The notes under the pieces were generated by a model, which was given only the letters and a program-made list of their open reading frames with translations, searched no databases and was not told the origin of the DNA. Of a stretch of 64,000 nucleotides of DNA, positions 1-64,000 are shown in pieces. Each line of letters opens with the position of its first letter. Position 1 is the first letter of the stretch. This DNA comes from Desmonostoc geniculatum HA4340-LM1 (GTDB taxonomy: Bacteria; Cyanobacteriota; Cyanobacteriia; Cyanobacteriales; Nostocaceae), in the NCBI GenBank assembly GCA_019359545.1, contig JAHHHB010000010.1, positions 62,001 through 126,000 on the forward strand, given 5' to 3'. Both the position numbers and the translations under genes were made by a program.

Positions 1-151
1 GGGAGTTACGGAATAGTGTATCCATTTTAATTTAGTAGTTAACCTTAGCACCATAATAAATAGTCATTAGTCATTGGTCATTAGTAATTAATCGTTCGTG
101 AATAAACAAAGGACAAATGACAAATGACAAATAACTAATAACAAAATATTA
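1..151. repeat. short tandem repeats before NUDIX gene
   Basis: AT-rich non-coding stretch holding several copies of a TCATTAGT/ACAAATGA-type heptamer family. The same family recurs at 838-920, 4357-4432, 33855-33930 and 37372-37412. No gene is visible here. Confidence 0.6.
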
Positions 152-646
152 TTATGCCAATGTTGTCAAGCCATTCAAGTAGTCTTGCAACTGTCGAGTA
201 TGGTCGTGAGACATCTGTCCTGGAGGTAGAAAGTTGAGATCGAAAGCTTGGATTTCCATCACTTCCAAAACATCTTTAACTTCCATTGTCCCACGTACCT
301 GGGCTTCAACCACAACACAAATTGAATGCATTCTAGGATCGCGGTCTGGCGAGGAGTAAACCCCTACTAAACGGTTAATTTTCACTAATTCGAGTCCAGT
401 TTCCTCCATCAATTCCCGGCGGACTGTGTTGGGAACATCTTCTCCCCAATCCACAATACCTCCAGGTAATGACCAAAGGCCATTGTCGCGCCGCCGGATC
501 AGTACGATCCGACCATCAGGTAAAATTGGGATGATACTAGTACCAGTAATGGGATGACGAAATATAATACCCAATACTGTTTGTCCAATACGCCATAAGT
601 TACGTGTGGACTGGACAGCTGAAGGAAAAAAAGCAATAACGTTCAA
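152..646 (-). CDS. NUDIX hydrolase
   Basis: A 164-residue NUDIX pyrophosphohydrolase. The complete Nudix box is visible: G63, E69, then R77-E78-x-x-E81-E82-x-G84, which binds the metal and cleaves a nucleoside-diphosphate-linked substrate. The N-terminal 30 residues are hydrophobic and precede the usual beta-strand pair. The substrate cannot be read from the sequence; ADP-ribose or a nucleotide-sugar type is as likely as an oxidised nucleotide. It stands alone on the minus strand, with repeat-rich DNA on both sides. The two other NUDIX genes in the window (14024-14455, 35071-35505) belong to different subfamilies. Confidence 0.85.
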   Translation of the reverse strand: MNVIAFFPSAVQSTRNLWRIGQTVLGIIFRHPITGTSIIPILPDGRIVLIRRRDNGLWSLPGGIVDWGEDVPNTVRRELMEETGLELVKINRLVGVYSSPDRDPRMHSICVVVEAQVRGTMEVKDVLEVMEIQAFDLNFLPPGQMSHDHTRQLQDYLNGLTTLA

Positions 647-1162
647 TCTTCAAAATTAATGTGTTGTATTTAATATTTCTCTACCACTTACATCAGCTCA
701 ACTAATGAAAATTATGTTGAGTTTTGTTTTATACAAAAAAGTTTGTGGTTTGAGATTTTATTCCCACGATTTACGTAGAACACTCCCAATTCTAACATCA
801 AGTTTCCTTCAGAAGCACTGTATTTATATATACATAATATTAGTTATTAGTAATTAGTTCTTTGTCCTTTGTTTATTCAGTAATGACCAATAACTAATGA
901 CAAAGGACAAATGACCAATCATTTAGTAATCTACATATATTTGAGATATTTGAATCTCAGAAACAATATTTTTTATCTAGGCTGCCAGCCAGATAATTCA
1001 ATATTATTATTGACATAATAAGGTTGAATGCGGTAGACTAGAACACTGTTTAAAGCGTATAGATTAGTCACTAGGCTACAAGTATATCAATAACATTAGT
1101 AGCTGATATTGCCTACGTTATGCCTAGTTGCGATTTTTTTGTTGTTTATTAATGAGGTGAAC
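647..1162. other. intergenic region, repeats only
   Basis: 516 bases without a credible gene. A TTAGTTATTAG / CAAAGGACAAATGA repeat cluster lies at about 838-920. The rest is AT-rich and would hold the divergent promoters of the NUDIX gene (minus) and the small basic protein (plus). No recognised regulatory site was seen. Confidence 0.5.
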
Positions 1163-1327
1163 ATGGCTAAGCGCCGTAACCCGAAAAAAGAAAAGGCGCT
1201 ACGGAACCAGGCATATGCCCGGAAGTTTCGTAAACGGACTACCACAGGAAGAATGCAAAGAAGGTTCCAACAAAGACCACCGAAGAGTGAGGAAGATGAG
1301 GGCGCAGCAGCAATTGATGCTGAGTAA
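1163..1327 (+). CDS. small basic conserved cyanobacterial protein
   Basis: A 54-residue, strongly basic protein starting MAKRRNPKKEKA, with an Arg/Lys-rich body (KFRKRTTTGRMQRR) and an acidic tail. The start at 1163 is chosen because GAGGTG lies 4 bases upstream (1154-1159) and the basic domain begins there; an in-frame extension to 1109 is unlikely. The size and charge resemble a ribosome- or nucleic-acid-associated protein, but the family was not recognised, so no function is claimed. A strong hairpin (1372-1391) follows. Confidence 0.7.
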   Translation: MAKRRNPKKEKALRNQAYARKFRKRTTTGRMQRRFQQRPPKSEEDEGAAAIDAE

Positions 1328-1371
1328 GTTGCCTGTTAATATACTTACTTTTTAAGTCTTTTAGAATTTGG

Positions 1372-1391
1372 GGGCGTACACTTGTACGCCC
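1372..1391 (+). terminator. hairpin after small basic protein
   Basis: GGGCGTAC (1372-1379), loop ACTT, GTACGCCC (1384-1391): a perfect 8-bp stem followed by a T-rich stretch. It lies 45 bases after the stop codon and probably acts as a terminator. Confidence 0.5.
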
Positions 1392-1612
1392 TCAATTATT
1401 TTGGGGCATTGGGCAATACGCTTGGGTTAAGGGTTATTGACGTAGAATATTGGTCTTGAAGACGCGATGAATCGCGTCTCTACATGAGGGTTTTGGGCTT
1501 AACTGAACTGTATTGGGGCATGGGGAGGTGTGGGAAGCTTTTTTCTAATCTCCCCACACTCCCCCATCTCCCTCATCTCCCCCATCTCGCCGCGTCCCCG
1601 CGTCCCCACTCC

Positions 1613-3007
1613 CTACTCCCTCTCTTCCCCAATTTCAGCGCGGGCGGCTATGAGTGCTTCATTTACCTGTGTAAAGCCGGTGCCGCCGTAACTGTTGCGG
1701 GCAGCCACGACTTGGCGCGGGGATATGGCTTGATAAATATCTGGGGCAAATGCTGGATGTAGTTGTTGCCACTCGTCCAGTGTCAAATCTTTCAGGAGTT
1801 TACCTGCGGCAATACTGGTTTTTACGACTTTACCCACAAGATTGTAAGCTTCTCTGAAAGGGACACCCCGTGCTGCTAGATAATCTGCGACATCGGTGGC
1901 ATTGGAAAAGTCTTCGGTTACGGCTTCGGCTAAGCGGTGGGTACGAAATTCCAAGCCTTCCCCTAGCAAAATTGTCATTGCTTCTAGAGAGGCTTTGACT
2001 GTGTTGACGCTATCAAATAAACCTTCTTTATCTTCTTGCAGGTCTTTGTTATACGCCAGGGGTAACCCTTTCATAATCACCAGCATTGCCTGGAGATGAC
2101 CGAATACACGCCCTGTTTTTCCCCGCACCAATTCTGGGACATCGGGATTTTTCTTTTGGGGCATGATACTGGAACCAGTTGCACAGCTATCTTTGAGGGT
2201 GACAAAGCGAAATTCTTCAGATGACCAAAGAATGACTTCTTCTGCAAGGCGGCTGAGGTGAACCATGATTATGCTAGCAGCACACAAGAATTCGATCGCA
2301 AAATCGCGATCGCTCACTCCATCGAGGCTATTAGCATAAATTTTGTCAAAACTCAATAGTTTGGCTGTGTAATGGCGGTCAATGGGGAAAGTAGTTCCAG
2401 CTAAAGCACCACACCCCAAAGGTGAAATATTCACGCGGCGAGAAACATCACTGAGGCGTTCCCAATCGCGTTGGGCCATTTGAAAGTATGCCAGGAGATG
2501 GTGAGCTAAACTCACAGGTTGGGCGCGTTGCAGATGTGTATAGCCAGGAATTAAAGTTTCAACGTGTTTTTCGGCTATATTTAGCAGAATATCTTGAAAT
2601 TGCCGCAATTGGCTTTTGATTTGTTGGATTTGGTCGCGGAGGTAGAGTCTAGTATCGGTGCCAACTTGGTCATTACGCGATCGCGCTGTATGCAGTTTTT
2701 TACCCACATCACCAACAATTTCCGTCAATCGTCGTTCAACTGCAAAATGCACATCCTCAGCATCCACACCAGGCTGAAATTTTCCCTGGCGGTACTCTTG
2801 GCGAACTTCTTCTAAGCCTGCAACTAGTTGCTCACCTTCTTCTTTTGAAATAATGCCCGTGTGAGCTAGCATCTTGGCATGAGCTTGAGAACCAGTCAAG
2901 TCATATTCGATTAATTCAATATCAAAATTTATACTGGCATTAAAACGAGCGATCGCCGGATGTAATGCTGATTCAAACCGCTGACTCCAAGTTTGTTCTT
3001 TAGTCAT
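1613..3007 (-). CDS. argH: argininosuccinate lyase
   Basis: Cleaves argininosuccinate to arginine and fumarate, the last step of arginine synthesis in the cytosol. The 464-residue length is normal for the family. The fumarate-lyase signature [16 protein letters not shown] is present around residue 275, and HTARSRNDQ, with the substrate-binding Ser-Arg-Asn, around residue 108. The homotetramer shares active sites between subunits. The last residues (EIGEERE) and the stop lie inside a G-rich heptamer repeat tract, so the 3' end has been remodelled by repeat DNA. Arginine is also a precursor of cyanophycin, whose genes lie 6 kb away. Confidence 0.97.
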
Positions 3008-3024
3008 AGATATGAGGAGAATGA

Positions 3025-3075
3025 GGGAGAGTTAGGAGTTAGGAGTTAGGAGTTAAGAGTTAAGAGTTATAAATT
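3025..3075. repeat. heptamer tandem repeat (GGAGTTA)
   Basis: Several consecutive copies of GGAGTTA/AGAGTTA upstream of argH. The same unit occurs at 20101-20145, 50748-50812 and 56010-56060. This is the short tandemly repeated repetitive (STRR) type known in Nostoc. Confidence 0.75.
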
Positions 3076-3149
3076 TTTGACTTCTAACTTCTCACTCCTA
3101 ACTCTTGTACAGACGCGATTAATCGCGTCTCTACTCCTAACTTTTAAAT

Positions 3150-3356
3150 TTAACCGTAGCTAGTTAGATTCCGAATGATATAGCCAATGACTAAACCAAT
3201 CAACAATGCCCACACTTGACCTGTTTGTATAAAATGGTTCCAAGATTTTTGCATCTGACCCATCAAATCTGGGTCAGTAATTGTTTGTGCTAGCACTGTC
3301 GAATTTACCGACAAATTCCAAAAAAATTGAGATATCAAATCGCTGTAATGGCTCAT
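3150..3356 (-). CDS. small single-span membrane protein
   Basis: A 68-residue protein starting MSHYSDLISQFF, with one clear C-terminal hydrophobic segment (WALLIGLVIGYIIRNL, about residues 48-63). The start at 3356 is preferred over an in-frame extension to 3452, because the upstream residues look like untranslated AT-rich DNA. The family was not recognised. It lies between argH and larB, on the same strand but 140-200 bases from each, so co-transcription is uncertain. Confidence 0.5.
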   Translation of the reverse strand: MSHYSDLISQFFWNLSVNSTVLAQTITDPDLMGQMQKSWNHFIQTGQVWALLIGLVIGYIIRNLTSYG

Positions 3357-3566
3357 ATTTAGTGATTGAGAAGTTCGGGTAGCAAATTTCAGTCTCAGTT
3401 TATTTATGAAAAAATTACTGATACAGCAGATTTCAAGGAAAGTGAAATACACAACGATTCGTCTGTTACCCAGGTATAAAGCGTGTTTTACTCCTGAATT
3501 CTGTATTCTGAATTCTGAATTCTGCTGTAAATACTGAAATCTTGGGTATGACTTTAATGTCTTAAC

Positions 3567-4355
3567 TCAAGATTCAGGCGATGCCAACCGCAATTTCTCG
3601 GCTGTCCGCAAAATTTGCCCTGCCAAAACTGCTGCGCCAAAACCGTTATCGATATTCACTACACCTACTCCCGCAGCACAAGAATTGAGCATTGTCAAGA
3701 GTGGGGCTAAACCGCCAAAACTTGCACCATAACCAATGCTGGTGGGTACGGCTATCACAGGACAATTCGCTAAACCAGCAACAACGCTAGGTAAAGCGCC
3801 TTCCATTCCCGCCACAACAATCAACACCGATGCCGAATCGATAAAGTGACGATTACTTAATAAACGGTGAATCCCTGCAACGCCAACGTCCCAGAGGCGC
3901 TGTACTCGAAAACCAGAAAGTTCAGCGGTGACGGCGGCTTCTTCAGCAACGGCTAAATCGGCGGTACCAGCAGAAAGAATGCCGATTTCGCCGTGAAATT
4001 GTGGTTCGATCTTAGGAGGAGCGATCGCACAAATTCGCGCCAATTCGTAATATCGCAAACCAGTAACTTTTGCTTGCAGTGCGCCATAAACTGCACTTTC
4101 AATGCGAGTCGCCATCACAACTGGGTTGCGGAGGCGCATCACCTCGATAATTTGAGCAATTTGATCGGGTGTTTTCCCAGGGCCCCAAATTACCTCCGGG
4201 AAACCGGTTCTGATTTGGCGATGGTGGTCAATTTTGGCAAATTCACCCACACTTTCATAGGTTAAGTCTTTGAGAGAGTCTAAGGCTATATCTGGGGAGA
4301 CTTTACCATTGGCAACCGCTTCTAAGAGCGATCGCAAAGATTTTTCATTGGTCAT
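3567..4355 (-). CDS. larB: nickel pincer cofactor biosynthesis protein LarB
   Basis: A LarB/PurE-like protein of 262 residues. In characterised systems LarB carboxylates and hydrolyses nicotinic acid adenine dinucleotide to the dicarboxylate that LarE and LarC turn into the nickel-pincer cofactor. The C-terminal half carries the PurE-type core (VVAGMEGALPSVVAGL, then PTSIGYGASFGGLAPLL and the Asn-Gly-Phe-Gly motif near the end). The start at 4355 (MTNEKSLRSLL) is chosen because the 14 upstream in-frame residues are encoded by a CAAAGGACAAATGA-type repeat. larC and larE are not in this window. Confidence 0.88.
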   Translation of the reverse strand: MTNEKSLRSLLEAVANGKVSPDIALDSLKDLTYESVGEFAKIDHHRQIRTGFPEVIWGPGKTPDQIAQIIEVMRLRNPVVMATRIESAVYGALQAKVTGLRYYELARICAIAPPKIEPQFHGEIGILSAGTADLAVAEEAAVTAELSGFRVQRLWDVGVAGIHRLLSNRHFIDSASVLIVVAGMEGALPSVVAGLANCPVIAVPTSIGYGASFGGLAPLLTMLNSCAAGVGVVNIDNGFGAAVLAGQILRTAEKLRLASPES

Positions 4356-4356
4356 T

Positions 4357-4432
4357 TGTGCTTTGTCCTTTGTCCTTTGTAATTTATCATTTGTCAAATA
4401 ACTAATGACTAATGACCAATGACTAATGACTA
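4357..4432. repeat. short tandem repeats between larB and ABC binding protein
   Basis: Interleaved TTTGTCC and AATGACTAATGACC repeats fill the gap. They extend one apparent larB reading frame by chance. Confidence 0.6.
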
Positions 4433-6220
4433 ATCAGTTACTTTCAGTTCGTAGAGGTTCCAGAATGGCCCACCAAGAGCAGTATACTGAATGCCTTGGA
4501 AGCGATCGCGGACTCCTTGCAAATTCAATCTTTCCACCAAATGAATAAACGGCAACTGTTCTGAAGCGATGCGCTGATATTCGTAATAAATCTCTTTGCG
4601 CTTGTTTTCATCTAATACCTGTGCGCCTTTGATATAAAGGCTATCAATTTGTTTTTCCCAATCAGAAACTTCCCAACCAGTTAGCGGCGGATCTCCTGGT
4701 TGTGCCCCTTGATTAAATGCGTGAGATGCACCAGCAATTCTCCAGATATTGCTAGCACTGTGGGGTTCAATACCCCCTCCAGCAAAGCCTCCCAGGTAAC
4801 AATCCCAATTTTGTGTAACTTTCAATTTTTCTAAATAAGAATTGAAACTGAGGATTTGCAAATCAACCTGAATCCCGATTCTAGCGAGATCTCGTTGAAT
4901 TTGAGCTGCCATATCTCCTCTGACTTTCCTTTCGGAATTCGTCAAGAGTGTAAATCTAACTCGGTTGCCATCAGCATCTACAAGTTGATTTTGGGCATTA
5001 TATTTAAACCCAGCGTCTAACAGTAATTTCTTCGATTTTTCGGGTTCATAATTATATACCCTTAACCCTTTTTCTGGAGGAAGAAAGTAGGGACTTTTCA
5101 CATAAACAAATGAATTTTGCAGCTCACCTAATCCTCGGTAAGCATTTATTTTCATTGTTTCCCGGTCTAGTGCATAGGCTATAGCCTGTCTAAATTCCTT
5201 TTGATTAAACCAGCGGGATTTGATGGGATCTACTAAAAAATTACCCTGAGAATTCTTAGCTTTATTGAGATTAAAAGAAATAAAAGTTGTACTTGTATCT
5301 GGTCCACCATTATAAATTTTAAACTTCGCTCGTTTTTCTTCTCGTTTCAGCAAACTAAAACCTTCAGGAGGAATTTCTAAATCATCTAATTGTCCAGAGC
5401 GAAAACTAATCAATTGGTTTTCAGTGGATTCAATAATTTGCCAAACAATACGCTCAATATAAGGCTGAGGATTCCCCTGAGCATCTTTGCGCCAGTAGTA
5501 TGGATTCCGTCGAAATATAACTCGCTGACTAGGAACATAACTTTCCATTACATAGGGTCCATTGCCAACAATTTGTTTCGGATCAGTGCCTGTTCCCCAC
5601 ATAGAAATAAACTTAGGATTTCCACCAGATTCCGTTGTGCGAATTGCTTCCTGTAAAACGTGGGCTGGCATAATTGGAATGCCACCTACATATCTTAAAA
5701 AAGGAGCAAATGGTTCTTGTATGGTGAATTCAACTCGACGTTCATCGATTTTTTTCACCTTTGGTAAAGTGCCCTTTTCGCCAACTCTTAAAGCATCTTT
5801 TAAAGAAGTAGGAATTTTCGGATTGAGGTAGATTTCGTTATAAGTAAAGACAACATCATCAGTAGTCATTGGCTTACCATCTGACCACTTAATTCCTTCT
5901 CGCAGGGTGATTACAACCCGCTGTGCATCTTCGGAAACTTCCCAGGACTCTGCTAAACCAGGTTCTAGTTTTGTAGTTATCGGATTCTCATTAATCAATG
6001 AGTCATAGAGGAAGCCAAAAACGCTGTATGCTGACTCATTTAAAGCATAATTAAAAGTTGAAGGCTCACTCAAAACTGCGCTAACGATTTGTGGAACTTG
6101 AGCAGCTGCGGTTTTGAAGTTACTAGGATTACAGGCACTAAGTGTGAGTCCTATTAGTGAAGTCAGAATTATTGGCAACCAAAAACGCTTAATTTTTAAA
6201 AAAGTGGATGATAATTTCAT
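4430..6220 (-). CDS. ABC transporter substrate-binding lipoprotein, peptide family (SBP_bac_5)
   Basis: A 596-residue periplasmic solute-binding protein of the DppA/OppA type. The N-terminus has a lipoprotein signal (basic start, hydrophobic stretch, lipobox LSAC with Cys at about residue 29). Typical family blocks follow: ESWEVSEDAQRVVITLREGIKWSDGKP, here read as separate motifs SWEVSED and WSDGKP, and the late VDLQILSFNSYLEKL region. It probably binds peptides or another modified oligomer. No permease or ATPase genes are adjacent, so the partners must be encoded elsewhere. An isolated binding protein of this kind is common in cyanobacteria. Confidence 0.9.
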   Translation of the reverse strand: MKLSSTFLKIKRFWLPIILTSLIGLTLSACNPSNFKTAAAQVPQIVSAVLSEPSTFNYALNESAYSVFGFLYDSLINENPITTKLEPGLAESWEVSEDAQRVVITLREGIKWSDGKPMTTDDVVFTYNEIYLNPKIPTSLKDALRVGEKGTLPKVKKIDERRVEFTIQEPFAPFLRYVGGIPIMPAHVLQEAIRTTESGGNPKFISMWGTGTDPKQIVGNGPYVMESYVPSQRVIFRRNPYYWRKDAQGNPQPYIERIVWQIIESTENQLISFRSGQLDDLEIPPEGFSLLKREEKRAKFKIYNGGPDTSTTFISFNLNKAKNSQGNFLVDPIKSRWFNQKEFRQAIAYALDRETMKINAYRGLGELQNSFVYVKSPYFLPPEKGLRVYNYEPEKSKKLLLDAGFKYNAQNQLVDADGNRVRFTLLTNSERKVRGDMAAQIQRDLARIGIQVDLQILSFNSYLEKLKVTQNWDCYLGGFAGGGIEPHSASNIWRIAGASHAFNQGAQPGDPPLTGWEVSDWEKQIDSLYIKGAQVLDENKRKEIYYEYQRIASEQLPFIHLVERLNLQGVRDRFQGIQYTALGGPFWNLYELKVTD

Positions 6221-6490
6221 AGAATTAAATCTACTGTAATTGTGTCTAATTAGGATCGATGCTATGAGGGGTAGGCGTCAGATGAGTTATTACTCATCCG
6301 ATATAGTTTGATAAATTATCTGAAATTTGCCAATAATGCCCGAATAACCTAACTGGTCGGATTAATGGAAATGGTATTTCCAATACAGTAAAAAAAGCGC
6401 AGCAGAGTTGGTCAAGTGCTTTGCTTTTCAATGATTCATTCCTCAAAAACCCCTAGAATAGATTCTGATTTTTTTGACATCATCCGATCG

Positions 6491-6973
6491 TTATTCTTGC
6501 AATAGTAAGACTACAGCATAAGCACAAATGCCTTCTTCCCGCCCAACAGGACCTAATTTTTCATTGGTGGTAGCCTTGATGCCAATTTGATTTGGTTCTA
6601 ATTCTAAAACTGTTGCTAGTTTGTCGCGCATCTTGTGAATATGGGGTTTTAATTTTGGACGTTCTGCCACTACCACCGAGTCAATATTTCCCACCTGCCA
6701 ACCTTGCTCCCGAATTAGTTGATGTACTTGAGTTAATAGTATTAAACTATCTGCTCCCGCCCATTGGGGATCGCTAGGGGGAAAATAATGACCAATATCC
6801 CCCAAAGATAATGCCCCAAGCATGGCATCCATAATGGCATGGGTAAGTACATCAGCGTCACTGTGACCCAACAAACCGAGTTCATGGGGAATTTGAATTC
6901 CTCCTAAAATTAAAGCGCGATCGCTCACCAGTCGGTGAATATCGTAGCCGTTACCAATACGAATTTTAGTCAT
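6491..6973 (-). CDS. ispF: 2-C-methyl-D-erythritol 2,4-cyclodiphosphate synthase
   Basis: Converts CDP-ME 2-phosphate to the cyclic diphosphate in the MEP isoprenoid pathway, with release of CMP. The 160-residue length is standard. The metal-binding GNGYDIHRL (Asp10, His12) is at the N-terminus, [17 protein letters not shown] follows, and the C-terminal [17 protein letters not shown] matches the family signature. It functions as a trimer. It sits upstream of trmD on the same strand, but more than 150 bases of heptamer repeat separate the two. Confidence 0.97.
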
Positions 6974-7150
6974 TTGTCATTTGTCATTTGTCATTTGTCA
7001 TTGGGCATTGGGCATTGGGCATTGGGCATTGGGCATTGGGCATTGGGTATTGGGCATTGGGCATTGGGCATTGGTTATTCTCCCCCTGCTGCCCCTGCTC
7101 CCCATGCTCCCCATGCCCTATGCCCTATGCCCCATGCCCCTTCCCCTCCT
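6974..7150. repeat. heptamer repeat tracts (ATTTGTC, GGGCATT) and polypyrimidine tract
   Basis: Four copies of ATTTGTC run into about ten copies of GGGCATT (roughly 7003-7075), then a CCCCTGCTCCCC/CCCATGCCCTATG tract that enters the trmD 3' end. The frames open across it are repeat translations, not genes. Confidence 0.85.
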
Positions 7151-7826
7151 CCCATTTTTCCAGGAGATCGGGACGGCGATCGCGTGTTTTTTGAATTTGT
7201 TGTTCGTAACGCCAGCGTGCAATAGCAGCATGATTCCCAGACAGCAATACCTCCGGCACTTTCAAGCCCCGAAAATTTGCTGGGCGAGTATATTGGGGAT
7301 AGTCCAATAACCCCTCCTCAAAACTTTCCGCTGTCAAGGACTCCGTTTTGGCTACGGTTCCTGGTAAAAGGCGCACTACACCGTTAATTAAAGCCATTGC
7401 TGGAATTTCACCACCAGTCAGAATAAAATCTCCTAAAGATACCTCACGAGTCACCAAATGCAGTACCCTGTCATCTACTCCTTCGTAATGCCCGCAAATC
7501 AGTACTAACTGATCGTAATTTGTTGCTAATTCTCGCAACAAAGGTTGATTAATTGTTTGACCCTGTGGACTCATTAAAATAACTTCTCTTCGAGGTAGAA
7601 TCGGCAGCGACTCCACAGCACTGAAGATTGGTTCTGGCTTCATTAGCATCCCTACGCCGCCACCGTAAGGTTCATCATCGACCTTACGGTGCTTGTCAGT
7701 TGTAAAGTCCCGCGGATTAATCAGATGCACTTGGGCAATCTGTTTGGCTAAGGCTTTACCCAGCAACCCAGAGTTGAGAACGGAGTGAAAACAGTCAGGA
7801 AAAAGTGTAACTATATCAAAACGCAC
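7125..7826 (-). CDS. trmD: tRNA (guanine-N1-)-methyltransferase
   Basis: Methylates N1 of G37 in tRNAs reading CNN codons, using S-adenosylmethionine, and so prevents +1 frameshifting. It is a SPOUT-class protein with a trefoil knot. The knot motifs [12 protein letters not shown] and [15 protein letters not shown] are visible at about residues 110-140, and the C-terminal domain has the usual [16 protein letters not shown] pattern. The last few residues (GKGHGA) and the stop codon come from the adjoining repeat tract, so the 3' end is repeat-modified without touching the conserved domain. Confidence 0.97.
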
Positions 7827-7922
7827 AGTAATTCGTATTCAAGGACACTAATCTTAAATTTGAATATCTAGCAAACACAAGAAGCCAATGTTGGGTCAAA
7901 CTACAGTTAAACTTTATCAATA

Positions 7923-7936
7923 GTATCTAAAAGTAC
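7923..7936 (+). promoter_or_regulatory. NtcA-type box GTAN8TAC upstream of cphB
   Basis: GTA (7923-7925), 8 bases, TAC (7934-7936) fits the NtcA consensus exactly. NtcA is the global nitrogen regulator of cyanobacteria and is reported to act on the cphBA1 operon of Anabaena. No convincing TAN3T -10 element lies at the usual distance, so the exact promoter is uncertain. It is 620 bases before the cphB start. Confidence 0.45.
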
Positions 7937-7950
7937 CAGGAGTCTTGGAT

Positions 7951-7976
7951 TTTAGATGGGATCTAAAGTTTTTCTA
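7951..7976 (+). other. small hairpin TTTAGAT-GGG-ATCTAAA
   Basis: A 7-bp perfect inverted repeat followed by GTTTTTC. It may be a weak terminator or early leader hairpin just after the NtcA box. Confidence 0.3.
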
Positions 7977-8085
7977 ATTACTTAATTTATGTTTAAATGT
8001 TGTCACAACTACATTTAAATTAATAATCATATCAAGTTAACAACTTTCAGGATGCATCGAGCCAGCCTCAGAAAAAAGCGTGGTC

Positions 8086-8355
8086 TTACCTGTTCATCCC
8101 CAATGCCAAAGGGGAAAACTGACAATTTCATGCCAGTTTATTCTCTTGACTCAAATACTAGGCAAACAAGTCGGCAGAACCGACGGCACTTGCTAACCTT
8201 TGGGAATGCTAAGGGCGGACAACTTTGCGAAAGTTCAAGGGCGCAATGTCTCTCCAAGGCACTGGCTCCAAAATGGGGGGCAACCCCACCAAAGAAGTGT
8301 CCTCCCTAGCCTACTAAGTAAGGACTATTTTGCCAGTCTGGAAGTGGACAGGTGA
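8086..8355 (+). ncRNA. candidate structured RNA in the cphB leader
   Basis: About 270 bases with unusually many nested inverted repeats. A long-range helix pairs 8086-8097 (TTACCTGTTCAT) with 8344-8355 (GTGGACAGGTGA), 12 bp including wobbles. Inside are CCCC/GGGG (8098-8101/8111-8114), AAACTG/CAGTTT (8116-8121/8134-8139), GTCGG-CAGAA-CCGAC (8170-8184), AACTTT-GCG-AAAGTT (8221-8235) and TGGGG-GGCAA-CCCCA (8274-8288). One 85-residue frame overlaps it but has no family features. It is not RNase P RNA, tmRNA or 6S RNA by the motifs I know. It may be a cphB leader element or an orphan HEARO/omega-RNA-like element; the identity is open. Confidence 0.5.
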
Positions 8356-8557
8356 AAAACAAGGCGCTAGCAGCAGAGGAAAGGCAACAAACACGTTTAA
8401 ACTGAGGTCTCGTGTGCGTTAAACAAGAATTTGGAACTGTAGACCAGGAGAATCCAAACTTCACAAAAGTGTCCTCTCAAAAGTTGCAAAGTGCAAAAAT
8501 CATGGCTGCTTCTGATCTTGTTTAAATTCACCTGAAGTTGTTGACAGGAGAAACACA

Positions 8558-9421
8558 ATGCCGGAATTAAAAGCTAAATCGCTGGAAATGAGGACACCCC
8601 AAGCAACTAAAACCGCCGTTCTAGTTATCGGAGGCGCAGAAGACAAAGTTCACGGGCGCGACATCCTAAGAACTTTTTTTGGACGTGCCGGTGCTAGTAA
8701 AGGCTATATTACAATTATTCCATCTGCCTCTCGTGAACCCGCTATCATCGGTGGTCGGTATATTCGGATTTTTGAAGAAATGGGTGCCCAGAAGGTAGAG
8801 ATTTTAGACATCCGCGAACGGGAACAGTGTGAAGCCTCCCAAATCAAAGCATCCTTAGAAGCCTGTAGTGGGGTATTTTTGACAGGAGGAGACCAACTGC
8901 GTCTCTGTGGCGTATTGGCAGATACGCCAGCGATGGAAATTATCCGGCAGCGGGTGAGGTCAGGGCAACTGACCTTAGCAGGCACCAGTGCCGGAGCGGC
9001 AGTGATGGGGCATCATATGATTGCTGGCGGCGGTAGTGGAGAGTCGCCAAATCGTTCTTTAGTGGATATGGCAACGGGTTTGGGATTTATTCCTGAAGTC
9101 ATTGTTGACCAACACTTTCATAACCGGAATCGGATAGGACGGCTGATTAGTGCGATCGCAGCTCATCCCGATCGCTTGGGTATTGGCATTGACGAAGATA
9201 CTTGTGCTGTGTTTGAACGTGATGGCTGGCTACAAGTTATGGGTAAAGGCAGTGTCACCATTGTCGATCCCACTGAGCTCACCCACACCAACGAACCTCA
9301 TGTCAGTGCTAACGAACCCCTAACGGTGCATAACTTACGTCTGCATATCCTCAGTTATGGCGATCGCTTCCACCTGTACCAGCGCACTGTATTGCCTGCT
9401 GTACACCGAATCTCCAGCTGA
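8558..9421 (+). CDS. cphB: cyanophycinase
   Basis: A serine-type exopeptidase that degrades cyanophycin (multi-L-arginyl-poly-L-aspartate) to beta-Asp-Arg dipeptides. It is 287 residues long, a peptidase S51 relative. The nucleophile elbow GTSAGAAVM with the catalytic Ser is at about residue 147, preceded by GVFLTGGDQLRL; DQHFHNRNRIGRL and GIGIDEDTCAV complete the family pattern. AGGAG (8546-8550) lies 7 bases before the ATG. The gene is followed by cphA and fits the cphBA1 arrangement of Anabaena. The long leader contains a structured-RNA candidate and an NtcA box. Confidence 0.97.
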   Translation: MPELKAKSLEMRTPQATKTAVLVIGGAEDKVHGRDILRTFFGRAGASKGYITIIPSASREPAIIGGRYIRIFEEMGAQKVEILDIREREQCEASQIKASLEACSGVFLTGGDQLRLCGVLADTPAMEIIRQRVRSGQLTLAGTSAGAAVMGHHMIAGGGSGESPNRSLVDMATGLGFIPEVIVDQHFHNRNRIGRLISAIAAHPDRLGIGIDEDTCAVFERDGWLQVMGKGSVTIVDPTELTHTNEPHVSANEPLTVHNLRLHILSYGDRFHLYQRTVLPAVHRISS

Positions 9422-9430
9422 CGGGATAAA

Positions 9431-9470
9431 GTATCTGAGGTTACACTGAGTTGACCAGAAATTTTAGATT
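9431..9470 (+). promoter_or_regulatory. candidate NtcA-activated promoter for cphA
   Basis: GTA (9431-9433), 8 bases, TAC (9442-9444) is a perfect NtcA box. TAGATT (9465-9470) fits the TAN3T -10 element, 20 bases further on, close to the canonical 22. It starts 10 bases after the cphB stop and about 380 bases before cphA, consistent with the reported separate, nitrogen-controlled expression of cphA1. Confidence 0.55.
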
Positions 9471-9766
9471 TGGGATTGGGGATTTTAGATTAAAACAGCT
9501 TTTTGGTTTATGGTTCGCTACAAAGTCGGCGAAACAAATCTCAAAAAAGCTCGTTTTGCAGCGTAGCGTTATCCCGACTCGGCTGACCTACGCTATGGTA
9601 AATCTAATAATTCCAAGAGCTAAGTACCCTTGTGGTCTCTTTCAATCTAAAAGACGCTCCCGGACACGGCTTAGCTTCGCTATCATCAATCTAAAATCCA
9701 AAATTGGTTGACCGCTCATTTATTTCTTGCTGTAGAAAAATGATGAGAATACCATGTAAAAAGAAA

Positions 9767-9789
9767 AAACTGTTTGCGATGAACAGTTT
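9767..9789 (+). other. hairpin in cphA leader
   Basis: AAACTGTT (9767-9774), 7-base loop, AACAGTTT (9782-9789). A second inverted repeat, TTGACCGCT (9708-9716) with AGCGGTCAA (9790-9798), encloses it. No T-run follows, so a leader structure is more likely than a terminator. Confidence 0.4.
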
Positions 9790-9849
9790 AGCGGTCAATT
9801 CCAGTAAGAAACTAGAATTTTGGTTCCGAATCTCCATCTACCTATTCCC

Positions 9850-12555
9850 ATGAGAATCCTCAAGATCCAGACCTTACGCGGCCCAAACTACTGGAGCATT
9901 CGACGCCACAAGCTGATCGTCATGCGCCTCGATTTAGAAAACCTTGCCGAGACGCCCTCGAATGAAATCCCTGGCTTTTACGAAGGATTAGTTGAGGCGC
10001 TGCCAAGTCTGGAGGGTCACTATTGTTCCCCTGGCTGTCGTGGTGGTTTTCTGATGCGAGTGAGAGAAGGCACGATGATGGGCCACATCGTGGAACATGT
10101 AGCACTAGAACTCCAAGAATTAGCCGGGATGCATGTCGGCTTTGGCCGCACTCGTGAAACTGCTACCCCTGGAATTTACCAAGTAGTGATTGAGTACTTG
10201 AATGAGGAAGCAGGACGTTACGCAGGACGAGCTGCGGTGCGGCTGTGTCAGAGTATTGTAGATCGCGGCCGCTATCCCAAAGCAGAACTAGAGCAAGATA
10301 TCCAAGACCTGAAAGACTTCAGCCGTGATGCGTCCTTGGGCCCTTCTACGGAAGCGATTGTCAAAGAAGCCGAAAAAAGAGGTATTCCTTGGATGGCTCT
10401 GGAAGCCCGGTTTTTGATTCAGCTAGGCTACGGCGTCAACCAGAAGCGAATGCAGGCAACAATGACTGACAACACCAGCATTCTGGGCGTAGAACTAGCT
10501 TGCGACAAAGAAGCCACCAAACGCATCCTCGCAGCCGCTGGTGCCCCAGTACCCAGAGGCACAACGATCAACTTCTTGGACGATTTGGAAGAAGCCATTG
10601 AATACGTCGGCGGCTATCCCATTGTGATTAAGCCCCTCGATGGCAACCACGGACGCGGTATCACCATTGATATCAGAACCTGGGAAGAAGCTGAAGCTGC
10701 CTATGAAGCTGCTAGACAAGTTTCTCGCTCAATTATTGTCGAAAGATATTATGTTGGCCGCGACCACAGGGTACTGGTAGTAAATGGCAAAGTAGTGGCA
10801 GTAGCCGAACGCGTCCCAGCTCATGTTACTGGCAATGGCAGATCCACCATCGCCGAATTGATTGAAGAAACAAACCTTGACCCAAATCGCGGCGAAGGAC
10901 ACGATAACGTCCTGACCAAGATTGAACTAGACCGCACCAGCTACCAACTCCTAGAAAGACAAGGCTACACCCTAAATAGTGTGCCACCCAAAGGCACTAT
11001 TTGTTATTTGAGGGCAACGGCAAACTTGAGTACAGGTGGTAGTGCTGTAGACCGTACCGACGAAATTCACCCAGAAAACCTTTGGTTGGCACAACGGGTA
11101 GTGAAAATTATCGGTTTGGACATCGCCGGCTTAGATATCGTCACCTCAGATATTAGCCGTCCTCTGCGGGAAGTAGATGGCGTGATTGTCGAAGTTAATG
11201 CCGCCCCTGGTTTTAGGATGCACGTCGCCCCCAGCGTTGGCATTCCCCGCAACGTCGCTGGCGCAGTGATGGATATGCTGTTTCCCAACGAACAATCCAG
11301 CCAAATTCCGATTCTCAGCGTTACAGGTACTAATGGCAAAACCACTACTACTCGACTCCTAGCACATATTTATAAGCAGACTGGAAAAGTAGTAGGTTAT
11401 ACTACTACCGATGGAACTTATATCGGTGATTACTTAGTCGAATCGGGCGATAACACAGGTCCCCAAAGTGCCCACCTGATCCTGCAAGACCCCACAGTGG
11501 AAGTAGCAGTACTAGAAACGGCTCGCGGTGGGATTCTCCGCTCTGGACTGGGTTTTGAAGCTGCAAATGTGGGTGTAGTGTTAAATGTAGCCGCCGACCA
11601 CTTAGGAATAGGCGATATAGACACCATCGAGCAGTTAGCTAACCTGAAGAGCGTAGTTGCAGAAGCCGTATTTCCTGATGGCTATGCAGTGCTGAACGCC
11701 GACGATCGCCGCGTCGCCGCCATGTCAGAAAAAACTAAAGCCAACATTGCTTACTTCACCATGAATCCCGACTCGGACTTGGTGCGGAAGCACATTCAAA
11801 AGGGCGGAGTCGCAGCGGTATATGAAAATGGCTATCTGTCCATTGTCAAAGGCGATTGGACACACCGTATAGAAAGAGCAGAAAATATACCTTTAACAAT
11901 GGGCGGGCGGGCGCCATTTATGATTGCCAACGCCTTAGCGGCAAGTTTGGCAGCCTTCGTGCAAAACGTCACAATTGAACAGATTCGTGCTGGTTTGAAG
12001 ACCTTCCGGGCTTCCGTGAGTCAAACACCGGGACGGATGAATTTGTTTAATTTAGGCAGCTACCACGCTTTGGTAGACTATGCCCATAACGCGGCTAGTT
12101 ACGAAGCAGTGGGCGCTTTTGTGCGGAATTGGACGACGGGACAACGCATTGGCGTCATTGGTGGCCCTGGCGATCGCCGTGATGAAGATTTTGTCACCTT
12201 AGGCAAACTAGCAGCGCAAATTTTTGATTACATCATCGTCAAAGAAGATGATGACACCAGAGGAAGACTACGGGGATCGGCTGCACAGTTGATAATTCAA
12301 GGCATTAACGAAGTTAAGCCTGAGAGTCGCTTTGAATCAATTTTGGATGAGACACAAGCGATTAACAAAGGCTTAGACATGGCACCAGATAACAGCCTGG
12401 TGGTGATTTTACCAGAAAGCGTGAATCGGGCAATTAAATTAATTAGAGGGCGTGGTGTAGTTAAAGAAGAGACACACCAACAAAATACTGGTACAGCGAT
12501 CGTTGATTCCCAAAATGGAGTTGCACCTTCTTCTGTAGTCAATACATTGCTGTAG
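9850..12555 (+). CDS. cphA: cyanophycin synthetase
   Basis: Builds cyanophycin by ATP-dependent addition of Asp to the backbone and Arg to each side chain, without ribosomes. It is 901 residues, the usual length. The start at 9850 gives the family N-terminus MRILKIQTLRGPNYWS; an in-frame ATG-less extension to 9820 is rejected. Order: N-terminal domain, ATP-grasp domain (about 220-470, with KPLDGNHGRGI), then the Mur-ligase-like domain with P-loop VTGTNGKTTTTRLL at about residue 495 and the C-terminal Mur domain (GGPGDRRDEDF). The tail after about 875 is poorly conserved. It lies downstream of cphB with its own NtcA-type promoter. Confidence 0.98.
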   Translation: MRILKIQTLRGPNYWSIRRHKLIVMRLDLENLAETPSNEIPGFYEGLVEALPSLEGHYCSPGCRGGFLMRVREGTMMGHIVEHVALELQELAGMHVGFGRTRETATPGIYQVVIEYLNEEAGRYAGRAAVRLCQSIVDRGRYPKAELEQDIQDLKDFSRDASLGPSTEAIVKEAEKRGIPWMALEARFLIQLGYGVNQKRMQATMTDNTSILGVELACDKEATKRILAAAGAPVPRGTTINFLDDLEEAIEYVGGYPIVIKPLDGNHGRGITIDIRTWEEAEAAYEAARQVSRSIIVERYYVGRDHRVLVVNGKVVAVAERVPAHVTGNGRSTIAELIEETNLDPNRGEGHDNVLTKIELDRTSYQLLERQGYTLNSVPPKGTICYLRATANLSTGGSAVDRTDEIHPENLWLAQRVVKIIGLDIAGLDIVTSDISRPLREVDGVIVEVNAAPGFRMHVAPSVGIPRNVAGAVMDMLFPNEQSSQIPILSVTGTNGKTTTTRLLAHIYKQTGKVVGYTTTDGTYIGDYLVESGDNTGPQSAHLILQDPTVEVAVLETARGGILRSGLGFEAANVGVVLNVAADHLGIGDIDTIEQLANLKSVVAEAVFPDGYAVLNADDRRVAAMSEKTKANIAYFTMNPDSDLVRKHIQKGGVAAVYENGYLSIVKGDWTHRIERAENIPLTMGGRAPFMIANALAASLAAFVQNVTIEQIRAGLKTFRASVSQTPGRMNLFNLGSYHALVDYAHNAASYEAVGAFVRNWTTGQRIGVIGGPGDRRDEDFVTLGKLAAQIFDYIIVKEDDDTRGRLRGSAAQLIIQGINEVKPESRFESILDETQAINKGLDMAPDNSLVVILPESVNRAIKLIRGRGVVKEETHQQNTGTAIVDSQNGVAPSSVVNTLL

Positions 12556-12612
12556 TCAAAAGTCAAGGGTTAAAAGTCAAGCAGCTAAAAGTTTTTCACC
12601 CTTGACCCTTGA

Positions 12613-12786
12613 CTATTGTTTGTCTTGTTCCGGATTGGTTTCCTCACTGGGAGTTTTCATCTCCTCTTTAAAGCCGCGTAGGGTTTTACCCAGTGCAGTT
12701 CCCAGTTCCGGAATTTTTTTTGGGCCAAAAATTAGAATAGCTACTATGGCAATTACACTTATTTCCGGCCATCCCAGTCCAAACAT
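12613..12786 (-). CDS. tatA: twin-arginine translocase subunit TatA/E
   Basis: A 57-residue TatA/E protein. One N-terminal membrane span (about residues 5-20, WPEISVIAIVAILIF) is followed by the FGPKKIPELG hinge and an amphipathic helix, then an acidic tail. TatA oligomers form the pore that passes folded twin-arginine proteins across the thylakoid or plasma membrane. The start at 12786 (MFGLGWPE) is the conserved one; the longer frame to 12870 would put 28 unrelated residues before the membrane span. It is downstream of the pentapeptide/RidA gene on the same strand. Confidence 0.93.
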   Translation of the reverse strand: MFGLGWPEISVIAIVAILIFGPKKIPELGTALGKTLRGFKEEMKTPSEETNPEQDKQ

Positions 12787-12862
12787 ATAAGTTTCCTCTA
12801 CAGCATCTGTAATTAAATATAAACATTCATGGGGAAAGAGGATCTGAGAATGTGGGTTCGCG

Positions 12863-13888
12863 CTAACCACTTATCACAGCGATACATTCAATTTCCACCA
12901 ACACATCCTTAGGTAACCGCGATACCTGGACACAAGCACGCGCTGGGGCTGTATTTTCCGGGAAATATTTAGCATAAACGGCATTCACCGCCGTGAAATC
13001 ATTCATATCAGCCAGAAAAACAGTAGTTTTCACCACATCTTCAAAAGTCGCCCCAGCTGCTGTGAGGATGGCTTCGAGATTAGCTATTACTTGCTCAGTT
13101 TGCTTTTTGACATCATCAGTGTAGACCACATCACCAAGGCGGGGATCGATCGCAATTTGTCCAGCCACAAATACCAATTGACCAGAAGCGGCGATCGCTT
13201 GATTATAAGGGCCGACTGGTGCGGGTGCGTTATCAGTACGAATTACTTTACGAGTCATAGATATCACTTTTTCTACCGTTGCTACCTGTTTACCGATTTC
13301 TATTTGGGAGGCGATCGGTTTATAAACCTCTCCATCTGGCATTATCGCACCAGTTAGGTCAGCATCTTTAAACGTTGCCCCATAGATATTTGCCCCAGTT
13401 AAATCTACCTTCTTCAGATTTGCCCAGTTCAGATTCGCGTTCATCAAATCTACTTTTTGTAGTTCTGCTTTTTCTAAATTTGTCCCCTTTAGACACGCTT
13501 TTCTGAAATTTACACCAGTAAAATTGGCACTTTTCAGGACTGCTTGACTAAAGTTTGTATTCTTCAAGTTAGCGTTACTTAAGTTTCCACTACTTATATT
13601 TGCCTTACTTAAGTCAGCATCACTCAAATCTGCCCAAGTTAAATTTAAACTGGAATTTTCTACTAAACTACTCAAATTTGCACCTGTCAAAGATGCCCTA
13701 GTAAAGTTAGTGTATTGAAGTAATCCCTTACTCAGATTGGCATCATTCAAATCTGCTCCCGTCAAATCTGCACCCGTCAGGTCTATCCCACTCAGATTTG
13801 CACCTTTGAGGTCTACTCCTCTGAGATTTTCGTTATGAAACTTTCGTTGACCTTGTGCGTATTGTTTTAAAAGTTCCTCAGCATCCAT
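12863..13888 (-). CDS. pentapeptide-repeat protein fused to a RidA domain
   Basis: One open frame of 341 residues with two unrelated parts. Residues about 20-185 are pentapeptide repeats (A[N/D]L.. every five residues), which fold as a right-handed beta helix. Residues 211-341 are a full RidA/YjgF/UK114 domain starting [14 protein letters not shown], with the active-site Arg in ARACVQVS and the late Glu in VEIECIAV. RidA enzymes hydrolyse reactive 2-aminoacrylate-type imines. The junction is a 24-residue linker with no stop. Internal translation from 13258 could also give free RidA, although its ribosome site is weak. I see no sign of frameshift. Confidence 0.85.
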
Positions 13889-14023
13889 AATGCACCATTA
13901 AATACCACTGACACAGTATAATCACAAAAATTTTGTGTCACAGGTATTCTTGTCCCCTCTCACTTTGCGCCCTTTGCGTCCTTTGCGGTAGCCTGCGGCA
14001 AGCCGCTTTGCGTCTACGTTCCT

Positions 14024-14455
14024 CTACCCCAACCTGGGACGTATCCCATAATGCCGATATCGCCAATAATCCTGCAAAATGCGATCGTGGTCAAAACATA
14101 AATTACTCGGCACACGCCAAGACTCAAAAATTCCTACACCCTTAGCATCATCCCCAGCTAGAGGTTCCCCCATCGCCGTGGCCAAAAATACAATGCTAAT
14201 GGTATGCTGACGCGGATCGCGATTGGGGTCAGAATACACCAGTAATTGTTCAATTAATTCCACCTGCAAACCCGTTTCTTCCTCAGCTTCCCGCCGCGCC
14301 GCCACTTCCACCGCTTCTCCATAATCCACAAAACCGCCAGGAATAGCCCAACCTAAGGGTGAATTATGTCTTTCAATTAACACTATTGGCCGATGAGGTC
14401 GATCTACTAGTTCAATGATGATATCAACTGTCGGTGCAGGATTTCGGTAAGACAT
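14024..14455 (-). CDS. NUDIX hydrolase
   Basis: A 143-residue NUDIX protein. The Nudix box is complete: G41, E47, R55-E56, E59-E60, G62. The flanking [12 protein letters not shown] and the late [12 protein letters not shown] resemble ADP-ribose pyrophosphatase or NadM-associated NUDIX proteins of cyanobacteria, but the substrate cannot be decided from the sequence. It is monocistronic and divergent from malQ, with about 180 bases of repeat-rich DNA between them. Confidence 0.85.
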
Positions 14456-14633
14456 GGAATTTTAGATTTTGGATTTTGGATTTTGGATTAATCGGGTTTG
14501 AGGCAAATGACAAATGACAAATGACAAATGACCTGACTTGATTCACCCTGCAAATACTGATGTGTGATAAATTCGATGCGATCGCGTAGCATTTTGTTGT
14601 GGCGATCGCTTGCTCCTATAATTCAGGTTAAAT
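14456..14633. repeat. divergent intergenic region with AATCCAA-type and CAAATGA repeats
   Basis: TTTTGGATTTTGGATT copies (about 14463-14488), then four ACAAATG copies, then two GCGATCGC-type sites. It holds the promoters of the NUDIX gene and malQ. Confidence 0.55.
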
Positions 14634-16142
14634 ATGCCTTTTCCTAGATCTAGTGGCATTTTGCTGCATCCTACTTCTTTTCCCAGTCGATTTGGCATTG
14701 GGGATTTAGGTTTAGAAGCCTATCGCTTCATTGATTTTCTCAAAGAAAGCTATCAACAATATTGGCAAGTTTTACCTTTAGGACCCACCGGATACGGCAA
14801 TTCCCCATATATGTGCTACTCAGCAATGGCGGGAAATCCTCTACTCGTTAGTCCAGAAAAATTGCTAGACGAGGGTTTGCTAGTTGAAGAAGACTTCGCT
14901 AATTTACCAGCATTTCCGGTGGAAAAGGTAGATTTTGATCGGGTTGTGTCAATTAAGATTGGGCTACTCAAAAAAGCCTGTGAAAACTTTAGAACCAATG
15001 CTACGCCTATCCAGCAGAAAGAGTTTGCAGGTTTTTGCGACAGCAAAGCCTATTGGCTAGATAATTATGCCTTATTTATGGCATTGAAGGATGCTAACGA
15101 GGGTGCAAGCTGGCATACATGGGAGCCAGAATTTGTCAAGCGTGAACCCGAAGCATTAGATCGGGTACAGCGTCGCCTCAATGGAGAAATTTTTTATTAC
15201 AAGTTCATCCAATTTGAATTTTTCCGCCAGTGGTCTGACCTGAAAAGTTACGCCAACATGCGCGGTATAGACATTATCGGCGATATCCCCATTTACGTAG
15301 CTCACGATAGTGCCGATGTATGGGCGCATCCCGACATTTTTGCCTTAGACGAAGAGACAGGAGTTGCAGCTCAAATGGCGGGAGTTCCACCAGATTACTT
15401 TAGCGCCACCGGTCAATTGTGGGGTAACCCGGTTTATAACTGGGAAGAATTGCAAAAACAAGACTTTAAATGGTGGGTGCAGCGCTTTGAGGCCATGCTG
15501 GATTATGTAGATATAATTCGCATTGATCACTTCCGAGGCTTCGAGGCTTATTGGTCTGTACCCCAAGGCGAAGAAACAGCCATGAATGGCGAATGGGTGG
15601 AAGCGCCTGGAGAAGCTTTTTTTGAAGTGATTAGGCAGAAGTTAGGCAAGCTACCCGTATTAGCCGAAGATCTGGGAGTGATTACACCAGAGGTAGAAGC
15701 ACTGCGAGACAAGTTTGAATTTCCCGGAATGAAAGTTTTGCAATTTGCCTTTGGTTCCGATCCCAGCAATCCGTTTTTACCATTCAATTACCCCCGAAAT
15801 GCTGTAGTTTATACCGGAACTCACGATAATGACACAACCATAGGCTGGTTCAACAGTGCTAATGACAACGAAAAGCAAAACTTATTGCTTTATTTAGGTT
15901 GTATCAGTCCCGAAGGGGTCCACTGGGATTTAATTCGACTAGCATTGAGTTCCATAGCCAATCAAGCGATTATTCCTTTGCAAGATGTTTTTGGATTAGG
16001 AAATGAAGCGCGGATGAATTTTCCTAGTACCGCTGAGGGTAACTGGGGATGGCGCTATCAAGCAGGGGCACTAACAGAGGAATTAAGCTCAAGGCTAAAA
16101 GTTCTCACCAGACTTAATGGACGCGCCCCGGAAGAACACTGA
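14634..16142 (+). CDS. malQ: 4-alpha-glucanotransferase
   Basis: GH77 amylomaltase/D-enzyme of 502 residues. It transfers alpha-1,4-glucan segments between oligosaccharides during glycogen turnover. Catalytic landmarks are visible: the nucleophile Asp in IRIDHFRGFEAYW, the acid/base Glu in LAEDLGVITPEV and the THDNDT motif. The N-terminus RSSGILLHPTSFPSRFGIGD is typical. It is a single gene with no other glycogen genes nearby. Confidence 0.97.
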   Translation: MPFPRSSGILLHPTSFPSRFGIGDLGLEAYRFIDFLKESYQQYWQVLPLGPTGYGNSPYMCYSAMAGNPLLVSPEKLLDEGLLVEEDFANLPAFPVEKVDFDRVVSIKIGLLKKACENFRTNATPIQQKEFAGFCDSKAYWLDNYALFMALKDANEGASWHTWEPEFVKREPEALDRVQRRLNGEIFYYKFIQFEFFRQWSDLKSYANMRGIDIIGDIPIYVAHDSADVWAHPDIFALDEETGVAAQMAGVPPDYFSATGQLWGNPVYNWEELQKQDFKWWVQRFEAMLDYVDIIRIDHFRGFEAYWSVPQGEETAMNGEWVEAPGEAFFEVIRQKLGKLPVLAEDLGVITPEVEALRDKFEFPGMKVLQFAFGSDPSNPFLPFNYPRNAVVYTGTHDNDTTIGWFNSANDNEKQNLLLYLGCISPEGVHWDLIRLALSSIANQAIIPLQDVFGLGNEARMNFPSTAEGNWGWRYQAGALTEELSSRLKVLTRLNGRAPEEH

Positions 16143-16212
16143 GGAATGGGTGATAGGGAGAGGGGGGAGATGAGGAAGAAAATACTACATCATCCCCCTC
16201 ATCCCCCTCATC

Positions 16213-17043
16213 TCAAAACTTAGGTTTAGCAGCCGCAATCCTAATTTCTTCTTCTTTCCCCAGTTCTCCCATTTCTTTGGCTTTCTCCTGATTAACGCTC
16301 ATCAAGACACCACCAGCATTATCAGTTTTAACTGTTAATTGCTCTTGGGCTTTCCAAATCCGGTGAGTACCCTCTGGTAGAGTACCCTCAAATTCGGTTT
16401 TGCCATCAGCTACTACGCGAATCCATGATGACGCTTTCAAGGTAACACCAATTTGTACAGCCTCTTTCTGTTTGGTGTCGCTGACAGGTTGAACTTGTAG
16501 TGACTGTTTTGGTTTGGTTAGTCCTGGTTTGACTATTTCTGGTTTAAGAATGGACTTTTGTTGTGGGTATGGTCCAGTTTCGCTATTACTTGCTTGTAGT
16601 ACGGCGTTATTTAATAAATGAGATAAGCCATTCACAGAGCATAAAATTAGCAATATGTAAAGAAAGTAAAGATGAATAGGACGTAGTTGATTCAAAGGTG
16701 AAGTATTAGCCGTAGGTAGGGAGTTTACCTGTGCAGAATCGATCGGAAAAGTGTCAGCAAATTCAGCTCCATTCAAGCCCAGTGCGTCGGCAAATTGTCT
16801 GATTAAACCCTGAATATAAACTGGTTCTGGGAGATCGTTTAAATTACCTTCTTCGATCGCCTGCAATAATCGTCGGGGAATCATGGTCAATATAACCACT
16901 TGTTCTAGAGATAGACCCTGTTCTTGACGTGATGCCCAAAGTTGAGCGCCTATTTCTGCCAACTTTTGAGATCTTTGTTGCTCTAATGAAAGTGGTGGCT
17001 GCTGATTATTTTTCTTTCTTGGCCATTTCATGCCTTCTGACAC
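16213..17043 (-). CDS. RodZ-like helix-turn-helix membrane protein
   Basis: 276 residues. The N-terminal half has a Cro/Xre-type helix-turn-helix (about 28-95, with LTMIPRRLLQAIEEGNLNDLPEPVYIQG split over the recognition helices), a proline-rich joint, one membrane span (about 128-146, YFLYILLILCSVNGL), then a periplasmic DUF4115-like beta domain (SWIRVVADGKTEFEGTLPEG). This is the RodZ architecture; RodZ links MreB to the wall synthesis machinery and keeps cell shape. No mre genes are adjacent. Assigned by architecture, with good confidence. Confidence 0.8.
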   Translation of the reverse strand: MSEGMKWPRKKNNQQPPLSLEQQRSQKLAEIGAQLWASRQEQGLSLEQVVILTMIPRRLLQAIEEGNLNDLPEPVYIQGLIRQFADALGLNGAEFADTFPIDSAQVNSLPTANTSPLNQLRPIHLYFLYILLILCSVNGLSHLLNNAVLQASNSETGPYPQQKSILKPEIVKPGLTKPKQSLQVQPVSDTKQKEAVQIGVTLKASSWIRVVADGKTEFEGTLPEGTHRIWKAQEQLTVKTDNAGGVLMSVNQEKAKEMGELGKEEEIRIAAAKPKF

Positions 17044-17387
17044 TCCTTAACTCAACTAAATCTTTAATAGGTTGCTTGAACAAGAATTCAGAAGCTAGAA
17101 TTCAGAATTCAGAATTCAGAATTCAGAATCCAGTATGAATTTGTAGCTCTTTTTATGAAGAATAAACGGGTTTAAAACCCCTAAACAAATTTACGATTTG
17201 GTGAACCAGCATTGCAAGAAAATTTTCTTCTATAAGTGATTGACGCACTTAAGAGCGAACGCTCGCCATTAAGCCTCACCCAAAAGCTGGTCTACAATTA
17301 GCTGGCCGTCTCAAGCCCCACCTACTTCAATTCCGAATTCTGACTCCTGTTAGCACAGCGGGACGTAGCCCATTCTGACTCCTGAAT
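17044..17387. repeat. intergenic region with TCAGAAT repeats and a dispersed repeat
   Basis: 344 bases without a gene. TCAGAAT-type tandem copies are at 17097-17128 and again near 17375-17402. Positions 17347-17371 are the reverse complement of a dispersed repeat GGGCTACG..CGCTGTGCTAACAG seen also at 34522, 52931 and 62575. Confidence 0.6.
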
Positions 17388-18149
17388 TCAGAATTCTGAC
17401 TCCTGGCTTATTTGCTCTCGCAAAAAGCGAATTTCACGATCTTTGAGGAAACGATATTTACCCTCTGACAAAAAGGGTTCTTTTGGTGTTTGTAATTGAA
17501 TTGAGCCGATCGCACTGCGATGCAGTTGGATTACTGGGTATCCTAATTGTTCAGCTATCCGGCGAATTTGGCGATTTCTTCCCTCCTGTAAGACAATTTC
17601 TAAAAGACTTCCTTCTCCACAACGTTTTATCATCTGTACCTTAGCGGTTCGTGTTTTTCTACCATCCAATACCACACCTTGACGCCACATCCGCAATACT
17701 GCTTCTGGAGGATTTCCTTTTACCAAAACGCGATATGTCTTGGAAATGCTGTGACGTGGATGAGTTAGTCCAAATGTCAAGTCTCCGTCATTTGTCAGGA
17801 TTAATGCTCCTGTGGAGTCTGCATCTAGACGCCCAACTGGATGAATACCTGAACCCTCTCGCAATTCTTTCGGTAATAGATCCAGAACTGTTGGTCTTTG
17901 GTGAGGATCGTAGCAAGTTGAAACGACTCCAGCGGGTTTGTGCAACAACAGATAAATCAAAGCTGGACGCTGCTTTGGTGATACAAGCTTGCCATCAATA
18001 GCGATCGCATCTTTTTCAGGATCAACTTTTTGACCTAAATGTGCCAATACCCCATTGATCCGCACCCGTGATTGCCTAATCATTTCTTCAGCTTCACGAC
18101 GTGAGGCAATACCCCATTGAGCGAGAATTTTTTGTAACCGTGCCTCCAT
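17388..18149 (-). CDS. rRNA pseudouridine synthase, RsuA/RluB family
   Basis: 253 residues. An N-terminal S4 RNA-binding domain (LQKILAQWGIASRREAEE, residues 4-21) is followed by the pseudouridine synthase core with the family motif GRLDADSTGALILTNDG, which carries the catalytic Asp, and the LQEGRNRQIRRIAE motif. It isomerises a specific uridine in 16S or 23S rRNA. RluB- and RsuA-type members cannot be told apart here with certainty. The stop lies inside a TCAGAAT-type repeat. Confidence 0.92.
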   Translation of the reverse strand: MEARLQKILAQWGIASRREAEEMIRQSRVRINGVLAHLGQKVDPEKDAIAIDGKLVSPKQRPALIYLLLHKPAGVVSTCYDPHQRPTVLDLLPKELREGSGIHPVGRLDADSTGALILTNDGDLTFGLTHPRHSISKTYRVLVKGNPPEAVLRMWRQGVVLDGRKTRTAKVQMIKRCGEGSLLEIVLQEGRNRQIRRIAEQLGYPVIQLHRSAIGSIQLQTPKEPFLSEGKYRFLKDREIRFLREQISQESEF

Positions 18150-18282
18150 GTAGAAATTGCTGATTTACTATTAACTATTAAATGATATTTGCATTTTGTA
18201 GTGACTAGGCATAAATGTTACATTTAAGCTTTGTTTAAATTCCTCAGTTGTTGAGCAAATACTTATAAACTCCAGTGGTTAG

Positions 18283-18996
18283 ATGTCAGACCAAAATTCC
18301 CAAACAACAAATGTAAACAAAATCCGAATAATTACGCAAGTACTCACGACAGCATTAAAGCTGTGGTTGAGGGCGCAAGTCAGCCAGATATCTGAACTAG
18401 AAGTAGAGATTAAAGCCAGCGATCGCCAAATTATCTCTGGACGCATTCCTTCGGTATCTATTTTTGCTAGTCATGCAGTTTATCAAGGACTCCTAATTAC
18501 AAAAATTCAATTAATCGCAGAAAATATTCAGGTCAACATCGGGTCAATACTCAAGGGAAAGCCGTTGCGACTGTTACAAATAGTACCAGTTGTTGGCGAT
18601 TTGACCATAGACGAGAAAGATCTCAATGCTTCTCTCTCATCTGACTTATTATCGACTGCTTTAAGCGATCTACTGGTTAAGGTTTTACCAACATATTGCC
18701 CAAAAACGCAACCTATTAATTGGCAAGAAATTATTCTTGAGAACAACCAAATTATACTGCTCGGTTTTAGAGTCACCAATAGTGAAACAACACCTCTCAA
18801 AATCTGTCTAGGCTTGCAGTTACTCAATGGTCATGAGTTGCAACTGACACATATCCAAATCAAGGATGACCAGAAAGATTTATTCCAGGACAATCACGAG
18901 TACAATTTCGATCTTGGCTCAGATGTTGATATTCAAGAACTAACGCTGATCCCAGGTAAGTTATTGTGTCGTGGGCGGATTAAAGTTAATCCGTAA
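18283..18996 (+). CDS. DUF2993 (LmeA-like) protein
   Basis: 237 residues, matching cyanobacterial DUF2993 proteins: alternating hydrophobic beta strands, the SGRIPSVSIFASHAVYQGL region and a long beta-rich C-terminal half. LmeA-type relatives bind phospholipids in actinobacteria, but there the protein is exported; no signal peptide is visible here. The function in cyanobacteria is unknown. It is divergent from the pseudouridine synthase and ends just before a GGGCATT repeat. Confidence 0.75.
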   Translation: MSDQNSQTTNVNKIRIITQVLTTALKLWLRAQVSQISELEVEIKASDRQIISGRIPSVSIFASHAVYQGLLITKIQLIAENIQVNIGSILKGKPLRLLQIVPVVGDLTIDEKDLNASLSSDLLSTALSDLLVKVLPTYCPKTQPINWQEIILENNQIILLGFRVTNSETTPLKICLGLQLLNGHELQLTHIQIKDDQKDLFQDNHEYNFDLGSDVDIQELTLIPGKLLCRGRIKVNP

Positions 18997-18997
18997 A

Positions 18998-19137
18998 AGG
19001 GCATTGGGCATTGGGCATTGGGCATTGGGCACAAGAGGCAGAGGGGCAGAGGGGCAGAGGGGAAAAACTTACTGCTCCCCTGCTCCCCTGCTCCCCTGCT
19101 CCCCATCTCCCCTGCCCCCCTGCTCCCCCTGCCCATC
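18998..19137. repeat. GGGCATT heptamers and CCCCTGCT tract
   Basis: Four GGGCATT copies, an AGAGGGGC purine tract and a CCCCTGCT pyrimidine tract fill the gap between the DUF2993 gene and cdsA. A close relative in the opposite orientation lies at 32232-32440. Confidence 0.8.
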
Positions 19138-20025
19138 TCATTCTACGATCAGTGGCAAAAGTAGGGTTACGAAATAGTAAACCAAAGGTGCTGTAAAAAT
19201 ATAACTATCAGTACGGTCTAAAATACCACCGTGGCCAGGGATTAATTGTCCAGAATCCTTGACTCCAGCATCGCGCTTGAGCATAGACTCGGTGAGATCC
19301 CCTAAAAGGCTAGCAATGCCAATCAGCAAACCCAATGCTAAGCCAGTAAATAGAGATCTAGGCAAGTGCAGATAATAGGCTCCAGCTAAAGCTACAGCAA
19401 CACTGGAAGTAATACCAAACACAGCACCTTCTACGGTTTTTTTCGGACTAATCTCAGACAAACGGGTTTTGCCAAAGAATTTGCCGATTGTGTAAGCACC
19501 GATATCGGCTGCCCAAATACATAACAAAGTCAGTAGTGTTGCTGTCAAACCTTGTGGTAGAGAGGTGGAATTTGCCTTTTGCCAGAAATCTCCCCAGGTT
19601 GTAGGCCAGTAAGCTCCTAAAGGTAGATTGCTAAAAGCGGCACTATCAATTGCTCGCAACCGCACCCAATAACTCGGTAAATAACCTACGTAAAATAGCC
19701 CCATAATCGAAGCGGAAATGTCGGCAATGGTGGCAAATTTCGGTTGAAACAGCAGGTAGAAACAAATCAGTGTGCCTGCTATTGGCATCACAGCATCAGC
19801 TAAACTGCCATCAAGGGTACAAATCACCAGCAAGACTTGGCTAGCAGCCATAGTGGTTTTAGCAGCGGGAGCAATGCCTCTGGCTCGCACCAAATTAAAA
19901 TATTCTTGTTGACCCAAAAAGACAACAACTGCAAACATGATGGTAAAGTACCAACCCCCCAAAAGGGTTGCAGACAGAGCAAGAGCGATCGCAATAATTC
20001 CACTAATAATCCGAGACCAAGGCAT
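19138..20025 (-). CDS. cdsA: phosphatidate cytidylyltransferase
   Basis: Makes CDP-diacylglycerol from phosphatidate and CTP, the branch point to phosphatidylglycerol, in the membrane. 295 residues with about eight hydrophobic spans. The C-terminal signature is complete: SMLKRDAGVKDSGQLIPGHGG followed by ILDRTDS. The start at 20025 (MPWSRIISGI) is preferred: the 17 residues upstream (MPQSPIPNPQSPVPNTS) are translated GGGGATT-type repeat DNA. Confidence 0.95.
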   Translation of the reverse strand: MPWSRIISGIIAIALALSATLLGGWYFTIMFAVVVFLGQQEYFNLVRARGIAPAAKTTMAASQVLLVICTLDGSLADAVMPIAGTLICFYLLFQPKFATIADISASIMGLFYVGYLPSYWVRLRAIDSAAFSNLPLGAYWPTTWGDFWQKANSTSLPQGLTATLLTLLCIWAADIGAYTIGKFFGKTRLSEISPKKTVEGAVFGITSSVAVALAGAYYLHLPRSLFTGLALGLLIGIASLLGDLTESMLKRDAGVKDSGQLIPGHGGILDRTDSYIFTAPLVYYFVTLLLPLIVE

Positions 20026-20037
20026 AGAAGTATTGGG

Positions 20038-20195
20038 TACTGGGGATTGGGGATTGGGGATTGGGGACTGAGGCATGGGGCGTTGGGTATGATGAGTGCT
20101 GAGTTAGGAGTTAGGAGTTAAGAGTTAGGAGTTAAGAGTTAGGAATTCTCCCCATCTCCCCATCTCCCTATGCCCCATACCCTAGTCCCCACTCC
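20038..20195. repeat. GGGGATT and GGAGTTA heptamer tracts
   Basis: Tandem GGGGATT (20038-20070) and GGAGTTA/AGAGTTA copies (20101-20145) between cdsA and cbiT, followed by a CCCATCTCC tract. Confidence 0.75.
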
Positions 20196-20798
20196 CTAAT
20201 CCAGTTTCTCACCACTGAGGATAAAAATGGGATCGACGGCGGTAAAGGTTTGAGAAAAGCCGCGCGTTTCTAGGCGGTTAACCGCAGATTGGACGACTTC
20301 GATATTTCTAGCCCTTAATAGGGAAAAACTCTGGGAAATGGCATACAGACTTTCTAGATTAGCAGCTGTGGCTACAACCCGACCTGATGGCGGTAAATAT
20401 TGCCAAGCAGCTTGCAGAATTTCTTGAATGGGGCGTCCTCCCTCAATACAAACCCGGTGAGGGGTCACCTGGAGATCCTGCAAACACTCTGGGGCGCTAC
20501 CTTCTATGACTTCGACGTTTTTCACTTCAAAGCGATCGCAGTTACGCTTAATTAGATTAGCTACTTCTTCATCCCTTTCGACAGCGATAATCTTTCCTTT
20601 TGGACACAGCAATCCCACTTCTACAGGAATTGTACCCGTTCCAGCACCAATGTCCCACAACACCGAATCTGGTTGTAGTCGCAGTTGAGAAATTAACAAC
20701 AATCGGACTTCTCGCTGGCTCAGGGGAATTCCTGGCAAATGCTCGAATAATTCATCGGGAATACCAGGAGTAATATAAGGCCAAAGTTGGGAAGGCAT
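20196..20798 (-). CDS. cbiT: precorrin-6Y C5,15-methyltransferase subunit CbiT
   Basis: 200 residues. A class I SAM-dependent methyltransferase with the glycine-rich motif WDIGAGTGTIPVEVG (residues 48-62) and the acidic AVERDEE loop. The opening LWPYITPGIPDELFE is typical of CbiT and of the C-terminal half of CobL. It methylates C15 and decarboxylates precorrin-6Y/8 in corrin ring synthesis (cobalamin pathway). The CbiE partner is not adjacent, so the two activities are encoded separately here. Confidence 0.9.
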   Translation of the reverse strand: MPSQLWPYITPGIPDELFEHLPGIPLSQREVRLLLISQLRLQPDSVLWDIGAGTGTIPVEVGLLCPKGKIIAVERDEEVANLIKRNCDRFEVKNVEVIEGSAPECLQDLQVTPHRVCIEGGRPIQEILQAAWQYLPPSGRVVATAANLESLYAISQSFSLLRARNIEVVQSAVNRLETRGFSQTFTAVDPIFILSGEKLD

Positions 20799-21138
20799 AG
20801 AATTACGTAATTATACTAAAGATATTGGCAAACCAAATTGAAAAGCCATAAGCTATGAAGATTTTTCTTTCTTTAGCCTCATCGAACAGAATTCAGGAGT
20901 CAGGAGTCAGAATTCAGAATGAATTTTGACCGAAAAAGCGGATAGCGCAGCGTTAGCGACGCAGGAGCGTCTGAATAACCGGCGTTTTTGCACCCCCACC
21001 AAATTGAAAATTTGGTGGTCTTCAATTCCTGCGCGGTCTGAATCCCCGACTGATAGCGACGCGGAAAGCGAGTCCTCAAGCGTCTTGATTCTGACTCCTG
21101 AATTCTGACTTCTGAATTCTTCTTCAAAACAAACCATA
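20799..21138. other. intergenic region with TCAGAAT-type repeats
   Basis: 340 bases without a gene. Repeats of CAGGAGTCAGAATTC type are at 20889-20920 and 21088-21120. Between them is an imperfect repeat rich in GCGACGC / CACCAAATTGAAAATTTGGTGG, the latter a perfect hairpin-forming palindrome at about 20998-21019. Confidence 0.5.
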
Positions 21139-22566
21139 ATGATTGGCGAAATATTAGGTGAACTTTACGAAGTTCAGCAGCTATTAGGAAAAAAAGCAGG
21201 GCGGCGGACGCTGTTAGCTCGTGACTTGAAAACTCAGAAATTAGTCGTTATCAAGTTACTCTCTTTTGGTAGTGACTTTGAATGGGATTCACTGAAGCTG
21301 TTTGAGCGGGAAGCCCAAACCCTAAAATCTTTATCACATCCCTCTATTCCGGAGTATTTAGACTATTTTGAAGTAAATTTACCTACAATCAAAGGATTTG
21401 CTCTAGTACAGAGTTATATCCCAGCACAAACTTTAGAGCAATACTTACAAACTGGGCGGACTTTTACGGAAGCTGAAATCAAACAGATAGCCAAAGCTCT
21501 TTTAGAAATTCTTATTTACTTACATGGGTTGCATCCGCCTGTAATCCATCGTGATATTAAGCCTAGCAATATTTTATTGGGCGTAGACGCGCCAAGCACG
21601 GGTTACCGGAGGCATGGCTCTGGTATTAATAGTGTTGGTGAAGTTTATCTAATAGATTTTGGTTCAGTGCAGACTATCCTCGCTACAGAAACCGGAACTA
21701 GGACTGTGGTGGGAACCTATGGCTATATGCCACAGGAGCAATTTGGTGGGCGCACCGTTCCGGCTTCCGATCTCTATAGTTTAGGCGCGACGTTAATTTA
21801 TTTGGTGACGGGTACTCACCCAGCGGATTTACCCCAAAAGGATTTTCGCATTCAGTTTGAGCAAGCGGCTAATCTTAGTCCCAGCTTTACCAATTGGTTA
21901 AAGTGGATGGTTGAACCCAGTTTAGAACGGCGTTTGAGTTCTGCATCTGTAGCGATAGCAGTTTTAGAGAAACCAGAGTTGAGAAACTCGCCTGTTTTGG
22001 TTATTGGCAAGCCACATGGGAGTAAAATTCAATTAACAAAAAATCAGGATTCTCTAGAAATTATCGTTCCACCGGCTGGTTTTGATTTATCAATAGCATT
22101 CACTGGTTTATTTGCGATCGCCTGGAATTCATTTATCCTATTTTGGACAATTGGCGTTCTCTCGACCCCCTTTCCCGCCAACATTCCCTTTGCTTTGTTC
22201 TCGCTTCCCTTTTGGGGCGCTGGATTTTTTATGGTGTACACATTTTTCTTTCATTTATTTGGACGCATTTGCTTACGCCTAAATTCCCAGCAAATTACCC
22301 TAACCGGAGAGTTGTTTGCTTGGAAATTTTATCGTCCCCGTAAATCCCCAACAAAAAGTATTACGAAGTTGGTTTACATTCCAAAACATTTTACTCAAGA
22401 CTCCCAAGGCACTAGAATTGCCGTTCCAACACAATTGGATATTTGGACAGGAGTAAAAAAATATCAACTTGGGAATATTACTGCTGCTATTAAATCTGAA
22501 GCGGAACTGGAATGGTTAGCTTATGAATTAAGCGATTGGTTGGGCATACCAATTACTAGAGTATAG
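21139..22566 (+). CDS. serine/threonine protein kinase with C-terminal membrane segment
   Basis: 475 residues. Hanks-type kinase domain at 1-275: Lys39 (VVIKLL), catalytic HRDIKPSN (137-144), DFG (173-175), a GTYGYMPQEQFGG activation segment. After about residue 310 come two hydrophobic segments (near 315-340 and 345-375), then a soluble PH-like beta tail. The protein therefore presents its kinase to the cytosol. The glycine loop is reduced (LLGKKAGRRTLLARD). Residues about 149-162 are an extra stretch between NILLG and the usual NSVGEVYLIDFG, encoded by dispersed-repeat-like DNA. The partner is unknown. Confidence 0.92.
   Translation: MIGEILGELYEVQQLLGKKAGRRTLLARDLKTQKLVVIKLLSFGSDFEWDSLKLFEREAQTLKSLSHPSIPEYLDYFEVNLPTIKGFALVQSYIPAQTLEQYLQTGRTFTEAEIKQIAKALLEILIYLHGLHPPVIHRDIKPSNILLGVDAPSTGYRRHGSGINSVGEVYLIDFGSVQTILATETGTRTVVGTYGYMPQEQFGGRTVPASDLYSLGATLIYLVTGTHPADLPQKDFRIQFEQAANLSPSFTNWLKWMVEPSLERRLSSASVAIAVLEKPELRNSPVLVIGKPHGSKIQLTKNQDSLEIIVPPAGFDLSIAFTGLFAIAWNSFILFWTIGVLSTPFPANIPFALFSLPFWGAGFFMVYTFFFHLFGRICLRLNSQQITLTGELFAWKFYRPRKSPTKSITKLVYIPKHFTQDSQGTRIAVPTQLDIWTGVKKYQLGNITAAIKSEAELEWLAYELSDWLGIPITRV
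21583..21624. repeat. small dispersed repeat inserted in frame in the kinase gene
   Basis: The stretch beginning GTAGACGCGCCAAGCACGGG resembles, in reverse complement, the intergenic repeat at 13988-14015 (CCTGCGGCAAGCCGCTTTGCG). It adds about 14 codons in a loop between two conserved kinase motifs without breaking the frame. Confidence 0.4.
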
Positions 22567-22870
22567 AGCAAAAATCACTCTTAAATTTAATTTTTAACGT
22601 AACGTGTAAATCAGCACCCCCAATGTATTTATAGGTTGGGGATATACTTGGTTCGGGGAATGTCAAAAATCTAGATAAAACTCAGTTACAGCAGTTTTCA
22701 TGTATTTAGACCACAGTCTTATTTCTTCCTTTGCGCCTTTGCGTCTTTGCGTGAGATAAAAATAATGTGGTTCATTTACCTGAAAATTGCTGTAATTATC
22801 TCTCAACAAACGCGATCGCCTCTAAAACTTTGGGAATACTGAAATTAAGTACCCTAGAGGAGTATTAAAA
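22567..22870. other. intergenic region
   Basis: 304 bases without a gene. It contains a CTTTGCGCCTTTGCGTCTTTGCGTGAGATAAAA repeat (22730-22762, written here only as location), which recurs at 26143-26178. An AGAGGAG ribosome site at about 22856-22862 serves the next gene. Confidence 0.5.
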
Positions 22871-23344
22871 ATGGCAGAAAATCGCGTCAGTGCTAGCTTA
22901 ACCCCAGCAGATAAGTACGCAGTCATGCAGGCGATATCCACTATTCGGGAAAAGTTACCATTTTTGATTGATTTGACCCCTGAAGACCGGCGAACAATGC
23001 TGAAGATGGGAGATAAAAGTCGGGCTTTTGTCAGCAAAGCTTTAGAAGTAGCCACACAAAACCCTAACTTTTTGCCTCGTTCTTTTGATTTAGAAGAAAT
23101 GCGCCGAGACTTGGAAATATATGAGGACTTGTATCCGGTGCTGTTATCTTTGACGCAACTGCAAGAACTGGTGGATGATACCTGTATAGCCGCTGCTAGC
23201 GAAGCCTATGCCGCAGCATTAGCAGTTTATAGCTATGCCAAAGCTAGCGGTGATGTTACAGGTTTAGATGCAGTCATTGATGAGATGGGACGCAGGTTTA
23301 CCCGCCGTTCTAAGAAAAAGCAACCCGAAGTCCCAGTTAGCTAA
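22871..23344 (+). CDS. conserved cyanobacterial hypothetical protein
   Basis: A 157-residue, mostly helical soluble protein with no signal peptide. Motifs such as LPFLIDLTPEDRRTMLKMGD and an alanine-rich segment (AAASEAYAAALAVYSYAK) are visible; the C-terminus is basic (RRFTRRSKKKQ). I do not recognise a named family. AGAGGAG stands a good distance before the ATG, so translation is likely. It is probably monocistronic. Confidence 0.75.
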   Translation: MAENRVSASLTPADKYAVMQAISTIREKLPFLIDLTPEDRRTMLKMGDKSRAFVSKALEVATQNPNFLPRSFDLEEMRRDLEIYEDLYPVLLSLTQLQELVDDTCIAAASEAYAAALAVYSYAKASGDVTGLDAVIDEMGRRFTRRSKKKQPEVPVS

Positions 23345-23659
23345 AGTCTAAAATAGGCGATTACAGCAGTTATAAATTTGGGTAGAATACGCGTTATTTG
23401 TAGGGGCACAACATGTTGTGCCCTTTTTGCGTTTTGTATTCAAAAATTTTTAAAACCCGCGCAGGCGGATTTTGTCTCTGTAGCGGCAATTTCTATAGCG
23501 CATCTCGTTTATCTAAAATACACTTTGACCTCTCTCCAAACCTCTCCCCTACAAGGGGAGAGGCTTTGAATCTTACTCCCCTTCCCTTGTAGGGAAGGGG
23601 CTGGGGGTTAGGTCTATATTAGACTCCACCGAGAAGCACTAAGTCGCCAGGGCATTTTT
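23345..23659. repeat. intergenic region with paired palindromes
   Basis: Two adjacent palindromes, CCTCTCCCC-TACAA-GGGGAGAGG (about 23542-23564) and CCCCTTCCC-TTGTA-GGGAAGGGG (about 23579-23601), of the kind scattered through Nostoc genomes. No gene is visible. Confidence 0.55.
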
Positions 23660-23869
23660 GAGCCTCAGAAGGTCAACCTTGAGCCTCAGAAGGTCAACCT
23701 TGAGCCTCAGAAGGTCAACGTTGAACCTCAGAAGGTCAACTTTGAACCTCAGAAGGTCAACTTTGAACCTCAGAAGGTCAACTTTGAACCTCAGAAGGTC
23801 AACTTTGAGCCTCAGAAGGTCAACTTTGAGCCTCAGAAGGTCAACTTTGAGCCTCAGAAGGTCAACTTT
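23660..23869. repeat. minisatellite, ten 21-bp units
   Basis: Ten head-to-tail copies of a 21-bp unit of the form GA[G/A]CCTCAGAAGGTCAAC[C/G/T]TT. Units differ at only two positions. All copies keep length 21, so two plus-strand frames stay open (heptapeptides EPQKVNF or SLRRSTL), but neither has a convincing start. There are no spacers, so it is not a CRISPR array. Confidence 0.95.
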
Positions 23870-23989
23870 GATCTTAAATCAAGCTTAAACGTCAAAATTA
23901 CCTAAAAAAAGTTTGGTAAATTCCGAAATATAAGGTGCATATTTAGTAGTTATTCCGTAAACATTAGCACCTCAAAATCAAATCTGGTA

Positions 23990-24784
23990 ATGAACCCACA
24001 AAACAAGCCCAAGAGTCTCCAAGATATTCTTAAGCAGCGTCAACAATCAGGTTTTGTGGGTCGTGAAGACCAGGTAAACCAATTTCGTCAAAATTTGGCT
24101 TTACCGTTAGAAGATGACCGCCGTCGTTTTTTGTTTAACCCTCTTTTGTCACTCTCGGAAAACAATAATCTCAGCCTGATTCTGAGACTTTGATTTCATC
24201 AAGGTTTGAGGCTTTATTTTCTAACAGAAACTGAAATTTATAGATAAAAGTGGAAATTAAAGCCCTGTAAGCATTTGGGCGATTGGATTTTCCCACTCTG
24301 ACAAAAGAGGGTTAACGTTTGGGGTCAAGGCGGAGTCGGTAAAAGTACACTGTTACGGCAGTTTCGCAAAATTGCTGATGAAGCAAAAATTATCTCGGCT
24401 TACATCGATGAAGCTGAGAAAACTTTACCAGAAGTCATGGGTCGTTTAGCCCAAGAGTTAGAACGGCAAGGTCACAAACTAACGCAGTTTAGCGATCGCT
24501 ACAAAGTTTACCGTCAAAAGCGCCACGAATTAGAAACCGATCCAGATGCTCCTCAAGGCTTTTCGGCATTTGTGGGAAAAACTATGGTAAAAACTGGTGT
24601 GCATTTGGCGCGTCGAGTTCCCGTTGGCGGTGCTGTATTTGACTGTGTAGATGAGGATGCTTTGGCTTCATATATTGCAAAAAAAATAACCAATAAAGAT
24701 GAAGTGCTATTAGTTCAAGAACCTGAGGAAGTGCTGACGCCGCTATTTTTGCAAGATATTTTGAAAATTGCTAAAGAAACTTAG
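23990..24784 (+). pseudogene. broken STAND/AAA-type NTPase, N-terminal part
   Basis: Remnant of a large NTPase. The N-terminus (MNPQNKPKSLQDILKQRQQS, then FVGRE) leads to FLFN at 24138; a 173-bp element interrupts it, and the frame resumes with VWGQGGVGKSTLLRQF, the Walker A loop. The domain then runs to LFLQDILKIAKET and hits a TAG at 24782-24784. The Walker B region and the rest of the NTPase expected in this family are missing. Precise removal of the element plus one TTAA restores an unbroken frame across the first lesion. The TPR part follows in another frame at 24793. Confidence 0.82.
24139..24311. mobile_element. MITE-like element, 173 bp, TTAA target duplication
   Basis: Terminal inverted repeats: left 24139-24162, beginning CCCTCTTTTGTCA, and right 24288-24311, ending TGACAAAAGAGGG. 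The outer 13 bases match perfectly and about 20 of 24 match overall. The element is flanked by TTAA at 24135-24138 and 24312-24315. It has no coding capacity and introduces an in-frame TGA at 24191. It splits the NTPase gene. Confidence 0.8.
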
Positions 24785-24792
24785 GTAACCAA

Positions 24793-26100
24793 TTGCAATT
24801 GGAGGAAGTAAAAGCTTGGCGGGATAAAACTTGGCAAAGCCATAAGCTCAACGTTTTGTATCACCGCTTATGCCAATCACCGCAAAGGAATTTATCTCTG
24901 GCTCTCAATGAATTCCTTGCTGCTCTCAAAAATCAACAAACTTTTGCTAAATTTTGGGCAGCAACAATGCTTCAGGCTGGTAAAGATGTGGATTCTGCTG
25001 AACTTCAACGTTGGGGTGAGCAATTAGCAAATGGGTTAAAAGCCTATGAAGACAAACGTTATGAAGCTGCGACCCAAATGCTCACAACACTCTTGAGCGA
25101 TACTCGTCTTGAGAACAAATGGCGTGCAGTAGCCCTAGATTGGCGTAGTTATATTTACTCTGAATCTAATCAATACTCGAAAGCTTTGGAAGATTTAACC
25201 CAGGCGATAAAGTTAGTGCCTGAAGAGGTTGAGTATTTAATAGTTCGAGGTATGACTCACTGCCAAATGCAGCGCTACGAAGAAGCACTACTAGACTTTA
25301 ACCGTGTTATTGAGCTTAACCCCAATCATCAATGGGCAATCTGCAATCGAGGTATCGCTTACCGCCTAATGAAACGCTTGCAAGAAGCACTGCAAGACTT
25401 TAACCGTGCCATTGAACTTGACCCTAATGACCAATGGGCGTTGGCACACCGGGGTGTAATTTCCCGCTTTATGCAGCATTACCCAGAATCACTGCAAGAC
25501 TTAAACCGCGCCATTGAACTTGATCCCAATTGTGTATGGGCGATCGCCAGTCGAGCTGATACTTACCGCTGTATGCAACGCTATAATGAGGCACTGCAAG
25601 ACTTTAACCGTGTTATTGAGCTTGATGCCAATTTCCAATGGAAACCAGCCACGGGATTTAGAGGTTTTACTTACCAACGAATGCAGCGCTACCATGAAGC
25701 ACCGCAAGATTTAGACCGCACCATTGTACTTAACTCAAATTATCAAGATGATTGGTATTTGTATGGGCGTGCTTTAACTTACCTAGCCCTTAACCAACCA
25801 GATAAAGCACGAACTGACTTGGTGCTTGCTATGAAGCTTGCTAAAGAGCATTACCAAAAAGATCCTCAAAACTGGCGTAATGCTTTTAACTTAGCTCTTT
25901 ACTATTTGGCTGCTCAATATCATCAACCAGCAGAGCAGTTATATCGGCGTACCTTGTCTCAAGGCGCTTCCTCAGATATCCGTATAGCAATCCAAATAGC
26001 AATTCAAGACCTGAATGACTTTTTAACTGTCTTCCCTAACCATCTGCAAGCTACATCTATGCGACAGTTGTTGCAGTCTTCTCTAACTGAGGTTATGTAA
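24793..26100 (+). CDS. TPR-repeat protein, detached C-terminal part of the broken NTPase gene
   Basis: An open frame of up to 435 codons beginning at a TTG. After about 110 residues of helical linker there are some seven tetratricopeptide repeats of 34 residues (pattern W/A..G......Y.EAL.D.N.AIELDPN, residues about 115-355). They form a protein-binding superhelix. The frame differs from that of the upstream NTPase piece, and there is no good ribosome site, so this is probably the 3' remnant of one NTPase-TPR gene rather than an independent gene. It may still be translated from an internal start. Confidence 0.6.
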   Translation: MQLEEVKAWRDKTWQSHKLNVLYHRLCQSPQRNLSLALNEFLAALKNQQTFAKFWAATMLQAGKDVDSAELQRWGEQLANGLKAYEDKRYEAATQMLTTLLSDTRLENKWRAVALDWRSYIYSESNQYSKALEDLTQAIKLVPEEVEYLIVRGMTHCQMQRYEEALLDFNRVIELNPNHQWAICNRGIAYRLMKRLQEALQDFNRAIELDPNDQWALAHRGVISRFMQHYPESLQDLNRAIELDPNCVWAIASRADTYRCMQRYNEALQDFNRVIELDANFQWKPATGFRGFTYQRMQRYHEAPQDLDRTIVLNSNYQDDWYLYGRALTYLALNQPDKARTDLVLAMKLAKEHYQKDPQNWRNAFNLALYYLAAQYHQPAEQLYRRTLSQGASSDIRIAIQIAIQDLNDFLTVFPNHLQATSMRQLLQSSLTEVM

Positions 26101-26369
26101 TTTTCACTAGACCTTTTGCAAAAGCCCTTCTTTTTATCTTCCTTCTTTGCGTCTTTGCGCCTTTGCGTGAGATAAAAAATTATTTATTTGCGTAGAAATA
26201 TGAAGCGATCACCTTCCAATTATGCCCCTTTGATGACATTGTGTAGGCGATCGCTTCATTTGAGATTCTTGCAAAAATCTTGCAAACATTACTGCCGAGT
26301 ATCAAGAGAACACACTCAAAACTTACTATTAAATTTTCTCATTAAGTAGTTAAGGTTTTACTATCCACT

Positions 26370-27026
26370 TCAGCAAAACTTGGGATTAACCATTGGTACT
26401 TCTCTGAAACTCTCTGGTTGTGGTGCTAAACCTTTGTCAGCAAAATGCTTATTCATCAGCGCCGGGATTTGTGGTGCTTGAATCTGGCTGTAGCGGGTTT
26501 TGTCGGGCATAACTAGGTTTGGCCCGGCTTTGCAGTTTTTCATACAACCAGTGCCCTTGATTGTAACTTGGTCTTCTAAACCGCGATCGCTCAAAGCAGC
26601 CTCCAAAGCCTGACAAACGGCTTTACCACCGCGTTTCATGCAATCAGACTTTTGACATACCAAAATCGTCGCTTTCGTCTTCGCTGGTTTTACCTTGGCA
26701 TTATCAATTGATGGTGGTTCTTGTGGTGCAGCGATAGTTTTAACTGTCGCCATTTCCGAACGCGCCGCCATCACACGTTCAGCTTTGAGTGTAAGCTTGT
26801 CTTTTTTTATATCGTATTGTTTATAACCAACAACTTGTAGCCAAGTACCTGGTGATAGCCGCAAATCAAAAGCAGTCCGTAAATGCTTAGCGAGTTTAAC
26901 GTAGCATTCACCCTCATGAGTCCCCAGCAGTAACCCTTTGAGCTTATACCCATCTTTAATAACAAAATCTATAAGTCTGCCCTCAAGGCAAAATTCTGAT
27001 ACTTCCAGACTATGACATGCACCCAT
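26370..27026 (-). CDS. thioredoxin-like [2Fe-2S] ferredoxin domain protein
   Basis: 218 residues. The C-terminal 95 residues form a thioredoxin-fold ferredoxin domain: VCQKSDCMKRGGKAVCQAL and KGTGCMKNCKAGPNLVM supply the four cysteines expected for one [2Fe-2S] cluster. The N-terminal 90 residues are a beta-rich OB-like domain (LKGLLLGTHEGECYVKLAK). The fold resembles the NuoE/HoxE-type ferredoxins. The redox partner is not known. It is followed 80 bases later, on the same strand, by a small conserved protein. Confidence 0.85.
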   Translation of the reverse strand: MGACHSLEVSEFCLEGRLIDFVIKDGYKLKGLLLGTHEGECYVKLAKHLRTAFDLRLSPGTWLQVVGYKQYDIKKDKLTLKAERVMAARSEMATVKTIAAPQEPPSIDNAKVKPAKTKATILVCQKSDCMKRGGKAVCQALEAALSDRGLEDQVTIKGTGCMKNCKAGPNLVMPDKTRYSQIQAPQIPALMNKHFADKGLAPQPESFREVPMVNPKFC

Positions 27027-27103
27027 TTTTTAACCTCCTTTTAACTAATACAAGCTATTTACAGTGATACTTTCAGCACCGGGGTGAAAATTGGCGATGT
27101 AGA

Positions 27104-27376
27104 TTAAAACTTTTGGTAACGACTTTTCCAGCAGCATTCAAGAGTCCAAATCTGGTCTTGACGAGAGGCTGTGAATCGCCGTATCACACTCCAAAGTTGA
27201 ACAGCCCCAGTAGCAGAGGTAATTTCAACTTGTAGTGGCTGATTAGTCACACAACTACACGGAATATCTAACTCCTTTAGGCGTTGATAGACTTGCCATC
27301 GGTCTGCCCAATTCACTTCTACAACGTGCTTGCTTTCTATTTCTGAACTAAACGATTTCAAGAGAATTGCCCTCAA
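27104..27376 (-). CDS. small conserved protein, Asr1405/Asl0597 type
   Basis: 90 residues with the pattern VVEVNWADRWQVYQRLKEL, then CSCVTNQPLQVEI and QLWSVIRRFTASRQ. From memory this is the Asr1405/Asl0597 family, restricted to cyanobacteria and without known function. No membrane segment or signal peptide is seen. It lies upstream of the ferredoxin-domain gene and may be co-transcribed with it. Confidence 0.65.
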   Translation of the reverse strand: MRAILLKSFSSEIESKHVVEVNWADRWQVYQRLKELDIPCSCVTNQPLQVEITSATGAVQLWSVIRRFTASRQDQIWTLECCWKSRYQKF

Positions 27377-27787
27377 AGTGCAACAAACTTGCAGTAAATA
27401 CCGCGATCTAACTTCTAACTTTTGAAAGTCTTAAGAGTTTAGCCTCTTAAAACCAGCATACCTTAAGTGCAAACAATTCTCATTAACTTTGGAAAAAAAT
27501 AATTACTGGGCATGGGGCATGGGGCATTGGGCATGGGTTATTTCTCCCCCTGCCTCCCCTGCCTCCCCTGCCTCCTCCACTCCCTCATCTCCCTCATCTC
27601 CCCCACTCCCCACTCCCCACTCCCCACTCCCCTTCACATTATTCAACGAACAAATAAACTGGAGAATTTTTGTAGCCTAAAATTCAAAATTTAGTCATAG
27701 AGAATAGGCCTTGCCATTATTGTGAAAATGTTAATATATAAAGACTAAGCAGTTAAAAACTGTAACTGCTAAAGAGCGAGGAGAACA
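27377..27787. repeat. intergenic region with GGGCATG repeats; dps leader
   Basis: A GGGCATG/GGGCATT cluster (27508-27535) followed by a pyrimidine tract (27543-27635). The last 90 bases form the dps promoter/leader, which includes the inverted repeat described separately. Confidence 0.6.
27748..27770 (+). promoter_or_regulatory. inverted repeat in dps leader
   Basis: AGCAGTT (27748-27754), 9 bases, AACTGCT (27764-27770), ending 9 bases before the AGGAG ribosome site (27779-27783). It could be an operator or a leader hairpin controlling translation of dps. Confidence 0.4.
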
Positions 27788-28342
27788 ATGTCTGAAACGC
27801 AAACTTTGTTACGAAATTTTGGTCATGTATATGACAATCCCGTACTCTTGGATCACAGCGTAACTGCCCCAGTTACCGAAGGATTCAACGTTGTATTAGC
27901 TAGTTTCCAGGCACTTTACTTGCAGTACCAAAAACATCATTTTGTAGTTGAAGGTGCAGAATTTTACTCTCTGCATGAGTTTTTTAACGAAAGCTACAAA
28001 GAAGTACAAGACCACATCCATGAAATTGGAGAGCGTTTGGATGGGCTGGGTGGTGTGCCAGTTGCAACTTTCAGCAAACTAGCAGAATTAACCTGTTTTG
28101 AACAAGAATCCGAAGGCGTATATTCCGCCCGCCAAATGGTAGAAAATGACCTAGCTGCCGAACAAGCAATCATTGGCGTAATTCGTCGCCAAGCTGCTCA
28201 GGCAGAGAGTCTAGGCGATCGGGGCACACGCTATCTCTACGAAAAGATTTTGTTAAAAACTGAGGAACGTGCTTATCATTTGTCTCACTTCCTTGCCAAA
28301 GACAGCTTAACCTTAGGGTTTGTCCAAGCTGCTCAAAGCTAA
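27788..28342 (+). CDS. dps: Dps-family protein with His-type ferroxidase centre
   Basis: 184 residues. Ferritin-like Dps proteins form 12-subunit cages that oxidise and store iron with hydrogen peroxide. Aligned to E. coli Dps, the ferroxidase ligands are His51, His63 and Glu82; the usual Asp67 is Asn67, and the usual Asp78 is His78 (DHIHEIGER). This His-rich site matches what has been reported for Nostoc punctiforme NpDps4, not the classical centre. AGGAG precedes the ATG. A strong terminator (28416-28458) follows. Confidence 0.9.
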
Positions 28343-28415
28343 AACTCTCATAATCTAGATTTTTCTACCTAGACCAAAAGAAAAAGTCTGTCGCATTAAC
28401 TCTTAAAATATTATA

Positions 28416-28458
28416 AAAAATGGCAGAGACTAGTATATTTATACTCTCTGCCATTTTT
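28416..28458 (+). terminator. terminator after dps
   Basis: AAAAATGGCAGAGA (28416-28429) pairs perfectly with TCTCTGCCATTTTT (28445-28458): a 14-bp stem whose 3' arm ends in a T-run. It is a Rho-independent terminator about 75 bases after the dps stop. Confidence 0.85.
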
Positions 28459-28928
28459 AATCTAAGTCAACATATTTACATCATATTTAACATTGAAAAT
28501 AATTAGCAATTAGTTAGCTAATATATATTTTGATCTCAGTAATCTATTTGTCTTAAATAAACAGACATATATCTGCCGTAGAAAATCAGCATTTCTTGAA
28601 AATTATCATCAAATTAAATAAAAAATATTTCCAAGAGAGAGAAAAAATTGAGCATCATAATTAAATAAAATTAGAAATACAAAATAATGAAGGAGATAAG
28701 GGAGTGGGGAGTGTGGGGAGTGTGGGGAGTGTGGGGAGATGGGGGGAGAAAGAGAATTTATACTTCCCACACCTCCTACACCTCCCACACCCTCAATGCC
28801 CCAATCCCCAATCCCCAATCTCCATTTCCCCCTATCAAGTTAGAAAACTTAATAATAAAAAGCACGATCGCGGGTAAACACCCTTAAAATAATCAGGATT
28901 TATATTCTCGTACTCCAAGGCAACTACT
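28459..28928. other. intergenic region before carB
   Basis: AT-rich DNA to 28690, then a GTGGGGA repeat tract (28700-28748) with a matching CCCACAC tract (28765-28800), then GGGGATT-type units. The carB promoter must lie in the final 100 bases; no consensus site was recognised. Confidence 0.5.
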
Positions 28929-31900
28929 ATGCCCCGCCGTGATGACCTCCGGAAGATTCTACTATTAGGCTCTGGTCCAATTGTGATCGGACAAGCCTGT
29001 GAGTTTGACTACTCTGGCACTCAAGCCTGCAAAGCGCTGCGAGAAGAAGGCTATGAAGTGGTGTTGGTCAACTCTAACCCTGCAACGATTATGACCGACC
29101 CGGAAACGGCCGATCGCACTTACATTGAGCCGCTGACTCCGGAATTAGTCGAAAAAGCGATCGCCAAAGAACGCCCTGATGCTCTACTCCCAACGATGGG
29201 AGGACAAACCGCCCTCAATCTCGCTGTTGCTTTAGCCAAAAATGGCGCATTGGAAAAGTACGGTGTTGAGTTAATCGGCGCTAAACTACCAGCCATCGAA
29301 AAAGCCGAAGACAGAAAACTTTTTGGTGAAGCAATGGCAAGGATTGGGGTAGCTGTGTGTCCCAGCGGCACAGCCGAATCCTTAGAAGAAGCAAAAGCCA
29401 TCGCTCGCCAAATTGGCACTTATCCCCTAATTATTCGTCCTGCCTTCACAATGGGTGGAAGTGGCGGTGGTATTGCCTATAACCAAGAAGAATTTGAAGA
29501 AATGGCACAGGTGGGTATAGATGCCAGCCCTGTTTCCCAAATTCTCATTGACCAGTCTTTACTCGGCTGGAAAGAATACGAGCTCGAAGTTATGCGTGAC
29601 TTGGCAGATAACGTGGTGATTATCTGCTCCATTGAAAACCTTGACCCTATGGGCATCCACACTGGAGACTCCATTACCGTCGCTCCCGCGCAAACCCTCA
29701 CTGATAAAGAATATCAAAGGCTGCGGGATATGGCAATTAAAATCATCCGCGAGATAGGTGTGGAAACAGGCGGTTCTAATATTCAATTTGCCGTTAATCC
29801 TGTCACTGGGGATGTGGTGGTGATTGAAATGAATCCCCGTGTTTCCCGGAGTTCGGCTTTAGCTTCTAAAGCTACAGGTTTCCCCATCGCCAAAATTGCA
29901 GCAAAGCTAGCAGTGGGCTACACCCTGGATGAAATTCAAAATGACATCACCAAGAAAACTCCGGCGTCCTTTGAACCGACAATTGACTACGTAGTTACAA
30001 AAATCCCCCGCTTCGCCTTTGAAAAGTTCCCCGGTTCCGAACCAGTGCTGACAACCCAAATGAAGTCAGTGGGAGAAGCAATGGCAATTGGGCGGACTTT
30101 CAACGAATCCTTCCAAAAGGCGCTGCGTTCTCTGGAAACCGGACGTGCCGGCTGGGGTTGCGACAAAGCCGAAAAATTACCCAGTGGCGAACAAATTCGT
30201 GCCCTGCTACGGACACCAAATCCCGATCGCATTTTTGCTGTACGTCATGCCTTACAGCTAGGAATCAGTGCCGAAGAAATCTATGAACTCACTGGTATTG
30301 ACCCGTGGTTCCTGGATAAAATGCAGCAAATTCTCGATGTGGAGAAATTCCTCAAGCGCACATCCTTAAAGGAATTGACAAAAGAGCAACTTTATGAAGT
30401 GAAAAGGAATGGATTTAGCGATCGCCAGATTGCCTATGCCACCAAAACCACTGAAGATGAAGTCCGCGCCTATCGCAAACAACTAGAAGTCATCCCAGTT
30501 TACAAAACTGTAGACACCTGTGCAGCGGAGTTTGAAGCGTTTACTCCTTACTACTATTCTACCTACGAAGAAGAAACAGAAGTTTTACCAGCAACCAAGC
30601 CCAAAGTCATGATTTTGGGTGGTGGCCCTAACCGCATTGGCCAGGGAATTGAGTTTGACTATTGTTGTTGTCACGCCGCCTATGCTTTGAAAGGAGCAGG
30701 GTACGAGACGATTATGGTCAACTCCAACCCAGAGACGGTTTCCACAGATTATGATACCAGCGATCGCCTTTACTTCGAGCCTTTAACAAAAGAAGATGTC
30801 CTGAATATCATCGAAACTGAAAATCCTGTAGGCATAATCATCCAGTTTGGCGGACAAACACCTCTGAAGTTGGCTATTCCCCTCCAAGAATATTTGCAGG
30901 GATTAGGGACTGGGGACTGGGGAGTGGGGAGTGGGGAGAGTTCCCAATCCCCACTCCCCAAGATTTGGGGTACATCGCCAGATTCCATCGACATGGCAGA
31001 AAACCGAGAGCGATTTGAGAAGATTCTCAAGGAATTGAATATTGCTCAACCACCCAATGGTATTGCTCGGAGTTACGAAGATGCGCTAATTGTCGCCAAA
31101 CGTATTGGCTATCCGGTGGTGGTGCGTCCCAGCTATGTTTTAGGGGGGCGGGCGATGGAAATCGTCTATTCTGATGCTGAGTTAGAACGCTACATGACCT
31201 TCGCGGTACAGGTAGAACCAGACCATCCAATTTTAATTGATAAGTTTTTAGAAAATGCCATTGAAGTCGATGTTGATGCGATCGCCGATCGTACAGGACG
31301 GGTAGTGATTGGTGGTATCATGGAACACATAGAGCAAGCTGGAATTCACTCAGGAGACTCCGCTTGTTCCTTACCTTCGATTTCTTTGCCACCAGCAGTT
31401 CTCAATCAAATTCGTACATGGACAGTGCAACTAGCCCAAGCCCTGTCAGTCATAGGGTTAATGAATATTCAGTTTGCCGTCGTTGGCGCAAGCGGGTATT
31501 CTCCCCAAGTTTACATTTTAGAAGCCAACCCCCGCGCCTCCCGCACGGTGCCGTTTGTTTCTAAAGCAACGGGTGTCCAGTTAGCCAAACTAGCATCCTT
31601 AATTATGTCAGGTAAAACCTTAGAGGAGCTACACTTCACCGAGGAAGTCATCCCAACCCACATTGCCGTCAAAGAAGCGGTATTACCCTTTAATAAATTC
31701 CCTGGAACTGATACAATATTAGGACCAGAAATGCGCTCCACTGGTGAGGTGATGGGGATTGACAGCGACTTTGGACGAGCCTTTGCCAAAGCCGAAATAG
31801 GCGCAGGTGAGCGTTTACCCTTAACGGGAACCGTCTTTGTATCAATGAGCGATCGCGATAAAACAGCTGCTGCGATCGTGGTAAAGGAATTTATCGATTT

Positions 31901-32231
31901 GGGCTTTACCGTGATGGCCACACTTGGTACACGCCGGGTTCTTCTCGAACAGGGGTTAAAAGTTGAATTAGTGCTTAAACTCCATGAAGGGCGACCCCAC
32001 GTCCTAGATGCAATCAAAAACCAGAAAATCCAACTGATTATCAACACACCCTCAGGGGAAGAAGCCCAGACCGATGCGAGGTTAATCCGCCGCACAGCCT
32101 TAGCTTACAAGATTCCCATTATAACTACCATCGCTGGTGCAAAAGCCACCGTCGCTGCCATCCGTTCCTTACAAAATACGACCTTGGATGTAAAAGTCAT
32201 CCAAGATTACTGCAAGATTGTGAGGGAGTAG
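28929..32231 (+). CDS. carB: carbamoyl-phosphate synthase large chain
   Basis: Makes carbamoyl phosphate from bicarbonate, glutamine-derived ammonia and two ATP, feeding arginine and pyrimidine synthesis. 1100 residues: two ATP-grasp halves (1-400 and 555-960, each opening with a LGSGP/LGGGP..IGQ motif) and a C-terminal allosteric MGS domain. The protein is about 25 residues longer than E. coli CarB (1073). Much of the excess is a Gly/Ser-rich stretch at about residues 658-678 encoded by GGGGACT/GGGGAGT heptamers, placed before the conserved WGTSPDSID. The small chain carA is not in the window. Confidence 0.98.
30904..30960. repeat. in-frame heptamer repeat inside carB
   Basis: Five GGGGACT/GGGGAGT-type units followed by the complementary CCCAATCCCCACTCCCC, so the stretch can also fold as a hairpin. 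It is 57 bases long and codes for about 19 residues without breaking the frame. Confidence 0.75.
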
Positions 32232-32445
32232 GGAGTGGGGAGTGAGGAGGTGAGGGAGATGAGGGGGATGAGGGGGATGAGGGGGATGAGGGGGCAGGGG
32301 AGATGGGGAGCAGGGGAGCAGTAAGTTTTTCCCCTCTGCCCCTCTGCCCCTCTGCCTCTTGTGCCCAATGCCCCATGCCCAATGCCCAATGCCCAATGCC
32401 CAATGCCCAATGCCCACTCCCCATTCCCCACTCCCCAAAAATTAA
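32225..32445. repeat. G-rich heptamer/octamer tracts after carB
   Basis: GGGAGTG, GATGAGGGG (four copies, 32257-32292), a CCCCTCTG tract and about seven CCCAATG copies (32364-32412). Open frames across it are repeat translations. The pattern is an inverted relative of 18998-19137. Confidence 0.85.
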
Positions 32446-32855
32446 ACAATTGTTATAAGAGAATGACTATAGTTATCATTGAGATATTTTAACAAATATG
32501 AGGAAGTTTTTTTGAGTCGCATAAGTTGTGAAATCTGCTTTTAGACGCGCTTGAAAGGAAAAATACTATCCCATTAACTGGAACAACCAGGAAATTTCTC
32601 CAGGTATATAGCCAAAACCTTCTCATAAAGGTTACAATTATTAATATTAATCCAATAGAAGAATGTTTAAGAAATTACCTTTTATCTAACTGTAGATACT
32701 TGTGGAAAGCAGGAAATAACTGTAACTTTTAGCAGTTAAGAAGCTCAATTTTGATTATTTATGAGCAGCCGAATTTATCGGGCGCGTAAGTTGCAAACCA
32801 TAGAATGGGTTCCCAGCCTGACTGGGTAGCACCCATACAGAGCATCTATCCCTTA
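32446..32855. other. sigma-factor upstream region
   Basis: About 410 bases of AT-rich DNA with no gene, likely holding the sigma-factor promoter(s). No consensus site could be fixed. Confidence 0.4.
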
Positions 32856-33854
32856 ATGACCCTACCGTCAAACCCATCATTATCAAAGAGTAGCGCCATG
32901 AAGACCGCTCAGACAGCCACAGACCTCGTGCGGACTTACCTGCGTGAGATTGGCCGTGTGCCACTCTTAACCCACGAGGAAGAGATTTCCTATGGTAAGC
33001 AGGTGCAACGTTCAACGGCCTTGCACGAATCGCGGGAAAATCTTGCCACCCAGTTAGGTCGCCAACCAACTCTCGAAGAGTGGGCAAAAGCGACAAAATT
33101 AGAACCAGCAGAGTTGAACGAAGCGATCGCCGATGGTGAAATTGCCAAGCGCAAAATGGTAGAAGCCAATTTGCGCCTAGTGGTTTCCGTTGCCAAAAAA
33201 TACATCAAGCGCAACGTCGATTTACTGGACTTGATCCAAGAAGGTAGTATCGGAATGCAACGCGGCGTGGAAAAGTTTGACCCCACGAAAGGCTACAGGT
33301 TTTCTACCTATGCCTATTGGTGGATTCGCCAAGCGATTACCCGTGCCATAGCCGAAAAGGCTCGTACCATTCGGCTGCCTATCCACATAACCGAAAAATT
33401 AAATAAAATTAAAAAAGCACAGCGGCAATTGTCTCAAAAATTGGGACGCGCTCCCACAGCTGGTGAGCTAGCCGAAGAATTGGAATTGACACCAAAGCAA
33501 GTGCGAGAGTATTTGGAAAAGGCGCGTTTGCCTCTTTCTTTAGATTTGCGCTTGGGTGATAACTACGACACCGAACTTGGAGAAATGCTGGAAGATCCAG
33601 GAGCTTCTCCAGAAGAGTTTGTGATGCAATCTTCCCTATCTTATGACTTGGAGCGCCTGATGGGTGACCTGACGCCACAACAGAGGGAAGTAATCACGCT
33701 CCGTTTTGGTTTAACTGACGGGCAAGCGCTGACTCTGGCAAGAATCGGTGAAATTCTCAACATTAGTCGGGAACGAGTCCGGCAAATCGAGCGGGAAGCC
33801 TTAACAAAACTTCGCAAGTCTAAAGCCAACATGGATGAATATTTGGCAAGTTAG
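32856..33854 (+). CDS. sigD: group 2 RNA polymerase sigma factor, SigD-like
   Basis: A sigma-70 family factor of about 332 residues. Region 1.2 ([21 protein letters not shown]), region 2 ([13 protein letters not shown], then YWWIRQAI), region 3 and region 4 with the [12 protein letters not shown] helix-turn-helix are complete; the acidic region 1.1 of primary sigma factors is absent, as in group 2. It directs RNA polymerase to stress or light-responsive promoters. Three in-frame starts are possible: 32805, 32856 and 32898 (the last has an AAAGAG 8 bases upstream). The name SigD rests on neighbourhood (carB before, nblB-like after) and is tentative. Confidence 0.88.
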
Positions 33855-34110
33855 TCATTTGTCATTTGTCCTTTGTCATTCGTGCTTTGTCCAGAGTTTA
33901 ATGACTAATGACTAATGACTAATGACTACTGACCAATTGGTGAGAAAATACGCTGCTCTTGGTACGGTTAGACCCACTTTCATCAGCAAGCTAGCCTGTT
34001 ACATTATTTTACAGGAAGACCAAATAGCCCGCTAAGCCAAATCCCAAAAAGGCATTTAGTCTCCAAATCACGAATACCTAAGCTAGAAATGGTAGTCAAG
34101 GAGATAAAAA
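33855..34110. repeat. TTTGTCA/TAATGAC repeats and DUF760 promoter region
   Basis: Tandem TTTGTCA and TGACTAA units at 33855-33935; the remainder precedes the DUF760 gene, whose AAGGAGA ribosome site is at about 34098. Confidence 0.55.
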
Positions 34111-34455
34111 ATGAGTAATCCATCCAATCGCGTCTCAGAATTTTTCAATGGTGAATCAGAAACTAGCGATTTGCTATGGCAGTACGTTAAATCTTTGAGT
34201 CCTGAGACAGTTACCCGACTATCTAAACCCACTTCTGCCGAAGTTTTTCAAGTGATGGAACGTAACATTACAGGATTGTTGGGAAACTTGCCTTCAGAAC
34301 ACTTTGGCGTTACTGTAACCACCAGTAGGGAAAGTCTCGGTCGGCTTTTGGCTTCTGCGATGATTAGCGGTTATTTCTTGCGTAACGCTGAGCAAAGAAT
34401 GAATTTTGAAATCGCTCTACAAGGAACTGAAACCAACAATAGTGAAATTGACTAA
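34111..34455 (+). CDS. DUF760 protein
   Basis: 114 residues with the DUF760 pattern: LLWQYVKSLSPETVTRLSKP, then EVFQVMERNITGLLGNLP and a final RLLASAMISGYFLRNAEQR. This family occurs in cyanobacteria and chloroplasts; its function is not established. The protein is soluble and helical. An AAGGAGA site precedes the ATG. It is followed by more than 600 bases of non-coding DNA. Confidence 0.85.
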   Translation: MSNPSNRVSEFFNGESETSDLLWQYVKSLSPETVTRLSKPTSAEVFQVMERNITGLLGNLPSEHFGVTVTTSRESLGRLLASAMISGYFLRNAEQRMNFEIALQGTETNNSEID

Positions 34456-34935
34456 AAATGTTAGAGCAGAATTTAGAATTCAGAATTCAGAATTCAGAAT
34501 TCAGAATTTAGAAGTAAGAATGGGCTACGCCCCGCTGCACTAACAGAAGTAAAATAGGTTTTACACTGGGGTTTGAGACGAATGCTTGTGTAATTTTCCC
34601 TACTTAAAACGTGCTGTAAAAATTAGGAAATTCAATATTGTTGGGCTGAAGCTACTCACAATTATGGCTGCACCAGTAGTAAAATAGGCATCTACGAAAT
34701 CCTTGTACAAAATTTCCAATCATGCATAACGTCAATATTTGACAATATCCAAGATACAAGCGAATTTGGATTGAAATTGATACCCAAAGAGTGCAGAGTA
34801 AGGCAGAATTTTTTAATTTGTTTTTCTCTAAAGCTACATAATTTGGGAATTAGTGAAACCAGAGGCATATTTTTAAATGAATAATAAAAACGGGTGGATA
34901 AACAAACAGCGATAGACAATATTCGCAATAAATAC
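34456..34935. other. non-coding region between DUF760 and mutT
   Basis: TCAGAAT tandem repeats (34471-34510), then a dispersed repeat GGGCTACGCCCCGCTGCACT (34522-34546), then AT-rich DNA. A minus-strand frame of 117 codons exists (34692-35045) but reads through repeat and terminator sequence and is not a gene. An orphan terminator ends the region. Confidence 0.55.
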
Positions 34936-34975
34936 AAACTCGGCAGGGTTAAAAGCAGTCTGCCGAGTTTTGTTA
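34936..34975 (+). terminator. orphan Rho-independent terminator
   Basis: AAACTCGGCAG (34936-34946) pairs perfectly with CTGCCGAGTTT (34960-34970), followed by TGTTAT. It lies 480 bases after the DUF760 stop, so it may end a long 3' UTR or an unannotated small RNA. Confidence 0.65.
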
Positions 34976-35070
34976 TAGGGAATGGGGCATTGGGAATGCT
35001 GTAAAATTTATTTTCCCCCATCTCTCCCATGTCCCTACTCCCCACTCCCTACTCCCCATTCCCATAAACC

Positions 35071-35505
35071 ATGAGTCAAACCAGTTCTTTCCCACCGCAT
35101 AAAATCATTGGCGTTGCCGTAATTTGGAATGACCAAAAGCAAATTTTAATCGATCGCCGTCGTCCAGAAGGAGTGATGGGTGGTTTGTGGGAATTTCCTG
35201 GTGGCAAAATTGAGCCTGGTGAAACTATCCAAGAGTGTATTCAACGAGAAATAAAAGAAGAATTGGGAATAGCGATCGAAGTCGGAGAGCATCTAATCAC
35301 TATTGACCACACCTATACAGACTTGCGGGTTACCTTGACAGTACATCACTGCCGCCACGTTACAGGTGTTCCCCAGCCTTTGGAGTGCGATGAAATTCGC
35401 TGGGTAAGCTTGGAAGAACTTGAACAGTTTACTTTTCCGAAAGCAAATATTCAAATTATTGCTGCCCTGAAGCAGAGTAAAGAGACAAAAGATTTTACTA
35501 TTTAA
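35071..35505 (+). CDS. mutT: 8-oxo-dGTP diphosphatase MutT
   Basis: 144 residues. Hydrolyses 8-oxo-dGTP to prevent A:T to C:G mutations. The MutT-specific start VAVIWNDQKQILIDRR, then GLWEFPGGKIEPGE and a complete Nudix box (G45, E51, R59-E60, E63-E64, G66) fit the MutT subfamily better than the other two NUDIX proteins of the window. It is preceded by a terminator, so it is transcribed from its own promoter. Confidence 0.9.
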   Translation: MSQTSSFPPHKIIGVAVIWNDQKQILIDRRRPEGVMGGLWEFPGGKIEPGETIQECIQREIKEELGIAIEVGEHLITIDHTYTDLRVTLTVHHCRHVTGVPQPLECDEIRWVSLEELEQFTFPKANIQIIAALKQSKETKDFTI

Positions 35506-35606
35506 AATTTTCTTAATGAAATATTATACACAAAATTACCATTGACTATGTAACATATGTATTACATAGTTATTACACGTTTGGACATACAAGAGGTAGG
35601 TGACAA

Positions 35607-36722
35607 ATGACTACAATTTACGGTACTTCTTTGAATGATAATGGCATTACCCGTCCAAAACTAATTGGTACTGGAGCAGCGGACATTATCTACGGCTATG
35701 CAGGCAATGATGTGATTGAGGGTAGAGGCGGCAACGATATCATCTACGGAGATTCTGGCAAGGATACCATTGATGGTGGTACTGGCAATGACATCATTGA
35801 TGGTGGTACTGAAGATGATAGGCTTTTTGGTAATGATGGTAACGATACCATCTTGGGACGTAGCGGCAATGACTTTTTGATTGGTGGTAACGGTAATGAT
35901 GCAATCTTCGGTGAAGCTGGTAATGATACACTTTGGGGAGGTTCAGGCATTGACTCGCTATATGGTGGAACCGAGAATGACACTTACATATTGCTTGAAG
36001 ATGCCAGTGATACCATTATTGAATATGCCAACCAAGGTATTGACACTGTAAGATCATACTTAAGCTACACTCTAGCGGCTAACTTAGAAAATTTAGAGTT
36101 GGTGAACTATCGCACGGCAATAATTGGAAATGGTAACGAATTAAATAACTCCATCACAGGCAATACTAACGCTAACCTTTTGACTGGTGGGGCTGGAAAT
36201 GACAATATTGTTGGTCGTGGCGGTGATGATTGGCTCGTGGGCGGCACGGGTAATGATGCCCTTTTTGGAGATGAAGTTTTCGGGGGTCTGTCTGCACCAG
36301 TAGGCAATGATTATCTAGAAGGTAATGATGGTAATGACATTCTCTATGGTGGTGGCGGTAATGACACATTAATTGGTGGTAATGGTAACGACTTCCTAGC
36401 TGGAACCACTGGTAGCGGCTCTACCACAGAAATTGATAGACTAATGGGAAATGCGGGTGCTGACACCTTTTCACTCGGTTACAACGGTTCTTTTACTGAA
36501 ATTCAATATCTTGGCTCTGGCTACGCTATCATTACCGATTTCAAGCATTTGGAAAACGACAAAATTCGTGTCGGTGGTAGCAGTAGTAACTACAGATTGC
36601 AGACGATATATTTGGTTGGTAACTCAGCGGCCGATACTGGCATTTATTATGGCAGTGATTTAATTGGTGTTGTGCAAGATACAACCAATGTTTCTATTGC
36701 CAGAGATTTTAAGTTTAGTTGA
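35607..36722 (+). CDS. RTX-like calcium-binding protein
   Basis: 371 residues. At least two blocks of the hemolysin-type nonapeptide repeat GGxGxDxUx (residues about 25-125 and 190-270; for example [22 protein letters not shown]), which wrap into a calcium-binding parallel beta roll. There is no N-terminal signal peptide; proteins of this type usually leave by a type I secretion system that reads the C-terminus. AGAGGTAGGTG precedes the ATG. The surface or extracellular role is an inference. The next gene is separated by a perfect 19-bp hairpin. Confidence 0.88.
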
Positions 36723-36772
36723 TAGTTTTCTCTGCGCGTTCTGAAGCAAGAACAGAGTAGGCAGGATTGACG

Positions 36773-36814
36773 CTCCCACCACCATAATCGGAATACCGAT
36801 TATGGTGGTGGGAG
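36773..36814. terminator. perfect 19-bp hairpin after the RTX-like gene
   Basis: CTCCCACCACCATAATCGG (36773-36791), loop AATA, and its exact complement (36796-36814). There is no long T-run, so it may be a terminator of unusual type or a mobile palindrome. Confidence 0.5.
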
Positions 36815-36909
36815 ATGTAACAAGTAACAATCTATTAATTGCATCAGGTTGAGTCTCGCAATTTTCTACAATAATCGCAGAGACTTTGATAAATGGTATC
36901 AGTAAACAA

Positions 36910-37374
36910 ATGCCTAAAACCGTTGCCGACGTGATGAGCCGCGATCCGATTGTGGTTCGGGCAGAAACTCCACTCAAGGAAGCTATCCAAATTCTCGCAG
37001 AACGCCACATCAGCGGGCTACCTGTTGTGGATGATGGCGGTAATTTGGTGGGCATTATCTCAGAAACCGATTTGATGTGGCAAGAAACTGGTGTGACTCC
37101 ACCTGCATACATCATGTTTCTTGATAGCGTTATCTATTTGAAAAACCCTGCTACATACGAACGTGATTTGCATAAAGCATTAGGGCAAACCGTTGGGGAA
37201 GTGATGAGTAAAAACCCCATTAGTATTTCCCCTGATAAAACTTTAAGGGAAGCTGCTACAGTTATGCACGATCGCAGTGTTCATCGCTTGCCAGTACTTG
37301 ACAGCACGGGTCAAGTAATTGGTATCCTCACTCGTGGTGATATTATTCGGGCAATGGCAGCAAGTCAAGACTAG
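36910..37374 (+). CDS. protein with two CBS domains
   Basis: 154 residues, almost entirely a CBS pair (Bateman module): first CBS at about 3-60 (TVADVMSRDPIVVRAETPLKE), second at about 92-150 (TVGEVMSKNPISISPDKTLRE). Such modules bind adenosine nucleotides and sense energy state. The partner is unknown. The start at 36910 (MPKTVADV) is chosen over an upstream TTG at 36886. A TAGTCAT heptamer tract follows the stop. Confidence 0.88.
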   Translation: MPKTVADVMSRDPIVVRAETPLKEAIQILAERHISGLPVVDDGGNLVGIISETDLMWQETGVTPPAYIMFLDSVIYLKNPATYERDLHKALGQTVGEVMSKNPISISPDKTLREAATVMHDRSVHRLPVLDSTGQVIGILTRGDIIRAMAASQD

Positions 37375-37412
37375 TCATTAGTCATTAGTCATTAGTCATT
37401 AGTCATTAGTCA
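37372..37412. repeat. heptamer tandem repeat (TAGTCAT)
   Basis: Five to six tandem copies of TAGTCAT/TAGTCAT beginning at the CBS gene stop codon. Confidence 0.85.
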
Positions 37413-37466
37413 AGAGTTTTTGACCCTTGACTCTTTTTTATACGTTTGAAAATCAAGGATACTTAA

Positions 37467-38132
37467 ATGAGTATTACTCCAGAGTCTGTTAAGCAATTGC
37501 TTAGTTCTCAGGATTTGGGCGATCGCTTGCGTGCAGTAAATCAAATCCGTCAATTAGAACCAGCCGTCGGTTTTGAATTGATTCAAAGTGCCATTGCTGA
37601 TAGCAACTCCCGTGTCCGGTATTCAGCGGTGAGTCAAATGGATACACTCGGAAAACAGGATTTACAGTTATCTTTGGATATTCTACGCGATCGCTTGCTC
37701 AATGACTCGGAAATAGATGTACAAGCAGCAGCAGCAGATTGCTTGGGCGCTCTGAAGTTACATGAAGCTTTTGAAGATTTGGAGAAACTCTATCATACAA
37801 CCGATGAATGGCTAATACAATTTAGTATCATTGCTACGCTAGGTGAGTTAGGCGATCCACGAGCTTTTGAACTACTTAAACAGGCACTCTCTTCAGACAA
37901 TGAATTAGTCCAAACTGCGGCTATTAGTTCTTTGGGTGAGTTGGGCAATACACAAGCCATTCCCCTTTTAGCTCCTTTTGCTACCCATCCAGATTCGCAA
38001 ATCCGTTACAGACTCGTACAAGCCTTGATTCATTTGGGTAGTCCAGAAGCCAAATCTATATTAGAAACTCTGGTTAATGATGGTGTAGAAGCGATCGCTA
38101 CTGAAGCTAGAAAATATTTGCAATCAGCTTAA
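37467..38132 (+). CDS. nblB: HEAT-repeat protein, NblB-like
   Basis: 221 residues of HEAT/PBS-lyase-type helical repeats (about six units of 30 residues, for example DSNSRVRYSAVSQMDTLG, DNELVQTAAISSLGELG, HPDSQIRYRLVQALIHLG). The family includes CpcE/F phycobilin lyases and NblB, which is needed for phycobilisome breakdown during nutrient starvation. The opening MSITPESVKQLLSSQDLGDR fits NblB as I remember it, and nblB lies near carB and sigD in Anabaena PCC 7120. The symbol is therefore likely but not proven. AAGGA precedes the ATG. Confidence 0.75.
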   Translation: MSITPESVKQLLSSQDLGDRLRAVNQIRQLEPAVGFELIQSAIADSNSRVRYSAVSQMDTLGKQDLQLSLDILRDRLLNDSEIDVQAAAADCLGALKLHEAFEDLEKLYHTTDEWLIQFSIIATLGELGDPRAFELLKQALSSDNELVQTAAISSLGELGNTQAIPLLAPFATHPDSQIRYRLVQALIHLGSPEAKSILETLVNDGVEAIATEARKYLQSA

Positions 38133-38190
38133 GCTCATACCTTTGACAAGCTAACGATTAAAACAGCCCCTTTTGAAGTTTCCGTACTAC

Positions 38191-38227
38191 TAAAACCCTC
38201 TCCCATTGTGGAGGGGTTTTTATTTTT
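38191..38227 (+). terminator. terminator after nblB-like gene
   Basis: AAAACCCTCTCCCA-TTG-TGGAGGGGTTTTT forms an imperfect stem followed by TTTTTATTTTT. Typical Rho-independent form, 60 bases after the stop. Confidence 0.75.
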
Positions 38228-38548
38228 CACAAGACGAGGTAGAAGAACCACTGTAATTTCGCCCGGAGTATTGTTATAAAAAGCTTGTAATTTCTCAGTA
38301 AAGATTAGAGTCAAAAATTCAGTATTAGTATTTTTTGCTACTTTAATTCAAGAATTTAGTATAAAAAATTACTTTTAATTAATTTACTTCTAAAAATATT
38401 CATATAGAGCAATTTACTCTTAAAGATTAGGTAAATTCAGACGCGAGTAGATGCACTTACGTAATTGCCCGGTTAATATACAAATACAGAGAAAAAAGAA
38501 AACAAAACTTTTCATCCAAAGCATTACTAATCAGAGGAAAAAAGTCTA
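38228..38548. other. intergenic region before exported protein
   Basis: About 320 bases of AT-rich DNA with no gene. The ribosome site AGAGGA at about 38535 serves the exported protein. Confidence 0.45.
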
Positions 38549-39277
38549 ATGAAAAAGTTTACTATTCTAGCAACAACACTTGCAGCATCTACTATAAGTT
38601 TAAATGTGGTTGGTGGTATATCTAAAGCTCAAGCTGCTTCTTTAGTTCCTCCAGTAGAAGGTGAAATTCAACTGACAAATGTCGCTTGTTTGACTGGTAG
38701 CTGTATTGATACAACTGCCTATGGTTACACTGTCACCAGTCAGAATTACAACGCTGATTACCTGCCAAGTCTATTATTTAGTGATGATAGTTCAACACCA
38801 AATTCTTATGGTTTTGGTATTTCCTTCGGTAAACCAGATGGAGGAACTAATACAATTGCAGGTGAAAATTGGTTCCGTCCTGTAGCTAGAAGAACTAACG
38901 GTAAACTACCTGAAAATGGTCAATTAGAAGTTGGTCAGTTCAAGTTTGATTTTGCTAGTACAATTAGCGAGTTAGTACTATCTTTCTTTGATGTGGAAGA
39001 TATAGGTACTTCTATTCTTAGTGTTAATGGTGTTGCTTATGGAGGAACAATTACCCCAGGAAGTGACGCCAACATCAAGAAAGTGACCTTGACAAATGTC
39101 AATTCCTTAGAGGTCAAACTGGGTAATATCGGTGGTAGATTTGCCACTGGCGATGGTGTTCGCTTGGATGTCAACCAAACTGTACCTGAACCAGGAACCA
39201 CTATGAGCTTAGGTGTTTTGGGATTAGTAGCTTTGTTCGGTTTGCAGAAGCGTAAAAAATCGTCACAAGCAGTTTAA
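38549..39277 (+). CDS. exported PEP-CTERM protein, LEVG type
   Basis: 242 residues. A Sec signal peptide (residues 1-30, cut after SKAQA) and a C-terminal PEP-CTERM tripartite signal: VPEPG (about 212), hydrophobic stretch LGVLGLVALFGL, basic end QKRKKSSQ. The middle contains LEVGQFKFDFAST, the hallmark of the LEVG subgroup. Such proteins are sorted by an exosortase and are often linked to extracellular polysaccharide. The function is unknown. A strong terminator follows. Confidence 0.88.
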   Translation: MKKFTILATTLAASTISLNVVGGISKAQAASLVPPVEGEIQLTNVACLTGSCIDTTAYGYTVTSQNYNADYLPSLLFSDDSSTPNSYGFGISFGKPDGGTNTIAGENWFRPVARRTNGKLPENGQLEVGQFKFDFASTISELVLSFFDVEDIGTSILSVNGVAYGGTITPGSDANIKKVTLTNVNSLEVKLGNIGGRFATGDGVRLDVNQTVPEPGTTMSLGVLGLVALFGLQKRKKSSQAV

Positions 39278-39418
39278 TTTTCACCATAGCTGCCATAAAA
39301 CTCAAGATGAAAAATTCAAACAATCAATGATTAAGTTTGAATTCTAAATCTTGTATACAAAAAATTAATGTTTGCATCTATATTTGACTAGCAAATAGGT
39401 TTTTCACCGTTAGTTAAC

Positions 39419-39478
39419 TTGAGTAAATAAAATAACTAATTATCCAAGTTAGTTATTTTTATCTACTCAATTTTTTTA
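39419..39478. terminator. bidirectional terminator
   Basis: TTGAGTA (39419) pairs with TACTCAA (ending 39470), and inside it AAATAACTAA pairs with TTAGTTATTT. A T-run follows on the plus strand and an A-rich stretch serves the minus strand. It sits between convergent genes. Confidence 0.75.
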
Positions 39479-39511
39479 TGTGGGTAAATTCAGTGAAATC
39501 CCCATTAAATA

Positions 39512-40030
39512 TTAAGCGCCATATACCTGTGACCAAGTTGTGATGATAAATACTGTAACTGCTGCGATCGCCAACAATCCTTGAATCAAATTCCCAACCA
39601 GTGTCCCCACGACAATTCCGATACCCGCCTTAACCGCTAATCCTAATTCACGTCGGTAAAGATACTCACCAATAATTGCTCCCAACAGCGGCCCTAGTAA
39701 AATTCCTAACAGTGGACCTCCAAAAGGTAAAGCTGGCAATAATCCCAAAAATCCCAATACCAAACCGACAATCGCGCCAATTTGCCCCCACTTACTAGCT
39801 CCAGCTTGTCTTGCTCCTATATAACTAGCTAAAAAATCCACTCCGATACTGAGTAACAAAACAATAATTGTCACAATTAATGGAATCTTGATAGCTGCGA
39901 AGGAACTGCTAACGATTCCCCAGATGATAATTGCAATTAAAATTAAGCTCGCACCAGGAATCGCAGGAACTACAGCGCCGATAATACCCACAAACATTAG
40001 GGCAAGTAATAGCCAATAGATAATTTGCAT
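39512..40030 (-). CDS. DUF456 membrane protein
   Basis: 172 residues with four to five membrane spans and several Gly-rich motifs (GASKWGQIGAIVGLVLGFLG; GPLLGILLGPLLGAIIGEYL). This pattern belongs to DUF456. The function is unknown; the glycine-rich helices resemble glycine-zipper membrane proteins. It converges on the PEP-CTERM gene and is divergent from the M48-like gene. Confidence 0.85.
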   Translation of the reverse strand: MQIIYWLLLALMFVGIIGAVVPAIPGASLILIAIIIWGIVSSSFAAIKIPLIVTIIVLLLSIGVDFLASYIGARQAGASKWGQIGAIVGLVLGFLGLLPALPFGGPLLGILLGPLLGAIIGEYLYRRELGLAVKAGIGIVVGTLVGNLIQGLLAIAAVTVFIITTWSQVYGA

Positions 40031-40332
40031 AGATAAAATTTGAAATTTCCAAATCAGTTAGTCATTTGTAGGGTAGCACCGCTGTGCTACCAAAGCCCGT
40101 GTTGCATCCAAAACAGAACTGCTCTAGGATTAGTATTTGAATTTTGAACAAAATCTAAGTATTGTAGTAGCGTGACACAGCGAAAATAGTGCATTAGATG
40201 TAGGTTAAGTTGAGCAACGCTAAACCCAACATTTGGCTCGTCTTGGTCATTAGTTACTCGGCAAATAAGATTTATACTTTGTAATAAACTAAACAGCAGG
40301 TAAAAGCACTTAGCCCTGGGGATTATAAATCA
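40031..40332. other. divergent intergenic region
   Basis: 302 bases with no gene. TTGTAGGGTAGCACCGCTGTGCTACC (about 40066-40091) contains the hairpin GGTAGCAC / GTGCTACC-like pair. No regulatory consensus was recognised. Confidence 0.4.
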
Positions 40333-41238
40333 ATGACAAGAAAAATATTAACTGGACTAAGTTCACAAACCTACGAACACCCTTTCGATCGCAAAGCCTT
40401 AGCATCTTTGCAAAAAATGCCTGGTGTCTCCCTGCTACTCAAAAAAATTAACGAGTACGGTATCGATCGCCTACTCCGTTTGCAAAGCCTTGGCAGTAGT
40501 ATCAGAATTACCCCTCGTAATTTTCCCCAATTACATCAGGCATTAGTAGAAACTTGTGAAATTGTTGATGTTAACCCACTTCCTGAACTATATCTGTTTC
40601 GAGGCACAGGTCACATTCAAAGCTACATTGTTGGAGTAGAAAAACCACTCATTAGTATCAATTTAGATGCAATGGAGTGGCTCGACACAGATGAGTTAGT
40701 TTATGTTTTGGGACATGAAGTTGCTCGGATTAAGAGTCAGCATATGGTGTATCACCAAATGGCATTTGTGATGCCGACTTTAAAAAATTTGCTGAGCAGT
40801 ACTACATTGGGGGTTGGCGGCTTGGTAGCTGGTGGTATGGAATTAGCTTTATATAATTGGCAGATGATGGCTAGGTTCACCGCCGATCGCGCTGGTTTGT
40901 TGGCTTGTCAGGATATTGATGTCGCAACCACCGCACTGATAAAACTTGCAGGTTTACCAGATGAATACTTAACTACTGCTGTAATTGAAGATTTCTTAAT
41001 TCAAGCGCGTGAGTTTGCATCCCAGAATCTTGATACCGCCGATCGGGTAACCAAAATATTAAGTTATACAGAATCTGGACTTTCTTGGGTAGTGATGCGG
41101 GCTGGCGAGTTATTAAAATGGGTTGATTCTGGAGATTATGATAATATCATTCAACAGAAAAATTTAAATACGCCAGAAGAACAAGAAAAAAATACACCAG
41201 AAGAAAAAGAAGGCTGGAATTTTTTAACTTCTTGGTGA
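40333..41238 (+). CDS. M48-like protein lacking zinc ligands
   Basis: 301 residues, related to M48 (HtpX/Oma1-type) metalloproteases: the region DELVYVLGHEV..RIKSQH and the later TADRAGLLACQD align with HEXXH and the E..AD block. However, the second zinc His of HEXXH is Arg132 (HEVAR), and the position that is Glu in WQRMSELTADRAG-like relatives is Arg181 (MMARFTADRAG). With two of three zinc ligands gone, peptidase activity is unlikely. The rest of the fold looks intact, so it may serve as a regulator or binding protein. The C-terminus is Glu/Lys-rich. Confidence 0.8.
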   Translation: MTRKILTGLSSQTYEHPFDRKALASLQKMPGVSLLLKKINEYGIDRLLRLQSLGSSIRITPRNFPQLHQALVETCEIVDVNPLPELYLFRGTGHIQSYIVGVEKPLISINLDAMEWLDTDELVYVLGHEVARIKSQHMVYHQMAFVMPTLKNLLSSTTLGVGGLVAGGMELALYNWQMMARFTADRAGLLACQDIDVATTALIKLAGLPDEYLTTAVIEDFLIQAREFASQNLDTADRVTKILSYTESGLSWVVMRAGELLKWVDSGDYDNIIQQKNLNTPEEQEKNTPEEKEGWNFLTSW

Positions 41239-41311
41239 TTGGATTTTCAGGAGAAATTCATCATGGGACTATAGGAATCATATTTGATTTCTGAAAAAAT
41301 CTCAGTAGTCT

Positions 41312-41390
41312 TGTAGGGTGTGTTAGCAGAGCGTAACGCACCATAAGCCTGGAATGGTGCGTTACGGATTTCATCCTAACGCACCCTACA
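41312..41390. repeat. nested palindromic repeat
   Basis: TGTAGGGTGTGTTAG (41312) pairs with CTAACGCACCCTACA (ending 41390), and inside, GTAACGCACCAT pairs with ATGGTGCGTTAC. This double-stem repeat is common between cyanobacterial genes. Confidence 0.75.
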
Positions 41391-41512
41391 GTACTTTTTA
41401 ATGAGGATCTAAAGTTTTGGATACCTCAGGCACTACTTTTCAAACACCCTCTAAGTCCTATGAGCATGTAGTCAATCTAAAATCCAAAATCCAAAATCTA
41501 AAATTGGCTCAT

Positions 41513-42154
41513 CTAAAATTGACTCAGAGTAACGGCTAATTTATCAGCAATTCCTGCAATCCAATTTTCATCTTGTTTCGTGTAACTGCGAGGAGCATTT
41601 GCTCCCAAAATCAAGACACCTCGATCGCCAATAGGTTGACAAATTACACCTTGAGTATTTTCGGGTAAATAATCGAATTCAATCCTACCTGGGTATACTT
41701 TTAACGCCACTAGATAAATCGGTTTTTGTTTTTCGAGTACCTGTTTTAAGATTACTCCCGGTACAACCTCAGATTTAGTACTCAAAATTCCGCGACGCAA
41801 CAAAACTTTACCTTGATAAAAAACTACTAGCGATCGCGTTACTGTATTAGTCAACAATAAATGAGACGCCCAAGCTAGTTCAGTTTTCACGGCTTCTGGT
41901 AAGTCTGGTGCTAATACAAAACCCTCTTCTCCAATTAGTTCTACAGTATCAGGCGATCGCGGCTGCACTTGCTGCCAAATTAAGCCCGTCAAAATTAACA
42001 CCGCACTCAAAATCACACCCACCACATCACCACGCGCTTGAGATTGGGTTAGTTGCGGTGTCAACAAGCGGTTAATTAGCAAAAGTACAGCGCCTAGTCC
42101 ACCTACAACAATGGGTAGACGCCGCAAAACTCGATTCGGATCGGGTTTAGTCAT
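41513..42154 (-). CDS. cofactor assembly of complex C subunit B (CCB2/CCB4 type)
   Basis: 213 residues. Two N-terminal membrane spans (about 13-30 and 42-60) and a soluble domain ending LILGANAPRSYTKQDENWIAGIADKL. In chloroplasts CCB proteins help attach haem c(i)' covalently to cytochrome b6 of the b6f complex; cyanobacterial homologues are annotated in the same way. The first residues overlap a repeat-derived region. It is downstream of rpaB on the same strand, with a GGGCATT repeat between. Confidence 0.8.
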   Translation of the reverse strand: MTKPDPNRVLRRLPIVVGGLGAVLLLINRLLTPQLTQSQARGDVVGVILSAVLILTGLIWQQVQPRSPDTVELIGEEGFVLAPDLPEAVKTELAWASHLLLTNTVTRSLVVFYQGKVLLRRGILSTKSEVVPGVILKQVLEKQKPIYLVALKVYPGRIEFDYLPENTQGVICQPIGDRGVLILGANAPRSYTKQDENWIAGIADKLAVTLSQF

Positions 42155-42162
42155 TTGTCATT

Positions 42163-42247
42163 AATCATTAGTCATTGGGCATTGGGCATCGGGCATTGGG
42201 CATCGGGCATTGGTTATTTCTCCCCCTGCTCCCCCTGCTCCCTCATC
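42163..42247. repeat. GGGCATT/GGGCATC heptamers between CCB gene and rpaB
   Basis: About five units alternate GGGCATT and GGGCATC (42177-42211), followed by a CCCCCTGCT tract. Confidence 0.75.
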
Positions 42248-42976
42248 TCACTCCTCCCCTGGTTCAATAATTCGCTGGAAAAGATAACCAGTACCTCTGG
42301 CTGTTAATATTAATTCTGGGTTGCTGGGATCGTCTTCTAATTTTGCCCGCAAACGGGATATATGCACATCTACTACGCGGGTATCTACATGGCGTTCTGG
42401 TGTGTAGCCCCAAACTTCCTGCAAAATTTCTGAACGGGAAAAAGCTTCTCCTGAGCGACTGACTAACAACTCTAGTAAACTAAACTCCATACCCGTCAAT
42501 CGAATCCGCTCGTCGCCTTTATAGACTTGTCGCTTATTTGTATCGATTTTAATGTTAGCGACATGAATCACCCCAGAGCTAGGAATGCCAGTAGCACTAG
42601 TTTTGTCTACTCGGCGCAGCACTGAGCGAATCCGGGCTTCTAACTCTTTGGGGGAAAATGGTTTAACTACGTAGTCGTCAGCACCTAATTCTAGTCCAGT
42701 AATGCGATCGGCTACATCCCCCAAGGCTGTTAGCATAATAATGGGGACATCTGATTCCTTGCGTAATTCTTGACAAACACCGTAGCCATCTAGCTTTGGC
42801 ATCATCACATCTAAAACTACCAAGTCAGGATCGGCTTTGCGAAAAGTTTCCAAAGCTTCTTCGCCATCGCCAGCCGTCACTACATCGTAGCCAATCATCG
42901 AAAGGCGCGTTTCCAAAATCCGGCGAATGCTGGCTTCATCGTCTACTACCAAAATTTTTTCTTTATGACTTTCCAA
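42248..42976 (-). CDS. rpaB: OmpR-family response regulator RpaB
   Basis: 242 residues. Receiver domain 1-120 with phospho-acceptor Asp in LVVLDVMMPKLDG (about residue 55) and Lys in DDYVVKPFSP; OmpR-type winged-helix DNA-binding domain 140-238 (VDVHISRLRAKLEDDP..GTGYLF). RpaB is the essential regulator that represses high-light genes and tunes photosystem genes through HLR1 sites; its kinase NblS (Hik33) is encoded elsewhere. The opening MESHKEKILVVDDEASIRRI is typical of RpaB. Confidence 0.9.
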   Translation of the reverse strand: MESHKEKILVVDDEASIRRILETRLSMIGYDVVTAGDGEEALETFRKADPDLVVLDVMMPKLDGYGVCQELRKESDVPIIMLTALGDVADRITGLELGADDYVVKPFSPKELEARIRSVLRRVDKTSATGIPSSGVIHVANIKIDTNKRQVYKGDERIRLTGMEFSLLELLVSRSGEAFSRSEILQEVWGYTPERHVDTRVVDVHISRLRAKLEDDPSNPELILTARGTGYLFQRIIEPGEE

Positions 42977-43146
42977 GTTAATCGAGGCTCCTTCACTAAA
43001 AATTTACATGATTAATTTTTAATACCATAATATTAAGATATCATTCCATGAATTGATTTGGAAAAAGCTCTAACTACTACTATTATTGGATTTTAGTTTT
43101 CTCCAAGAATTAAGCAAATATTAAGATTATTTAATAAGATTTACGA

Positions 43147-44673
43147 ATGGCAAAGCCAAAAACTTTTTACGTTTGTAACGATTGTGGGGCGGAATCCCCT
43201 CAATGGTTTGGTAAGTGTCCAGCCTGTGGTACTTACAATTCTTTAGAAGAGCAAATCAGTATTCAATCTTCTGTAGATGTACCTAGTCGGGGAGGAGTGA
43301 GTAGTTGGCAATCAGCTCCAACGAATGGCAAATCTCACTCTAAACCAGCTAAAGCACGAGCCTCCTTAACATTTGACCAAATTACCGATCGCCAAATTGC
43401 CCGCTGGGAGTCTGGTTATGAAGAATTGGATCGGGTGCTTGGTGGTGGAGTTGTTCCAGGTTCTATGGTGCTGATTGGTGGCGATCCCGGTATCGGTAAA
43501 TCGACTTTATTACTGCAAGTATCAAATCAATTAGCGCAGAAATATCGCATCCTTTACGTAACTGGTGAAGAATCGGGACAGCAGGTAAAATTACGAGCTT
43601 CTCGTTTAGGAGTATCCAAACCCGTAAATGTCGTTAGTGAAGAGAATGTTACGGTAGTAGTAGATAATACACTTCCCATCGACCCTGACAGTATAGGTGC
43701 AGATTTATATGTACTGCCAGAAACAGATTTAGAAGAAATTTTACGGGAAATAGACTCTCTAAAACCAAACGTGGCAGTTATTGATAGTATTCAAACAGTG
43801 TTTTTTCCTGCGCTGACTTCTGCACCTGGTTCAGTAGCTCAGGTACGTGAATGTACTGCGGCTTTGATGAAGGTGGCAAAACATGAAGATATTACCATGT
43901 TGATTGTCGGACACGTCACCAAAGAAGGAGCGATCGCCGGGCCGAAAGTCTTAGAACATTTAGTAGATACAGTGTTGTATTTTGAAGGCGATCGCTTTGC
44001 CTCCCATCGGTTATTACGGACAGTGAAAAACCGCTTCGGTGCAACACATGAAATCGGCATATTTGAAATGGTGGCACACGGACTGCGGGAAGTTCCTAAC
44101 CCCTCAGAGTTATTTTTAGGCAATCGTGACGATCCAGCGCCAGGTACAGCAATTGTAGTGGCTTGTGAAGGCACTCGCCCCATTGTTGTGGAATTACAAG
44201 CCCTTGTCAGTCCCACCAGCTACCCCTCCCCTCGGCGCGCAGGTACTGGCGTAGACTACAACCGCCTAGTACAAATTCTCGCCGTCTTAGAAAAACGCGT
44301 GGGGATTCCCATGTCGAAATTAGATTCTTATGTTGCTTCTGCTGGGGGATTGAGTGTAGTAGAACCAGCAGTAGATTTAGGAGTAGCGATCGCGATCGTT
44401 GCGAGTTTCCGCGATCGCATCGTCGATCCCGGTACAGTTTTGATAGGTGAAGTTGGCTTAGGTGGACAAGTGCGATCGGTTTCCCAAATGGAACTGCGGT
44501 TGAAAGAAGCAGCTAAATTGGGATTTAAAAGAGCGATCGTGCCCAAAGGCACAAAATTTCCCGATCTCAACATTGAGATTTTACCAGTCTCTAAAGTAAT
44601 AGATGCAATTATCGCCGCCATCCCCCATCAAGAACTGACAGCCGACGATTTAGAACCTGATGAAGATGAGTAA
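43147..44673 (+). CDS. radA: DNA repair protein RadA
   Basis: 508 residues. N-terminal zinc ribbon (CNDCGAESPQWFGKCPACG, residues 10-28), RecA-like ATPase with Walker A GGDPGIGKST (about 115), the RadA-specific KNRFG motif (about 298) and a C-terminal Lon-protease-like domain. RadA (Sms) drives branch migration of recombination intermediates. No ribosome site is obvious. It is divergent from rpaB. Confidence 0.97.
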   Translation: MAKPKTFYVCNDCGAESPQWFGKCPACGTYNSLEEQISIQSSVDVPSRGGVSSWQSAPTNGKSHSKPAKARASLTFDQITDRQIARWESGYEELDRVLGGGVVPGSMVLIGGDPGIGKSTLLLQVSNQLAQKYRILYVTGEESGQQVKLRASRLGVSKPVNVVSEENVTVVVDNTLPIDPDSIGADLYVLPETDLEEILREIDSLKPNVAVIDSIQTVFFPALTSAPGSVAQVRECTAALMKVAKHEDITMLIVGHVTKEGAIAGPKVLEHLVDTVLYFEGDRFASHRLLRTVKNRFGATHEIGIFEMVAHGLREVPNPSELFLGNRDDPAPGTAIVVACEGTRPIVVELQALVSPTSYPSPRRAGTGVDYNRLVQILAVLEKRVGIPMSKLDSYVASAGGLSVVEPAVDLGVAIAIVASFRDRIVDPGTVLIGEVGLGGQVRSVSQMELRLKEAAKLGFKRAIVPKGTKFPDLNIEILPVSKVIDAIIAAIPHQELTADDLEPDEDE

Positions 44674-44817
44674 TTACTGGGTACTGGGTACTGGGAAATT
44701 GTTCCAAAATTTGGGAAGGGTCAAAGCAAATTCCATAATTTTTACGAGTGAAAACCGAGTCCCCAATCCCTAATCCCCAGCCCCCAGTCCCTTTTACACA
44801 CCAAAGGACAATCCACC

Positions 44818-45567
44818 ATGACAGCCCTCACCCAAGACTACCAAATCACTTGGGAAAAATTACCCGATGATTACAAACTCCCAGATGATCCAGTGGACAA
44901 CATCAACCAACCAGCCTTAGCCGCTGCACTCACAGAAAGCCTACAATTAGCCGGAAAAATTTCAGCTAACGCCCTAACAACAACTAATTACGGTATTTGT
45001 GCCACTCTAAATAACAAAATAGTCATCAAAGCCCCTGATTGGGCTTTCATTGCCAAAATTAATGTTACTAGAGAAGAAGTAACACGCAGTTACACACCTC
45101 AATTACAGGGTGACATTCCCGTAATTGTGATGGAATTTGTTTCCGATACACAGGAGACAGAATATTCTATCAAAGCGACATATCCTCCAGGAAAATGGTT
45201 TTTCTACGAGCGCATTTTAAAAGTACCAAACTACATCATTTTTGAGCCAGAAAGCGGTAGTTTCGAGATGTACCGCTTACAAAACACAGAACAGTACATT
45301 TTGCAAGAGCCTGATGAAAATCAACGCTACTGGATAGCAGAAATGAATCTTTACCTTGGAGTGTCGCAAGGTACTCGTGAAAACCGCACAGGAAAGTGGT
45401 TAAGGTGGTGGGATGAACAAGGAAACCTTCTACCTTGGGGTGCAGAACTAGCCGAACAAGAACGCCAACGCACCGAACAAGAACGCCAACGCGCTGAACA
45501 AGAACGCCAACGCGCCGAACGACTAGCAGCACAATTGCGAGCAGCGGGCATTGAACCAGAAGTGTAA
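44818..45567 (+). CDS. Uma2 family endonuclease-like protein
   Basis: 249 residues. The Uma2 domain (about 10-195) is a PD-(D/E)XK-type fold common in cyanobacteria in large paralogous sets; PDWAFI (acidic residue), VMEFVSDTQETEY and a following KWFFYERI Lys fit the active-site pattern. The C-terminal tail is a charged coiled coil made of EQERQRA units (ERQRTEQERQRAEQERQRAE), followed by LAAQLRAAGIEPEV. The biological role of Uma2 proteins is not settled. Confidence 0.82.
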   Translation: MTALTQDYQITWEKLPDDYKLPDDPVDNINQPALAAALTESLQLAGKISANALTTTNYGICATLNNKIVIKAPDWAFIAKINVTREEVTRSYTPQLQGDIPVIVMEFVSDTQETEYSIKATYPPGKWFFYERILKVPNYIIFEPESGSFEMYRLQNTEQYILQEPDENQRYWIAEMNLYLGVSQGTRENRTGKWLRWWDEQGNLLPWGAELAEQERQRTEQERQRAEQERQRAERLAAQLRAAGIEPEV

Positions 45568-45601
45568 TAAAATGTTTTAAGAAAAATTGAAAGCCACTGA
45601 G

Positions 45602-45628
45602 TCCCCGACTTGTTTGACAAGTCGGGGA
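45602..45628. terminator. terminator after Uma2 gene
   Basis: TCCCCGACTTG (45602-45612), loop TTTGA, CAAGTCGGGGA (45618-45628): a perfect 11-bp stem followed by TCTTATTTAT. It lies about 35 bases after the stop. Confidence 0.7.
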
Positions 45629-45775
45629 TCTTATTTATCAGAAATGATTGAGTAAGGCTGAATACCAGTTGTTGGGCAAGAGGAGGGTTTAACAACTGCG
45701 ATCACCATAAGTTTATTACGATTGAATATACTGAAAACTGATACACACGCTCAAGTCATAGTCGAGTATGTAATT

Positions 45776-46333
45776 ATGTTAAGAGTAATTTTGTTAGCGT
45801 TGGCGCAGCCCAACTTAGGCATCGCTACTTTTGTTATTCCCTTGACTAGCTATACCCATAGTCAAGTAATTGCTACTACCGCTAATTATCAAATTTCTCA
45901 GAATAAATCAACAAAAATCACTATTGAACGTCTAGGAATAGGTGGCGTAAAACTTTCTATGTCAGAGGCACAAGTCAGAAAAATTTTAGGTAAACCTGTA
46001 AAAGTAGAAAATGCCTTTGTACCTGCTATTGGTAAAGTTCGTACTCTTAAATATGGAGGTATTACAGTTGATTTAGCTGAAGATGCTCAACCAGGGAAAT
46101 TTAGTGTTTACCAAATTAAAACAACCAGTTCTAAATATTCCACCATAGATAAAGTAAAAGTAGGCGATACACAAACAAAAGTGATTAGAACCTATGGAAA
46201 AAATGAAATATCCCAAGATGGTAAAGTTACCAATTTAAATTACATAGTTGAAGAACCCAGCCCTGGAGGGTTAAATTTTACTATTCAAAAAGGCAAAGTC
46301 ACAGAAATTTTCTGCTTTTATCTGATGAATTAA
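45776..46333 (+). CDS. exported hypothetical protein with BamE-like repeats
   Basis: 185 residues. The N-terminus is a hydrophobic export-signal-like stretch. The body has two similar motifs, GGVKLSMSEAQVRKILGKP and KVKVGDTQTKVIRTYGKN, which resemble the SmpA/BamE fold (a small outer-envelope beta-alpha domain). The start at 45776 (ATG, MLRVILLALAQ) is chosen because the upstream in-frame TTG at 45722 would give a mixed leader. Part of the signal region (TTGGCGCAGCCCAACTTAGG) looks like a dispersed repeat. The function is unknown. It is followed closely by the kelch gene. Confidence 0.6.
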   Translation: MLRVILLALAQPNLGIATFVIPLTSYTHSQVIATTANYQISQNKSTKITIERLGIGGVKLSMSEAQVRKILGKPVKVENAFVPAIGKVRTLKYGGITVDLAEDAQPGKFSVYQIKTTSSKYSTIDKVKVGDTQTKVIRTYGKNEISQDGKVTNLNYIVEEPSPGGLNFTIQKGKVTEIFCFYLMN

Positions 46334-46356
46334 GAAGTTTTTAACAGAAAACACCA

Positions 46357-47466
46357 ATGCAAATCCAACACCCCCACTTAATCTGGAAAAATCCGAAAAT
46401 TCAAGGCAAACCTCCTCAATCAAGATACGGACACTCCGCTATTTTGTATCAAAATTATATGATTATTTTTGGTGGAGAACACAATGATACATTTGAAACT
46501 CTAAATGATATTCATTTATTGGATCTCGAATCTTGGACTTGGATACAACCTCAAATTTTCGGCGAAATTCCTGCTAAAAGAAGTTTTCATACTGCTGTTT
46601 TAGCTGAAGACAAAATGCTGGTTTGGGGAGGATACCAAGAGGCAAAAGATGGGGGATATATTTTTAGTGATGTTGATGTTCATATCCTCAATCTCAAAAC
46701 TTGGCAGTGGTCGCAAATTACCCCTAATGGAACACCACCAGCACCTCGTTCTCATCATAGTGTAGTGTTGTTTAAAAATAAATTATTAATTGATGGTGGC
46801 TCTTATGATATCTACGCAGCATTAAAAGATTTGCATCTGCTCGATATTACAAATATGTGCTGGATAAATATCCAAGTTAACAACTGTTATAGCTCTGCGT
46901 TAGCTGGATTAATAATTAGGGGCAATACATTAGTCAAATTTCTAGGTGATGCTGCTTATGGAGGATTTTGCTCAAATGTTTTAACTTTAGAACTAGTAGA
47001 TTTTGATTCCCCAAATTTACCGGAGTTTCAATGGCAGCAAGCCAAATTTCAGGGCATAGAAAACTATAGTTATCAAATTTTCTTGCCGAAGAATAATCAA
47101 GATGATTATGAATATTATGATGATGAAATTAATGATGAAGACGATGGAATTCCCTATCGAACAATTCATGGTTATGGAGAATTTGGAGATAACCTAGTTT
47201 TGTTTGCTGGCATGGCTCCCGGTAATGGTGTTAGTCATGTGACGATTGGCGATTTAGTTCTATTGAATATGCCTGCTATTGAAGAAGCTAGTTGTGGAAC
47301 TTATACGGGGATTATTCCAGAAGTAAAAGGTAAATTTCCTCCTCCTAGATTTGGTCATTCAACTATACAGTTTAAGCATCAAATGATTATCTATGGTGGC
47401 TTATGGATTGACACTCAAGCCGGTAATCATAGCTATGATAATCAAGTCTATATTCTTGAATGTTAA
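46357..47466 (+). CDS. kelch-repeat protein
   Basis: 369 residues. Kelch motifs are clear: RYGHSAILYQNYMIIFGGE (about 27), RSFHTAVLAEDKMLVWGG (about 83), PRSHHSVVLFKNKLLIDGGS (about 134), and PRFGHSTIQFKHQMIIYGGL near the C-terminus, each with the double-Gly and Tyr/Trp signature of a beta-propeller blade. The predicted propeller has five to six blades. An acidic insert (DDYEYYDDEINDEDD) interrupts the fifth. No signal peptide is visible, so it is probably cytosolic. The function is unknown. It may be co-transcribed with the exported protein 24 bases upstream. Confidence 0.88.
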   Translation: MQIQHPHLIWKNPKIQGKPPQSRYGHSAILYQNYMIIFGGEHNDTFETLNDIHLLDLESWTWIQPQIFGEIPAKRSFHTAVLAEDKMLVWGGYQEAKDGGYIFSDVDVHILNLKTWQWSQITPNGTPPAPRSHHSVVLFKNKLLIDGGSYDIYAALKDLHLLDITNMCWINIQVNNCYSSALAGLIIRGNTLVKFLGDAAYGGFCSNVLTLELVDFDSPNLPEFQWQQAKFQGIENYSYQIFLPKNNQDDYEYYDDEINDEDDGIPYRTIHGYGEFGDNLVLFAGMAPGNGVSHVTIGDLVLLNMPAIEEASCGTYTGIIPEVKGKFPPPRFGHSTIQFKHQMIIYGGLWIDTQAGNHSYDNQVYILEC

Positions 47467-47509
47467 CAAAGCCTAACGTCGTATAGCGTTTCCCCACCTA
47501 GTAAGGTTG

Positions 47510-48358
47510 TCAAAATCGCCTAATCCCCATCTCTAAACCTTCACATACACCCCTAAGAAAATCTAAATCTAAACTAGCAACTGTGTCACTAGGTTTGTGA
47601 TAATGTGGATTCCGTAAAAATGCCGTATCTGTGACCATCATTGCCGGATAACCCAAATCCCAAAAAGGTGCATGATCGCTAAGTCTGGTTTGGGGAACTA
47701 TTAAACCTTTATTTGGTACGGGTAGCCATTGACTAGGTACACCGACTTGGCGAATACTACGACTCATGCCAATTAAGTCCCCAATTGTCCGCCAATTGCC
47801 AATTAAAGCGATAAAATCGCCGCTATTTGGGTAGAATAGCTCCAAAAAAGGCGGGTAACTTTGAGAACCGGGTGTAGAATCTTCATAGCCCAGCATTTCT
47901 AGTGAAATCATTAAACGTAACTGCTGCTTTTGTTCGCGCAACAAAGCTGCATAGTCAGCACTACCCAGTAAGCCATATTCTTCCATATCGAAAGCAACCA
48001 GCCTTAGGGGATATCTTACAGGTTCGGCAGCAAACTTTCTAGCTAATTCCAGCAACACTGCTACACCTGTGGCATTATCATCCGCAGCTGGTGTTCCGGG
48101 AACACCATCATAGTGGGCACCAATTAAAATAGGTGGCAAATCTTTTTTTTGTGGTCTAGCTTGGGCAGGTAAATTTAAAATCAAATTTTTACAAGCTTTA
48201 CCTCTAACTTGGAAGGTGTGGATTTCCACACTTCCCCATTGTGAAAATTCCTGGCGGATATATTCTTGGACAAAAAAATGCCCAGCTGTTGCCATATAAG
48301 GATCGCGTTCTCGCGCTATCTCACTGAGGGAAGTTTGTAATCGCTCTTTTAAATTCAA
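47510..48358 (-). CDS. M28 family peptidase
   Basis: 282 residues. The zinc ligands of M28 aminopeptidases are visible: His in GAHYDG (about 91), the bridging Asp in AADDNATG (about 105), Glu in FDMEEYG (about 138) and the late His in NPHYHKPSD (about 261). SDHAPFWDLGYPAMMVTD also fits. It has no signal peptide, so it is likely cytosolic. The substrate is not known. It is convergent with the kelch gene. Confidence 0.9.
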   Translation of the reverse strand: MNLKERLQTSLSEIARERDPYMATAGHFFVQEYIRQEFSQWGSVEIHTFQVRGKACKNLILNLPAQARPQKKDLPPILIGAHYDGVPGTPAADDNATGVAVLLELARKFAAEPVRYPLRLVAFDMEEYGLLGSADYAALLREQKQQLRLMISLEMLGYEDSTPGSQSYPPFLELFYPNSGDFIALIGNWRTIGDLIGMSRSIRQVGVPSQWLPVPNKGLIVPQTRLSDHAPFWDLGYPAMMVTDTAFLRNPHYHKPSDTVASLDLDFLRGVCEGLEMGIRRF

Positions 48359-48660
48359 GTCTTTAAAAAATAATTGACTAATTCTACAACAAGCCTTAAT
48401 CTAAGCAAAAAAACCAATCCAAAATCCAAAATCCAAAATCCAAAATAGCTAGATAACAACAATTGAGGCTGCTTGGACACACCAAGCATCGTCAATGCTA
48501 TCCTAGTCTTGCAACTATCTCCTCTAGCTGAACTTCTTAACTTTCTACCTTAATGACGACTATTATACCATTGAGGTGTTTTCACCCTGTAGCACAAAGC
48601 TAGAGGTAGTTCCACCCAATCATAATAAATATATAAGACGCTTTAGGAGAAGAGTAACGC
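48359..48660. other. divergent intergenic region before dnaK
   Basis: 302 bases. AATCCAA tandem repeats at 48418-48446. AGGAGA at 48645-48650 serves dnaK. No CIRCE element is visible, so HrcA control in cis is not supported. Confidence 0.5.
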
Positions 48661-50736
48661 ATGGGCAAGGTAGTCGGCATCGACTTGGGTACAACCAACT
48701 CAGTAGTCGCCGTGATGGAGGGTGGCAAGCCGGTGGTGATTGCCAATGCAGAAGGAATGCGAACAACCCCCTCCGTAGTTGGCTTCAGCAAAGAAGGCGA
48801 GAGGGTGGTTGGGCAAATGGCACGGCGACAAACCGTCCTCAACCCCCAAAATACCTTTTTCGCAGTCAAACGCTTTATTGGGCGCAAATATGGCGAACTG
48901 AACCCAGATTCAAAGCGTGTACCCTACACCATTCGCAAAGACGAAATAGGTAATATAAAAATAGCTTGTCCCCGTCTGAATAAAGATTTCGCCCCGGAAG
49001 AAATTTCCGCAATGGTGCTGAAGAAATTGGCAGACGATGCCAGTCGCTATTTGGGTGAACCTGTGACAGGGGCAGTGATTACAGTACCCGCTTATTTTAA
49101 TGATTCCCAGCGGCAAGCAACCCGCGATGCTGGCAGAATTGCTGGTTTAGAGGTACTGCGGATTCTGAATGAACCAACTGCTGCATCTTTGGCTTATGGA
49201 TTAGATCGCGGTGACACGGAAACTATCTTAGTATTTGACTTGGGTGGTGGCACCTTTGACGTGTCGATTTTAGAAGTGGGCGATGGCATATTTGAAGTCA
49301 AAGCTACCAGTGGAGATACGCAACTCGGTGGCAACGATTTTGACAAAAAAATAGTAGATTGGTTAGCAGAGCAATTTCTGGAAACAGAAGAGGTAGACTT
49401 AAGACGCGATCGCCAAGCTTTGCAACGTCTGATGGAAGCTGCGGAAAAAGCCAAAATTGAACTTTCTGCTGTCAGCGTCACCGATATTAACTTACCTTTC
49501 ATCACCGCCACAGAAGATGGTCCCAAACATCTGGAAACTCGTCTCACTCGCTCCCAGTTTGAAGGTTTGTGTGGCGATTTGATTAGCCGATTGCGGACAC
49601 CAGTTAAACGCGCCCTCAAAGATGCCGGACTTTCACCTAGAGACATTGAAGAAGTTGTGTTAGTTGGCGGTTCCACAAGAATGCCAATGGTGAAGCAGCT
49701 AGTACGGGACTTAATTGGCATCGAACCAAATGAAAATGTCAACCCCGATGAAGTGGTGGGAGTGGGTGCTGCAATTCAAGCAGGCATACTTGCAGGCGAA
49801 CTCAAAGATGTGCTGCTTTTGGATGTCACACCACTATCTTTGGGACTGGAAACCATCGGCGGCGTGATGAAAAAACTCATTCCCCGCAATACTACCATAC
49901 CAGTACGTCGCTCTGATATATTTTCCACATCGGAAAATAATCAAAATACTGTGGAAATTCACGTAGTCCAGGGCGAACGAGATATGGCAGCAAACAACAA
50001 GTCTTTAGGACGGTTCAAACTGTATGGCATCCCACCAGCGCCACGGGGGATTCCCCAAGTCCAAGTATCCTTTGATATCGATGCCAATGGAATTTTGCAG
50101 GTAACAGCCTTAGATAGAACCACTGGTAGAGAACAGAGTATCACTATTCAAGGCGCTTCTACCTTGACCGAATCAGAAGTAAATCGGATGATTCAGGATG
50201 CTCAAAAATACGCCGATGTCGATCGCGAACGTAAAGAACGAGTAGAAAAGCGGACTCGTTCGGAGGCGCTAATTTTCCAAGCAGAACGACAACTTAGAGA
50301 AGTAGCCTTGGAATTTGGGATGCAGTTTGCCCGCAACCGCCGCCAAAAAATTGATAATATCTGCCAAGAACTCCGAGAAAGTCTCAAGGAAAACGACGAT
50401 CGCGGTATTGACCAAGCCTACGCCGACCTGCAAGATGCTCTATATGAGCTAAATCGAGAAGTCCGCCAGTATTATGCTGAAGACGAAGACGACGATTTGT
50501 TTGGCACTATCCGTGACATCTTTACTGGTGGCGATAAAGAACGCGATCGCGACTCTTTGAGAGATACATTTCGGGAACGCGACTCCTATGGTAGAGACTA
50601 TAGCAGAGACCGAGACTCTGGCAGAGACTATGGGCGAGATAATCGTTCTTCTTCCTATGAAAATCGTCCTCCCCGCAAATCCCGCCCCAGCTATCAAGAT
50701 AACTGGGATGATGAAGAAGACAATGATTGGTTGTAG
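48661..50736 (+). CDS. dnaK: molecular chaperone DnaK, DnaK1-like
   Basis: Hsp70 of 691 residues. ATPase domain 1-385 with [18 protein letters not shown] and [19 protein letters not shown]; substrate-binding domain from about 390; C-terminal lid. After residue about 620 comes an unusual Asp/Arg/Tyr-rich tail (repeats of [12 protein letters not shown] type) ending DNDWL, in place of the EEVD-like end. The length and tail fit DnaK1 of cyanobacteria rather than the shorter DnaK2 or the longer DnaK3. A dnaJ follows about 225 bases later and is probably its partner. Confidence 0.93.
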
Positions 50737-50747
50737 TTTTCGATCGA

Positions 50748-50935
50748 GGTTAGGAGTTAGGAGTTAGGAGTTAGGAGTTAAGAGTTAGGAGTTAGGAGTT
50801 AAGAGTTAGGAATAAAAACTGAAAAATTAAAAATTAAATCTCAGATCCTAACTCCTAACTAACAACTCCTAATTCCTCACTTATAGCTACCAACTCATAA
50901 CTCCTCACTCCTAACTCCTAACTTTTAATTAATCC
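50748..50935. repeat. GGAGTTA and TAACTCC heptamers between dnaK and dnaJ
   Basis: About eight GGAGTTA/AGAGTTA units (50748-50812), then complementary TAACTCC units (50848-50930); the two arms could pair into a long imperfect stem. Confidence 0.8.
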
Positions 50936-50961
50936 AAAATCTAAAATTTAAATAGCTGACT

Positions 50962-51954
50962 ATGCAAAATTTGCAGAATTTCCGCGATTACTACGAAATT
51001 TTAGGAGTATCTAAAGACGCCTCCAACGAGGAAATTAAAAAGGTTTATCGGCGGTTAGCAAGACAGTATCACCCCGATCTCAATCCTGGAAATAAAGCAG
51101 CCGAGGATAAATTTAAGGATATCGGCGAAGCTTATGAAGTGCTTTCAGATCCAGCCAAGCGATCGCAGTATGACCAGTTTAGCCGCTACTGGAAGCAAAA
51201 AGGCTTTGCTGGCAATAAGACACCAAAAGCTAAAAGCTGGCAAACTGGCGCTAACGGTCGCAACGATAATCAGGATGTAGATCCAAGTCAGTTTTCCGAT
51301 TTTGAAAGCTTTATTAATCAAGTTATCGGCGTCAAAAATAACAATGGGGCAAATAACTCCAACAATGGTGCTACTAGCGATCCGTTTCGTTCACCGAGAA
51401 CAAAAGTTGCCTACACAGTTAACACTCCACCCCGTACTACTCGTAGGGACATAGAAGCCAGATTAACTTTACCATTAGAAAAAGCTTATCAAGGTGGTAA
51501 TGAACGCATTCGCTTAGAAGATGGGCGATCGCTAGAAGTTACCATGCCTCCAGCAATGGTTACAGGTCAAACTATTCGTTTGCGAAATCAAGGCGTTGGT
51601 GGTGGCGACTTATACTTAAAAATTACCGTTGAGCCTCATTCATTGTTTAAGTTAGATGGTTTCAATATCCTCTGTCAAGTACCTGTGACTCCCAGTGAAG
51701 CAGTTTTAGGAGGTCAGGTAGAAGCACCCACCCTTGATGGTCCTGTAAAAATGACCATCCCTCCCGGAGTTAGATCTGGTCAAAAGTTTCGACTAGGCAA
51801 CAAAGGCTACCCTAATGAAGATGGGAAACGTGGCGATCAATTGGTGGAAATTCAAATAGTTACACCGAAAAATATTAATCAAGAAGAACGGGAACTTTAC
51901 GAAAAGTTGCGGCAAATTGAAACCTTTAAACCCCGCGCTGATTTAATACGTTAG
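50962..51954 (+). CDS. dnaJ: DnaJ-type cochaperone (CbpA/DnaJ without zinc finger)
   Basis: 330 residues. J domain 8-75 with the HPD motif ([10 protein letters not shown]), a Gly/Asn-rich linker (about 110-160), and DnaJ C-terminal beta domains (about 165-315: [40 protein letters not shown]). The CXXCXGXG zinc-finger repeats of type I DnaJ are absent, so it is a type II J-protein. It stimulates the ATPase of DnaK, most likely the product of the preceding gene. Confidence 0.95.
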
Positions 51955-52043
51955 TCTTCATCTTGAAAAATAGTTTCTATATCTTGTGAACTATGTAAGA
52001 TACGTACAATTTCTATGCCTTCGAGATTAATTTTGACGTACAT
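51951..52043 (-). pseudogene. 3' remnant of a ParE-type toxin gene
   Basis: The minus strand encodes MYVKINLEGIEIVRILHSSQ followed by [10 protein letters not shown] and a stop at 51951-51953. The GIEIVRILHSSQDIETIF pattern is the C-terminus of ParE/RelE-superfamily toxins. The upstream frame has a TAA, so about two thirds of the gene and its antitoxin are missing. It overlaps the dnaJ stop codon by 4 bases. Confidence 0.65.
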
Positions 52044-52180
52044 CGCATCTAATTAAATGCTTTATTAAATATTTTATCAGATGCGATGGGATTCGTATTT
52101 GATTGCGTGAAAAAACTCCGTGCAACTCGAAAAGGCTGATATAATGTCCGGCTGATTACTTATTAAACCCGAAAAACCCC

Positions 52181-52235
52181 ACCCCACCCCTTAATCCCCT
52201 CCCCTTAGTAAGGGGAGGGGATTAAGGGGTGGGGT
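52181..52235. repeat. perfect palindrome with 27-bp arms
   Basis: From ACCCCACCCCTTAATCCCCT to its exact complement around a central G at 52208. Such CCCCTT palindromes recur in Nostoc between genes and may act as a terminator after dnaJ. Confidence 0.85.
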
Positions 52236-52432
52236 GCAATGACTGTGGAAATCATAACTAATTATGCGGACATGATGTGATTCCCCACTCCCTGCCTACG
52301 CAAATTAAGTTCAAAAATTAAACTCGGACTGCTATAGACTTTTTGTGTCTTCACCAATTGACAAAGGATTTAAAATATAAAAAATATCTTTTGAGCGAAG
52401 TGACTCAAACAGCCGTGAATCACAACGGGGCA

Positions 52433-52975
52433 ATGCCACAAAGCAGTAAACCAACTTATTACTCTCTGCTAGAACTGCATCCCTCGGCATCGGTAATCGA
52501 TATTCGTCGGGCTTATCGGCAACTGAGCAAACGCTATCATCCTGATACTACAGATTTGCCTGCTGCTGTAGCTACTGCCAAATTTCAGCAACTCAACGAA
52601 GCCTACGCCACCCTGAGCCATCCAGAGCGTCGGTTAAGCTACGATTTAAAAATTGGCTATTCTCGCTTTGGAGTGATTCAAGCACCTGCTGATTTGAATC
52701 ATCCCGTATCGCGTTCTCATGACTTCTCAAAATCAGCTTATCTCGATGCAAGCGATCGCCCCCTCTCATCTGGCGAAATTTTCGCTTTATTTATACTAGT
52801 GTTAACATTTGTAGGTTGTCTATTACTAGCAATTGCCATTGGCTTAACTCGTGGTGACGCTGGTTTGCAAACGCATTTGCAGCAACCAACTGTATCTGTA
52901 CAGCAGAATTCAGAATTCAGAATTCAGAATGGGCTACGCCCCGCTGCGCTAACAGAATTCAGGAGTCAGAAGTAA
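52433..52975 (+). CDS. J-domain protein with a membrane segment
   Basis: 180 residues from the chosen start (MPQSSKPTYYSLLELHP). J domain about 8-75 with HPD (RYHPDTTDL). A membrane span lies at about 115-137 (IFALFILVLTFVGCLLLAIAIGL). The last about 25 residues (QQNSEFRIQNGLRPAALTEF) are translated TCAGAAT repeat and a dispersed repeat, so the original C-terminus was replaced or extended by repeat DNA. An upstream in-frame start at 52343 would add 30 unrelated residues. It presumably recruits DnaK to the membrane. Confidence 0.78.
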   Translation: MPQSSKPTYYSLLELHPSASVIDIRRAYRQLSKRYHPDTTDLPAAVATAKFQQLNEAYATLSHPERRLSYDLKIGYSRFGVIQAPADLNHPVSRSHDFSKSAYLDASDRPLSSGEIFALFILVLTFVGCLLLAIAIGLTRGDAGLQTHLQQPTVSVQQNSEFRIQNGLRPAALTEFRSQK

Positions 52976-53119
52976 AACAGGCTTAATGTCTGACAGCAAA
53001 CCTTAGTTTGTGTACTTCACGCTTCTTGAAATCTCCTGTAATTACCCTGATGATAATTAAATATTAAAAATTAAAAAATTTCTTAATCCAAAATCCAAAA
53101 TCCAAAATCTAAAATTCCT

Positions 53120-53392
53120 ATGCTTCTTCTCCCCTCAGATACCCCTTTATACAATCATCCCCTGCCACAAATTGAGCAGTGGCTAAAAGAGCAAGGTTGT
53201 CAACAAGATGAAACACAGAGGCATTGCTGGCGTGTGCAGCGGCCTAGTTGGCAAGCTGAACTTTGGCTCGATGTCGAGCAAATCATCGTGCGATATACCC
53301 AATCTGGGGAAAATGGACAAGATATCCAACGCTCATTCAAATATTCTCTGAGTCGGGAAGATATAGAACAAGCAGTGTTTTCTGGGCCGTAA
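53120..53392 (+). CDS. DUF3143 protein
   Basis: 90 residues with the DUF3143 pattern: SDTPLYNHPLPQIEQWLKEQ, then CWRVQRPSWQAELWLDVEQI and SFKYSLSREDIEQAVFSGP. This small family is confined to cyanobacteria and plastid-containing relatives; its function is not established. It follows the J-domain gene by 145 bases, and similar neighbours are common, so a functional link is possible but unproven. Confidence 0.85.
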   Translation: MLLLPSDTPLYNHPLPQIEQWLKEQGCQQDETQRHCWRVQRPSWQAELWLDVEQIIVRYTQSGENGQDIQRSFKYSLSREDIEQAVFSGP

Positions 53393-53602
53393 GCTAAGTG
53401 CTGAGTACAGTTCACCATCAAAAGCGCCAATGAAAAGCGATCGTGTTCGGAGCGATCGCACTATGACTGCTCAATTGTATCGCCAGCCTTGTCTTGACTC
53501 TCCATCAACGACACACCATTCTTCGACAGTTCATAGCTGACAAAAGCACCCACCAAAAGCGATCGCTTACAATTAAAGTTACTGCTACTGCGACAAAAAT
53601 CC

Positions 53603-53875
53603 ATGCAAATCGTTCTGCCACCTGAAGTAGAAGCCCTAGTTCAACGTCAACTCACTAGCGGTAAGTATCAGAACGCGATCGAAGTTATTCTTGCAGGCAT
53701 AAAACTCCTAGAACAGCAAGAAGACATTTATGAAGGACGACTGCAAGATCTGCAACAAGAAGCGCGCATTGGGTGGGAAGCGTCCCGGCGGGGCGAGGTT
53801 GTAGATGGGCCGACTGCAATGGCTCAAATTCGCGCCAATGTGATATCGCGCTACGGTGTTTCAGACGAAGCATGA
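53603..53875 (+). CDS. parD: ParD-type antitoxin
   Basis: 90 residues. An N-terminal ribbon-helix-helix start (MQIVLPPEVEALVQRQLTSG) is followed by AIEVILAGIKLLEQQED, the pattern of the CC2985/ParD antitoxin family. The acidic, flexible C-terminus would wrap the toxin. It overlaps the toxin gene by 4 bases (ATGA at 53872), the usual translational coupling. The product also normally represses its own operon. Confidence 0.85.
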   Translation: MQIVLPPEVEALVQRQLTSGKYQNAIEVILAGIKLLEQQEDIYEGRLQDLQQEARIGWEASRRGEVVDGPTAMAQIRANVISRYGVSDEA

Positions 53876-54180
53876 CCCCACAATTTCGCCTCACGGAACC
53901 CGCGATTCAAGATATCGAGCAAATTGCAGATTATATTGCTAGACAATCTGGTTTGGCTCAGTCTGAGAGTTTTTTAAGTAAGCTAGACACTAAATTTGTC
54001 AAAATTGCTCAGTTCCCTGCTCTCGGACGACGGCGTGATGAAATTTTACTAGGTGTGCGTAGCCTCTCAATAGACAATTACCTCATCCTCTACATGCCCA
54101 TAGGGCAAGATGTGGAGATTTTTCGGGTTGTCAGTGGCTATCGAGATCTGAAAGCCCTATTCCAGGACTGTGACTCTTGA
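53872..54180 (+). CDS. parE: ParE-type toxin
   Basis: 102 residues. RelE/ParE superfamily pattern: FRLTEPAIQDIEQIADYIAR at the start, FPALGRRRDEI in the middle, and the end strand VEIFRVVSGYRDLKALF. ParE toxins inhibit DNA gyrase. The start at 53872 overlaps the antitoxin stop. A decayed third of a related toxin gene lies 1.8 kb away (51951-52043), suggesting repeated gain and loss of such modules here. Confidence 0.87.
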   Translation: MTPQFRLTEPAIQDIEQIADYIARQSGLAQSESFLSKLDTKFVKIAQFPALGRRRDEILLGVRSLSIDNYLILYMPIGQDVEIFRVVSGYRDLKALFQDCDS

Positions 54181-54285
54181 TATTCCTCAATCTAAATGCA
54201 GTGCGATCGCCTATTTTGTAGATGGGTATTCCCAAAAATGTCCAATCACGTCAAAATGCTTAAAAGCAATACGCATCGTACTGAC

Positions 54286-55035
54286 TTACACCTTCCCAAA
54301 GCGGCGTTCCCGTTGCTGGTAGGCACACAAGGCGCGGTGAAACTCAGCCCGGTCAAAATCTGGCCAGAGAGTATCGGTGATGTAAATTTCTCCGTAAGCC
54401 ATTTGCCAGAGGAGGAAATTAGAAAGGCGCATTTCTCCACTGGTGCGGATTAACAAATCTGGGTCAGTAATTCCGGCTGTGTACAAGTGGCTTTCAAATA
54501 TTTGTTCGTCAATTTCATCAGGTTGTAGTAGACCTTGTTGGACTTGTTTGGCGATCGCCCGACAAGCTTGTAAAATTTCTTGGCGTCCGCCATAATTAGT
54601 TGCTATTGAAAACCGGATGGCGCGGTTATTTTTGGTTTCTTCCATCGAACGGGAAATTTCTTGTTGGAGCGATGGCGGCAAAGCCTGTAAATTTCCCACA
54701 AACTTGATTTGCACGTTTTCTTCAACCATTTCCCGCAGTTCTTGACGTAAAACTTTTTGGAAAAGAGTCATCAAAAAATCTACTTCTTCCTGGGGTCTTT
54801 TCCAGTTTTCGGTGGAAAAAGCATAAGCTGTTAGTGCCTGGATACCCCAATCCTTGCAACAACGAAGCAAATCCTTCAGAGCATCGACTCCTCGCTTATG
54901 ACCCATAATGCGTGGTAGACCTTGACGTTTAGCCCATCGACCATTGCCATCCATAATCACCGCAACATGCTGGGGCAATAGTTCTTGTTTCAAGTCAGTG
55001 GGCAAATCTTGCAGTTTAGTTTGTTGTGCTGTCAT
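54286..55035 (-). CDS. uppS: isoprenyl transferase (undecaprenyl diphosphate synthase)
   Basis: 249 residues. Adds isopentenyl units in cis to make undecaprenyl diphosphate, the carrier lipid for wall and polysaccharide synthesis. The catalytic Asp is in [14 protein letters not shown] (about residue 28), [14 protein letters not shown] follows, and the C-terminal [19 protein letters not shown] is the family signature. It overlaps the cdaA stop by 4 bases, so the two genes are co-transcribed and translationally coupled. Confidence 0.97.
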
Positions 55036-55976
55036 TTTTTATCTCGAGAAGCGGTCGTTCGCGTATCGCGTCGAAGACGTGGTAATCGGAGTAAACGTGA
55101 AACCAATGTTAGTGCCTTGCCACCCATCTGACGAGCGAAGCTCAAAAGACCAGGAGCAACAGCTTCTCGATCTACGGTTGGGGACAACAGAGCCTCTAAT
55201 GACTCTTTGAGCTTTCTAATTGTCAGTGGTCTATTTAGGGTTCCTCGTTCCGCTAAGGAAATAGAACCCGTTTCTTCAGATACAACAACACAAATGCAAT
55301 TTTCGACCCGCTCAGTAATTCCCATTGCTGCCCGGTGGCGTGTTCCCAACTGGCGCGAGGCTGTGCGTCCCGAAAGTGGTAAGATTATACCCGATGCCAC
55401 AATCCGCGAACCACGGATTAATGTCGCTCCATCGTGTAACAAAGTCTTCGGCTGAAAAATTGTCTGGATCAGTTCTTTAGAAACTTCCGCGTTTAGCTTT
55501 ACTCCTGGCACAGAAAAATCCCGCTCATCAATTGGGCCTGTGGTTTCCAAAATTAGTAAAGCTCCAATACGGTTTTTTGACAATTCTTTAACAGCCTCAA
55601 CAATTTCATCAATTACACTATCAGATTTGGGGATTGCCAAGCGATCGGGTTGAAACAGCTGACGGAATTCGCCACGCCCCAATTGTTCTAAAAATCGCCG
55701 AAACTCTGACTGTAGAGCAACTGCCATCGCCACAGCACAACCAATCACCAATTTTTCTAGTACAAAATTTAGCAGAGGTAGGCCGAATCTGCCACTGAGT
55801 GCTGAGGCTAGCATCAAAATAATGAATCCTCGCACCATCCATAGTGTCCGGCGCTCACTAATAATAACTAGTATCATGTACGTCAGCGCCAGCACAAACA
55901 CAATATCCAGAGTCCCAAACAGCAAGGACTGTGACCATCCCAGGTTTATCAGCCATTGCTTCCACCAATCTCTCAT
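55032..55976 (-). CDS. cdaA: diadenylate cyclase CdaA
   Basis: 314 residues. Condenses two ATP to cyclic di-AMP, which in cyanobacteria controls osmotic and diurnal responses. Three N-terminal membrane spans (about 15-85), then the DAC domain with the DGA motif (LLHDGATLI, about 185) and RHRAA (about 219). The C-terminal tail is basic. CdaA is followed by uppS with a 4-base overlap; lysA lies 155 bases upstream. The coupling to uppS links the nucleotide signal to wall-lipid supply. Confidence 0.95.
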
Positions 55977-55989
55977 GACATCTGGATTA

Positions 55990-56131
55990 CACTTTTGCCT
56001 CTAGTTACAGTTAGGAGTGAGGAGTTAGGAGTGAGGAGTTAGGAGTTAGGAGTTAGGAGTTATGAAAAAAAACTTTTAATTCAAAACTCAAAACTTCAAA
56101 TTGATAACTTTTAACTTCTAACTCTTAACTC
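55990..56131. repeat. GGAGTTA heptamers between cdaA and lysA
   Basis: Seven to eight GAGTTAGGAGT-type units (56010-56060) and complementary TAACTC units (56115-56150), able to pair. Confidence 0.75.
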
Positions 56132-57562
56132 TTAACTCTTAACTCCTAACTCTTGATTTTTCAGTCTTTGGGGTAGGCGATCTTGTCGAATTAAGTCTTG
56201 ATAAGTTTCACGTTGCAAAATTAAATTTGCTTCGCCATTCGCCACTACCACTGCTGCCGATCGCGGCAAGCGGTTGTAGTTAGATGCCATACTGTAATTG
56301 TACGCACCAGTTCCCATAACTACGAGAATATCTCCCGGTTCTGTCTTTGGGAGTAGGGCGTTTTTAATCAGGATATCTCCTGATTCACAATGTTTCCCAG
56401 CAATTGTGACGGTTTCGCTTAGGGGAGAGGACATTTTATTGGCAACCACTGCCCGATAAACTGATTGATAAGTAATCGGACGCGGATTGTCAGACATTCC
56501 TCCATCAATTGCTACGTAGGTACGAATTTCTGGGATCACTTTGGATGAACCAACAGTGTAGGCTGTAACGCAAGCTGTGGCAATTAGCGATCGCCCCGGT
56601 TCACAAAGTAATTTTGGCAAAGGTAAATTTTCGGCTACACAAGCTTCTTGGATTACTTCACAAATCGGCTTTGCCCATTCTTCAATGCTAGGGGGATCGT
56701 CTGATTCTGTATACTTAATCCCTAAACCACCACCTACATTTAACTCTGTCAAATTTAAACCATGTTTTGCAGCATCACGCAACCACTGTACCATCAGAGC
56801 AGCTAAATCTCGATGTGGTTGGCGCTCAAAAATTTGGGAACCGATATGAGCATGTAAGCCTACGCAGTTAAGGAAAGATTGTTTACTAACAAAAGTAAAT
56901 AATTCCTCTAGCTCATTGGGATCGAAGCCAAATTTGCTATCTAGTTGTCCAGTGCGGATATATTCATGTGTGTGACATTCAATACCCGGAGTCAGACGCA
57001 ACAAAAATCGAGGCTGTAGGTCAGGAGAATTTGCCGCCTCCACAATTTCAACCATTGTGCGTAACTCATGCCAGTTATCCACCACAATAGTGCAACCGAC
57101 TTCTGTGGCAAAAATCAGTTCTTCACGAGATTTATTGTTGCTATGAAGATAGATTTTCTCAGGATTGACACCTGCTTCTAGCGCGGTATAAAGTTCACCA
57201 CCTGATGCAACATCAATTCCTAAACCCTCAGATGCAGCGATCGCACAAACTGCTAAACAATTCCAAGCTTTTGAAGCATACAACACTTGAGATTCGCCTT
57301 TGTAGTATGCTTTGAAAGCATCTCGGTATTGCTGACAACCCAAACGCAGGGTTTCTTCATCTAAAATATATAAAGGTGAACCAAACTGCTTAACTAGGGT
57401 TGTGACATCACACCCACCAATTTCCAAGAAGTCGCGATCGTGAACTCTGGCTGTTAAGGGTAAAAGTTCCTGATTAGGCGAGGAATTTGTTTTGCTGGTG
57501 CGCCTTTGAGGTAAATATTGACTTCCAGAATGTTGAACCCCAGTGGGGTGAGTCGATACCAT
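56132..57562 (-). CDS. lysA: diaminopimelate decarboxylase
   Basis: PLP-dependent last step of lysine synthesis: meso-diaminopimelate to lysine and CO2. 476 residues. The PLP Lys is in YASKAWN (about 97), HAHIGSQIFE follows (about 235), and the C-terminal CESGDIL and GTGAYNYSMASNYN blocks are complete. The start at 57562 (MVSTHPTGVQ) is preferred over 57589. The N-terminal 45 residues are not conserved. Meso-DAP is also the cross-link residue of peptidoglycan, which fits the neighbouring uppS. Confidence 0.96.
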   Translation of the reverse strand: MVSTHPTGVQHSGSQYLPQRRTSKTNSSPNQELLPLTARVHDRDFLEIGGCDVTTLVKQFGSPLYILDEETLRLGCQQYRDAFKAYYKGESQVLYASKAWNCLAVCAIAASEGLGIDVASGGELYTALEAGVNPEKIYLHSNNKSREELIFATEVGCTIVVDNWHELRTMVEIVEAANSPDLQPRFLLRLTPGIECHTHEYIRTGQLDSKFGFDPNELEELFTFVSKQSFLNCVGLHAHIGSQIFERQPHRDLAALMVQWLRDAAKHGLNLTELNVGGGLGIKYTESDDPPSIEEWAKPICEVIQEACVAENLPLPKLLCEPGRSLIATACVTAYTVGSSKVIPEIRTYVAIDGGMSDNPRPITYQSVYRAVVANKMSSPLSETVTIAGKHCESGDILIKNALLPKTEPGDILVVMGTGAYNYSMASNYNRLPRSAAVVVANGEANLILQRETYQDLIRQDRLPQRLKNQELGVKS

Positions 57563-57935
57563 AACTATAATTAATTGTCCTTGTTTCAAATACGGGGGTG
57601 AGTAAGTCTCCCGTTTCCCAGTTTACCTTTTTCAGCAAGAAGGCTGACACTTAAACTCAAAGAGATGGGGGGACTGGGGACTGGGGACTAGAGACTGGGG
57701 ACTGGGGACTAGAGATTACGAGTGTGGAAGATATGGGAAGCTTATAGTCTTTGCCCATACTCACCACAGTCCCGACACTCACTCATCCCCCCAATCCCCA
57801 ATCCCCAATCCCTTTTATACAGAAAGCAGCACCAAAATCAGGTTAGTAACACTTATCTAGTATGGGAAGTTCTAGCGTTGGCTAACTTTGAGTGAGTCTC
57901 GCCTAACAGTTTGTAATCTTATTCAATAAATAAAT
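57563..57935. repeat. divergent intergenic region with GGGGACT repeats
   Basis: GGGGACT/AGAGACT units at 57668-57712, and complementary CCCAATC units at 57789-57812. The rest is AT-rich and holds the lysA and rimI promoters. No gene is seen. Confidence 0.55.
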
Positions 57936-58487
57936 GTGATTTCATTAGACTTAGAAATTCAATCATTAAAAACAGAGCATTTGAGTGCGTTGCTGGAACT
58001 AGATGGAGCTTGTTTTGGTGGTCTGTGGACAATGGAGGCTTACCAACGAGAGTTAGACAGTCCCAACAGCGATTTGCTGGGCTTGTTTTCCCCTGTCTCT
58101 AGTTCCAAACTTCTGGGAATGGGTTGCTTTTGGTCAATTTTAGAAGAAGCTCATATTACAATTTTGGCGGTTCATCCCCAATATCACCGCCAAGGTTTAG
58201 GACAGGCTTTACTATATTCACTCATCAAGACAGCGTGCGATCGCGGTTTAGAGCGAGCTACCCTCGAAGTCCGAGCTTCTAACTTAGGGGCTATATCTTT
58301 ATATCAAAAATTTGGCTTCAAAACAGCAGGGCAGCGTCGGCGTTACTACCAAGATAATGGTGAAGATGCACTCATTCTTTGGCTTTCAGACCTCCAACAC
58401 CCTAAATTTCAAGTAACTTTAGACCACTGGCATTCTATTGTCAGCGATCGCCTAAGTAAATCCTCTTGGCAGCTGGTTTTTAATTAA
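57936..58487 (+). CDS. rimI: ribosomal protein S18-alanine N-acetyltransferase
   Basis: 183 residues, GNAT fold. The acetyl-CoA loop HPQYHRQGLGQALL is at about residue 90 and the C-terminal ERATLEVRASNLGAISLYQKFGF fits RimI. It acetylates the N-terminal Ala of S18. The start is GTG at 57936, because the ATG two bases before is followed at once by a stop. The last about 30 residues are variable. It is isolated, with a very long gap downstream. Confidence 0.88.
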   Translation: MISLDLEIQSLKTEHLSALLELDGACFGGLWTMEAYQRELDSPNSDLLGLFSPVSSSKLLGMGCFWSILEEAHITILAVHPQYHRQGLGQALLYSLIKTACDRGLERATLEVRASNLGAISLYQKFGFKTAGQRRRYYQDNGEDALILWLSDLQHPKFQVTLDHWHSIVSDRLSKSSWQLVFN

Positions 58488-59715
58488 TTGACTGTAAATC
58501 TCACACTGTTTTCAACAGTAGCGTCGGATAGTTCACACAGTCAATCCTACTTAAAAGGTGCTAATTGAGGAATCTTGCCTTAGACACGCGAAGCACTTTG
58601 TATCTATTTTTTAGATTATACTGCGTATGAATATTTTTATAAAGATAGTATAAAGATTAGTTTCGATTATCTGCAAAATTTACTCACACTACTTAATAAG
58701 TAAAACTTATAGTTTAGTCTAGACTATTTAAGTAATAAAAAGTATGTTTTTTTACTTTTATTTCTCCATTAAGGGGATTGACTAAATATTCAGTTTGATT
58801 TTTTCGCTATTCGCCAGTTATGTCCACCGCGTCCAATGCCTGTGTTACTGAAAATATCTAAAGATAGCCGCCAATAAGTCAAACAGAAAATTTTCTCAAA
58901 ATACGTATACGATTAAGTATTTTATACAGTAATTAATTAATATTTTTAACAAAACTTAGCATTGCATTAACTAAAATTTGAATTTTAACTGATATATGTT
59001 TACAATTTTTACCAAAAAAGTTCCTGTGTATTAGAAAATACTTAGTTTTACATATATTAAGATTCTGTAAAGAACTTTACATGACTTCTGCATCATGATA
59101 GTTATGTAGGTATTATCTAAGTAAATAAACTGATAACCAATAGGCAAAATAAATGGATTTTGAGTAAACCTTTACAAAGTAGCTTCGTCCATAACCGTTG
59201 CTAGTATATCCGTACCCAAGATCGTTCCTTTGACCGAGCCTCTAACTAAGTATGTATGAGTTATAATACTTACGCACTGAAGCCTAAAATGTAGATGAAC
59301 GAAGCAAATTAAGTCAGAGGGAAGTCTAAAGTACCAGAATTGCAGAAGTTAGGGGGTCTGAGTGCGTGAGTTCTAACCTAGTAAGTGTGCTATTTCAACT
59401 TATCTAGCCATAAATTTTACAAAAAAGGCTGGTGTAATATCAGCCCAATTTTGGCTAAAAAGTCAGGCACAAACGGTGAACTCTGCTCCGGTCAACATAG
59501 TAAACTATGATGCTGTGCTGGATCAAGAAGTAGAAAACCAGCTATGTAAAGTAGTAACAAGTATTTATATTTTGCAATTAAGTACACACCATGAATACAA
59601 AGAATACGAAAACTAATACTAATAACAAAGAAGGTTTTTAAACAATTAAAGCTTTATTGAAATTGAAAAGTTTTTATGATCAAGTGTTTTAACCGTTCTC
59701 GATAAGTGAAAAAAT
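58488..59715. other. long AT-rich intergenic region
   Basis: 1228 bases with no credible gene on either strand. It is poor in the heptamer repeats and HIP1 sites seen elsewhere, and A/T-rich up to about 59150. It probably contains the promoter of the polysaccharide genes; the last 300 bases have short A-rich stretches but no recognised operator. Confidence 0.5.
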
Positions 59716-60165
59716 ATGAAATTAATGCTAGTCTGCACCTCAGGTGGTCACTTTGCAACGATGAAAAGTCTTAAGTCTTTCTGGTCGATGCATGAGAGGG
59801 TATGGGTAAGTGACTATAAAAGAGATACAGAAATACTGGAAAAAAATGAGAGAGTCCATTGGTTGCCTTATCAAGCACCAAGAGATTGGTTGGCTCTCAT
59901 ACGCAATATTCCTCAAACTTTGAGAATAGTTCGTCAGGAAAGACCCAACATAATTTTATCGACTGGAGCTAGTATTGCTATCAATTTTGCATTTATAGCT
60001 AAACTTCTCGGAATTAGATTCATTTACATCGAGAGTATTTCTCGTGCTGAAGAATTGAGTATTTCAGGGAAATTAATCTACTCAGTATGTGATGAGTTTT
60101 ATGTTCAATGGCCGCAGTTATGTAAGAAATACCCTAAAGCAATTTTTAAAGGATATGCATCATGA
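59716..60165 (+). CDS. Alg14-like glycosyltransferase subunit (PssD type)
   Basis: 149 residues. The Alg14/PssD family anchors the catalytic Alg13/PssE partner to the membrane in transfer of the second sugar onto a lipid carrier. The motif LMLVCTSGGHFATM at the N-terminus and IILSTGASIAINFAFIAKLLG with IYIESISRAEELS match. It overlaps the next gene by 4 bases, and the pair would form a heterodimeric GT1-type enzyme. Confidence 0.88.
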   Translation: MKLMLVCTSGGHFATMKSLKSFWSMHERVWVSDYKRDTEILEKNERVHWLPYQAPRDWLALIRNIPQTLRIVRQERPNIILSTGASIAINFAFIAKLLGIRFIYIESISRAEELSISGKLIYSVCDEFYVQWPQLCKKYPKAIFKGYAS

Positions 60166-60668
60166 TTTTAATGACGCTAGGAACAGTTTCATTTCCATTC
60201 GATCGTGCAGTTTTATGGTTGAAAGTATTAATAGATCGTGGTGTAATTTCTGAACCTGTATTTTTGCAATATGGTTATAGTGATGTTTCTGCATTGCAAG
60301 GATATCCTCAAGTCACTCTAGCGCCAACAGTTAGCTTAGATGAGCTAACCAAATTAGTAGAATCCTCTCGCTTGGTTATATCTCACGCTGGACAAGGCTC
60401 CACACGAATGCTTGCAGCACAAGGGGCACATTTTGTACTTTTACCAAGACTAAAACGTTACAGCGAACACGTTGACGATCATCAACTGTTGTTTGCCGAA
60501 GCTGTTGCTACATTGGGGATAAAAAGTTTTGTATCTCTAGATGAATTGGAAAAAGCAGTGTTAGAGCCACCTCCTTATTTTCAGAAAAAGATATTTAATA
60601 CTCCTAAGCTCACTGATTACCTTTTGGTGCAGTATCCCCCGGAGAAGACAGTTGTTCGGTTAAGTTAA
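60162..60668 (+). CDS. Alg13-like glycosyltransferase subunit (PssE type)
   Basis: 168 residues. The C-terminal GT28-like domain of Alg13/PssE: MTLGTVSFPFDRAV at the start, LVISHAGQGSTRMLAAQGAH (the UDP-sugar-binding region) in the middle. It overlaps the Alg14-like gene by 4 bases and so is translationally coupled. Together with the sugar transferase 285 bases downstream it makes a small exopolysaccharide-initiation module. Confidence 0.9.
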   Translation: MILMTLGTVSFPFDRAVLWLKVLIDRGVISEPVFLQYGYSDVSALQGYPQVTLAPTVSLDELTKLVESSRLVISHAGQGSTRMLAAQGAHFVLLPRLKRYSEHVDDHQLLFAEAVATLGIKSFVSLDELEKAVLEPPPYFQKKIFNTPKLTDYLLVQYPPEKTVVRLS

Positions 60669-60952
60669 TTAACTGTTTTGGTTTTGCTGAATGAAGGTCA
60701 TATATCAGCCTAATAAAAAAAACAGAGCAATCAAACAGAGTTTTTGAAAATTTGCTTAGTTAAAAGCTTCCACAGTTGCAGCAAATTCAATTTTATTTAT
60801 TTTGTTCGACTGATTTCCGAATAAAAGAATAAATGCAGCTTGTAAGTTTCATAGATATTGACCTCACTTCATACCGCCACTATGCAATTTTTTAACGCCC
60901 AATAATGTTCGGTAAATTGCATCACAACAGGATAATCGAAATTTAAAGCTTT

Positions 60953-61978
60953 ATGACTAGTCAATTCACTGAAGTAGATTTTTTAGTTACTTCTTTAAAC
61001 GACACGGCTATTGTTCAAGTTTCCCCACGGTTTAGCTTATTGGAAGCTGTAGACTTTAAGCAAACTTGCCAAAACTTAATTCAAGCCAATTCACATCTCA
61101 AGCAAATCATCATTGACTTTCACCAAACTACTTTTATGGATAGTAGTGGTTTAGGTGCATTAGTCAGTAATTACAAATACGCTCAGTCAAAAGGAATTGT
61201 ACTAAGACTGTGTAACGTAACACCCCAGGTAATGGGAGTCCTAAAACTCACAGGATTGGATCAGGTTTTTAGCTTACAGTCTGTTGATAATCAGTCACTA
61301 ACAAAACAGGAAAACTTAATACACAATCAGAAAACAGGTTATCGTCAAGTAGAGCAGTTACCTACTACTCACCCTTCTGTGGCATCTTGGATGAAACGGT
61401 TCATAGATATCGTTGGATCGCTGATAGGTTTAGCAATTACAGGAGTTTTGTTTATTCCCATTGCGATCGCTATTCAAATCGACGATCCCGGACCTATTTT
61501 CTTTAGTCAAACCCGTTGTGGCTGGATGGGAAAGCGATTTAAGATTTGGAAATTCCGCTCCATGTGTGTGGATGCAGAAGCAAAAAAATCACTAGTACAA
61601 AACCAAGCCAAAGGTGCTTTCTTCAAAAATAAAAACGATCCTAGAATTACCAAAGTAGGGCGCTTTTTACGCCGGACAAGTTTGGATGAACTACCCCAAT
61701 TTTGGAATATCCTCAAAGGAGAGATGAGTTTAGTAGGCACTAGACCACCTACACCTGATGAAGTAGAACGCTACGAAGTACCACAGTGGCAACGTTTGGA
61801 CGTTAAACCAGGTATGACTGGCGAATGGCAAGTAAATGGACGTTCCACAGTACTTAATTTTGAAGATGTAATTCGTCTAGATTTGAAGTATCAAAAAAAT
61901 TGGAGTCTACTATATGACTTCAAACTAATTTTGAAAACTGTAGCTATTTTGTTTAATAGAAACAGTGGTGCTGTCTAG
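60953..61978 (+). CDS. STAS domain fused to a polyisoprenyl-phosphate sugar transferase
   Basis: 341 residues with two parts. Residues about 4-115 are a STAS (anti-sigma-factor antagonist) domain; the phosphorylatable Ser motif is visible in FMDSSGLGALVSNY. Residues about 145-341 are a bacterial sugar transferase (WcaJ/WbaP C-terminal type): one membrane segment (about 150-175), then DDPGPIFFSQTRCGWMGKRF, FRSMCVDAEAK, RRTSLDELPQFWNILKGE and SLVGTRPP. It puts the first sugar phosphate on undecaprenyl phosphate. A STAS domain could let phosphorylation state control polysaccharide initiation; this is inference. Confidence 0.88.
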   Translation: MTSQFTEVDFLVTSLNDTAIVQVSPRFSLLEAVDFKQTCQNLIQANSHLKQIIIDFHQTTFMDSSGLGALVSNYKYAQSKGIVLRLCNVTPQVMGVLKLTGLDQVFSLQSVDNQSLTKQENLIHNQKTGYRQVEQLPTTHPSVASWMKRFIDIVGSLIGLAITGVLFIPIAIAIQIDDPGPIFFSQTRCGWMGKRFKIWKFRSMCVDAEAKKSLVQNQAKGAFFKNKNDPRITKVGRFLRRTSLDELPQFWNILKGEMSLVGTRPPTPDEVERYEVPQWQRLDVKPGMTGEWQVNGRSTVLNFEDVIRLDLKYQKNWSLLYDFKLILKTVAILFNRNSGAV

Positions 61979-62229
61979 TATTTTTCATGTGCCCCTTGCC
62001 ATTTTTGAGTTCGTCGAACTTAACCCTACTTCATGACTTTAGTGAATCAATTTTAGATTCTGGATTGCTGATAGCTAGGTTCCGCCGTATCCGCAAGCGT
62101 CTTTTGGATTGAAAGAAACCACTATTGTCATCATTACGTATTTTAGCTGAAAGCATTGCCTAGCAAAGATTCCATTCTTCCTCTCGTGAGAGTGGTATAA
62201 GAGCTTTAGAGGCTTCCAAACAGAAAAAT
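61979..62229. other. 3' region of sugar transferase
   Basis: 250 bases without a gene between the sugar transferase stop and a strong terminator. Confidence 0.4.
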
Positions 62230-62279
62230 CAGCAATAGACAGTAGTAATGATAATTACTGTTTATTGCTGCTTTTTTTT
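62230..62279 (+). terminator. strong terminator of the polysaccharide module
   Basis: CAGCAATAGACAGTAGTAAT pairs, with few mismatches, with AATTACTGTTTATTGCTG (ending 62270), followed by a T-run from 62272. A classical Rho-independent terminator. Confidence 0.85.
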
Positions 62280-62344
62280 GAGTATTTTATACTTTGGAAG
62301 TTCCTGGATTCATCATGGTTCAACTTGACCAAATAATTACCAAT

Positions 62345-62570
62345 TCATGAAGAAGGGGAAGGGGAAAGGGGGGAAATGGGAAAGGGAACCCCATACTTTA
62401 AAAATAGGGGTTTCAAAATATGGAGTCGGCAATTTTTATCGCACTGCGTGTCTGGTAAAACCTTCTTTTAATATTCTCCGCAATTAAGATAGGGGCTTCA
62501 TACCATATGGGGGAAAAGTTTTTAATTCTTACCCTTTTCCCCTTACCCTTTCCCCTTTCCCTGTTCTCGG
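62345..62570. repeat. purine/pyrimidine inverted repeat region
   Basis: A GGGGAAGGGGAAAGGGGGGA-type purine tract (62353-62388) and a matching CCCTTTTCCCCTTACCCTTT tract (about 62530-62563) form an imperfect long-range inverted repeat. The enclosed 150 bases are non-coding. Confidence 0.55.
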
Positions 62571-62574
62571 TAAT

Positions 62575-62597
62575 GGGCTACGCCCCGCTACGCTAAC
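62575..62597. repeat. dispersed repeat GGGCTACGCCCCGCT..CTAAC
   Basis: Fourth copy of the repeat also found at 17347-17371 (inverted), 34522-34546 and 52931-52955. Confidence 0.7.
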
Positions 62598-62731
62598 GTA
62601 ATTCGTAATTAGTTGGAGTCATAGCCCCCACTAAATATGCAGATTTAGTGGTCTACAATCACTGGTGGGTTCAAGCTCCCACTGATTGTAACTACGAATT
62701 ACGAATTATGTTGACCAAAGAAAAAAGGATA

Positions 62732-62835
62732 CAAGCCCCTGAATTTATTTATGGAAAAGGTAAAAATATATAAGCCGATATACGAAGTACAAGGCTTATA
62801 ACGTCCTTGTTTCAAGCCCCTGAATTTATTTATGG
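62732..62835. repeat. 23-bp direct repeat pair
   Basis: CAAGCCCCTGAATTTATTTA followed by TGG occurs at 62732-62754 and again at 62813-62835, 81 bases apart. The second copy can fold (CCCC / GGGG). No gene is visible between or around them. Confidence 0.75.
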
Positions 62836-63260
62836 GGATTGTAATTTTGAATGCGTGAATTTTGAATTTTGAATTCGAGCGAAGCGAGTGACGCCATTAT
62901 TTCGTAAATTGGTAGGATATTTGATTTAAATATCTTTTCAATACAAGACTTGTACATAAACTTATGTTATTAATAAAATATACTTTTGGTCAAATAAATA
63001 GATAAATGATATGATTGGAGATTGGGTAATTAAATAAAAATTAAATTTCAGCAGTTAGCTATTTGTCATAAATCCCAAAAAAGCTGGTGAACTAAAGCTC
63101 CTCAGTACACTAACCAGATGGAAGTAGTTAAAAGGTAGTAATTTCCGCATTAATCTAAATCAGAAGCAATGGATGTCTATAATCTGTTATACAGGCGTCC
63201 AAAAGCTTAGCCTGTGCTAAAATCAGCGTACCGGCACGACGCAGGTGATGGGATAAAGCC
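62836..63260. other. AT-rich clpC upstream region
   Basis: About 425 bases without a gene, presumably carrying the clpC promoter. AGGTGATGGGA just upstream of the ATG at 63261 can serve as ribosome site. Confidence 0.5.
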
Positions 63261-64000
63261 ATGTTTGAACGCTTCACAGAAAAAGCCATTAAGGTAATCA
63301 TGCTGGCCCAAGAAGAGGCCCGCCGTTTAGGTCACAACTTTGTCGGAACCGAGCAGATCCTCCTGGGTCTGATTGGCGAGGGCACTGGTGTAGCCGCCAA
63401 GGTGCTGAAATCAATGGGCGTCAATCTCAAAGATGCCCGAATTGAAGTTGAAAAAATTATAGGCCGGGGATCGGGCTTTGTGGCCGTGGAAATTCCGTTT
63501 ACGCCACGGGCAAAGCGAGTTCTGGAACTCTCCTTAGAAGAAGCACGCCAACTGGGGCATAACTACATTGGCACCGAGCATCTGCTGTTGGGCCTAATCC
63601 GCGAAGGGGAAGGCGTAGCAGCCAGGGTGCTAGAAAACCTCGGTGTGGATCTATCCAAGGTAAGAACCCAAGTCATCCGTATGTTGGGAGAAACTGCTGA
63701 GGTTTCACCAGGCGGTTCATCCGGTCGCACAAAAACCCCGACTCTGGATGAATTTGGCTCAAACCTGACCCAAATGGCTACAGACAATAAGCTCGACCCT
63801 GTAGTAGGACGCGCCAAAGAAATTGAGCGGGTGATTCAGATATTGGGTCGCCGGACTAAAAATAACCCAGTGCTGATTGGGGAACCAGGTGTTGGTAAAA
63901 CAGCGATCGCCGAAGGTTTAGCTTCACGCATAGCCAACAAAGATGTCCCTGACATCCTGGAAGATAAACGGGTAGTCACACTGGATATCGGTTTGCTGGT
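63261..64000 (+). CDS. clpC: ATP-dependent Clp protease ATP-binding subunit ClpC (5' part)
   Basis: The first 246 codons of an HSP100 ATPase; the gene runs off the window. The N-terminal Clp repeat pair is visible ([20 protein letters not shown], then [20 protein letters not shown]), followed by the first AAA+ domain opening [16 protein letters not shown] and Walker [15 protein letters not shown] (about residue 210). ClpC feeds unfolded proteins to ClpP/ClpR and is essential in cyanobacteria. The frame is open to base 64000. Confidence 0.96.

Follow-up and report, generated by a model that had tools for sequence, protein, structure and literature searches.

Structured 5′ leader RNAs, whether riboswitch-like or autogenous, form a class in which a closing stem lies near the ribosome-binding site. 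The 5′ leader of cphB in Desmonostoc geniculatum HA4340-LM1 is likewise long, conserved and attached to one operon, and it likewise has a predicted long-range closing stem, internal hairpins and variable, insertion-prone parts. It differs from this class in that no Rfam family matches it, that no ligand or alternative fold sequestering the Shine–Dalgarno sequence was identified, and that its closing stem would bring the predicted mRNA 5′ end together with the Shine–Dalgarno sequence. Two other described systems bear on the same locus. HEARO RNA (RF02033) is hairpin-rich, as is the span at positions 8086–8355 inside the cphB leader, but this span has no match to the HEARO model. The other comprises the small dispersed repeats of cyanobacteria (Elhai et al. 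2008, as cited in PMC3116915) and palindromes of the REP/REPIN type. An insert at 8120–8318 of the leader resembles them in consisting of short palindromic pieces that are scattered in the genomes of relatives; it is likened to these repeats as a class.

Cyanophycin is a nitrogen store of heterocyst-forming cyanobacteria. To our knowledge, discussion of its turnover has centred on NtcA and the enzymes, and a search for a leader RNA of cphB found no paper within the literature searched. For Anabaena sp. PCC 7120, passages of one report refer to the cphB1 promoter as NtcA-dependent and non-canonical, and the NtcA targets listed there include the cphBA1 operon (PMC3898017).

The cphB leader and its genomic neighbourhood

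All positions refer to the window, by which is meant the whole 64,000-nt stretch analysed here, taken from a genome of 7.36 Mb. NCBIfam names four nearby genes: ispF (6491–6973) and trmD (7125–7826; TIGR00088) on the minus strand, and cphB, encoding cyanophycinase (8558–9421; TIGR02069, E 1.6e-100), and cphA, encoding cyanophycin synthetase (9820–12555; TIGR02068, 1250.9 bits), on the plus strand. The divergent neighbour trmD is conserved and lies beside cphB in 59 of 60 loci. The intergenic stretch between the two genes measures 731 bp and contains the span 8086–8355, which the initial annotation had singled out as a candidate structured RNA. On the far side of trmD, the region next to ispF (6969–7140) is occupied by tandem repeats, namely GTCATTT (4.9 copies), CATTGGG (10.9 copies), an array of CTCCCCATG, and CCCCATG (4.6 copies), the last of which overlaps the 3′ end of trmD.

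The cphB leader, at about 8036–8557, is conserved across the Nostocaceae. Its 5′ region, searched as 7960–8085, has matches in 188 of 192 sampled family genomes and in 54 of 56 genera. An order-wide sample (n = 291) included 29 family genomes, and a 66-nt consensus was found in 24 of them at E ≤ 2.5e-5, with a best match outside the family at E 0.01. A sequence-only model of the 3′ block, built from 34 leaders, was found in 27 of these 29 genomes at E ≤ 6.9e-7 and in 8 of the 262 other genomes of the order at E ≤ 0.01 (best 6e-4). Within its own genome, this model has one significant match, which is the leader, and the next match has E 6.0. An alignment of 34 leaders also defines a conserved AGTGTCC motif, AGTGTCCTCTCAAAA (8468–8482, plus strand), which was recognised in 148 of 166 leaders and went unrecognised in the other 18. 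As judged by genome comparison, the element holds a conserved position in the 5′ leader of one operon, with both the trmD–cphB neighbourhood and the leader itself found family-wide. The initial annotation had seen no signature motifs of RNase P RNA, tmRNA, 6S RNA or any riboswitch it could name in the span 8086–8355. Scanned against Rfam 15, neither the window nor any of 15 related loci gave a match at the gathering threshold.

The leader is preceded by a conserved promoter block (7969–8035, plus strand) that begins with TTTTTCTAATTACTTAATTTATGTTTAAAT and is covered by the same widely matched query. A sequence scan places a sigma-70-like promoter, TTGTCA-16-AATAAT, at 8000–8027 on the plus strand; the region holds two promoter-like sites against a shuffle mean of 1.3, so this is a weak signal. 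Transcription would start near 8034–8036, just upstream of 8036. An NtcA box had been proposed upstream of the span, and the sequence concerned, GTTGTCACAACTAC (7999–8012), does read GT-N10-AC in the genus leaders displayed, but most loci from other genera have ATTGTCAC at this position. When the genome collection was scanned with the promoter-block pattern, 97 stretches were returned; among the 80 listed, 76 have cphB and the other four have trmD, and one stretch comes from Gloeocapsopsis, outside the family. Inside the block, 40 bp (7969–8008; TTTTTCTAATTACTTAATTTATGTTTAAAT[A/G]TTGTCACAA) are nearly invariant family-wide and are also present before cphB in Gloeocapsopsis. This degree of conservation seems higher than that of an ordinary promoter.

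Predicted closing helix P1 and internal hairpins

The predicted closing helix, P1, joins the two ends of the leader. Its 5′ arm, GTTAACAACTTTCAGG (8036–8051, plus strand), is where the mRNA is predicted to begin, and its 3′ arm, CCTGAAGTTGTTGAC (8531–8545, plus strand), directly adjoins the Shine–Dalgarno sequence AGGAG (8546–8550, plus strand). Positions 8036–8046 pair with 8535–8545, and 8048–8051 pair with 8531–8534. The 5′ arm is unique in the window at up to two mismatches. At least 13 of the 16 letters of the 5′ arm are present in 155 of 166 leaders, as are at least 13 of the 15 letters of the 3′ arm near the ATG. This matching was done with a simple script, and some of the misses are misses of the script. 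They include three loci in which one base is inserted (L041, L043 and L058), moved arms and L078, as well as the divergent arms seen in the Rivularia/Richelia group (L191, L193, L203, L205 and L226, the last of which carries the arms of L193). The script also overlooked a changed 5′ arm, GTTAACAACATCCAG, in L071. In L078, a locus outside the family, P1 was not found.

P1 is predicted in each of 100 dissimilar leaders folded (285–677 nt), a set from which 37 further genus leaders were left out before the similarity filter, together with L078, L146, L151, L071, L204, L230, L154 and L226. By partition function, the mean probability of the lower 9 bp does not fall below 0.76 in any of these 100 leaders, and the GGAG of the Shine–Dalgarno sequence has a median unpaired probability of 0.96 over the leaders that possess it. 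Duplex energies of the 68 distinct arm pairs, which represent 159 of the 166 leaders, range from −27.4 to −11.5 kcal/mol. When 5000 mononucleotide shuffles were made, 7 and 5 of them attained the complementarity of the two consensus arm blocks, and 33 compact leaders have a mean fold z of −2.78 with the P1 arms compared with −1.06 without them.

The arms also persist where the leader has been rearranged. The distance from the 5′ arm to the promoter block is 90 nt in L154, 294 nt in L204 and 293 nt in L230, against a median of 27 nt elsewhere, and both arms are kept in these loci. In L146 and L151, the 3′ arm with its AGGAG is kept 184 nt upstream of the ATG, and the 156-nt modules of these two loci fold with P1. 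The pair thus travels as a unit, both arms persisting even at a large distance from the promoter block or the ATG.

Covariation gives no signal for P1, since shuffling the columns leaves pairing as good as that observed (216/500). The comparison used 93 distinct module rows, with 30 loci dropped, and this set leans to pairing because its rows were picked by likeness to the consensus. No compensatory double change occurs in the 93 rows. In the 11-bp lower part, five deviating cells keep pairing and two break it, and in the upper four pairs 20 cells are consistent and 25 are broken. The lower helix shows no covariation because it is too invariant. Cross-pairing of the P1 arms with arms of the Rivularia/Richelia type, over 159 of the 166 leaders, gave a table that was not decisive.

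The internal helices were assessed with a swap test, which rests on the expectation that each half of a real hairpin pairs more strongly with its own partner than with one taken from another leader. P3 (8394–8424, plus strand) is a hairpin with ACTGAGG in its loop, and P4 (8427–8462, plus strand; GAATTTGGAAC...ATCCAAACTTC) follows it. For P3, the 46-nt block that begins 30 nt past the start of the P2 5′ arm (see below) gave z −5.1, with 0 of 300 permutations reaching the observed value (87 leaders). The P4 block comprises the 46 nt preceding AGTGTCC. In 67 leaders, its own pairing averaged −9.24 compared with −7.17 (sd 0.32) after swapping, a value reached by 0 of 2000 permutations, and a second test on 90 leaders gave z −9.2 (0/300). 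The lowest z among the 28 other blocks of the scan that covered P3 and P4 was −2.7 (1/300). At five other offsets in the 67-leader test, the observed value was reached by 5 of 500 permutations at −150 and by 92 to 428 of 500 at the other four. In an alignment of 24 leaders, 71.7% of P4 cells are paired versus 66.8% in shuffles (0/500), the covariation score was reached by 1 of 500 shuffles, and double-change counts were not above those of shuffles. The initial annotation had suggested RNAalifold on homologous cphB upstream regions; the program predicted no pairs on the P4 alignment, and its covariation term was about 0 on 41 insert-free leaders. P4 is seemingly missing in some genera, in which P3 lies directly upstream of AGTGTCC. 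The swap tests support P3 and P4 as predicted hairpins.

A tentative long-range helix, P2, would pair AGGTGAAAAACAAGG (8350–8364, plus strand), which is conserved, with TTGTTTAAATTCACC (8518–8532, plus strand), to which it is complementary in many loci. P2 is not supported, having 91 broken versus 22 consistent cells. A further helix, GGACAC/GTGTCC, may enclose P3 and P4; one compensated case, in L143, was seen by eye.

The span 8086–8355 and its repeat insert

The initial annotation had described the span as a 12-bp helix enclosing local hairpins, with a density of pairing far above that of other intergenic DNA. The pairing of 8086–8097 with 8344–8355 on the plus strand (G–U included) and the local hairpins are present in the window sequence. 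The comparison with other DNA was overstated. The 270-nt span has a fold energy of −89.8 kcal/mol on the plus strand, its z relative to dinucleotide shuffles is −2.63 and 2 of 200 shuffles are as stable, and the minus strand behaves similarly (z −2.22, 9/200). When the whole window was cut into 237 tiles of 270 nt, coding tiles included, 12 tiles folded at least as stably as the span and 19 had a lower or equal z (12 mononucleotide shuffles per tile). A gapless 12-bp helix that may include G–U pairs and whose ends are separated by 150 nt or more was found in 10 of the 237 tiles. Shuffling 8086–8355 produced one in 2 of 300 cases; the chance occurrence of such a helix is uncommon, not extraordinary.

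This helix is not conserved within the genus, as examined in 52 leaders (L071 left out). In all 43 insert-free leaders, pair 8093/8348 is broken by a C–A mismatch, so that each of them has at least one uncompensated mismatch, and pair 8089/8352 is broken in 29 of the 43. Paired cells amount to 87.0% in the nine insert-bearing leaders versus 84.5% in the 43 insert-free ones, and across both sets a double change occurs in a single cell, which belongs to the 43. The mean pairing probability of the helix is 0.92 in the window; it exceeds 0.5 in 3 of the 52 leaders and is 0.00 in L020–L022, close relatives that are 97% identical over the 608-base query 7950–8557. The sequence of the 3′ arm is kept, but not as a partner for 8086–8097. 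The uncompensated mismatches and the prediction in only 3 of 52 leaders rule out the helix as a conserved element.

Most of the hairpins in the span are accounted for by an insert, which consists of palindromic repeat pieces (for instance 8167–8192 and 8254–8269). An oriented alignment places this insert of about 200 bp at approximately 8120–8318, with no strand assigned, in 9 of the 52 genus leaders; it is absent from the other 43. When 7950–8557 was searched against 99 genomes, parts 1–171 and 370–608 of the query matched most of the genus nearly side by side, and the middle was matched through in nine genomes (G000, G051, G025, G005, G031, G021, G012, G013 and G042). The part 8150–8318 is matched in 16 of 39 genus genomes at E ≤ 0.001. 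Among the 23 places listed for it, 7 are copies within leaders, 15 are other sites in relatives and 1 is another site in the own genome, and these places bear palindromic pieces such as CAAGTCGGCAGAGCCGACGGCAGTTGCT and GGGGGAAACCCCC. A 16-nt piece of the insert has nine matches in the own genome at up to one mismatch, the leader copy counted, and its reversed control has none; for a 25-nt hairpin piece, a second copy in the own genome was not found within three mismatches. By sequence comparison, similar copies of the insert occur at unrelated places in related genomes, as is characteristic of small dispersed palindromic repeats, and the insert is recent and lineage-specific.

The span 8086–8355 is no discrete RNA. 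It is probably the middle of a cphB 5′ leader of about 520 nt that has been lengthened by the repeat insert, a reading that we hold together with that of the leader RNA set out below. The earlier proposal of a new leader element for cyanophycin degradation is partly supported: it fits the leader, which is conserved, apparently folded and matched by no Rfam family, but not for the span, whose helix is unconserved, whose hairpins come mostly from the insert, and which excludes P1, P3 and P4.

A second repeat hairpin (GCCATTCGCC...GGCGATGGC) immediately precedes the P1 3′ arm in many loci, both within the genus and beyond it. A hairpin repeat of the form CGCCATTCGCC...GGCGATGGC is inserted at one same point before this arm in L023–L027, L049, L059 and L072–L074, among others.

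A probable leader RNA of cphBA and competing explanations

Conservation, complementarity, predicted folding and the swap-test support for P3 and P4 are the basis of the following model. Upstream of cphBA in the Nostocaceae there is probably an undescribed cis-acting leader RNA, which has P1 closing onto the Shine–Dalgarno region and, in this lineage, carries the repeat insert inside. Transcription would start just upstream of 8036, and P3 and P4 would form while the RNA is being made. The stretch before the Shine–Dalgarno sequence, once transcribed, would pair with the 5′ end of the mRNA as P1. This helix would loop out the entire interior and hide the 5′ end in a duplex, and it would leave AGGAG unpaired right next to the helix. 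As likely effects we infer that the 5′ end is shielded from decay and that ribosome access is controlled at the level of translation, which would give the leader a regulatory role. If P1 acts in this way, anything that opens it, whether a small RNA, a protein or a ligand as putative partner, would be expected to alter the output of cyanophycinase. The interior of the leader would be free to vary and to accept repeats.

A broader claim, to which we give somewhat less than an even chance, is that the leader represents a new family of riboregulators specific to heterocyst-forming cyanobacteria. In such a family, the 5′ end of cphBA would pair across about 130–650 nt with the flank of the start site and gate the breakdown of cyanophycin, its arms remaining fixed as a repeat-invaded interior is rewritten. 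If true, a leader RNA shared by almost every sampled genus of the family would offer a concrete post-transcriptional control point for cyanophycin. It would also illustrate clearly how an RNA can retain its closing stem through recurrent insertion of dispersed repeats into its interior.

Both P1 arms are almost invariant, beyond the needs of pairing and with no double compensation, and the promoter block next to the 5′ arm is itself strongly conserved. These features would also be expected if the arms were conserved as DNA, either as an inverted operator pair or as promoter and ribosome-binding sequences, with a complementarity that is incidental or serves a looping regulator. We regard this as unlikely, given that in L204 and L230 the 5′ arm is kept although some 293 nt separate it from the promoter block, and that the 3′ arm is kept both 184 nt from the ATG (L146 and L151) and where the Shine–Dalgarno sequence has changed (L122, L149 and L153). 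Moreover, the within-arm spacing differs between the two copies, as bulges would, and P3 and P4 behave as RNA hairpins. A leader that is conserved, apparently folded and endowed with a conserved motif, AGTGTCCTCTC, could instead be processed into, or terminated as, a stable trans-acting small RNA. This seems improbable: a simple scan of the plus strand inside the leader found no terminator-like site, the leader continues into the Shine–Dalgarno sequence in most loci displayed, and it is linked to cphB, with one significant match in its own genome.

Two further explanations are more improbable still. Arginine is a component of cyanophycin, and the window has an 85-aa frame (MHRASLRKKR...) that begins with the ATG at 8052, which raises the idea of an Arg-rich leader peptide that controls the operon via attenuation. 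We give this very little credence; in the leader alignment the frame is broken by one-base gaps in the A run (L068, L072 and L077) and its ATG is lost in L071, on which grounds the upstream ORF was rejected, and no spaced Shine–Dalgarno sequence precedes 8052 in the window. The initial annotation had also considered an orphan HEARO or omega-RNA element without its gene, a reading suggested by nothing other than the dense hairpins. It is highly improbable, as the insert resembles dispersed palindromic repeats, and cmscan with all Rfam families found no match to RF02033 up to E 10 in 7830–8570 and none at the gathering threshold in the window.

Two variations at the 3′ end of the leader were observed beside the leader RNA proposed here. 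In L122, L130, L148, L149, L153, L155 and L157, the P1 3′ arm is largely kept and the Shine–Dalgarno sequence is replaced by TCCCTCAAGCAG before AAACACAATG. In L146 and L151, about 180 nt separate the AGGAG of the leader from cphB, and a short ORF, noted by eye, starts about 15 nt past the AGGAG.
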